Below are positions 1 to 34,393 of a stretch of DNA of 34,393 nt, in pieces. Position 1 is the first letter of the stretch. Every line of letters begins with the position of its first letter. The DNA is from a virus. The notes beneath the pieces were generated by a model that ran no database searches, was not told where the DNA came from, and was given only the letters and a program-made list of their open reading frames with translations. Where the stretch lies: the IMG/VR virus record IMGVR_UViG_3300028860_000017, positions 1-34,393 of that record; one strand, written 5' to 3'. The translations under genes were made by a program, and so were the position numbers.

Positions 1-3000
1 GCCTCAGCGAACCTTTCGCTCATCAGCGCTCTCTCGACACTGACCACAGGCGTCGCCAACGCGGTTCCCTTGGCACAGAAGGGCGTGGCTTCAGGTGTCT
101 CGACCCTCGACTCTGGTGGTTTCGTTCCGGCTGCGCAGCTCACTGCACTGACCGGCGACGTGACTCGTGCAGCGGGTTCGGCGACCACCGTCCTTGCCGG
201 CTCTGGTGTCACGGCAGGATCGTACACCAACGCGAACATCACGGTCGACTCGAAAGGCCGTGTGACCGCGGCTGCCAGCGGATCTTCCAGTGGTGGCGTC
301 TCCACGTTCAACACCCGTACTGGCGCCATCACTTTGATCTCGAGTGATGTGACGACAGCCCTTGGTTTCACCCCGTACAGCGCAGCAAACCCGAACGGCT
401 ACACGTCGAGCGCAGGCACCGTCACGTCGGTGAATCTGACATCCACTGACTTCGCAGTCAGCGGAGGCCCGATCACGGGATCAGGATCTCTGGTCGCGAA
501 TCTGAACACGACCACAGTCACAGCTGGTTCGTACACGAACGCTAACATCACTGTTGACTCGAAGGGGCGGATCACGGCTGCGGCCAACGGCAGCGGCGGA
601 GGCGGCACCATCACCCTGACTGGCGACGTCACAGGCTCGGGCACATCCTCGTTCGCGACCACGTTGGCTGCCACAGCGGTGACGGCTGGATCCTACACCA
701 ACGCAAACATCACCGTCGACTCCAAGGGCCGGATCACAGCCGCAGCATCTGGTTCTTCAACCGGCGGTGTCTCTACATTCAACACGCGCACAGGGGCCGT
801 CACGCTCACGTCTTCGGATGTGACCACTGCCATCGGCTTCACCCCGTACAACGCCACGAATCCGAGTGGCTACACGTCGAACACGGGTACGCTGACGAAT
901 ACTGGCAACAACCTGAATCTGAATCGTCTCGTTCTTGGGAATGTGGCCTTCGACACGACAACGGCACAGGGTCTCAATACCGACGGCATCTCAGTACTGA
1001 GTCTCGGTGTCGCCGGCACTTCTGTCGGCAAGATTCAGCTGCAGAACGCAACCAGCGGCTTTATCACCATTCAACCCGTTACAGGTGCTCTGGGTGTGTC
1101 CGTATTGTCTGCACCAGCCGTGACCGACACGCTGGTCACCCTGGCCGCCACACAGACGTTGAGTAACAAGACGTTCGTCGCACCCGCACTCGGCACACCC
1201 GCCAGCGGCAATGGTGCCAACCTGACCGGTATCTCGCTGACCACCGGCGTGACAGGTATCCTGCCTGTGGCAAATGGGGGCACAGGAACCGCAACTCCAG
1301 GTCTGGTCGCGGGGGCCAACGTCACCGTCACCGGTACGTGGCCGAACCAGACGGTGGCGGCTACGGCATCCGGTGGCAACGTCTCGAACAGTGGAACACC
1401 GACGGCTGGTCAGATCGGTGTCTGGGTGACCGCGACGACGCTGCAAGGTGTGACTGCAACGGGAACGGGTTCTCCGGTTCTGGCAACCAGCCCGACGCTC
1501 TCCGCTCCTACACTGAGCGGCATTGTCAGCACCAACGGTGCCAACGTCACGACTTCGGCCGCGATGGGTGCTCTGGTCATCGATGTGACGAAGGGTCTGA
1601 ACACAAAGACCATCGCCGCCGATTCGACCTTCACGTTCAGTGCCACGCCGGCCACGGCAGATACCTGGTTCTCAATGTTCGTGACCAACACGGACACGAA
1701 CCCGCACACCCTGACAGTCCCGTCTTCGTTCTCGATTGTGACGCAGAACGCACGCACGACCTGCGTGATCCCGGCCTCGGGTCAACTGTTCCTGACGTGG
1801 CGTTACGATGGCTCGACCTATCACCTCTTCGGTGACAGCTCGTTCCAGAACAACTTCGCTGCTACCGTCGCGCCGACAGTCAGCAATGACGTGACCCAAG
1901 GTTACGGGCCCGGATCGTTGTGGGGCAACACGACGGCTAACACGCTCTATTGGTGCAAGACGAACGGTGCCGGCGCCGCGGTCTGGGATCTGGTTGCTGG
2001 ATCTGGTTCCGGCACGGTCACGAACGTTGGTTCTAATCTGACCGCGAATCGCCTTGTCCTAGCGAACTCCGGCGTCGACATCACGACGGCGGCCGGCATC
2101 ACGACGAACGGTGTGTCGCAGATCAGTCTTGGTGTGGCCGGGACATCCGTTGGCTCTCTGGCACTGGCCAACGCAACCAGTGGCAGCGTCACCTTGCAAC
2201 CCGTCGCTGGCGCTTTGGGTTCGTCAGTCCTCACGCTTCCTGCCGCCACCGATACGGTTGTGGTCCTGGCCGCGGCACAGACGCTGACGAACAAGACGCT
2301 CACGTCACCAGTCCTGACGACCCCGAATCTTGGAACCCCATCTGCACTGGTTCTCACCAGTGCAACGGGCCTTCCACTCACCACCGGCGTGACCGGAATC
2401 TTGCCTGTTGCCAACGGCGGTACAGGAACAGCGACGCCGGGTCTGGTCGCGGGTACGAACGTCACGATCACTGGTACCTGGCCGAACCAGACGGTCAATT
2501 CCTCGAGCAGCGGAGGCGGTAACGTCTCCAACTCGGGGACACCGACGGCTGGACAGGTCGCAGTCTGGGTGACTGCAACCACGGTTCAAGGTGTGACTGC
2601 AACAGGTACGGGTTCCCCTGTCCTTGCCACGTCACCCACGCTCTCGGCTCCGAACCTCGGGACACCGACGGCAGTCGTGCTGACCAGCGCCACCGGTCTC
2701 CCACTGACTACCGGCGTCACAGGTATCCTCCCTGTTGCCAACGGGGGTACCGGCACGGCTACTCCTGGCCTCGTCGCCGGTACGAATGTCACAGTGACCG
2801 GGACTTGGCCGAACCAAACAGTCAATTCCTCGAGCACAGGTGGCGGCAACGTTTCGAACAGTGGAACACCTACTGTTGGTCAGGTCGCAGTCTGGGTGAC
2901 TGCGACCACGGTGCAAGGCGTGACCGCAACGGGTACTGGATCCCCTGTCCTCGCCACGTCACCCACGTTGGTGACTCCCGCTCTTGGTACACCTTCCGCC

Positions 3001-4125
3001 GTCGTCCTGACGAACGCGACTGGCCTTCCTGTCTCCACTGGTATCTCGGGTCTTGGAACAGGCATCGCCACCTTCCTGGCAACGCCAAGCAGCGCCAATC
3101 TGCTGGCTGCAGTCACCGGTTCGACTGGTACCGGTGGAAACGTCTTCGCCACGAGCCCGACTCTCGTGACCCCGAACCTGGGCACCCCATCGGCAGTCGT
3201 CCTCACCAGTGCCACCGGCCTCCCGCTAACTACCGGCGTCACAGGTATCCTCCCAGTAGCAAACGGTGGTACAGGAACCGCAACCCCTGCTATCGTGGCT
3301 GGTAGTGGCATCACCGTGACCGGAACGTGGCCGAACCAGACGGTGACCGCAACGGCAGGTGGTGGCGGTACAGTCACGAATACAGGTGGCGTCCTCACCG
3401 CGAATGCGGTCGTCCTTGGTGCAGGCTCTGCCGACACGAAGGTCTTGGCGGGTATCACAACCAACGGGGTGTCGCAGCTGAACCTCGGTGTTGCCGGTAC
3501 TTCTGTCGGTGCCATCTCGCTCGCGAATGCAACAAGTGGTTCGATCGTCATCCAACCGACGACCGGTGCCCTTGGATCTGCAGTCCTGACTGCACCGGCC
3601 GTGACTGACACGCTGGCCACTCTGGCTGCGACCCAGGCACTGACCAATAAGACGTACAACGGCAACACCATCACGTCTGGTACTGGCACGCTGACTCTGG
3701 CGGCGGGCAAGACGCTCACCGCGTCGAACAGCCTTACGTTGGCTGGTACCGATGCTACAACGATGACGTTCCCAGCCGTCTCGTCGAACATCGGTACGCT
3801 GGAATCCGTTCCGGTGACGATGAGTGCCAACTACACGTTCGTAGCGTCTGACAGCGGCAAGACGTACTACCATCCGAGTGCGGATACGACGGCTCGTACC
3901 TGGACCATCCCTGCAAACTCGTCGGTGGCGTATCCTCTGGGCACTGTCATATGCGTTGACAACTTCACTGGTGCAGGCGCTATTACGGTCACGACCACTG
4001 ACACGCTGAGCGCAGGTGGTACTGCTGGTGCGGTCGGGGCGATGACTGTGGCGGCTGGCCAACGAGGCTTCTTCCACAAGATGCTGTCTACGACGTGGCG
4101 CGGCTTCGTCACCAACCTCGCCTAA
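1..4125 (+). CDS. Giant repetitive tail fibre protein, 5'-truncated by the window edge
   Basis: The reading frame is open from base 1, so the gene starts outside the window; the TTG at 70 is not a convincing start because the same low-complexity coding continues upstream. At least 1,375 residues are visible, very rich in Thr, Gly, Ala, Val and Ser and almost free of Cys. Four families of long internal repeats are annotated separately. Motifs such as ITVDSKGR, FNTRTGAVTL, LPVANGGTGTATP and LSNKT are common in tail fibre and tail spike shafts of tailed phages. The C-terminal ~100 residues are non-repetitive and may be the tip or trimerisation domain. Its likely role is a long trimeric fibre that reaches the host surface. 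The next gene starts 9 bases after the stop, with the ribosome-binding site AAGGA overlapping the stop codon. Receptor specificity cannot be read from the sequence. Confidence 0.85.
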   Translation, partial: ASANLSLISALSTLTTGVANAVPLAQKGVASGVSTLDSGGFVPAAQLTALTGDVTRAAGSATTVLAGSGVTAGSYTNANITVDSKGRVTAAASGSSSGGVSTFNTRTGAITLISSDVTTALGFTPYSAANPNGYTSSAGTVTSVNLTSTDFAVSGGPITGSGSLVANLNTTTVTAGSYTNANITVDSKGRITAAANGSGGGGTITLTGDVTGSGTSSFATTLAATAVTAGSYTNANITVDSKGRITAAASGSSTGGVSTFNTRTGAVTLTSSDVTTAIGFTPYNATNPSGYTSNTGTLTNTGNNLNLNRLVLGNVAFDTTTAQGLNTDGISVLSLGVAGTSVGKIQLQNATSGFITIQPVTGALGVSVLSAPAVTDTLVTLAATQTLSNKTFVAPALGTPASGNGANLTGISLTTGVTGILPVANGGTGTATPGLVAGANVTVTGTWPNQTVAATASGGNVSNSGTPTAGQIGVWVTATTLQGVTATGTGSPVLATSPTLSAPTLSGIVSTNGANVTTSAAMGALVIDVTKGLNTKTIAADSTFTFSATPATADTWFSMFVTNTDTNPHTLTVPSSFSIVTQNARTTCVIPASGQLFLTWRYDGSTYHLFGDSSFQNNFAATVAPTVSNDVTQGYGPGSLWGNTTANTLYWCKTNGAGAAVWDLVAGSGSGTVTNVGSNLTANRLVLANSGVDITTAAGITTNGVSQISLGVAGTSVGSLALANATSGSVTLQPVAGALGSSVLTLPAATDTVVVLAAAQTLTNKTLTSPVLTTPNLGTPSALVLTSATGLPLTTGVTGILPVANGGTGTATPGLVAGTNVTITGTWPNQTVNSSSSGGGNVSNSGTPTAGQVAVWVTATTVQGVTATGTGSPVLATSPTLSAPNLGTPTAVVLTSATGLPLTTGVTGILPVANGGTGTATPGLVAGTNVTVTGTWPNQTVNSSSTGGGNVSNSGTPTVGQVAVWVTATTVQGVTATGTGSPVLATSPTLVTPALGTPSAVVLTNATGLPVSTGISGLGTGIATFLATPSSANLLAAVTGSTGTGGNVFATSPTLVTPNLGTPSAVVLTSATGLPLTTGVTGILPVANGGTGTATPAIVAGSGITVTGTWPNQTVTATAGGGGTVTNTGGVLTANAVVLGAGSADTKVLAGITTNGVSQLNLGVAGTSVGAISLANATSGSIVIQPTTGALGSAVLTAPAVTDTLATLAATQALTNKTYNGNTITSGTGTLTLAAGKTLTASNSLTLAGTDATTMTFPAVSSNIGTLESVPVTMSANYTFVASDSGKTYYHPSADTTARTWTIPANSSVAYPLGTVICVDNFTGAGAITVTTTDTLSAGGTAGAVGAMTVAAGQRGFFHKMLSTTWRGFVTNLA
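211..750 (+). repeat. Repeat family A in the fibre gene (3 copies of 69 nt)
   Basis: Copies lie at 211-279, 520-588 and 682-750. Each encodes TAGSYTNANITVDSKGR followed by I/VTAAAs/n. The protein is nearly invariant, while codons differ between copies (for example cgaaaggccgt, cgaaggggcgg and ccaagggccgg around SKGR). Copies 1 and 3 are followed by a longer repeated segment containing VSTFNTRTGA and GFTPY. Confidence 0.9.
1240..3345 (+). repeat. Repeat family B in the fibre gene (4 copies of 117 nt)
   Basis: Copies lie at 1240-1356, 2380-2496, 2707-2823 and 3229-3345, each 39 codons. The shared core is TTGVTGILPVANGGTGTATP, and the unit ends TGTWPNQTV. The codons for GTATP differ in all four copies (gaaccgcaactcca, gaacagcgacgccg, gcacggctactcct, gaaccgcaacccct). 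Confidence 0.9.
1378..2970 (+). repeat. Repeat family C in the fibre gene (3 copies of 123 nt)
   Basis: Copies lie at 1378-1500, 2521-2643 and 2848-2970, each 41 codons. They begin NVSNSGTP and end GSPVLATSPTL, with VWVTATT in the middle. A family C copy follows each of the first three family B copies, so B+C forms a compound unit; the fourth B copy (3229-3345) lacks a C unit. Confidence 0.9.
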
Positions 4126-4134
4126 GGACTCAAC

Positions 4135-5463
4135 ATGAGTAACGCAACACTCCTAGCAATGATGATGGGACTGGCACAGGCTCCAGCGGGGCCAGTCCCT
4201 GCAACGGTTCATGCCTTCAGTGCGGTGTCAACACCAGTCTCCAATATCCAACAGGGGACAGCGCTCTCGGCCTACGGCATCAAAGACAGCGTCACTGGTG
4301 ATCTCGTGTTCTGGTCCTACACGGCGAACAACACGAACCCAACGGCGCTGTACACGTCGCAGAACAACGGTCAGACCTGGGCACAGGTTGCGACCGACGC
4401 CACGAACCCGGTATCCGATTGGTCGAAGCCGATGGGCATGGTGCAGGACAGCTCTGGTGCTGTCCACGCCATCACCTTCAGCCAGCCTCTAGGCTATCCG
4501 GGCTATGGGCGATTGACTTTGACCCGAGCATCTGGTCATGTCACGGGCTATACGTGGGCTGTCGCGCCGTTTGCACTTCCGGCGCATTCGACCGGTGCCG
4601 AAAACACACGGGGAACGATCTACGATGTGACTCTTGGTGGTGTAGAGACCATCGTCTACGTGTTCTCCTCAAGCGTTGGGGCTACTGACCTCAAGGTCTA
4701 CGCTGCGCGAGCAACTTCACTGACGCCGTCCAGCACCTCCAGTTTCGTCGGTCTGGACGGTACTGGCAGTGACTCAACGCTTCTTGACGTCACGGAGGCT
4801 TCTGGTACACGCAACGGTAGTACCCATCAATGCGGCCTGGCCCAAGTCGGAAGTACAGAAGACCTGTATATGTTTGTCGGTCCATTCGACGAAGATCAGG
4901 CGCAGGCACCCGGCGGTACAGTCTCCAACGACGACCTCTGGTTCCGCCAACTACCCAAGTCTGCTGGGGTCTGGACGGTTGGTAGTTCATCTTCACTTGG
5001 TACCGACGTCTGTGCCGCCGCTACAGGTGTTCCGATCCCGAATATACTGGGCGTCTACAGCACCAGCAGCGGTGCCTGGGTCATGTACTCCAGCGGGTCC
5101 ACGGGCATCAACTTCGGCTCGGTCAATTCAGCCGGTACGCTGACGGCAGTTGCTGTCACAAGTCCTCTGTCCACCGCGAGTCGTGCCGCGTACGGCGCGT
5201 TCACCGTAGGTACCAGTGGTGACATCTGGACGATCTTCAACACCTACGGTCCTTACAGCAGTCTCACACCTACGGGCAAGCTGGCACATTGGAACGGTAC
5301 TACGTGGGAAACGAGCACCACCGATACTTCGGCGGCTGCGTGTATCGGGATGATCTCGTTCTCGGGATGGGCGCGGGGTTGCGCTACGGTTCGTATCGAA
5401 GGCAGTCCCACTGACGCAACGGTGGTGGGTACTCTCAGTGGTGCGTCGGTGTTCAATCCGTAG
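4135..5463 (+). CDS. Asp-box (BNR)-containing tail fibre or tail-associated protein
   Basis: The gene encodes 442 residues. It starts with ATG, with AAGGA at 4124-4128 overlapping the stop of the preceding fibre gene. A short hydrophobic N-terminus (LLAMMMGLA) precedes a beta-rich body. A clear Asp-box, SQNNGQTW (pattern S-x-D/N-x-G-x-T/S-W), occurs near residue 85, and a degenerate WNGTTW motif lies near the C-terminus. Asp-boxes mark blades of sialidase-type beta-propellers, but I see only one good copy and no catalytic residues I would defend. Position in the fibre cluster suggests a virion protein with a propeller-like carbohydrate-binding fold. A 14-bp hairpin follows the stop codon. Function beyond structural or receptor-binding is not resolved. 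Confidence 0.6.
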   Translation: MSNATLLAMMMGLAQAPAGPVPATVHAFSAVSTPVSNIQQGTALSAYGIKDSVTGDLVFWSYTANNTNPTALYTSQNNGQTWAQVATDATNPVSDWSKPMGMVQDSSGAVHAITFSQPLGYPGYGRLTLTRASGHVTGYTWAVAPFALPAHSTGAENTRGTIYDVTLGGVETIVYVFSSSVGATDLKVYAARATSLTPSSTSSFVGLDGTGSDSTLLDVTEASGTRNGSTHQCGLAQVGSTEDLYMFVGPFDEDQAQAPGGTVSNDDLWFRQLPKSAGVWTVGSSSSLGTDVCAAATGVPIPNILGVYSTSSGAWVMYSSGSTGINFGSVNSAGTLTAVAVTSPLSTASRAAYGAFTVGTSGDIWTIFNTYGPYSSLTPTGKLAHWNGTTWETSTTDTSAAACIGMISFSGWARGCATVRIEGSPTDATVVGTLSGASVFNP

Positions 5464-5479
5464 TCACGGCTTCTGACTC

Positions 5480-5513
5480 TTGGTGGAAGTCATATTGAAA
5501 TGACTTCCACCAA
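5480..5513 (+). other. Perfect 14-bp RNA hairpin between genes
   Basis: Bases 5480-5493 are exactly complementary to 5500-5513, with a 6-nt loop (attgaa). It starts 17 bases after the stop of the Asp-box gene. No T-run follows on either side, so it is not a standard intrinsic terminator. It may instead be an RNA-processing or stability element. Confidence 0.75.
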
Positions 5514-5539
5514 TCATCAACACTTCGCCTGGTGCAACA

Positions 5540-5737
5540 ATGAACCTAGCATTCCTCACAGCAGTGGCAAGTACGAGAGTCTTCCCACTGAATCCACAGC
5601 AGAGCAGTGGCGGGACCGGGACGGCGTACGACGGCGGGAGCTCCAACTCAGTGGACTCTGGGACCGCACTCGACGGCGGGAGCTCCAACTCAGTAGATTC
5701 CGGTACTGCCGTTGACGGTGGCACCTCCAACACCTAA
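5540..5737 (+). CDS. Small DGG-repeat protein, probable tail-associated
   Basis: This 65-residue ORF fills the gap between two fibre genes. The N-terminal 20 residues are mildly hydrophobic. The rest is tandem repeats of DGGSSNSVDSGTA separated by one variable residue. Similar Asp-Gly-Gly repeats occur in other small phage tail proteins. No strong Shine-Dalgarno sequence precedes the ATG. Support comes from its position, the in-frame repeat and the way its stop sits 15 bases before the next start. The opposite-strand and alternative-frame ORFs over the same DNA are Pro- or Arg-rich and look like shadows. Translation is likely but not certain. Confidence 0.5.
   Translation: MNLAFLTAVASTRVFPLNPQQSSGGTGTAYDGGSSNSVDSGTALDGGSSNSVDSGTAVDGGTSNT
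5630..5737 (+). repeat. Tandem 42-nt (14-codon) repeat
   Basis: Unit 1 is 5630-5671, unit 2 is 5672-5713, and a shortened third unit (DGGTSNT plus stop) runs 5714-5737. The first 23 bases of units 1 and 2 are identical; the rest differs mostly at third codon positions. Confidence 0.85.
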
Positions 5738-5752
5738 TCGAAGGACCTCGAC

Positions 5753-6481
5753 ATGACCAATCCCATTCAGATCAAGCGTGACACAGCCGCCAACTGGACG
5801 ACCAACAATCCAGTCCTGCTCATCGGCACCTGGGCTCTCGAAACCGATACGAAGCGCTACAAGATCGGTGACGGATCGACCGCATGGACCAGTCTCGCCT
5901 ACACGGATCCAACCGTGGCCCTGGCAGTGATCAACGGCAGCACGTTGGCAACCGGTAACCTCGCCTCGGCGTACAACAACACGATCCAGACGGCGGCAAC
6001 GGCGGCTACCTTGACGATGGTTGCCGGCATGTCGTGCCCGTCTGGACTGCGCATCGAGACTCCTGGTGGAGCCACAGTATCCTGGCCTACCGGTTTCACT
6101 GTCAACGGCGTGGCTTCCGCCGGAACATTGACCGCCCTCGCAGGTCAGTTCTTCATCCTAGAACAGATGCAGGGCACCAACACCTGGCGTATCGTCATCG
6201 GGCCGACAACCGATCTGATCACGATACGCACGGAAAGCACGACCTTGACACTGGCGGCCGCTGACCTTGCAGGTGACAGCGAATGTGCATCTGCAATCGC
6301 TGTAACGGCCAGCCCCCAGGCTTCTGGCTTCTGGCGCATGTTCCGCGGCGCGGGCGTCGTCACCTTTACGGGATCGGGCGTCACTGTGACCGACAACCGT
6401 GTCGTCGGTGCTGCTAATCCTGTGTGCATCATCCTGTACACATCGTCGACCACGGCGGTAATCATCGGTGCCAAGGCCTGA
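5753..6481 (+). CDS. Tail fibre protein with Mtd_N-like N-terminal domain
   Basis: The gene encodes 242 residues, with AAGGA 7 bases before the ATG. Residues 4-50 (PIQIKRDTAANW, WALETDTKRYKIGDG, AWTSLAY) match the N-terminal domain of the major tropism determinant family, found at the attachment end of many phage fibres. The body is beta-rich: GLRIETPGGATVSW and an NTWRIV segment resemble fibre tips that read out a spectrum of small hydrophobic strands. It likely docks to the tail through the N-terminus and presents a receptor-binding C-terminus. There is no reverse transcriptase or variable-repeat/template-repeat pair in the window, so this is not evidently a diversity-generating target. Confidence 0.75.
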   Translation: MTNPIQIKRDTAANWTTNNPVLLIGTWALETDTKRYKIGDGSTAWTSLAYTDPTVALAVINGSTLATGNLASAYNNTIQTAATAATLTMVAGMSCPSGLRIETPGGATVSWPTGFTVNGVASAGTLTALAGQFFILEQMQGTNTWRIVIGPTTDLITIRTESTTLTLAAADLAGDSECASAIAVTASPQASGFWRMFRGAGVVTFTGSGVTVTDNRVVGAANPVCIILYTSSTTAVIIGAKA

Positions 6482-6483
6482 TC

Positions 6484-7224
6484 ATGAGCAGAAAAGCAGC
6501 TATCGTAGCCGCTGTACTAGCGGCAATGGGTGGAGTCGGGGGTGGATCTGGCGCTGGTATCGTCATCCAGAGCCAGCTCTTCAGCAACGCAAGCACGTCC
6601 GCTACTCTGGTGGGTACCTTCCCTCTCGGCATCACAGCCGGGAACTCGATCCTCGTTACCGGATTCATTTCCGCGTCGGTTGCTGGTGCCTCAGTCACAT
6701 TGTCTGCAGCTGATGACAAGGGTAGCACCGGATGGCAGGTGGACGCGGTTGCAGATCCTGGTGGCGGTAACAGCTCCAAGGTCTTCATCGCATCTTGTCT
6801 TGCACCAATCGCGGGTGCGACAATCGTCACCATAACTGTCACAGGAGGCGTTGCCGTCTCCCTTTGTGGCATGCTCGAAGTGCATGGTGTCACCGGTCGT
6901 GGCACCCCCAAGACACACGGGTCAGCAGGCGCGGGCGAGACGGGCCCTGTCTCGATCACCAACGCAGCCGCTAACACGAGTCCGCGTGCTATCACACTGC
7001 ATGCATTCACCAACGCGGCATTCCTGTCGAACCTTGGCATGACGGCGGCGCCGACCACTAACTCGTTCACCACGCTGCAAGTCAACCAGAACTTCGCCAC
7101 CAATACTCCTGGGATCTGCGGTTACTATCTGGATACGACTACGGTGACCGATTCGGTGGTCAACAACTGGACGCAGACGAGTTCCTCGATTGCTCAGGTT
7201 CTGATGACTTTTGAACTGGCGTAA
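6484..7224 (+). CDS. Beta-sandwich virion protein of unknown function
   Basis: The gene encodes 246 residues from the ATG at 6484, 2 bases after the previous stop, with AAGG upstream. An in-frame start 60 bases earlier would run through the preceding gene and gives an implausible N-terminus. Residues 5-25 are a short hydrophobic and Gly-rich segment (AAIVAAVLAAMGG). The rest alternates beta-strands: TFPLGITAGNSILVTGF, DDKGSTGW and an LEVHGV segment. This pattern recalls a carbohydrate-binding-like sandwich domain seen in phage and bacterial surface proteins. No catalytic motif is visible. The position between a fibre gene and a glycoside hydrolase suggests a role in adsorption. Confidence 0.55.
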   Translation: MSRKAAIVAAVLAAMGGVGGGSGAGIVIQSQLFSNASTSATLVGTFPLGITAGNSILVTGFISASVAGASVTLSAADDKGSTGWQVDAVADPGGGNSSKVFIASCLAPIAGATIVTITVTGGVAVSLCGMLEVHGVTGRGTPKTHGSAGAGETGPVSITNAAANTSPRAITLHAFTNAAFLSNLGMTAAPTTNSFTTLQVNQNFATNTPGICGYYLDTTTVTDSVVNNWTQTSSSIAQVLMTFELA

Positions 7225-7227
7225 ACC

Positions 7228-8697
7228 ATGAATACCTCCCTATACGCAACGACGGCGGCTCGATCCTATCGCCCGATCTCAACACCTGGTGCCTACGGTC
7301 CTGTGTCGACTTTCAATGGTGCCATCAAAGTGATCGGCAACCAGCTAGTAGACGGTGCTGGCAACACACTGTTCATGCGCGGCGCCAACTACTCGGGCTA
7401 CGAGTTCGCGTATGCCACCGGTGCTCTAGGTTACACTGACGCGTCTGGTTTCCAGGCTGGTCAGGCCAACGGCCCGAAGCTGTCAGCAATGGCGAGTAAC
7501 TGGGGTATGGGCATCATCCGTATTCCGGTGAATGCAGGTTCTTGGTTCGGTGGTGTCTACTATGACATCAACGGTAATACCGTCAACATGGACCCGAACA
7601 ACAACTACAAGACGCAGGTCATCGCCCAGGTCAATGCCGCAGTGACTGCGGGCTTCTATGTGATCTTTGACTTGCACTGGATCAACATCGGCAAGGTAGC
7701 TCCCGTCGGTGGTCAGGTCACGTTCCCAGACATCGTCAATGGCCCGGCCTTCTGGACCGACGCTGCTAACACATTCAAGAACAACCCAGCCGTGATCTTC
7801 GAGCTCTTTAATGAGCCGATCTTTTACGACTGGCCATCACTGCGGGATGGCTCGATCGTTCCGGCGTTTGTCGCCCAACAGAACGGCCAAGGCACCGGAC
7901 CGGTATACGACGGTGACGTCTTCCTGTACCCGATCACGATCACGAGTGGTACCTTCACCGCCGGTGAGCTGTTCACTTCGACTCCTACAGGGGGTCGTGT
8001 CGTCTACGTTGATACGACGGTGAGTCCGAACATCGCATACCTGGTGACGAGCAATGCTTCAGTCGTCACGATGCCAACACTGCCCACGGGTACGGTGATC
8101 ACCGGATCAACATCACACGCTACAGCAACGACGACCGGCGCATCAACCGTCCACTACGCCGGCTATCAGGTTCTCCTGAACGCAGTGCGGGCAACTGGCG
8201 CCACCAATGTCTGTCTCATCGGCGGGTGTTACTTCTCGGCCGATCTGTCCGGTTGGCTCGGCGCTGCTCCGATCGATCCGGCACCAGCCGGCTTCGTTGG
8301 TACCTGGACCCCGCAGATCGGCGCAGTCTGGCATGCGTATCCGGACTACTCTGGACCCACGTACGGGAACACGGGATACGGAGAACCTAGTTTCGGTGCC
8401 GTCTCGTTCACTTACGCACAAGGCATCATGGCGGGTGGTTATCCGCTCGTCATTACGGAGACGGGTGGTTCGACCAATCTCGGAGGTGGTCCGGCGACTG
8501 CCAACAACGAGCCGTTCTGCTCGAACATGGCAACGTGGTGCACCACTTACAATGTGACCACGACGTTCTGGGCGTGGGACATCTGGGCTGTTCCGGCCAA
8601 CGCCTGTATCACAGACGTCAACGGCACGCCTACAGTTGGTCAGGGTCAGGTGCAGAAGGCATGGTGCAATACCTACACCACGCGTTACGGCACCTGA
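7228..8697 (+). CDS. Glycoside hydrolase family 5 (cellulase-like) enzyme, probable virion depolymerase
   Basis: The gene encodes 489 residues. The GH5 TIM barrel is recognisable: an N-terminal strand with GNTLFMRGANYSG, NWGMGIIRIPV, then FDLHW (D148-W151). The acid/base motif is FNEP (Glu196) and the nucleophile is ITETGG (Glu411), both in the expected context. The family cleaves beta-1,4-linked glucans, mannans and related polysaccharides with retention. No secretion signal is seen, so release on the virion or by lysis is likely. Roughly residues 226-306, between the two catalytic Glu, are a Thr/Ser/Val-rich segment (SGTFTAGELFTSTPTGGR) unlike GH5 and like a phage structural beta-domain. 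It begins 3 bases after the previous stop with no clear Shine-Dalgarno, which suggests coupled translation. Substrate is unknown; host exopolysaccharide or cellulose is plausible. Confidence 0.85.
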   Translation: MNTSLYATTAARSYRPISTPGAYGPVSTFNGAIKVIGNQLVDGAGNTLFMRGANYSGYEFAYATGALGYTDASGFQAGQANGPKLSAMASNWGMGIIRIPVNAGSWFGGVYYDINGNTVNMDPNNNYKTQVIAQVNAAVTAGFYVIFDLHWINIGKVAPVGGQVTFPDIVNGPAFWTDAANTFKNNPAVIFELFNEPIFYDWPSLRDGSIVPAFVAQQNGQGTGPVYDGDVFLYPITITSGTFTAGELFTSTPTGGRVVYVDTTVSPNIAYLVTSNASVVTMPTLPTGTVITGSTSHATATTTGASTVHYAGYQVLLNAVRATGATNVCLIGGCYFSADLSGWLGAAPIDPAPAGFVGTWTPQIGAVWHAYPDYSGPTYGNTGYGEPSFGAVSFTYAQGIMAGGYPLVITETGGSTNLGGGPATANNEPFCSNMATWCTTYNVTTTFWAWDIWAVPANACITDVNGTPTVGQGQVQKAWCNTYTTRYGT

Positions 8698-8715
8698 GAT
8701 CATAACTAGGACACA

Positions 8716-8748
8716 GATTGAACTCTGTTAATTTTACAGAGTTCAATC
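8716..8748 (+). other. Perfect 13-bp hairpin abutting a ribosome-binding site
   Basis: Bases 8716-8728 are complementary to 8736-8748, with loop taatttt. AGGAG (8749-8753) follows immediately and precedes the ATG at 8759. No T-run follows the stem. It may process or stabilise the mRNA, or present the ribosome-binding site of the first lysis-type gene. Confidence 0.75.
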
Positions 8749-8758
8749 AGGAGATCAA

Positions 8759-9208
8759 ATGTCACGACAACTAGCGTTCACCCTCATGTTGGTGTGTGGA
8801 CAATCATTGGCTGCCGGGACGGTCCTAGGTGCTCTCTCACAGGAGGATCCGTGGATCTGGATCATCGGTGGATTCGGGGCGGCAATAGTCTACGTGAAGA
8901 ACCCACCGACCTCACGGTCAGAAGCAATGATCAACAGTCTCATCTCGGTGATGATAGGTGGACTCATTGCCCCCTCGGTGGCCGCCTACTGCGCGATCAA
9001 GATCGACAAGACGCTTGCCAACCCGTACCCGTTTGCCTTCATCCTGTCCTCTGCATGGCCCTGGATCATGCCTGCGGTCTTTGCCAGGGCACGGGCTCTG
9101 GTAGGAAAAGCAGAGCCTGAAAAGATTGTGAGATCGCGACGTAGGAAAGAGACGATCGTGCCGCCGGTCGTATCTTCGGACGCATCCGATGGGGGTGAAC
9201 AAGCATGA
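8759..9208 (+). CDS. Small multi-pass membrane protein, holin candidate
   Basis: The gene encodes 149 residues with AGGAG 5 bases upstream. About four hydrophobic segments are visible: LAFTLMLVCGQSLAAG, WIWIIGGFGAAIVYV, a segment with SLISVMIGGLIAPSVAAY, and PFAFILSSAWPWIMPAVF. A charged cytoplasmic-type tail with RSRRRK follows. Holins accumulate in the inner membrane and open it at a set time for lysis. This protein heads the segment that contains the spanins and endolysin and overlaps a second membrane protein by 4 bases (ATGA), as holin/antiholin pairs often do. I do not recognise a named holin family, so the assignment rests on size, topology and neighbours. Confidence 0.55.
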   Translation: MSRQLAFTLMLVCGQSLAAGTVLGALSQEDPWIWIIGGFGAAIVYVKNPPTSRSEAMINSLISVMIGGLIAPSVAAYCAIKIDKTLANPYPFAFILSSAWPWIMPAVFARARALVGKAEPEKIVRSRRRKETIVPPVVSSDASDGGEQA

Positions 9209-9549
9209 CAGACACGAGCTCACCGATGGCCCTGATCTTGTTGGTTGTCGGATTCCTTATGGCCGCTCACGCAATCTCGACAGCAAACTTCCTGAGCCGA
9301 AAAGCACCCCTGACGATCGCGCTTGAAGTCGTCTTCATGTTCGGTTTCTCCGTTGGGTCTGTGATCAGTAGCTTTGATCACGATCCGGTCGGTGGCATGA
9401 CTTTCTTGGTCGTGGCTCTGGGCAACAAAGTTCTGCTGATCGTGGACCTTCTGATCCGTGGGTATCCAATGAGGCTATCCCTCATCACCTGTGACTTCGA
9501 TCATCAGGATCCGATGTTCATGGCACCACGCCGCCGTTCTACCGACTAG
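9205..9549 (+). CDS. Second small membrane protein, holin/antiholin candidate
   Basis: The gene encodes 114 residues and starts within the stop of the previous gene (ATGA). Three hydrophobic stretches are visible: MALILLVVGFLMAAHAI, LTIALEVVFMFGFSVGSVI and TFLVVALGNKVLLIVDLLI, with a basic C-terminus (APRRRS). Three membrane spans and a charged tail fit a class I holin topology. The tight coupling with the upstream membrane protein suggests that both act in one complex. Which of the two is the pore former cannot be told from sequence. Confidence 0.5.
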   Translation: MTDTSSPMALILLVVGFLMAAHAISTANFLSRKAPLTIALEVVFMFGFSVGSVISSFDHDPVGGMTFLVVALGNKVLLIVDLLIRGYPMRLSLITCDFDHQDPMFMAPRRRSTD

Positions 9550-9584
9550 CAGTTTGACCACACCACGATCAACGAGGAACCCAC

Positions 9585-11582
9585 ATGTCCAGCCAAGGTG
9601 TCTACTTCTACTCCAGCATATCCGTTCACTTCAACGGACTGGCTGGCCCCGCTTCAGTACTACAAGTTCCTTGGGCTGAGAATTTTGACGCCTTCAGTTC
9701 GGGTATTCCACTTGGGGTCGTCAGGGGAAACCTGAACTCCGATACCCCGGCTGGCCTCTACGTCTTGACTCCGGCCGCTGACGGGACGGTCAAATGGAGA
9801 TTCGCTCTTGGCCTGGCCGACCTCAGCGCCTCAGTGGCGACCGGAAGCGTGGTTTCCGTCTTCCTCAATGTGACTTCGACCCAAACCTTTGCGTCCGGAG
9901 TCTCTGTCTGGAAGAATGGCAGCAACCAAACTTCGCTGACGGTCGCACCCGATGCGAGCAATTCTGTTTGGGTAACCCTCGCTGCGACGGCCTCTTCATC
10001 CGCAGTTCCCACGTTCCTGTTCCCAGGTAACCAGGCGCCGTTCACGTCAGCTATCTATGGCCTGCCATTGACGGTCGACTACAACTTCGGCACGTCTGCC
10101 ACAGCACCGACACCCGGCGTGTCGGTGGCGATCCAGTCACTGACTGAGCTTGGGACGTACTTCAATCCTGTCGAAGGCAACTCCTACGGTGGTACTGGCA
10201 CGACGACGATCAACAACGAACCGCAACGCTATCGTCCGGCATTCGATGGGAACAATCACAGCATAGGTGCCTCGGGCCTAACGCTGACAGCCACCAATCC
10301 GTCAGGTACATGGAACACCTACGGTCGCGCTCAAATCCTGACGACTGGTGCGGGCATCAACGTCAACGCTATAGGTGGAACGGTCCCAACCACGTTTGCG
10401 GCTCTGTCCCTGGCTGGCACAGAACCCTGGCTCAGCACCATCGAGCTCGGCGATTGCGTCACTTACAACAGTGGCATGATCTTCGTGACAGGCGTTGACC
10501 TTGTTGGACAGACCATTACGTTTGAGGCTGTCTCCAACGGCGGGGCTGTCTCTGCCTACAAGGGCAACTGGGCTGTGACCTTCACCAAGCTCGCCTTCTG
10601 TCCCCTGTCCGCAAACATGGCGCAAGGAGCTACGTCTGCTACATTCCAACGTGCTGTTCCGTCTAGCGTGGTTGTGGGTAGCATGCTCGGAGGTGGTCAG
10701 CGTGCATTCACGTACTATGCGGCTCCGACCTCGTATGCAGCATGCAGGGTCCAGACGATCTCCACAGATCGTAAGACCATCACCTTCGACTCTCCTGCAA
10801 ATTTGTCTGGTACTGGAGTCACACTTCTTGCTGCAAGCGACGGCATCTGGTTCATTCCTGAAACATGGTCTGGGCAGATCTGGTCCAAGCGCGCCTTTGG
10901 TCCTAACCAAGTAGGCTCGAACGTTTGCGCCATCGAGGTGACGTTCAAGACTGGCGTCATCCCGTGGTGGCTCGGCGGTGCCAACTACACGAAGGCTCAG
11001 ATCGACGCGTTCTTTGCCGCGAACCCCACGATCCCAATGGGATTCTGGCCTGCTATTTGGCTGTATCAGTTCAAGCCGAACGGCACTGTAGCCGGTGCGC
11101 GCTTCGACCAGTCCGAGGTTGACATGATGGAGTTGTTCTCAACGCTCTACCGGGGCGCTGGAACATTCACCGCAACTTTGCACGGAGCACCTTACACGGT
11201 GACGCCGTCGCTCAGTAACGCAGGTGGACTCAACTCCAACTATCCAGGAGCTACTTGGGAAACGAGCGCTGCGGGCACGACCAACATGTCAGCCAACGCC
11301 TCGTCCCTTGATCTGGCTTCAAACGCCTATGTCACAGACGGGAATTTCCACACGCTCGGATTGGTGTGGACGAAGGCAAAGGCAGCTATCTACCTGGACA
11401 ACTACTGCATCTACGCTGCAGACTACTCGGTGTCGAGCGATTATCCTATGCAGCTGGGAATCGATCTGGCCATGGGTGCTCTCAACGGCAGTTCTGCAGC
11501 AGCGCTGGCTTTCCCTCAGAACAGTGCCAACTTCTCAGGGTGCTCGCTGACTGTTAGTCGCATCCAAGCCTGGGAAATCTAA
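9585..11582 (+). CDS. Glycoside hydrolase family 16 enzyme with N-terminal virion-type module
   Basis: The gene encodes 665 residues, with GAGGA 6 bases before the ATG. Residues 1-155 form a module shared with the protein at 13060-13635 (YFYSSISVHFNGLAG, DTPAGLYVLTP). The GH16 jelly-roll appears to start near residue 210 (NNEPQRY, Glu212). It is interrupted by about 170 non-GH16 residues (~245-415), resumes at WSGQIWSKRAFGPNQ and reaches GFWPAIWLY. The catalytic motif E-x-D-x-x-E is intact (Glu511, Asp513, Glu516 in SEVDMME). The family cleaves beta-1,3/1,4-glucans, agar, carrageenan and similar glycans. The gene lies between the holin candidates and the spanins, yet the N-terminal module suggests virion attachment. 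It is probably an exopolysaccharide depolymerase; substrate unknown. Confidence 0.85.
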   Translation: MSSQGVYFYSSISVHFNGLAGPASVLQVPWAENFDAFSSGIPLGVVRGNLNSDTPAGLYVLTPAADGTVKWRFALGLADLSASVATGSVVSVFLNVTSTQTFASGVSVWKNGSNQTSLTVAPDASNSVWVTLAATASSSAVPTFLFPGNQAPFTSAIYGLPLTVDYNFGTSATAPTPGVSVAIQSLTELGTYFNPVEGNSYGGTGTTTINNEPQRYRPAFDGNNHSIGASGLTLTATNPSGTWNTYGRAQILTTGAGINVNAIGGTVPTTFAALSLAGTEPWLSTIELGDCVTYNSGMIFVTGVDLVGQTITFEAVSNGGAVSAYKGNWAVTFTKLAFCPLSANMAQGATSATFQRAVPSSVVVGSMLGGGQRAFTYYAAPTSYAACRVQTISTDRKTITFDSPANLSGTGVTLLAASDGIWFIPETWSGQIWSKRAFGPNQVGSNVCAIEVTFKTGVIPWWLGGANYTKAQIDAFFAANPTIPMGFWPAIWLYQFKPNGTVAGARFDQSEVDMMELFSTLYRGAGTFTATLHGAPYTVTPSLSNAGGLNSNYPGATWETSAAGTTNMSANASSLDLASNAYVTDGNFHTLGLVWTKAKAAIYLDNYCIYAADYSVSSDYPMQLGIDLAMGALNGSSAAALAFPQNSANFSGCSLTVSRIQAWEI

Positions 11583-11657
11583 GAAGTATCGGTTCATTGA
11601 TCTGGCGTAGAGGGGCAGGTCACCGCCACTCTCACCAAACGAGAAAGAGACTGCATC

Positions 11658-12317
11658 ATGCTCTCCATTCCTACACCACTCACTCCGTACATGGTCTGGA
11701 TCAAGCTCATCGCGATCCTTGCACTAGTGGCCGCTCTCTTCGGGGCCGGCTATCACTACGGTTCGCTTGTGACCCACAGCGCGGACACTGTCGCACTGAA
11801 CAAGCTGCAGAAGCAGTACGACGACGACAAACAAGTGTGGGCCGACACAAAGACTCGCATGGCGGCCGACGCAAGCGCAGCTCTGATCGCGCACGACAAC
11901 GAGAACGCTGCAAAGCAAGCTGCCGATCAGCAGAAGATCATGTCCATCACCACGAAGTACCAAACCGCACTGAAGGAAGTCCAAAATGCAAAGCAAACTG
12001 CTCTCGCTCACATCGATCACCCTGTTGCCGGTACTGCTGACGGCCTGTGGGTCCTTGTCGACTCCGACACCTGCACCAGTGATCCAGACGGTCGTAGCCT
12101 CCTGTCCCAAGCCACCAGTCCCGGACGCTTCGCTGACCGTCAGCAGTGCCGACTTTCAAGCACAACTGCTGACTGGCTTGTCCAAGAAGCCGCCTCAGCC
12201 AACGAAGTAGTGGCCAAGCTGAACTCGTGCGTCGGCCAGATCGGAGTCGCGACCGCTCCATCGGCGGCTGATACCACGACTGTGACGACGGGCACGCAGC
12301 AGGGAACGAAGCCATGA
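11658..12317 (+). CDS. Rz: Rz-like inner-membrane spanin (i-spanin)
   Basis: The gene encodes 219 residues. One N-terminal membrane anchor (WIKLIAILALVAALFGAGYHYG, residues ~14-35) is followed by a charged, Ala/Lys/Gln-rich region predicted to be periplasmic coiled coil, as in Rz proteins. The Rz1-type lipoprotein gene is nested entirely inside this gene in another frame, and the stop overlaps the endolysin start. Spanins bridge the inner and outer membranes and fuse them in the last step of lysis of Gram-negative hosts. The identification rests on topology plus the nested lipoprotein, since Rz sequences diverge widely. The C-terminal ~110 residues are less typical because their codons must also encode Rz1. 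Confidence 0.8.
   Translation: MLSIPTPLTPYMVWIKLIAILALVAALFGAGYHYGSLVTHSADTVALNKLQKQYDDDKQVWADTKTRMAADASAALIAHDNENAAKQAADQQKIMSITTKYQTALKEVQNAKQTALAHIDHPVAGTADGLWVLVDSDTCTSDPDGRSLLSQATSPGRFADRQQCRLSSTTADWLVQEAASANEVVAKLNSCVGQIGVATAPSAADTTTVTTGTQQGTKP
11986..12210 (+). CDS. Rz1: Rz1-like outer-membrane lipoprotein spanin (o-spanin), nested in Rz
   Basis: The gene encodes 74 residues in the +1 frame inside the Rz gene, with AAGGAAG upstream of the ATG. The signal peptide (KLLSLTSITLLPVLL) ends in a lipobox, LTAC, with Cys21 as the expected lipidated residue. The mature part is Pro-rich (STPTPAPV, CPKPPVP), as in known Rz1 proteins. It should be lipidated, sorted to the outer membrane and bind the C-terminus of Rz. 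The complete nesting matches the lambda-type arrangement. Confidence 0.85.
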   Translation: MQSKLLSLTSITLLPVLLTACGSLSTPTPAPVIQTVVASCPKPPVPDASLTVSSADFQAQLLTGLSKKPPQPTK

Positions 12318-13009
12318 GCTACCAACCGGGTGATTGGACCACTATCCTCGAAGACTGTGGAGTCAGCCCAGCGAACGCTGCGGCCTGGGCACCTCACTGT
12401 GCGACCGTGCTGCTGGACGACACGTTCGATGGTGGGACCGAGGAGCTGGCTCAGTTTCTGGGTCAAGCTCTGCACGAGTCGCAGTTACTGACAGAGACGG
12501 CTGAGAACCTGAACTACACAGATCGCTCACTTGCCAGTCTGTTTGGACCATCACGTATCAGCAGTTCTGATTGCATTAAGTTAGGCCGTAACGCCGATCA
12601 TGCCGCAGATCAGGAGTCGATCGCAAACACCATCTATGGTGGTGCCTGGGGTCTCCACAATCTCGGCAACAAGACCTGGGGCGATGGTTGGAAATACCGG
12701 GGTTCTGGATGGATCGAAGTCACGGGTTACGACAACTTCCTGGCCGCAGAGCAAGCCACAGACATTCCATTCACGACCAATCCAGATCTCATGCGTCAAG
12801 TCGGTACCGCAGCTATCGAGGCATCTGTCGCCTGGTGGCACAAGAACATCACAGTACAGATGCTGACAGATGCACTAGCGCTACGCAAGCGCGTTAATCC
12901 GGCCGCGCTAGGTCTGCAAGATTGCATCGCGTTGACCGCCAAGGCTCGCGCTGCATTCGCCAAGACCCCCGAAGCTCCTGCAGAGAACTCGCAAGTTTCC
13001 CCGCCCTGA
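12314..13009 (+). CDS. Endolysin, GH19 chitinase-like muramidase
   Basis: The gene encodes 231 residues and starts inside the end of Rz (4-base overlap). The GH19 lysozyme-like fold is recognisable: FLGQALHESQLL with Glu55 and TAENLNY with Glu64 as the likely catalytic pair, then SLFGPSRI, YGGAWGLHNLG, and GWKYRGSGWIEVTGYDNF. Phage GH19 endolysins hydrolyse the peptidoglycan sugar backbone. There is no signal peptide or N-terminal membrane anchor, so release through a holin pore is expected. This agrees with the membrane proteins upstream and the spanins beside it. The C-terminus after residue ~215 is low-complexity. Confidence 0.85.
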   Translation: MSYQPGDWTTILEDCGVSPANAAAWAPHCATVLLDDTFDGGTEELAQFLGQALHESQLLTETAENLNYTDRSLASLFGPSRISSSDCIKLGRNADHAADQESIANTIYGGAWGLHNLGNKTWGDGWKYRGSGWIEVTGYDNFLAAEQATDIPFTTNPDLMRQVGTAAIEASVAWWHKNITVQMLTDALALRKRVNPAALGLQDCIALTAKARAAFAKTPEAPAENSQVSPP

Positions 13010-13059
13010 AGGCACTGCCTTCTACCATGTTTTACCCAGCAACGATCTAGGAGATCACT

Positions 13060-13635
13060 TTGACCAATCCCGTTCTGTTCTACACCGGCGCCACCATCTA
13101 CTTCGCGGGCCTGTCTGGCGCTGCCACACCGACTTCGATCCCCTGGGTCAACGACTTTGCCAAGCGTCCGGCAGGGGCCGACGTCGTTGTGCTGAATTCC
13201 GACCTCGGCAGTGACACGGCTGGCCTCTACGTGATGGTTCCCAATGCGACCACCGGCCGGAAGGTCTGGCGTCAGCAGCTGACGATGCTTCAGCTGACGG
13301 CGATCCTCGCCGCTGCCCAGACAATCACGCTGATCCTCAACGCGTCGTCCACCACGACCTACCCGGCTCCGGCCGTGGTCTACGGAAACGGTCAAGTCAT
13401 CGCTGGTGGTGCGGTCACCGCGTCGTCCACCGCCGTCTACCTGATTGCTCAGCCGGCTCTGCCCACGAGCGCTGTCTACACCTTCGCAACCCTCCCGAGC
13501 GCGGTGACGGCGGGCGCTGGTGCCCGGGCTTTCATCACCGATGCGAGCGCCACTACCTTCGCCTCTGCGGCCGCTGGCGGCGGTGCGAACAAAGTGCCGG
13601 TCTACAGCGATGGCGCGGCCTGGCACATCGGCTAA
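13060..13635 (+). CDS. Short virion-type protein sharing the N-terminal module of the GH16 enzyme
   Basis: The gene encodes 191 residues. The start is TTG, with a strong AGGAG at 13049-13053; no ATG lies in a better position. Residues 1-150 align with residues 1-155 of the GH16 protein: LFYTGATIYFAGLSG against YFYSSISVHFNGLAG, and SDTAGLYVMVPNATTGRKVW against SDTPAGLYVLTPAADGTVKW. The C-terminus is Gly/Ala-rich and ends VPVYSDGAAWHIG, a pattern common at the end of phage structural proteins. It may be a decoration or fibre-docking protein. It is the last plus-strand gene before the terminator at 13775. Confidence 0.6.
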   Translation: MTNPVLFYTGATIYFAGLSGAATPTSIPWVNDFAKRPAGADVVVLNSDLGSDTAGLYVMVPNATTGRKVWRQQLTMLQLTAILAAAQTITLILNASSTTTYPAPAVVYGNGQVIAGGAVTASSTAVYLIAQPALPTSAVYTFATLPSAVTAGAGARAFITDASATTFASAAAGGGANKVPVYSDGAAWHIG

Positions 13636-13649
13636 GTCGCCTTCCGCAA

Positions 13650-13739
13650 TTCGTCCTGTTTTGCGACGTTCCATGGTGACATGATTGGTTCCCTAGGTTC
13701 CAGTTTTTAGTCATCGTTGGGGTCAGCAAACAGGACGAA
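13650..13739. other. Long-range inverted repeat in the 3' intergenic region
   Basis: Bases 13650-13664 (ttcgtcctgttttgc) pair with 13726-13739 (gcaaacaggacgaa), leaving one bulged T and a 61-nt loop that contains a T-run at 13704-13708. The gap between the stop at 13635 and the terminator at 13775 holds no ORF I can support. It could be a 3' UTR structure of the lysis operon or a small RNA. No named RNA family was recognised. Confidence 0.5.
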
Positions 13740-13774
13740 GTAGGAGGTGCTGTAGACGGTCTAACCGCCAAAAG

Positions 13775-13810
13775 AAAGGGCCCCATGGAGTTGAATCCAT
13801 GGGGCCCTTT
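13775..13810. terminator. Strong bidirectional intrinsic terminator
   Basis: A perfect 15-bp stem (13775-13789 with 13796-13810, core gggccccatgga) has a 6-nt loop gttgaa. Ts continue to 13812 on the plus strand, and an A-rich stretch at 13770-13777 gives a U-rich tail on the minus strand. It sits between the converging plus-strand lysis operon and the minus-strand exonuclease, so it should end transcripts from both sides. Confidence 0.95.
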
Positions 13811-13825
13811 TTCGTTCGTGGACAG

Positions 13826-14650
13826 TCAGCCGAAGAGGCCTCGTGTCTTGATGGTCGCCAGCTTGCGGAACTCGTGGTACGACTTGGTCATGTCCTCGTC
13901 GTCGCACCACTTGATGGGCGGAACCTCGATCTTTATACTGGTCTTGAGACGGACCAGCTTTCGATTCCGGTTCAAAGCCTTCTCGTGCTTCCTGCACCAG
14001 GCCATCATTTGCCCATTGCGTGCAGCCCACTCCTTGATCGACCCATACTTGTTCAGTCCTTTCGCCGCATCGTTTGGGCTCATGAGCTGAGGTACGCAAT
14101 CGATCTTGTCACCGATCAGAGTCTGGTAGTCCACGCACTGCTCGGGCTCGACGCCGAACAGGGCCTTCACGTCACGCCGGTAGATCTTCGTCGGCTTCTT
14201 GCCCTTACCACCGCTGGAGTCGTAGAGGAACACGTCATCGCGTACCAGTCCTTGGAGCGCGTCCTTGTCCCGGCAGCCGATTGCGAGGTTGGCGCCGCTG
14301 TGTATGAGACTACGCATCAGGTCGTCGGCCTCATACTTGGGCTTTTGCACGCAGGGGATGCCCGCTTTCTTCAGATATCCGATGATGTACGGCAGGTGGT
14401 CGTAGACCCCAGAGCCTGGCTCTCGGTTCCCCTTGTACCCATCGTAGACATCGAACCGGAAGTTCGCGTCGCCATCGAAGCCAACGAAGATCCTGCGGGC
14501 TCCGACAGCGCCCGCATCCTTGCAAATCATGCCGACGAAACGTTTAGCCTGTGACAGCGCTTCGTCAGCGGGTTCGAACGACTGTGTGTGGACTACACGG
14601 TGCAAATAAAACGGCCCGTCGACTGCAAACACCCTATCATTAGTCATCAT
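13826..14650 (-). CDS. 5'-3' exonuclease / flap endonuclease (FEN family)
   Basis: The gene encodes 274 residues. FEN/PolA-5' nuclease motifs are in order: AVDGPFYLHR (Asp11), GFDGD (Asp59, Asp61), YKGNRE (Lys73, Arg76), YEADDL (Glu107, Asp109, Asp110), GCRDKDALQ (Asp128, Asp130) and LIGDKIDCVPQL, the helix-hairpin-helix entry that binds the DNA. Such phage enzymes remove RNA primers and flaps, or degrade DNA 5'-3'. Two ATGs occur in tandem at 14650 and 14647; AGGA lies 11 and 14 bases upstream. The first ~15 codons use AT-rich codons unlike the rest of the gene. They duplicate, at protein level, a remnant at 15884-15925 beyond the neighbouring nuclease gene. The gene therefore appears to have been interrupted and given a new 5' end. 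Confidence 0.9.
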   Translation of the reverse strand: MMTNDRVFAVDGPFYLHRVVHTQSFEPADEALSQAKRFVGMICKDAGAVGARRIFVGFDGDANFRFDVYDGYKGNREPGSGVYDHLPYIIGYLKKAGIPCVQKPKYEADDLMRSLIHSGANLAIGCRDKDALQGLVRDDVFLYDSSGGKGKKPTKIYRRDVKALFGVEPEQCVDYQTLIGDKIDCVPQLMSPNDAAKGLNKYGSIKEWAARNGQMMAWCRKHEKALNRNRKLVRLKTSIKIEVPPIKWCDDEDMTKSYHEFRKLATIKTRGLFG

Positions 14651-15883
14651 AACAATTTTATCCTGCGTCTAGTTGGTTGACGGGACTAATTACCCCGGTC
14701 TTCCACAGAAGAACTAGCCCGGCTGGACGCGTCCCCTACTCTGTGGAGTATCACAAATGGCTGCTCACGCCACTCTGAAGACCGCCTCAGGTCTAAATCC
14801 CAAAATTGCGTCCAGGAACGTCCAGGTCTGGAATTCTCTACTCGACCACCTAGAAGACAATGCACTAGGTATGTTTGCTCTGCGCAGGGTGATCAGCGAA
14901 ATGTACCCGCGTCTAGGTAGCAAGCTACACGATCTTTACGGTAATCTGTACTCCCACTTTCAAGTATTTGCCTTTTTGTTTCCGAGTCCGCTGTGCGAAG
15001 TCTGTGGGGTGGCTACATCCAGGGTTACGTGCTCGAGTCGCTGTACTTACTTCCACAAGACTGGGTATTGGAACCCTAGTTCTAACCCGGAGATTGTCGC
15101 CAAGAAGGAAGCCACAACTGCTAAGAATTGGGGCGTGAAGAATCCGTTCCAATCCAAAGTCCTGACGAAGAAGGCCCAAGACACACGCGAGTCTAGAACT
15201 GGCTATAGACACGCGCGCCAGAATCCGGCAATAGATCTTAGAGCCGAGAAGAAGCGCCTGAAGACAATGACTGATCGCTACGGGACAACAAATGCCATTG
15301 ATGTTCCAGGAGCTAAAGAAAGGCGTGTGTCCTCGTACATCGAGAACTTTGGAGTTGAACACCCAATGAAGAGTGCAGAGATTTCTGCACGTATGATCAA
15401 GACTCGTGAAGAACGCTGCTTAGCTAAGCATGGAGTTCGTCACATCCTACAGACGCCCGCTGGTTTGGAGGCCCACATGAGGGCCTTACGCGCCGTAACC
15501 TCACATGTCTTCAAAGGTCGCAAGTTTGAAGTCCAGAGCTCTTACGAAAAACTGATCTTCGAGAAACTGGCAGCCAAGTACGGGATCATGGGTGTTCACA
15601 CTCAGTTCCACAGAGAATTTCCCAAACACACATTCAAAGAGTGCGGCACAACACCAGATCTCTACGTGCCATCTCTCGACCAGTTCGTTGAGATCAAGAG
15701 TGTCTACACACTGATGTACAAAAAGGAATGGCTGCGGAGCAATCGGCGAAAAGCCTGGAATTGCAACCACAGCCATTGTCAGACAAAATGGGTCGTTGTC
15801 ACTGATCCTAAGAAGGGACTGTTCGTACCGTTACCTCGGGATTGGTTCAAGCTCAGTGATACTGATCTTAGGAAACTCGTGGG
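14609..15883. mobile_element. Putative homing insertion that interrupts and re-supplies the exonuclease 5' end
   Basis: The ~1.3-kb segment holds a plus-strand PD-(D/E)XK nuclease gene against the direction of its minus-strand neighbours. It is flanked by two versions of the exonuclease start: the remnant M-SNDRLFGVDGNF ending at 15884, and the active M-TNDRVFAVDGPF ending at codon 14 (14609). The proteins match at 9 of 13 positions while most shared residues use different codons. The boundary on the exonuclease side is inferred from where similarity to the remnant ends and may extend further into the gene. AT content looks higher across the segment than outside it. No terminal inverted repeats or target duplication of transposon type are seen. 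Confidence 0.6.
14651..14756. promoter_or_regulatory. Divergent intergenic region between exonuclease and nuclease genes
   Basis: This 106-bp gap lies between divergent starts and should hold signals for both. TGGAG (14744-14748) is the ribosome-binding site of the nuclease. It overlaps the arm tctgtgga (14740-14747), which can pair with tccacaga (14702-14709) and might hide it. A palindrome ggacgcgtcc lies at 14725-14734. I could not find a convincing -35/-10 pair for either direction. Confidence 0.35.
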
Positions 15884-15887
15884 CTAG
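14757..15887 (+). CDS. PD-(D/E)XK nuclease with zinc knuckle and repeats, homing-endonuclease-like
   Basis: The gene encodes 376 residues, with TGGAG 8 bases before the ATG. A zinc knuckle CEVC-x8-C-x3-C lies at about residues 80-96. Next come several ~35-residue repeats built on (Y/W/F)G(V/T)xNP or FGVEHP followed by S and K-rich helices (NWGVKNPFQS, RYGTTNAID, NFGVEHPMKS, KHGVRHILQT). This repeat type is seen in freestanding phage endonucleases and probably reads DNA. The C-terminal nuclease core has SYEKLIFEKL, then TPDLYVP (Pro300-Asp301) and VEIKSVY (Glu312, Lys314), the canonical E...PD...ExK arrangement. It is transcribed against both flanking minus-strand genes, and its codon use is more AT-rich. 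It lies exactly at the site where the exonuclease start is broken, as expected for a homing endonuclease. Cleavage activity is inferred. Confidence 0.8.
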   Translation: MAAHATLKTASGLNPKIASRNVQVWNSLLDHLEDNALGMFALRRVISEMYPRLGSKLHDLYGNLYSHFQVFAFLFPSPLCEVCGVATSRVTCSSRCTYFHKTGYWNPSSNPEIVAKKEATTAKNWGVKNPFQSKVLTKKAQDTRESRTGYRHARQNPAIDLRAEKKRLKTMTDRYGTTNAIDVPGAKERRVSSYIENFGVEHPMKSAEISARMIKTREERCLAKHGVRHILQTPAGLEAHMRALRAVTSHVFKGRKFEVQSSYEKLIFEKLAAKYGIMGVHTQFHREFPKHTFKECGTTPDLYVPSLDQFVEIKSVYTLMYKKEWLRSNRRKAWNCNHSHCQTKWVVVTDPKKGLFVPLPRDWFKLSDTDLRKLVG

Positions 15888-15925
15888 AAGTTGCCGTCTA
15901 CGCCGAACAAGCGGTCGTTGCTCAT
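15884..15925 (-). pseudogene. Remnant of the original exonuclease 5' end (13 codons plus stop)
   Basis: The ATG at 15925-15923 overlaps the TGA of the DUF2827 gene (TGATG), the same coupling used elsewhere in this operon. The peptide MSNDRLFGVDGNF ends at a TAG. It aligns without gaps to exonuclease residues 2-14 (MTNDRVFAVDGPF): 9 identities plus S/T, L/V and G/A. The stop TAG falls where the intact gene reads TAT for Tyr15, and its bases overlap the stop codon of the plus-strand nuclease at 15885-15887. The reading frame is cut just after the region of the first metal-binding Asp. Confidence 0.7.
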
Positions 15926-17037
15926 CACACGCCCCAGCCCGGCACCCGTGCCTTCAGGAGTTGAGCGTACATCGGCCGCACCGTGTCTGGGTGCAGCTGG
16001 AGGAGGAAGCGCGCGGCCGCCTCCTGGTAGTTCGGCAGGATCTCGTCGTGCTGCTCGAGGGCTTGGTACAGAAGGTCACCAGCTGCCTTGGCGTCAAACC
16101 CGTCGTAGCGATATCCTGCCTCCACCATCTGGCTGTTGTGAACGAGCGGGTATCCGCCGTACAGGATCTCGTTGTAGCTGTAGTTCAGCTCGTTCCACCA
16201 GTTGTGGGCGACGACGGCGCGGACGTTGGTGCTGGCGAACACGGTGGCCGTTGGCTGGCGTGGCTCGCAGGTTGTGACGTCGCGCACTTCCAAAGCACCC
16301 AGGAACGACCTGAACGCCTCGCTGGTCTCTGCCTTCTCCTTGTGGCCCATGACCTTCAGCTCACCAAACATTGGACGGCCGTTGGCCTGACCCGTGCGGT
16401 ACGCCACTTCAGCCGCCAGGATCGGGATGTGTGGTGTCTTCACGACGGACACCGACGGCTCGAACGTGACGACTGTCGGTGCCACGGCCTGGCCAGGGAC
16501 GTAGCCCCAGCCTTGCGGCAGGAAGTCTGGGCCCCAGATCATTGGGACCTTATCGACTGGACAGTTGTGAACCAGCTGGAACATGCTGTGATTCATCTGG
16601 TATATGTGGGGCAGGCACCAGACTGCGTCATAGTCGTTGTGAGCCACGTCGGCTGTGGCCTCGAAGCCGCCGCTTACGTGCTCCATCGCCATGGCCAGCG
16701 TGTTGCCAACCGCGTGGTGAATCAGCAGACCACCCGTGGCACGGAAAGCACGGGCCTCGATCGGACCGAGTTTGGCGCAGACTTCAACGATCATGCGTAG
16801 GTATCCAGGCCCCTTTTCCGTGTACTCGATCCCAAGGTGCTTGGCCAGAGGATAGTTGTTGACGGCGAAGACCTTGACGCCGGGGATCTTCCCCAAGACT
16901 CGCGCCAGGAACGCCGCATTCTGCACGATGCCACTGCCCCACAGGTTCTGGCTGAAGACCTGGTCGCTTGAGGCCTTTGGTTGGGCAGGCAACGTGATGC
17001 CGATGCGAAGGACTTTCGGATTGGAACGGTCGCTCAT
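15925..17037 (-). CDS. DUF2827-family protein, glycosyltransferase-like (copy 2)
   Basis: The gene encodes 370 residues, with GAGG 8 bases before the ATG, which lies in a 4-base overlap with the upstream paralogue. It resembles DUF2827 proteins as I remember them: GSGIVQNAAFLARVLGKIPGV near the N-terminus, YDAVWCLPHI, VPMIWGPDFLP, FEPSVSVVKTPHIPIL, and VAHNWWNELNYSYNEILYGG followed by YPLVHNS. The two-domain pattern and the conserved HNWW...LYGGYPLVHNS block suggest a GT-B glycosyltransferase-type fold, but no donor or acceptor is known. It could modify phage DNA, virion glycans or host surface sugar. The paralogue at 17034 shares the same blocks. The assignment to the family is firmer than the activity. 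Confidence 0.7.
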   Translation of the reverse strand: MSDRSNPKVLRIGITLPAQPKASSDQVFSQNLWGSGIVQNAAFLARVLGKIPGVKVFAVNNYPLAKHLGIEYTEKGPGYLRMIVEVCAKLGPIEARAFRATGGLLIHHAVGNTLAMAMEHVSGGFEATADVAHNDYDAVWCLPHIYQMNHSMFQLVHNCPVDKVPMIWGPDFLPQGWGYVPGQAVAPTVVTFEPSVSVVKTPHIPILAAEVAYRTGQANGRPMFGELKVMGHKEKAETSEAFRSFLGALEVRDVTTCEPRQPTATVFASTNVRAVVAHNWWNELNYSYNEILYGGYPLVHNSQMVEAGYRYDGFDAKAAGDLLYQALEQHDEILPNYQEAAARFLLQLHPDTVRPMYAQLLKARVPGWGV

Positions 17038-18116
17038 AGGAATGCCTCGTGATGCGCGTAGCTCTGTAGTTGTGGCATGAGCTTCGATTCGAATGCCTGC
17101 TTCGTTGCCACAGGGTCGTGACGGTCCATCGCTTCGCGGATGCGGAGCCCACCTTCGCCAGCAGACCAGCGATCGTAGTGGTATCCGTGCTCGCGCAGAT
17201 ACGGACTGGCATGGACGAGTGGGTACCCACCGTACAGCGCTTCGAAGTACAGGTAGTTGAGGCTGTTCTCCCAGTCGTGGGTCACGAGCATGTCACAACG
17301 CTCCGCCATGAAGACCGGACCTACGATTCGCGGCGCCAGGTGCAGGCGTGGCAGCATCGACGCAGCGAGGACCGGATTGTCGTGCTTTAGTAGCAGCCGG
17401 CGAAGGAACTGGTCGAAGTGCGGGTTGCCGTCGAGGTGTGCAGCGTTGAGTACTGTGATCTCACCGATCTTGGCACTGCCCGTGCACGCCGCCCTGATTG
17501 CCAGGAGCGGGACGTGCGCTGTGCGGGTCACGGTGTTATTGGGCTCCATCACGGCAAGACGCCATGACTCGAGATCTGCCGGGGGCCTCCAGCCGAAGTT
17601 CGGTGGTAGGAACAGGGGCTCCCAGGTCGGTGGCACGATCAGCACCGGACAGCGGTACACGATCTCGCACCATGATTTGTAGGCGTGGCCGTAGTGAGCC
17701 GGAAGCCAGACTGCATCGTAGTTGGCAGCGTCCTCGTACGTCTCTGCCGTGTCTTGGGCTCCCTGACGACACAGAGCTTCCATCGAGCCGATGCCGTTCT
17801 GTCCGCCCTTGTACAGGATGACCTTGGTACCGATCCTCTTGTAGCTTGCCCACTCGATGAGGCTGGGCTTGCGGCTGACCACGATCAGCACGTCGACTTC
17901 AGCATTGGAGACCATGTCGTCTTTGGTGATGCCGAAGGACTCCAGTGTCTGCACCAGCGGAACCGAGTCGGGTCCAGTAATGAGAAAGGCGGTATGGCCA
18001 TTCTTCTTGAACATGCGGTACAGGAACAGGGCTGCCTGTCGTACGCCGTTCGAGAAGAGGCCAAGACCGCCGTCATCGTCGATTCGACACGTGATGCCGA
18101 TTCGTTTCTTGGTCAT
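17034..18116 (-). CDS. DUF2827-family protein, glycosyltransferase-like (copy 1)
   Basis: The gene encodes 360 residues and starts the two-gene DUF2827 pair. Matching blocks: GLFSNGVRQAALFLYRMFKK, YDAVWLPAHYGHA, VPPTWEPLFLPP, MEPNNTVTRTAHVPLLAI, and VTHDWENSLNYLYFEALYGG followed by YPLVHAS. Overall identity to its neighbour is modest but the order of blocks is the same, so this is an old duplication or two separately acquired family members. No membrane segment or signal peptide is visible, so it should act in the cytoplasm. The Shine-Dalgarno is weak (GAAAGA). A 32-base gap separates it from the gene upstream. Confidence 0.7.
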   Translation of the reverse strand: MTKKRIGITCRIDDDGGLGLFSNGVRQAALFLYRMFKKNGHTAFLITGPDSVPLVQTLESFGITKDDMVSNAEVDVLIVVSRKPSLIEWASYKRIGTKVILYKGGQNGIGSMEALCRQGAQDTAETYEDAANYDAVWLPAHYGHAYKSWCEIVYRCPVLIVPPTWEPLFLPPNFGWRPPADLESWRLAVMEPNNTVTRTAHVPLLAIRAACTGSAKIGEITVLNAAHLDGNPHFDQFLRRLLLKHDNPVLAASMLPRLHLAPRIVGPVFMAERCDMLVTHDWENSLNYLYFEALYGGYPLVHASPYLREHGYHYDRWSAGEGGLRIREAMDRHDPVATKQAFESKLMPQLQSYAHHEAFL

Positions 18117-18148
18117 CTTGATCTTTCGTGTGGTGAAGGCTTTGCTGT

Positions 18149-18547
18149 CTATTGCAGCGTTGCCAGGAAGTCCCCGTCAGGGGCATAATGCGCGAACATG
18201 ATCACGGGCTCTGTGGCCCATTCTAGATCAGTCTCCGTCCCATCAACGCCGTCCATGAAGATCAAACGGATTGGGAAGCCGGCGTCGAAGCTGGTGATCT
18301 CCGCCTGCACCAGTTCAGCCAGCTCAGCGGTTGTTGCTGCCCGCTCGATCAGGGGCTCGAGTCGATCGTAATTCATCCACGCTTGGAAGTCACGACCTCT
18401 TGTGTGGATCGTGACCAGTGGACTGAACACGAAGTGAACGTGGTCCAGATCAGAAGGTCGAAAACTAGAGACGTACTTGCTTCTGCTGGGGCGGGGTCTG
18501 GTAGCCATCTGGAACTCAGTTCTTTGCGGAGCCCTAAGGCTCCTCAT
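18149..18547 (-). CDS. Hypothetical protein
   Basis: The gene encodes 132 residues from the ATG at 18547, which overlaps the TGA of the upstream gene by one base (TGATG). A TTG one codon earlier is possible, and an ATG at residue 14 (MATRP) lacks a ribosome-binding site. The N-terminal 25 residues are basic (RSLRAPQR, TRPRPSRSK) and the remainder is acidic and mixed alpha/beta (SDLDHVHFVFSPLVTI, DGVDGTETDLEW). I do not recognise it. Its place between virion and DUF2827 genes gives no firm role. Confidence 0.6.
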   Translation of the reverse strand: MRSLRAPQRTEFQMATRPRPSRSKYVSSFRPSDLDHVHFVFSPLVTIHTRGRDFQAWMNYDRLEPLIERAATTAELAELVQAEITSFDAGFPIRLIFMDGVDGTETDLEWATEPVIMFAHYAPDGDFLATLQ

Positions 18548-18915
18548 CAAGGCAGCGGCAGCAAGTACGTGACGTGCAGACTGACCGTGTCGGTGTCACT
18601 CGCGTTTTGGAACACGAGGTTCGATGTGGTCGGGGTGTCAATGGCCATAAGAGTAGCCATGGACAGCGCGAACGTATTTACCGTTACGGCAAGGGGGCCG
18701 CTGGAAACAGCCACGAAGCGATCGACGAGCGCAGTGATGGTCAGAGCCTGGCCTGGACCCAACGTAGTGTTGACGTCGCTGATGGCGCTACCGATGCCCA
18801 TAGCAACGCTGCGGCCGAGACTACGGCGGATGTTGTTCTGCCCCTGGAACACTTCCAACTCAACGGTCAAGCCGATCTGCGGAAGGGTGGGGGCGTCTGG
18901 GATCACGGTTTGCAT
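18547..18915 (-). CDS. Hypothetical protein, probably virion-associated
   Basis: The gene encodes 122 residues, with AGGAA 6 bases before the ATG. It is almost entirely predicted beta: VELEVFQGQ, LTITALVDRFVAVSS, LAVTVNTFAL and VSLHVTYLLPLP, with few Lys and no Cys. Such composition resembles small beta-sandwich phage structural proteins. Translation of the next gene is coupled through TGATG. No family was recognised. Confidence 0.55.
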   Translation of the reverse strand: MQTVIPDAPTLPQIGLTVELEVFQGQNNIRRSLGRSVAMGIGSAISDVNTTLGPGQALTITALVDRFVAVSSGPLAVTVNTFALSMATLMAIDTPTTSNLVFQNASDTDTVSLHVTYLLPLP

Positions 18916-18937
18916 GGATGGTTCCTAGATGGTTGGA

Positions 18938-19159
18938 TCAGGTGCGCCTCAGGATGCGACTGGTCTTGCGTCTGATCAGGTCTTCGCGTTCGAACTCAGA
19001 TCGGCAGTCCTCGTTGCAGTAAAGCCCAATGGCACAGGGTTCTTCACAGAAGAGACACTTGCCCCTGGGCACTGCTTCTACTTTACTACGGTTGAGGTGC
19101 GACTTCAATTTCTCCTCGTTGAAGTCGTTGTCTCCCGCTATGTCTGCGTAGTCTGGCAT
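18938..19159 (-). CDS. Small zinc-knuckle protein
   Basis: The gene encodes 73 residues. A zinc-binding cluster in the middle reads C-x2-C-x3-C then C-x3-C (CLFCEEPC, YCNEDC). The flanks are charged and helical, ending RRKTSRILRRT. The form is close to short treble-clef/knuckle proteins with a yC..eC pattern that are frequent in phage genomes. It may bind nucleic acid or another protein. Position among fibre genes suggests nothing specific. Confidence 0.65.
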   Translation of the reverse strand: MPDYADIAGDNDFNEEKLKSHLNRSKVEAVPRGKCLFCEEPCAIGLYCNEDCRSEFEREDLIRRKTSRILRRT

Positions 19160-19175
19160 GTGTTTACCAATGTTC

Positions 19176-19841
19176 TCACGCTCCGAGGTCGATTCTAGAG
19201 CTTAGGCTGAAATTCCAGGTACCTATGATGGCCCCGCCGTTAGTCAGGGAGATGTCAATGCGACCAAACGCGCTCTGAATATCTGACGCGAACGTGCTGG
19301 AGGTGTGTGCTGTCGCACCGACATCCCAATCAGTACCTGGAGATGGCTGCTGCCAAGTCCCAACCCCGGCCCCACCTGAGGTTAGGGCGCCTGAGGTGAC
19401 CGTCGTGCGAAACCAGAAATTCTGTATGATACCTCCAGGTGATGTCGGTGTATACCAGTTCGCGTGGTAGATGATACCACTTCCGTCTTGTGTGAAAGTG
19501 CGACCGTCGTAGAGCAGACCAGCGATACAGGTTGCCGTGGCAGGGCTCACGCTGCCGACATTGTTCGCAGAAAGAGCTCCCGACGAGACCCCTGTGCCAC
19601 CTCCTCCACTTGCAGACGTCCCGTAGAAGTGACTCAGTTCCAGAGTTCCAGACATGGGGATCTGGATCGGACCTGCGTTCGGTGTCATTGGCGCCGTTTG
19701 ATACGACCCGATCCCTGCGGCTGTGCCTGACGGCACGTGAGCTCCGCCTCGGTACAGGTCGGTCCCCTGGAAGGGAGGACTGAGGCCGAATTCGGTACCA
19801 ACCGCTAGTGCGGTCAACGTCCCTGAGGTTGGGAGTGTCAT
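19176..19841 (-). CDS. Tail fibre-type structural protein
   Basis: The gene encodes 221 residues, in ATGA overlap with the S74 fibre gene upstream and AAGGAG 9 bases before the start. It begins TLPTSGTLTALAVGTEFG and has MSGTLELSHFYG near residue 70. This pattern (short LP.SG...L..I..EFG followed by I.LS.FYG) is widely seen in small phage tail proteins. The middle is Gly/Ser-rich (ASGGGGTGVSSG) and the C-terminus is beta-rich, ending WNFSLSSRIDLGA. It is probably a fibre or fibre-associated tip protein; the receptor is unknown. Confidence 0.65.
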   Translation of the reverse strand: MTLPTSGTLTALAVGTEFGLSPPFQGTDLYRGGAHVPSGTAAGIGSYQTAPMTPNAGPIQIPMSGTLELSHFYGTSASGGGGTGVSSGALSANNVGSVSPATATCIAGLLYDGRTFTQDGSGIIYHANWYTPTSPGGIIQNFWFRTTVTSGALTSGGAGVGTWQQPSPGTDWDVGATAHTSSTFASDIQSAFGRIDISLTNGGAIIGTWNFSLSSRIDLGA

Positions 19842-20827
19842 GACGTCAGCTCCTTGACTTTGTCCTCTAGGTATTCGAGTCGCCTGAACAGAGAGCGGAT
19901 TGCACCGGGAGTCAGGGCCCCCATCGTCTGAGCGTAGCTAAGACCCAGGCGAGCACCGTCACTGTACTCGTGGCCCGTGACACCGACCGGAAACAGCGGT
20001 AGCAGCTCCTGTGCAGAGAGACCCGGCATACGATAACCCGGCAGTTCGGTCAACTCGTATGTGATACCCGTCAGACCCAGAAGAATTCGCAGAGCATCTG
20101 CATCAGCGATGGGTTCCACGTTTTTCTTGTAGCGCATGTCTGAAGTGATGGCGAAATTAGCTACCGTGAAGACACCAGAACCGCTGAGATCGGCCAGGTG
20201 GGTTGCTCCATCTGCGGCGTACCAGGTGTGGGTCGAACCTGAATACGTGGCGGAACCAGGATTGACGATGTTCTGCGCAGTCGCGACGTTGAAGTTCAAC
20301 GGGTCCCAAACGTACGAGTTGGTGCCACCGTCAGTGGATCCCCAGAGCGCAGGAGGCTGGCCGGTCTGCGGTGTGTACACGAAGTTCGAAGTGCTGCCCC
20401 CACCGCCCCCGGTCACGATCTCGATCACTCCACCTGCCTGGCCAAGACGCAGGTAGCACTGGAACGTGAAGGTGGACGCGACAGTAGTGCCGAGTGCCGA
20501 GTACTTGTGCTCCAGTTGCGGCAACGCCAGGAGTGCGAAGAGGACGTCGCCCGCCGTGTAGATACCGATTTCGCCGAAGTCGAAGGGCCCGGCGTCAACA
20601 CTCATGGTGCAGTTGACGATCAGGGACCCATCCGACGCGGTTGAGAAGCTCGTGATGTTGTCCGTGTAGAGGACTGTACCGTGTAGGGCCGTGTCCGTGT
20701 TGCTTGGATTATAGCCGTAGGCGGAGCCGACCTTGAACGTCGTCAGTTGGAGCAGGATGCCGCCCTCGGCTGCCGAGGTCGCGCCGTCAAGACCTACCTG
20801 CGTGACAATGAAGACATCTGCGGTCAT
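19838..20827 (-). CDS. Tail fibre with C-terminal S74 intramolecular chaperone
   Basis: The gene encodes 329 residues from the ATG at 20827 (MTADVFIVTQVG), which overlaps the upstream stop (ATGA). The longer upstream frame is Arg/Ser-rich shadow sequence. Residues 1-150 look like a tail-collar fibre N-terminus (LTTFKVGSAYGYNP, GPFDFGEIGIY). The middle is Gly/Ser-rich. The last ~101 residues begin SDMRYKKNVEPI (Ser229, Lys234), the S74 peptidase signature, and contain LPGYRMPGLSAQELLPLFP and a terminal coiled coil. S74 domains drive trimerisation of fibres or spikes, then cleave themselves off at the Ser. Autocleavage is expected just before Ser229. Confidence 0.85.
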   Translation of the reverse strand: MTADVFIVTQVGLDGATSAAEGGILLQLTTFKVGSAYGYNPSNTDTALHGTVLYTDNITSFSTASDGSLIVNCTMSVDAGPFDFGEIGIYTAGDVLFALLALPQLEHKYSALGTTVASTFTFQCYLRLGQAGGVIEIVTGGGGGSTSNFVYTPQTGQPPALWGSTDGGTNSYVWDPLNFNVATAQNIVNPGSATYSGSTHTWYAADGATHLADLSGSGVFTVANFAITSDMRYKKNVEPIADADALRILLGLTGITYELTELPGYRMPGLSAQELLPLFPVGVTGHEYSDGARLGLSYAQTMGALTPGAIRSLFRRLEYLEDKVKELTS

Positions 20828-21342
20828 GCTGCGGCTCCGGTCGTCGGACGCGTCGGGGCGGCCGGCATGTTGTCGATGGAAGCGGTACCGGCCGGTACCG
20901 CTTCGGCCCAGGCCCACACAGCGTCCCGCCAGGTTGCGAGAGCCTTGCCTTCTGCTGCATACTGTGGGTTCGCTGACGTCGCCCAGGTCGTCGCGTTGTC
21001 GATGCCTTTCGTGTAACCCCAGCCGTAGGCGACTTGGTTGAGCGCGCCATCGATCAAGCGGTTGAGACGCTTCAAGGCCTGATCCGCGTTGAGAGGAGGA
21101 ACTGGAACCCAAGCAGGACTGCCTAGCTCGTCGACACCTCGCTGCTTACCTTCGGGCGGCGGCTTCGAGTATGTGTCAAATACTTCTGCTGTGACCGGTC
21201 GTGCGTCAGTCTGCCAATTCCCAGCTGCGACCGCGCGGTCATAGTGCCGACCGAGATAGAATGCAAGAGTCGTAGGGCTGAAGAAGACGGAGTCGAGTGC
21301 ATAGCCGTTGTTGACAACAGGGGTCGTAGTTTCTTGTGTCAT
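20824..21342 (-). CDS. Fibre-associated protein, possibly fibre assembly factor
   Basis: The gene encodes 172 residues from the ATG at 21342; AAGGA overlaps the upstream stop. Its frame continues upstream only through shadow sequence. The C-terminal half (AEGKALATWRDAVWAWAEAVPAGTAS) has the Trp/Ala-rich helix and short linker typical of tail-fibre assembly (Tfa-type) proteins or DUF4376-like fibre domains. The N-terminus (TTPVVNNGYALDSVFFSPTT) is less typical. It lies between two fibre genes and is coupled to the S74 fibre, which fits a partner or chaperone role. The assignment is tentative. Confidence 0.45.
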   Translation of the reverse strand: MTQETTTPVVNNGYALDSVFFSPTTLAFYLGRHYDRAVAAGNWQTDARPVTAEVFDTYSKPPPEGKQRGVDELGSPAWVPVPPLNADQALKRLNRLIDGALNQVAYGWGYTKGIDNATTWATSANPQYAAEGKALATWRDAVWAWAEAVPAGTASIDNMPAAPTRPTTGAAA

Positions 21343-21353
21343 GGTTCTAATCC

Positions 21354-21953
21354 TTACCAGCCGGAGACATCTATGTGCAGAGTGACATTGCGTGCGCCAC
21401 CACCGTTCTGACCCATAGAGATGACACATCCAGTAGTGGAGTTGGATACAACTGCCAAGATGAGTGCGTCTGATTCATCGCCAACCCGACCAGGGTCTTT
21501 GACAACCGGGACCGGGATACGGCTTTGAGTCGGGAACGCGATCGGATAGACAATCGTGACTTCGCCATCAGCGATGTCTGTAACAGCGACCTCGTAGCTC
21601 TGCTCGATACGGCCGCCTGGGAATTCCTGGTAGCCGTTGATAACATTCGAGTGCGTGAAGTCTGTGGCGTACTGCGAGAGGGTCAGAAATGCACCGGACG
21701 CAATCATGGTCTGGATCGCAGTACCAAGCTGTGTCCAGTTGTTGTGATCGACGGTCAGACCCGCTGTAACGATCACCGCCTGAGTCTGAAGCAGAAGGCG
21801 GTTGTAAATCTCCGCCATGTTGTTGGTAGAGGTCGAAGGACTGATGCCGTCGACTGCTCCGGTGTGTGAGACGTTGAACGGTGCCGGTGTGGTCGAACCC
21901 GGTGTGAACGACCCGGTGACGCCTATGCCTGGGATGAAGCTGATTATGTCCAA
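21354..21953 (-). CDS. Tail fibre protein with gp53-like C-terminal domain
   Basis: The gene encodes 199 residues. The start is TTG at 21953 with a strong AGGAG 6 bases upstream. The N-terminal part has a typical fibre-anchor helix (NNMAEIYNRLLLQTQAVIVTAG, DHNNWTQLGTAIQTM). The C-terminal domain begins NGYQEFPGGRIEQSY and continues with VTIVYPIAFPTQSRIPVPVV. This is the receptor-binding tip found in many phage fibres and known from the gp53-like family of fibre C-termini. It is probably a short trimeric fibre. Confidence 0.75.
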   Translation of the reverse strand: MDIISFIPGIGVTGSFTPGSTTPAPFNVSHTGAVDGISPSTSTNNMAEIYNRLLLQTQAVIVTAGLTVDHNNWTQLGTAIQTMIASGAFLTLSQYATDFTHSNVINGYQEFPGGRIEQSYEVAVTDIADGEVTIVYPIAFPTQSRIPVPVVKDPGRVGDESDALILAVVSNSTTGCVISMGQNGGGARNVTLHIDVSGW

Positions 21954-21969
21954 TTTCTACTCCTGTTGT

Positions 21970-22881
21970 CTAGTCGGGCCATTTGGCCTCGTCGATGTGC
22001 GTCAGCGTCTGACCCATACCGCCCTGTGCGATGGCGAAGCCGTTCACATCCGTAGCCCCACCGGTCCATCCACCCATCTTCGAGTGGTATCGGATCGGAT
22101 AATTGTTGGTCTGCCCCGCGAAGACCGGAGTCCAGAGTCCGCCACCAAGCATGATGTTGGCAAAGGTGCTGTTGTCCTCGGTAACGATCAGAGTCTTGAT
22201 GGCTATGGAGATAGCGTGCAGGACGAGATTGTAGTTGCAGATCTCGTAGAAGAACGATCCCAAGGTGACCGGATCAACCCCGTACTGATCTGGCATCGTG
22301 ATGATGACGTGGGTCGTTGGGAACCACGGCCCGGGCGACGTGTCGTATATGTAGGCGCCGACTGTGGAGTCCGTCGGGCTGTAGAAGTTGACGTAGTCCT
22401 GCGTAACCAGAGGGGAGATCGTCAGGCCAGATCCTAGGCAGAAGTTCAAGAAGTCGATGGCCGCATTCTTGCCCTTCCCAAACCAGTAGGATCCAAGAAA
22501 CTTGGCCAGCGCCCGGTATCCAGACTCGGACACAACGCCGGCATTCTGTAGCTTCATGCCAAGGAGATTGACCTGGGAGACGATCATGGCTCGTTCAGGA
22601 CCACCCCAGTCTATGAAGTCAATCATCTCCCCACTGGTGACCTTGGCCTCCATCGTCTTGGTGGAGACCCACATATTTCGCATGCTGTTCAGCGCGTCGA
22701 CCTTGGCCTCCACGTTGTAGTCGAACACACGATCTATGGAGTCAGCGTAGTCCACGAAGTACTGATTCATGAACAGGTAGGGAGCCAGCAGAATCGACCG
22801 CGGGAGCTTGACGAAGGCCCTACGATTCTGCTCCGCCGTGGTTGCAGGGAGATCGGGAGTGTAGGTGTAGACGGTGGTCAC
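21970..22881 (-). CDS. Baseplate wedge or tail protein
   Basis: The gene encodes 303 residues. The start is GTG, overlapping the stop of the J-like gene by 4 bases (GTGA). The N-terminus is rich in aromatic and helical residues (YLFMNQYFVDYADSIDRVFDYN), and later segments have SGYRALAKFLGSYWFGKGKN and VDPVTLGSFFYEICNYNLVLHAI. It follows the gp6/J-like gene and precedes the fibres, the position of gpI in P2 or gp7/gp8 in T4. A linking protein between baseplate wedge and fibres is likely. I do not recognise a named family. Confidence 0.55.
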   Translation of the reverse strand: MTTVYTYTPDLPATTAEQNRRAFVKLPRSILLAPYLFMNQYFVDYADSIDRVFDYNVEAKVDALNSMRNMWVSTKTMEAKVTSGEMIDFIDWGGPERAMIVSQVNLLGMKLQNAGVVSESGYRALAKFLGSYWFGKGKNAAIDFLNFCLGSGLTISPLVTQDYVNFYSPTDSTVGAYIYDTSPGPWFPTTHVIITMPDQYGVDPVTLGSFFYEICNYNLVLHAISIAIKTLIVTEDNSTFANIMLGGGLWTPVFAGQTNNYPIRYHSKMGGWTGGATDVNGFAIAQGGMGQTLTHIDEAKWPD

Positions 22882-25100
22882 GCGGTGGCATCCCTAATTG
22901 GGAACAGCGCAGACGCCTGACGCGAGGAGTACTTCGCGCTGACGTTCAAACTGCTCAGGGTGTTGTAGCGAATCAACGTGTCAGACGCTGCACCCGGACT
23001 CAAGGGCGTGGGATCAGAGGCCGCAGTGTCCAGGTACTGAAGCACGTCAGCATCCAGACTCGCTATGATGCCGATGTGACCAGCCAGACGACCCCACACG
23101 TTGTAGGTCAGAGCGTTCTGCGTTGGATTTGAACTCCAGTCGATGATGATGCCTTCGCTGTTGATCAGCACCTGTGGGTTGATCCAATTCGAAGGTGTTC
23201 CCTGATCGATGATTCCGACTGGAGACGGCACTATGGTCCAGGTCGTTCCTGGCGGAGTACCCGCGACGATCTGTGCTCCCTTGCTGACTGCTGCTCCGCC
23301 GACTGTTCCGGTCTTGGAGATGATCCAGTACTGTCCAGGGACCGTCGCTCCAGATGGGTACGACGTGGGGTTGGTTGACGCGTCGACGTAGCCGAGGAAG
23401 TTCGGGTTCGGTGTCGCCGCGTCGACCGCCACCGCATAGGCGTAAACGCCGGGGGTCAGCAGACCCGTGCCCGCCACGATGGTACCAGTAATCTGTGGAC
23501 TAAGCGGACTGGTCACGATCATGGGACCTGTCGGCTGGTTCACCACAACGTAGCTGATCTGTCCTGGTGCCGCGTTGTTCGCCGTCTCGATGATGTCCGA
23601 GATGAAGAAGTCGGTCATCAGCAGACCGGTGCGCGGGGAGAACAGGTTGGTGATAGCAGCACTTACCTTCGACTCGATGTCAGCCAGGCTGTTCACGCTG
23701 TTGAAACAGTAGACCGTGACATCCACATTGTTACCGATCGGGACCGGGGCCTGGTACAGGAACTTCGTGCTGTACATCGTGATCTGCTGGAGATACGCCA
23801 GGAATTCATTGATCTGGTCCGGTGACCAGGTCGAGTTCGTTAGGGCGGACACTCGAATCACGTTCATCCACTCGAGAGCCGCCGGATTGATCTCGCGCTG
23901 CGCCTGGGTCACCGCATCCACGATACCAGGGTAGTTCAACACCGTCGCACTGTATTGACTCTTCGTCACAGCCGAGCTGTAAGTGCCGAAGGACCCGGCA
24001 GCGAAGTTCTTGTACGCAACCGTGGGCTTCTCATCGGCACCACCGCTGGGGTTTCCGGTGAAGTTCCCGGTCACACCGCTTACCGACGAACCCGTCAGGC
24101 TGACGCCAGTCAGGTTGGCCCCGTTTATGGACGAACCCTGCGTCGTTGCGTACGTGATGGTCACCACGTCGTTGACCTGAGGCACGGCACCGTAACCCTG
24201 GGCACCGAACTGCAGATTGAGACGGCCATCTGGCAGCGTCCAGTCCACGTAGGCGTTGACCCCAGGGTAGTTCCACAGGGCTCCGAACACCTTTGTCAGA
24301 TCAGCACCGTTTAGATCGACAAGAACGTCCTGGTCCGAGACGGTGAACTGATCGTCAACCGAAACCCAAGTCTGCAGATCAGTGCCGATACCCGAAAGGC
24401 TCTGGGTGACGATCACTCCCTCACGCAAGGTCAGTGTCTGCGGAACTCCAGCACTCAAGCTGATCGCCGTCTGCGTGAACCAGTTGTAGCCACCACCGGA
24501 AATCTGCGTGAACGGAGGCAGCGTCTGCGTCGTATCGCTGGTGACGGTGGCCGGAATCGTGGCAGGGAGCTTGCGGCTGAGACGAAGGCCCTGCATGTTT
24601 GCGATGGCGCGCAGGGCCGAGTCAGATTGAGCGGTTGATGGGAACGCGTCCTCCACAGCACGCTGAACACGGCCAGTCAGGAACGTGCCGATGGCTGAGA
24701 TGTACTCGATCAGGGTTTGGCTGGTCTCCGAGGTGATCCCAGTGGACCATATGTTAGACGTGGCCAGGTCCGCTTCGAACTGCGCAACGAACTGCGTCTG
24801 ATCGACTGTCGAGTCCATCAGGTTAATCAGATCCAGCACTTGCAGCTGGAACGTTTGAGTCACTGTCTGTGGCGTCCCAGGTGTCGAGTCACTGGCTTCG
24901 ATGGTGATCGAGTAGAGACCTAGGGTCGAGGTGCTGCCACTCGTCAAGCCCTGGTTGTTGAGCTGAAGACCCGGGGGCATCGAGCCACCGACCAGTGCGA
25001 AAGCGTACGGTGCAATTCCACCGGTGACCGTCAGGTAGTTGGCATACGCTTGATTGATGGAAGCCGCTGGGAGGAAGCTATCGGTGAAAGCGATGGTCAT
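22878..25100 (-). CDS. Baseplate J / gp6-like wedge protein with N-terminal Ig-like domain
   Basis: The gene encodes 740 residues, ATGA-coupled to the gp25-like gene, with GAGG before the start. Residues ~8-85 are a putative He_PIG-type immunoglobulin fold (PAASINQAYANYLTVTGGI, GSMPPGLQLNNQG, YSITIEASDS). The baseplate J region follows: LIEYISAIGTFLTGRVQRAV, TAQSDSALRAIANMQGLRLSR, then beta-domains and INPAALEWMNVIRVSAL, YQAPVPIGNNVDVTVYC and SPRTGLLMTDFFISDIIETA. J-like proteins form the ring of baseplate wedges that transmits the contraction signal. The extra C-terminal ~200 residues contain Gly/Pro-rich beta-sequence ending in a basic tail. Size is large for the family (T4 gp6 is about 660 residues). 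Confidence 0.85.
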   Translation of the reverse strand: MTIAFTDSFLPAASINQAYANYLTVTGGIAPYAFALVGGSMPPGLQLNNQGLTSGSTSTLGLYSITIEASDSTPGTPQTVTQTFQLQVLDLINLMDSTVDQTQFVAQFEADLATSNIWSTGITSETSQTLIEYISAIGTFLTGRVQRAVEDAFPSTAQSDSALRAIANMQGLRLSRKLPATIPATVTSDTTQTLPPFTQISGGGYNWFTQTAISLSAGVPQTLTLREGVIVTQSLSGIGTDLQTWVSVDDQFTVSDQDVLVDLNGADLTKVFGALWNYPGVNAYVDWTLPDGRLNLQFGAQGYGAVPQVNDVVTITYATTQGSSINGANLTGVSLTGSSVSGVTGNFTGNPSGGADEKPTVAYKNFAAGSFGTYSSAVTKSQYSATVLNYPGIVDAVTQAQREINPAALEWMNVIRVSALTNSTWSPDQINEFLAYLQQITMYSTKFLYQAPVPIGNNVDVTVYCFNSVNSLADIESKVSAAITNLFSPRTGLLMTDFFISDIIETANNAAPGQISYVVVNQPTGPMIVTSPLSPQITGTIVAGTGLLTPGVYAYAVAVDAATPNPNFLGYVDASTNPTSYPSGATVPGQYWIISKTGTVGGAAVSKGAQIVAGTPPGTTWTIVPSPVGIIDQGTPSNWINPQVLINSEGIIIDWSSNPTQNALTYNVWGRLAGHIGIIASLDADVLQYLDTAASDPTPLSPGAASDTLIRYNTLSSLNVSAKYSSRQASALFPIRDATA

Positions 25101-25519
25101 ACAGGGACCTCGAATTGGAGCTGTTGTAGGTTCGGGATATTGGGCAGGAAGAAGGCCATGCGCACAACGTAGCCCGGGATCGACATATCAGGATTGATCT
25201 GCGTGTTGCTGAGATCAAGCGAAACGCGAGGCTCCCATTTCTCGATAGAGGTGATCATGAAGGTCTCCATCTTGACCGCTGTCATGTCACAGATTGGCTC
25301 CTGCAAAAACTGGAGCCAGATCGATCCGTACGTGGGCTGGAAGGTCCTGGCGCGTTGACCCGGCACGCAGTTGAACAGGTTGAACAACGACGCCTTCACA
25401 ATCGCAAGTCCGTCTGCCAGCCTGTCAGGCAGTGTGTCAACGGTGAATCGGGGGTTCACGTCGATCCAGATCGCATCCTGCAGCTGGAGTTGGTAATTGG
25501 TGGGACTGGGTGCGGACAT
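25097..25519 (-). CDS. gp25-like baseplate wedge protein (lysozyme-like fold family)
   Basis: The gene encodes 140 residues, with GAGGA 6 bases before the ATG. The diagnostic block is GQRARTFQPTYGSIWLQFLQ followed by EPI, then an amphipathic region and IEKWEPRVSLDLSNTQI. This matches the GPW/gp25 family. T4 gp25 sits at the inner baseplate where it contacts the sheath and gp6. The order with spike and J-like genes on either side is the usual one for contractile tails. Confidence 0.9.
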   Translation of the reverse strand: MSAPSPTNYQLQLQDAIWIDVNPRFTVDTLPDRLADGLAIVKASLFNLFNCVPGQRARTFQPTYGSIWLQFLQEPICDMTAVKMETFMITSIEKWEPRVSLDLSNTQINPDMSIPGYVVRMAFFLPNIPNLQQLQFEVPV

Positions 25520-25527
25520 GAAGGTCC

Positions 25528-26307
25528 TCAGGTGGAGACGACGCCAGTGAAGGAGCCGCTCTCGTTAAAGTGTCTGTGGAGATCGCTGATGTCGTGGCCG
25601 TTGCTCGTGGATGGGCCGGTGATCGCGACACCGAGGCTGAACGCAGCCAGCATGTCAAACGTGGCCAAGCCAGTGACATTAAGTGCCCCTTCCACCGTAG
25701 TCGTAGGAGCTGTGATCGTGGCGGCACTGCTAGCGACGACGTTGAAATTTGCACCGTTCACGTCAACGTCACCACTGGCATTGATCGTGAAATCTGTCAC
25801 GTTGTAGACGAGGTGCGGTACGTTGTAGGTGCCAGTCTGATCAGCAGGGACTGTGACCGTGTAACTCCCGTTCTCGTCAATGTGAAGTTGGAAGCCCCCA
25901 CCGGTCTCGAACTTGACGTCCTTGCCCTGGACCACGAGCTTGTTCCCGTCTGGGTCCTTGAAGCCCCAAGCCGTGCCCGATGGAAACTCACCGGGGTTGG
26001 CGAAGCACTGCAGATCGGCTGAGTAGAGCGGGTAGTGAGGGTCTCCGTCTTGGAGTAAAATTGCCACGTCAGCACCAACGGCTGGCGTACCAAAGACACC
26101 GAATCCGTCTCCTTGACCGAAGGGAGATTGTTTCGTCTTTCCAATCCATGGTAGAGGGCCTAGATTGGGATCGTACAGATTCGGGATCTGGACCTGGATG
26201 CGATCCAGATTTAGCGGGTCCACGTTGGTGACGACCTTACCCTTGTACCATTTGTTCCCAAGACCATCGCTAAGACCAAGACTGTTGTCAAGAGTGTCGA
26301 AACTCAT
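25528..26307 (-). CDS. Baseplate central spike (gpV / VgrG-like OB-fold spike)
   Basis: The gene encodes 259 residues, with GGAAG before the ATG. Residues ~18-110 form an OB-fold (NKWYKGKVVTNVDPLNLDRI, VQIPNLYDP, VFGTPAVGADVAILLQDGD). A beta-helix follows with repeating short strands (FTINASGDVDVNGANFNVVAS, ITAPTTTVEGALNV). The tip has HDISDLHRHF: His238, His244 and His246 match the HxH iron-binding apex of gpV-type spikes. The spike pierces the outer membrane when the tail contracts. No lysozyme domain is fused here, unlike T4 gp5; muramidase activity is on the protein at 28738-30240. Confidence 0.85.
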   Translation of the reverse strand: MSFDTLDNSLGLSDGLGNKWYKGKVVTNVDPLNLDRIQVQIPNLYDPNLGPLPWIGKTKQSPFGQGDGFGVFGTPAVGADVAILLQDGDPHYPLYSADLQCFANPGEFPSGTAWGFKDPDGNKLVVQGKDVKFETGGGFQLHIDENGSYTVTVPADQTGTYNVPHLVYNVTDFTINASGDVDVNGANFNVVASSAATITAPTTTVEGALNVTGLATFDMLAAFSLGVAITGPSTSNGHDISDLHRHFNESGSFTGVVST

Positions 26308-26309
26308 TT

Positions 26310-27413
26310 TCAGCTTCCCAGGCCGTTTTTCACGGCGATGATCTGTTCATTGTAGCTCGTGCCTTGGATCAGGATGATCTTGGTGTGAGCTGTGTACGCC
26401 CCGTTGTACTGAGTCGAGTCCGAGTCCGCCGGCAGAGCCAAACTGAAGTTGTCGAATGGCTCCCAGCTGGTCTCGAACGGGAACAGAAACTTACCAGTGA
26501 GGCTGTTCAGCAGGTTGTACCTGGTGTTCTGGTAGCGTGCCCGCTCGTACTTAGGATGAACGTTGCCCCAGTCGATGGGACCAAAGCTGATGCCCCCACG
26601 TGTCATGGCTGTACGGACATCGTTGGACAGCAGGGGAAACTTTGCGTTGGGCGTGAAAGTCAATTCGTTTTCGAGACCGTCAATCGACGAGCCCTGGTCT
26701 TCCACGGTCTGAACTTGACGACTGTGCAGGTAACCGCCAGCCGCGTTGTTTAGACCGCTCCGGGTCTCTGGTGTGAAGTCCGTGAGCATGAGGAACTGCG
26801 ACGCGTCGGGGGTCGGTGTGTAGCCGACGCTGATCTTGGGCTTGGACAGTGCGTTGATATTGACGTAGCGCATGGCACCAGAGCTGTCCACAGCCAGGGC
26901 CATGTGGCTCGTGTCTGACACGTAGCCAGCTCGAGCAATGCCTTTGGCAAATTCACCGAACGTTTGATTTCCGGGCAACCACAGCATCGCATCGCTGGAA
27001 TTGGAGTTTGTAGACATCCATGTTAGGCCAGACAGGGCAGCGATCGACTGCAGGGCCTGCGCACTCGACCCCTGGATACCGCTACTGCTGGTCCCGAGCC
27101 AGTACCGGGGTGCATCCCAGTAGCACTCAATCGTGTAGACGAAACCTTGAGGGGCAGGATTTCGTTTCCAGTTGAAGACTCGGAATCTGCGCGTCACCGT
27201 ATTGATCTGGACCGCGATCTGGGCCCCGTCCTGGAGACCGTAGCCCGGCATCTGGTTCAGGGTGTCGACAATGGTAAGCTGAAGGAGTGGAAGGGTCTGT
27301 AGTGAGGAGGCCTTCATCCACAGGCTTCGAAGCGAGTTCCCGAAATCGAGCAGGAATTCGCGGCCAGCGATGAAGACAGAGGCTGTGACCTGCTCGTTTA
27401 CGCGGAAGCTCAT
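26310..27413 (-). CDS. Baseplate hub protein (gpD / gp27-like)
   Basis: The gene encodes 367 residues from the ATG at 27413 (MSFRVNEQVTASVFIAG). The longer frame upstream reads through the next gene and is a shadow. The body has the hub pattern: LPLLQLTIVDTLNQ, GAQIAVQINTVTRRFRVFNW, YWLGTSSSGIQG, TFGEFAKGIARAGYVSDTS and later TPNAKFPLLSNDV. Hub proteins form a trimer that joins the tube to the spike, and the gene lies directly upstream of the spike in transcription order. Similarity is at the level of pattern and position rather than close sequence. Confidence 0.7.
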   Translation of the reverse strand: MSFRVNEQVTASVFIAGREFLLDFGNSLRSLWMKASSLQTLPLLQLTIVDTLNQMPGYGLQDGAQIAVQINTVTRRFRVFNWKRNPAPQGFVYTIECYWDAPRYWLGTSSSGIQGSSAQALQSIAALSGLTWMSTNSNSSDAMLWLPGNQTFGEFAKGIARAGYVSDTSHMALAVDSSGAMRYVNINALSKPKISVGYTPTPDASQFLMLTDFTPETRSGLNNAAGGYLHSRQVQTVEDQGSSIDGLENELTFTPNAKFPLLSNDVRTAMTRGGISFGPIDWGNVHPKYERARYQNTRYNLLNSLTGKFLFPFETSWEPFDNFSLALPADSDSTQYNGAYTAHTKIILIQGTSYNEQIIAVKNGLGS

Positions 27414-27414
27414 G

Positions 27415-27756
27415 TCAGATGACCTGCGTTGTTGGGTTGTTGTTGGACGAACTGGCGAAGAATGCGTCGAGGCTGCTCTTGTTAGGCAGCCCGATCTGTG
27501 CACCCACGCAGACGTCTGTGATCGGATCACTCAGCCCGTTGAAAGCCATGATCGCGCGCCAGTATTCCTGGTCCGCGTAGTAGTCATAGGCTAGGCCAGG
27601 AAGGTTAGCCTCGTACTTCGCGTCGATCGTGATGACTTTGTCGACCTGAACCATCCACCTCATGTTGACATACCGGCTGCTCAAGATGTCAATGTCAGTA
27701 AGGCCGTTCAACAGTGTCGTCAGTGGTGTTGCCACGGAGTAGATTGGGATGCTCAT
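27415..27756 (-). CDS. gp53-like baseplate wedge protein with LysM-like fold
   Basis: The gene encodes 113 residues from the ATG at 27756 (MSIPIYSVATPLTTLLNG). The N-terminal extension of the longer frame lies over the upstream gene and is shadow. The key block is ANLPGLAYDYYADQEYWRA followed by IMAFNGLSDPITDVCVGAQIGLP, the LysM-type segment found in T4 gp53 and short tail X proteins. gp53 joins wedge subunits around the hub. The one-base gap to the hub gene supports co-translation. Confidence 0.75.
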   Translation of the reverse strand: MSIPIYSVATPLTTLLNGLTDIDILSSRYVNMRWMVQVDKVITIDAKYEANLPGLAYDYYADQEYWRAIMAFNGLSDPITDVCVGAQIGLPNKSSLDAFFASSSNNNPTTQVI

Positions 27757-27761
27757 GGTGG

Positions 27762-28727
27762 TCAGTCCGGAGTGAAGGAGATAACGCCACCAGTCTGGTA
27801 GTTCACCTTGGAGTTCTTGCCGCCAACGCGGATGATTGACGTGAGATCGTCCGTTGTCAAAGCGAACATGGGCCTGAAGCTGACGGTTGCCGTTGCAGAC
27901 ATGATACCACCGCGGGGACCTGGTTGCTGAGGCCTCAGCACGTGACTGACATTGGTGATGATTACGTTTTTGAGACGAAACCAATCCCCGATACGAATCT
28001 CGATCTTGTTCTTGAGCAGTTGTTCGATTGCCGCTTTTGACGCATAGAGCGCCTTACCAGCGCTTGACGCAGCTTCAACACCTCCGGCCGTTGCACCTGC
28101 GAGTACCTTTCCGCCGTTGGCCATCGCCTTGGTTGCCGCGTTTTGGACCTTGGTTGCCGTGTCCAGGATGGTGGACACCACTCCGCTGCTGATCTTCTCT
28201 ACTGCGTCCTTGTCCAGTATGGGACCAGGACTTCGCAACCAGCCGGAGCTTGGATCCACCGAAGGGACTGCTAGACTCGACAAGATCTGCAGTGGGATCA
28301 TGACATCTTTGTCAACGTCAGACCAGGCTCGAAACTCGATCGGTAGACTGAACTCGACTTCACCCCCGCCCTGCCAGACTTGGATCGTCTGAACCTGGGC
28401 CAGGAGGCGGGTCCCCATAGTCACGGCCAACAGATCAGCCACGTTGCCATCACCGGCTAGTCCTGCGGCCCAAGGAGCCTTCCAGCTGACCTGTTGATCC
28501 ATCAGGAACTCTTCCGGGACCTGCCCAACCACGATGATGGGATTTTTGTTGCTGCCAATAGTCTGGATATCCTGATCCTGCTTGATTTGGACAAGATACT
28601 TACGACTGGCGCTGACAAGTGAAGGATCAGTGCTTGTCTGCGATCCATCGATGCCTGTCTGCTGTATCCCTGCGGCAGAAAGCGCTGCACCCTGTACGCT
28701 GGCCGTCCACTGCTGAAGAATTCCCAT
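27762..28727 (-). CDS. Baseplate or tube-cap structural protein
   Basis: The gene encodes 321 residues. The segment EVEFSLPIEFRAWSDVDKDV then MIPLQILSSLAVPSVD resembles the pattern in baseplate tube-cap proteins such as T4 gp48, with a long Ala/Lys-rich helical stretch (residues ~185-235) and a C-terminal beta-domain (IRIGDWFRLKNVIITNVSHVL). It lies between the lysozyme/M23 protein and the gp53-like gene in an uninterrupted structural operon. The family assignment is tentative. Confidence 0.5.
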   Translation of the reverse strand: MGILQQWTASVQGAALSAAGIQQTGIDGSQTSTDPSLVSASRKYLVQIKQDQDIQTIGSNKNPIIVVGQVPEEFLMDQQVSWKAPWAAGLAGDGNVADLLAVTMGTRLLAQVQTIQVWQGGGEVEFSLPIEFRAWSDVDKDVMIPLQILSSLAVPSVDPSSGWLRSPGPILDKDAVEKISSGVVSTILDTATKVQNAATKAMANGGKVLAGATAGGVEAASSAGKALYASKAAIEQLLKNKIEIRIGDWFRLKNVIITNVSHVLRPQQPGPRGGIMSATATVSFRPMFALTTDDLTSIIRVGGKNSKVNYQTGGVISFTPD

Positions 28728-28737
28728 GATGTGCTTT

Positions 28738-30240
28738 CTAGGTCAATGCGATGAGACGCTTGTCTCGGTTCACTAGCTCGACATCCTTCGGAACGGAGGC
28801 GACACCACCGGGGCTCGAACCGCCGGCCGCGACAGCCGTTCCTTTTCGTAGACCAGATAGGTAGGTACCAGGATCAACAGGTGCACTGGCCGTCACGGGT
28901 TGGGTCTCGAAATGGAGGTGAGGGCCGGTGCTCACGCCCTCGTTCCCCATCTTGCCGATTTCTTGACCTGCCGTCACCTTGTCACCGACCTTGACGCTGA
29001 CGGCGGAGAGGTGGCCATAGCGCGTGATGAGATCGCTCCCGCGTATGGTGATCAGTGTGCCGTAGCCACTGGCGGGTCCTGCGACCTCAACCGTACCGTC
29101 GGTGGCCGCAACGACAGATGATCCGTACTTGCCACCAATGTCCACGCCCTTGTGCTCGGTACTCGCGCCCTCCATGATGTAGCCACGATGGCCGAACGGA
29201 GAGGTGACGATCCCTGTAGCCGGCATGACCATGGAGCCGCTGGCTACCTGATCCTTGTAGCCATTGGATGCAAAGCCGAGGGCCTGCCGTGCCGCCTCTG
29301 CGATCTGTGCGTCGGAGTAAGGGTTGTATCCGTTCTCTTGGATGATGATGGCCTTCATCAGGGCTTCGACGGTGCCCTGATTCGAGAGATCCAACTTGTC
29401 CCCAGGATCCACCCCTAGGGCTTTTGCTACGTTCTTCACGTACGCGTCCTGATCTGTGTGCGACCAGTTACGAACGATTTTGTCGACGGTGTTGATTCCA
29501 CGGCTAGAGTAGAGCTCCAGCTGACGACCCATGTTGTAGAGACCCTGACCCTGGGTGGAGAACTGCGCGAAGTGTCCACTCGTTGCCAACGAGGAGGGCT
29601 GGTGCGCGTAAACGAGATTGCCAGGGTTGTTGTTCCGAAGTCCCTCGGTCAACTTGCCGCCCAACGACGTCTCAGGGACGGTTGACGATGGGACGGCACC
29701 TGCTCCCGGGGTCTGGACCTTACGGCTGGAGCCAGGATCTACGCCTTCCTTCCACTCACGCCACTTCTTGTACAGCATGTAGCCGCCGACAGCCAGACCA
29801 GCGGCTATTAGGCCCTCTGGCGTGAGGATCAGTGGCAGCACCGACATGACCGTCCAGCTTACCATGGTCACCATCGGTACCACAACCATCTCGATGCAGA
29901 ACGGTACGAAGGAGAAGAGGGCCTCTCCAACGAGTTCAATCGCGGTGACGAGTCCACTCTTCGCCATCTGCAGCACCATCTCCAGGGCACCGCTTTCTTC
30001 GGCCTCGAGCTCGATCTTGGGACCCACCCCATCGCGGTTAGCGCGTTTGACTGCGGCCTTGATCTTGTTGAACGCCGAGTTGAGAAGCAGCGTTTGCTTG
30101 ACGGGCTTCCGTCCGTTGAACACGTCACCTATAGACACGAGGAGTCCAGTGGCGGCGGCCGGGGCGAGAAGGGACAGCGCACCCTCACTCTGAAGGACCG
30201 CGCGTTGTCGTTGGAACTGGACAGCGTCTGTGATGTTCAT
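28738..30240 (-). CDS. Tail-associated bifunctional peptidoglycan hydrolase: muramidase-like domain plus M23 peptidase
   Basis: The gene encodes 500 residues. Hydrophobic stretches at ~20-38 and ~108-157 (FVPFCIEMVVVPMVTMVSW, LIAAGLAVGGYMLY) could enter the inner membrane. Residues ~197-325 form a muramidase-like domain of the structural-lysozyme type (EGLRNNNPGNLVY, GQGLYNMGRQLELY, KIVRNWSHTDQD). Residues ~345-465 are an M23/LytM endopeptidase with zinc ligands His363 and Asp367 (EHKGVDIGG) and His443 in HLHFE, plus RYGHLS. It should cut both glycan and peptide bonds during DNA injection. The position next to the tape measure fits a protein carried inside the tail tube. The pair of enzymatic domains with membrane segments is uncommon. 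Confidence 0.85.
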   Translation of the reverse strand: MNITDAVQFQRQRAVLQSEGALSLLAPAAATGLLVSIGDVFNGRKPVKQTLLLNSAFNKIKAAVKRANRDGVGPKIELEAEESGALEMVLQMAKSGLVTAIELVGEALFSFVPFCIEMVVVPMVTMVSWTVMSVLPLILTPEGLIAAGLAVGGYMLYKKWREWKEGVDPGSSRKVQTPGAGAVPSSTVPETSLGGKLTEGLRNNNPGNLVYAHQPSSLATSGHFAQFSTQGQGLYNMGRQLELYSSRGINTVDKIVRNWSHTDQDAYVKNVAKALGVDPGDKLDLSNQGTVEALMKAIIIQENGYNPYSDAQIAEAARQALGFASNGYKDQVASGSMVMPATGIVTSPFGHRGYIMEGASTEHKGVDIGGKYGSSVVAATDGTVEVAGPASGYGTLITIRGSDLITRYGHLSAVSVKVGDKVTAGQEIGKMGNEGVSTGPHLHFETQPVTASAPVDPGTYLSGLRKGTAVAAGGSSPGGVASVPKDVELVNRDKRLIALT

Positions 30241-30249
30241 GCTCGTTCT

Positions 30250-32121
30250 CTAAGGGTTGACTAGGAGTCCTGAGCCTAGTGCGTTCAAGGCATCGCTCAC
30301 ACCGTTGGATGGGAAACTGGAGTTTCCAAGAGCCACGCCCTTTGGGTTAGCTGCCTTGCCTCCGGTGCTGGTACCAGAATCCGTGCCTTGTGAAGAGGGA
30401 GGAGTTGCCACAACCTTCTGTGGAACCGATCCATAGGCACCTCCGGCCGCAGTTGGTGCAGTCACGGATCCGGGCTTGCCTACCGATGAACCCGGAGCCG
30501 GAGCAGCACCGAAGTTCGTGCTCCGTTTGTCGACATAGGGGCTGAACCGCTTGACGTCGAAGCCGGCAGTCTTCAGGTCGTCGTACAGAGGCTTCGACAA
30601 CTGCGTGTAGCGGATGCCGTTTCCACCGTTGAGGTAGAACTGAAGATATTTGCGCTGCACTTCCTTCTCGTCGCCGGTGTGGGCCTGATACGACCGGAGT
30701 GTTGAGCGCAACAGGTTCTCAGTCTGCTCGGGGGTCTTCTTAGCACCCCAGTCCTTAGCGAACATGTCTGCGTTGGTGCCGATCGTTGGATGCAGGCCAT
30801 TGCGCAGACCTTGCTGGACAGCAAGGTCGGATCCCGCCTGGGCAGGCTTCTCGTCAGCGGTGGGATCACCAAAGATGAAACGACGGAGGCCGCTGATCAT
30901 CCATTCCTTGGCGGTGGCCCAGGTCGCGGCAAGGAAATCCTTGACGTAGTGGGGACCAAAGCGCGCCTCAAGCTCCTTGTTGATACCTTCCAGCATTGGC
31001 TTGATAAGAGCGGAGAACAGCGCGGCATAGCCAATGAGCTTTCCGATCCCGCCGGCAGAGCTTCCACTCGCGAGTTGAGCCCACTTGCGCTTGAGATATC
31101 CCAGCATGGATCCCATGCTTTTCTGGAACCATTCGACGGTCGAAGCCCCTGCGTCCTTGACTGCGGTTCCTACGTAGCGCAGACTCTTGTCTACCTTCAG
31201 GATGGCAGACACAGCACCACGATTGTTGCCGGCCTTGGACAGCGCCCAGCTCGTGCCCTGAGTGAGGAGACTGCTTGGACCTGCCTTAGCAATCTGATTC
31301 TTCAGATCACGCCCTACCATTGACGCAGCAAGGGCAAGGCTTCGGCTAATGCTGGCCTTGCCTTCTTTGTCGCGACCCATGTCGACGAAGCGTTCGAGCT
31401 TGGACCTGTAGAGTTGTCCATACGGCACGAGTGCCGTCTTCTGGCCCTTCTCCAGTTCCTTGCGCTTCTTGATCTTGTCGTTGTTTTGGGCTCCGACCTT
31501 GGCCAGGAAGTCGATGGACTTCTTGAATCCGACCATCAGCTCGTCGATGGTGCCCTGCTTCTCGGCCTGGACCAACTTGTCGTGGTCTGGATCGGTGGTC
31601 TTAGATTTCGCCTTTTGCCACGCACGGTACACGTCGGCGAAAGTGTTCTTCAGCTTGTTAACATCTGGTGTCGAGACCCCGACGAGGTTCGACATGTGTC
31701 GGTCGATCGAGTCTTCGAGATTCTTGATCAGTGTGTTGAAGTCCGAGATCGACTTCTGCTTCTTTTTCTTCTTCTTCTTTTCCTTGACCTTGGTGACGAG
31801 TTCCTTCTTCTGCTCTTCGACCAGAGCCTTCTCTTCGGCAGCAATCTCGGCGTCGACCTTGGCTGTCTGATCGACAAGATCTTCCTTCATCTTCGCGATC
31901 TTGTACTCGTCGTCCAACGTCTTCTTCTGTTGGGCGATTTGTTTCTTGCTCAGACGCTGTTGCTGGTTCGTCAGCTTGGACTGTGCCTGCTTGACACCTG
32001 CAATCAGGGACTTCAGGTCAGCCGGCGCTGCCGCTATATCGTCGTAATTTGCGTCCGCGATCTTCTGACGATCCTTGCCGGCCTGCTGACTGTTCTTCGT
32101 TCCTGGACGTTGCTTGGCCAT
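30250..32121 (-). CDS. Tail tape measure protein
   Basis: The gene encodes 623 residues from the ATG at 32121, with GGAGG 6 bases upstream; a GTG one codon earlier is less well spaced. Residues ~40-240 are charged coiled coil (QQQRLSKKQIAQQKK, a run of Lys, KKRKELEKGQKTALV). A central hydrophobic stretch (GKLIGYAALFSALIKPML) and a Ser/Gly/Pro-rich C-terminus follow. Tape measures fix tail length, plug the tube and enter the cell envelope. At the usual ~0.15 nm per residue this length would give a tail of about 90 nm, like T4 gp29. The order, after the gp26-like gene and before the tail lysin, supports the call. Confidence 0.75.
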   Translation of the reverse strand: MAKQRPGTKNSQQAGKDRQKIADANYDDIAAAPADLKSLIAGVKQAQSKLTNQQQRLSKKQIAQQKKTLDDEYKIAKMKEDLVDQTAKVDAEIAAEEKALVEEQKKELVTKVKEKKKKKKKQKSISDFNTLIKNLEDSIDRHMSNLVGVSTPDVNKLKNTFADVYRAWQKAKSKTTDPDHDKLVQAEKQGTIDELMVGFKKSIDFLAKVGAQNNDKIKKRKELEKGQKTALVPYGQLYRSKLERFVDMGRDKEGKASISRSLALAASMVGRDLKNQIAKAGPSSLLTQGTSWALSKAGNNRGAVSAILKVDKSLRYVGTAVKDAGASTVEWFQKSMGSMLGYLKRKWAQLASGSSAGGIGKLIGYAALFSALIKPMLEGINKELEARFGPHYVKDFLAATWATAKEWMISGLRRFIFGDPTADEKPAQAGSDLAVQQGLRNGLHPTIGTNADMFAKDWGAKKTPEQTENLLRSTLRSYQAHTGDEKEVQRKYLQFYLNGGNGIRYTQLSKPLYDDLKTAGFDVKRFSPYVDKRSTNFGAAPAPGSSVGKPGSVTAPTAAGGAYGSVPQKVVATPPSSQGTDSGTSTGGKAANPKGVALGNSSFPSNGVSDALNALGSGLLVNP

Positions 32122-32123
32122 CA

Positions 32124-32270
32124 CTAGCCTCCGATGTAGACGCGGTTTTCTTTCATCGCCTCCTCCTTAGACTTCCAGATCTCCTGCGCAAAGTCAGAGA
32201 GGTAGAACAGCCTGGAGGTCAGCATCTGCTCGTCGTAGACGTGGAACTCCTGGGCGATGGAACGCACCAT
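32124..32270 (-). CDS. Small ORF in the gp51 / tail-chaperone position, possible frameshift extension
   Basis: The ORF encodes 48 residues from the ATG at 32270 (MVRSIAQEFHVYDEQM, ending KENRVYIGG), 16 bases after the stop of the gp26-like gene. No Shine-Dalgarno precedes it; a TTG two codons earlier is equally weak. The frame is open back to 32618, overlapping the gp26-like gene at +1 (equivalently -2), so it could be reached by a frameshift in the overlap. The last 48 residues are amphipathic helical and look like real protein, whereas the upstream overlap is a Ser/Arg-rich shadow. T4 has gp51 after gp26, and other phages place a frameshifted chaperone immediately before the tape measure. 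Confidence 0.45.
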   Translation of the reverse strand: MVRSIAQEFHVYDEQMLTSRLFYLSDFAQEIWKSKEEAMKENRVYIGG

Positions 32271-32286
32271 CGTCAAGAGGGCAGAC

Positions 32287-33468
32287 TCAGAAACGCGGGG
32301 AAGAAAAGGTGCGTGCGTCGACGACGAGCTTGATCTGCTCTTCGTGTCCGCACTCCTTGCACTTGACTTGAACGAATTCGTTGATGCCGAAGCGGTCGAC
32401 CAGCTCGCTGAACTCCAGAACCAGGAGCGTATCGTCGGTGGTGAGGTGGTCCTCCACAACCTGGATCTTCTCGAGCAAGGTCCAGCGCTTGTGTACGCCG
32501 GTCTCTTTGTCCAGACGTGGGAACGCAGAGTCCAGGTCCAGCATCGAGGCGGCACGCGCCAGGTACTGCCAGCTCTCGTCCACGAATCGCGGGTCGTCCA
32601 GAAACTCGATGCTGTCAAGTACAGTCTCGGGTCGGAGATCGATGCGGTACTGCTTGCCGCCCAGATCGACTACGACATGGAAGTATTCGGGATCCGGCTT
32701 GGGATCTAGGTACACCACCTCCAGCTTCGACACGTCGTGTACCGACTCATTGTCCAGGCTCTGGCGACTGAGCAGACCCTCCATCACTTTCTCGTGATGA
32801 TGTGGATTCGAGCAGGTATGACCCACCTTCATCGTGTTCTTCTTGAAGCTGTTGGCCCGGAGCCAGTACAGCACGGCGTTAAGGTCGTTGACCGACAGCT
32901 TGAAGCCGATGTTCTTCTCGCCGTTCGGAGTCGCAAGGACGGACGACACGACCTCAGCGATCAACTGCATGGACGATGCGTCAGCGGCTTTTGACATCTT
33001 GGCCAGATGCGGAACCCTCAGTGGCTTGACGTACAGGTCCTTGAACGTGTAGTAGGCGAACCGAGACGGCAAATCTACCGTCGTCATGTCCGTCGTGTCC
33101 ATGGGCGTCATGGGTGGCTGCGGGTTCGGCACCATGTTCGGCCCTGGGCCTTGCGTCGGACCAGGACCCACGTCTTGCGGATCGACTGGTCCGGTGGCGA
33201 GGACAGACGTGGAGCCGACATGACGGTGTTGCTCCAGTATCGTTCCAGAGCGAGCCACCGACTCGGCCTGGGTCTGCGCCCGTGGGGGCACGAAATCGGG
33301 GACGATGGGCTGCGGCTGGCGTTCCGGCCGCACGGAGCGGATTTGACGCGGATCCTGTCCCACGCTCTGGCGTAGGCGCTTGTCGATCAGGTCGCGTGCC
33401 TCTGGGGGGAACTCGAAGCCCGGTGTCGGGGTAGGGAACAGTGCGTGTGGTGACTTATCTTGGCTCAT
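32287..33468 (-). CDS. gp26-like baseplate hub / assembly protein
   Basis: The gene encodes 393 residues, with AAGG upstream of the ATG. The first ~125 residues are Pro/Gln-rich and probably disordered. The core begins LPSRFAYYTFKDLYVKPLRV, a form of the T4 gp26 baseplate signature (LPS..Y....i.vrpl). Two Cys/His groups, HTCSNPHHHE and CKECGHEE, may bind zinc. The domain FDARTF-like end (VVDARTFSSPRF) recalls other members. In T4 gp26 acts in hub assembly. The gene precedes the tape measure and a small ORF in its +1 frame, so it may also act as a tape-measure chaperone. Confidence 0.65.
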   Translation of the reverse strand: MSQDKSPHALFPTPTPGFEFPPEARDLIDKRLRQSVGQDPRQIRSVRPERQPQPIVPDFVPPRAQTQAESVARSGTILEQHRHVGSTSVLATGPVDPQDVGPGPTQGPGPNMVPNPQPPMTPMDTTDMTTVDLPSRFAYYTFKDLYVKPLRVPHLAKMSKAADASSMQLIAEVVSSVLATPNGEKNIGFKLSVNDLNAVLYWLRANSFKKNTMKVGHTCSNPHHHEKVMEGLLSRQSLDNESVHDVSKLEVVYLDPKPDPEYFHVVVDLGGKQYRIDLRPETVLDSIEFLDDPRFVDESWQYLARAASMLDLDSAFPRLDKETGVHKRWTLLEKIQVVEDHLTTDDTLLVLEFSELVDRFGINEFVQVKCKECGHEEQIKLVVDARTFSSPRF

Positions 33469-33481
33469 TGCCTTTTCCTTG

Positions 33482-34363
33482 TTAACCTGGTGCGAACTTG
33501 CTCAGCTGGTCTGCTATGGCTTGGCTCCCAAACGATTGAAGGCCGGACAGAGCGAATCCCGAGACGGTGTTGGTCAAGGTATCGAGCAGCCCCTTGTCAC
33601 TATTTACAGTGATGTCCACGTCTTCGCATGCGAAATTCACGCTGAGGACCATGCCTGTAGCGTCGCCCGAACCGAACTCTAGCTGCTGTGGCTCGCTCGG
33701 CCAGCAATTTATGAGTCGCACATTCAGGAGGACATTCCTTTGCACCGACAGGACCACTAGGTAGATGTCCTTCTTGTAGTCGGCAGGATATCCCCAATTT
33801 CCTTGGTTCCCTACAACCTTCGGGTTAGCATTCGCGAGGACGAGACCCTGCCATGCTTTGATGTACTCGAAGGCTTTGGAGCTCGAGTCCATGAAAAGGC
33901 CGAGAGTCAACTGGCCGACGGAGTAGGACTGCGCGTTGTGGACATCGTGACCGTTGCGCTTGAACGAGTCCGTGCTGATCGTGCGCATCGGCAGGTTGGC
34001 CGTCTGCACGTAGTACCATGGGCACGACACGAGTGGGAGCCCGCCCTGAAGTGTTCCCAGTGGGGACGGGCTGGTTCCAAGACTCACGCTGTTGCTGTTC
34101 GTGACATCCGGCATCACGGCGTACCAGCACCAGTTCTGTACCGCGTCACCACGACGGTTGATGCCACTTAGGTCGTCACCAAATGAGGTGCCTCCACTGG
34201 ATCCGGCCGTGGTCACGAACTGGTTGGCCGCTCCAGCTAGAGTTGAGGCGGCATCAGAGAAATTGCCCTGGGCAGCAGAGCCAAGAGCAGAGGTGAGTGC
34301 GACCGTGCCCTCCCCCTTGAGGGACGCAACGGCTGAGCCAACGAAATCGGAGAGGGATGACAT
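33482..34363 (-). CDS. Tail tube / tube-initiator fold protein (gp19/gp54-like)
   Basis: The gene encodes 293 residues. The N-terminal ~65 residues are Ala/Ser-rich helical. The remainder follows the tube-protein pattern: NWCWYAVMPD, CPWYYVQTANLPMRTIST, LGLFMDSSSKAFEYIKAW, WGYPADYKKDIYLVVL, CWPSEPQQLEFGSGDA and LSVNFACEDVDI. T4 gp19 (tube) and gp54 (tube initiator) share this fold; length is closer to gp54. It is the first complete minus-strand gene in the window, so the operon begins outside. Ribosome-binding site before the ATG at 34363 is poor. Which of the two roles applies is uncertain. Confidence 0.7.
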   Translation of the reverse strand: MSSLSDFVGSAVASLKGEGTVALTSALGSAAQGNFSDAASTLAGAANQFVTTAGSSGGTSFGDDLSGINRRGDAVQNWCWYAVMPDVTNSNSVSLGTSPSPLGTLQGGLPLVSCPWYYVQTANLPMRTISTDSFKRNGHDVHNAQSYSVGQLTLGLFMDSSSKAFEYIKAWQGLVLANANPKVVGNQGNWGYPADYKKDIYLVVLSVQRNVLLNVRLINCWPSEPQQLEFGSGDATGMVLSVNFACEDVDITVNSDKGLLDTLTNTVSGFALSGLQSFGSQAIADQLSKFAPG

Positions 34364-34393
34364 TCTGGTGCTCTGACGTAGTGTAGAGCTGGG
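34364..34393. other. Right window edge, upstream of the tube-like gene
   Basis: These 30 bases hold no start, stop or strong ribosome-binding site that I can assign; the minus-strand operon continues past the edge. Confidence 0.5.

Follow-up and report, generated by a model that had tools for sequence, protein, structure and literature searches.

What does a cellulase-family enzyme do beside the tail-fibre genes of a phage, and why does a Ser/Thr-rich segment interrupt its catalytic barrel? The gene in question (7228–8697, plus strand, 489 amino acids) lies in virus record IMGVR_UViG_3300028860_000017, of which the window analysed here comprises the full 34,393 bases (positions 1 to 34,393). 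The source is a soil-type, contractile-tailed bacteriophage, and the record is a piece of its genome. A preliminary description, made from the sequence, had read the product as a GH5 barrel carrying an inserted phage structural domain.

A GH5 enzyme among tail and lysis genes

The product of 7228–8697 is a member of the GH5 family by profile, fold, and catalytic residues. PF00150 (Cellulase) matches at E=8.3e-24, with 85 bits against a curated cut-off of 23.5, in two stretches that skip the proposed insert between them. All eight canonical GH5 residues are present (R98, H150, N195, E196, H369, Y371, E411, and W448), including the acid/base E196 and the nucleophile E411 named in the preliminary description. 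The AlphaFold2 model, built on an alignment of 34 sequences comprising the window protein and its relatives, is a (beta/alpha)8 barrel with a mean pLDDT of 85 and a pTM of 0.88, and its 50 best matches in the PDB are cellulases, glucanases, and mannanases at Z 27.5–31.1. The bacterial GH5s Cel5C_n (5wh8), SdGluc5_26A (5a94), and Bacillus Cel5A share the barrel fold (Z ~30–31) and the catalytic residues, with ~280–305 residues aligning at 16–25% identity. The GH5s of the phages phiEaP8, Skulduggery, SopranoGao, pEp_SNUABM_01, and POR1 are also among the top structural matches. The first part of the barrel (7324–7818; Pfam stretch 79–199 and residue check) runs up to N195-E196-P197, and the second (8146–8673; Pfam stretch 8164–8580 and residue check) holds H369, Y371, E411, and W448. 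The N-terminal tail of ~32 residues (7228–7323) is mostly disordered, with residues 1–25 below a pLDDT of 50; neither a signal peptide nor an accessory domain was apparent there in the model and the table of N-terminal lengths.

The tail-cluster setting given in the preliminary description is borne out by the neighbouring genes. The plus strand encodes tail-fibre proteins, a holin, a spanin, and an endolysin, and the minus strand encodes the tail tube, baseplate wedge, and baseplate hub of a myovirus. A tail-fibre protein with an Mtd N-terminal domain (5753–6481, plus strand; PF18454, E=1e-10, and PHROG tail families) lies 5′ of the GH5 gene, and the holin, spanin, and endolysin genes lie 3′. 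The gene immediately upstream (6424–7224, plus strand) encodes a beta-rich tail-cluster protein, and the reading frames nearly touch, the GH5 ATG lying 3 bases past its stop codon. Because the wedge protein has its nearest counterparts in the jumbo phages Motura, BcepSaruman, and BcepSauron (39–45% identity), the window is probably a fragment of a much larger genome. No GH5 was found in BcepSaruman or Motura at E 1e-3. Between the lysis and tail genes, 14757–15887 encodes a homing-endonuclease-like protein (PHROG 3339, E=4e-11). Beside the tail genes on the minus strand lies an adjacent pair of DUF2827 genes (15925–17037 and 17034–18116; PF10933, E=1e-58 and 2e-54), whose products are ~30% alike.

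Cellulase-family enzymes are uncommon in phage tail clusters, as had been remarked; they are, however, already documented there. Erwinia phage S6, for which bacterial cellulose is the first receptor, encodes gp095 (HQ728266), a GH5 that degrades carboxymethylcellulose (PMC9544554). Like the window enzyme, gp095 is a GH5 in a phage host-recognition region, but it bears two N-terminal choice-of-anchor D domains, and the loop past its acid/base Glu is short, with no inserted barrel. Since gp095 and similar GH5s are known from phage tail clusters, the enzyme itself is no novelty; what is new is the barrel inserted beside the acid/base. Our search of the literature, partial in its coverage, found no account of domains inserted into phage TIM-barrel hydrolases.

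The inserted beta domain and its history

Residues 226–306 (7903–8145, plus strand) lie in the beta4-alpha4 loop, after the N-E-P motif, and are not ordinary barrel loop. This loop has 113 residues in the window protein. Among the 34 aligned proteins, it has 106–128 residues in the seven rows with the insert, which stand for six distinct proteins plus a near-copy, against 15–56 in the 27 others, none of which has the segment. These lengths were taken from the alignment and not from residue counts in hmmalign insert columns, which are forced for some rows (L035, L042, and L045). The Thr/Ser-rich character attributed to the segment is also real: 28 of its 81 residues (35%) are Ser or Thr, compared with 14% in the remainder of the protein and 22% in the richest other stretch of 81 residues. 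The extra ~80 residues are predicted, mostly with high confidence, to form a beta domain. The model places seven strands in it (228–240, 248–250, 255–262, 268–273, 290–293, 299–302, and 308–310) at a pLDDT mostly of 81–96, with a dip at 271–280, and the approach at residues 220–226 is flexible and of low confidence. When the insert was folded alone from its shallow alignment of seven sequences, the strand order was kept at lower confidence (pLDDT 71, pTM 0.61).

A scan of viral contigs yielded 40 loci with a GH5 relative, and six distinct phage GH5s share a homologous insert at one position (the window protein, L054, L006, L007, L008 with its near-copy L009, and L010). Chance growth of the loop can be rejected because the insert is homologous across these six proteins. 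Its invariant core consists of G, F, E, T, G, Y, and GT-ITG-S, and the module is kept in 6/6 members of the clade, in which the relatives are 31–50% identical to the window protein (49% overall for L054). The insert used alone as the query of a viral scan returned six loci, every one a GH5 gene from the same bearers. An insert HMM run over the collected loci likewise matched only GH5 proteins, a biased result, as the loci were mostly gathered through GH5. The insert is absent from the bacterial relatives, where the loop has 15–46 residues and is short even in the closest ones (46% identity); a Streptantibioticus homologue also lacks the segment. The insert profile had no match in any of the four related records, tblastn found no close homologue of the enzyme in sequenced phages, and sequence matches of the insert alone in sequenced phages were at chance level only. 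The insert-bearing contigs carry phage genes for a terminase, portal, tape measure, tail, or head protease, and the phages differ in build.

On the simplest reading of the tree, the insert was gained only once, within a viral GH5 lineage. In a tree built without the insert columns, the six bearers are separated from the rest by a single branch (SH-aLRT 92, under the starred level of 95), and this group is nested in a branch of 15 exclusively viral proteins (support 98), which together point to a single gain. The GH5 gene of the closest relative (L054/L161) adjoins a homologue of the window gene at 6424–7224 (L161:4249–4968; blastp 36% over 224 amino acids, E=3e-38), and tail or fibre genes adjoin GH5 in other relatives too. 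The remaining neighbours mostly differ between phages sharing the insert, so later exchange between phages is likely.

The insert-bearers also differ from other phage GH5s at their termini. They have only 21–40 residues before the barrel and 1–7 after it; in complete phage GH5s without the insert, the extra residues number at least 52 at the N-terminus or at least 115 at the C-terminus. As the six bearers form one clade, this association of the insert with absent terminal domains amounts to a single event. The sister proteins L006–L010 (L006:2618–4741, L007:314–2416, L008:9893–11875, and L010:4892–6817) bear a second insert after H-x-Y, in a loop of 127–205 residues vs 7–36 elsewhere. In these proteins both Glu residues are retained, the canonical His is replaced (DLH to LAW/LAF), and so is the final Trp. 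Because the His and Trp are gone, their activity is doubtful, and they may be altered or binding-only enzymes.

Two further viral GH5s were observed. L012 (9356–12826; also L025) has N-terminal fn3 domains and a very large beta4-alpha4 insertion that contains a GDSL lipase/esterase-like domain (residues 704–870; E=1.1e-5 and 26.4 bits, below the Pfam cut-off). A related phage contig (L172; G010:C1:18271–18756), whose tail tube is 55% identical to that of the window, encodes a distinct GH5, which lacks such an insert and probably has a signal peptide.

Likely resemblance of the insert to virion proteins

The preliminary description had called the insert a phage structural domain, and this label is likely rather than proven. 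A Foldseek search of BFVD, a library of predicted viral structures, with the insert alone gave cyanophage structural proteins, T4-like baseplate wedge initiators, neck gp14, gp53-like, and fibre proteins as the top matches (probability 0.9–1.0, E 9e-4 to 0.1). Because the library is viral by construction, these matches alone do not demonstrate a viral origin. In the PDB, T-protein and EF-Tu-type barrels lead with Z up to 7.6, and baseplate chains of phages and diffocin (8v3w, 9b45, and 7kh1) reach Z 5.7–6.9 with 84 of 87 residues aligned; all values are below 8, a range in which a match may reflect no more than a common arrangement. The insert appears to resemble the small beta-barrel of phage baseplate, neck, and cyanophage virion domains, and it has in common with cyanophage virion proteins the pattern F..GE plus TG.(T/S)SGA, which occurs in virion proteins of S-ShM2 more often than in reversed controls. 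Comparison of the insert with units picked by this motif gave an hhalign probability of 40%, against 0.1% for reversed sequences, in a partly circular design that is no proof.

The sequence profiles do not extend this likeness. No Pfam or PHROG family matched the insert, so its assignment to a known family of either collection was rejected. The insert HMM scored cyanophage and jumbo-phage proteins at the noise level of reversed controls, so that no significant sequence or profile match links the insert to virion proteins. The structural part of the earlier claim therefore has virion proteins as best BFVD matches and a shared motif on its side, and noise-level HMM scores, Z values below 8, and a library viral by construction keep it at likely.

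Proposed role of the insert on a probable tail enzyme

Here we infer the virion association of the enzyme, its substrate, and the role of its insert. The most likely reading, at about an even chance, is an exopolysaccharide depolymerase carried on the tail, with the insert extending its substrate face; S6 gp095 offers a precedent for such an enzyme. The GH5 would then be a tail-associated beta-glycanase with a retaining mechanism, E196 serving as acid/base and E411 as nucleophile. Its substrate would be a polysaccharide with beta linkages, most probably the exopolysaccharide covering the host, whose cleavage would let the tail reach the cell surface. The catalytic face of a TIM barrel includes the loop that follows strand 4, and this loop sits directly behind the acid/base. 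A small beta-barrel of the baseplate, neck, or fibre kind, inserted once into this loop in a phage GH5 lineage, could lengthen the rim of the cleft, hold the glycan chain, and replace the terminal accessory domains borne by related phage GH5s.

The substrate-side role of the insert, taken by itself, stands near the midpoint between likely and unlikely. It is favoured because the second insert of L006–L010 lies on the same face and because L012 carries its esterase-like domain in the same loop. The lack of extra terminal regions in the insert-bearers would fit an insert that has assumed an accessory role, whether in glycan binding or in anchoring. Against it stands the fold of the insert, which resembles virion structural domains and fits an anchor equally well.

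Such an anchor would attach the enzyme to the fibre or to the baseplate with the catalytic barrel facing outward, a possible but rather unlikely arrangement. The BFVD matches to wedge initiators, neck gp14, fibre, and structural proteins, together with the alignment to the three baseplate chains, agree with it; the window protein has no other accessory domain, and the insert is found in phages only. However, the beta4-alpha4 loop on the active-site face is an awkward place for an anchor, and the equivalent loop in L012 holds an esterase-like domain. No shared docking partner is evident because most neighbours differ between insert-bearing phages, and the disordered N-terminal 32 residues could do the anchoring instead. 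If the insert is an anchor, the enzyme would be mounted on the tail in an unusual way.

The usual picture of a phage depolymerase places a virion anchor first and the catalytic domain next. In the window enzyme, the accessory module lies within the catalytic barrel, beside the acid/base, and is common to phages of different build. It is conceivable, at a little under an even chance, that phage GH5s form a lineage of their own in which whole modules dock at catalytic-face loops, a virion domain and a polysaccharide-cutting site being joined via the active-site rim and not end to end. The modules docked there would include virion-type barrels, the second beta module, and the GDSL esterase-like domain. 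If the insert acts on the glycan, as in the substrate-side reading, it would show a way in which phages adapt a common cellulase-family barrel to the exopolysaccharide of the host.

Soil viral GH5s have also been reported as carbon-cycling genes, and endomannanase activity was proven for one of them, Bog_ctg_46288 (Emerson et al. 2018, PMC6786970). It resembles the window enzyme as a GH5 from a soil virus; it is interpreted there as a carbon-cycling enzyme, in passages that describe no insert. The window GH5 might likewise be a free or lysis-stage enzyme, an auxiliary metabolic gene product that frees sugar from plant or microbial polymers, with the insert merely stabilising the fold. The gene directly precedes those for holin, spanin, and endolysin, as this would have it. 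Yet no signal peptide is apparent ahead of the barrel, where the 32 residues are disordered, the gene sits directly behind tail-fibre genes with reading frames nearly touching, and tail or fibre genes adjoin GH5 in the relatives as well, which leaves a free enzyme improbable. Where a viral GH5 is annotated simply as a carbon-cycling auxiliary gene, a role in infection may be overlooked.

Phage tail proteins readily swap beta modules, and the model has low-confidence patches at 220–230 and 271–280, but a mobile module of little function in a tolerant surface loop is very improbable for a segment kept with an invariant core in all six clade members despite 31–50% identity to the window protein.

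A candidate second glycanase, whose presence agrees with the depolymerase reading, is encoded in the same tail and lysis cluster at 9585–11582 (plus strand), with a GH16-like C-terminal region. Its matches are weak (PF00722; NCBIfam EglC at 4.8e-5, far below the cut-off), and a sequence search for a solved relative found none. The motif EVDMME at residue 511 arises in 0.1% of shuffles. In the fibre region of Motura, a gene is annotated as a xyloglucan hydrolase.
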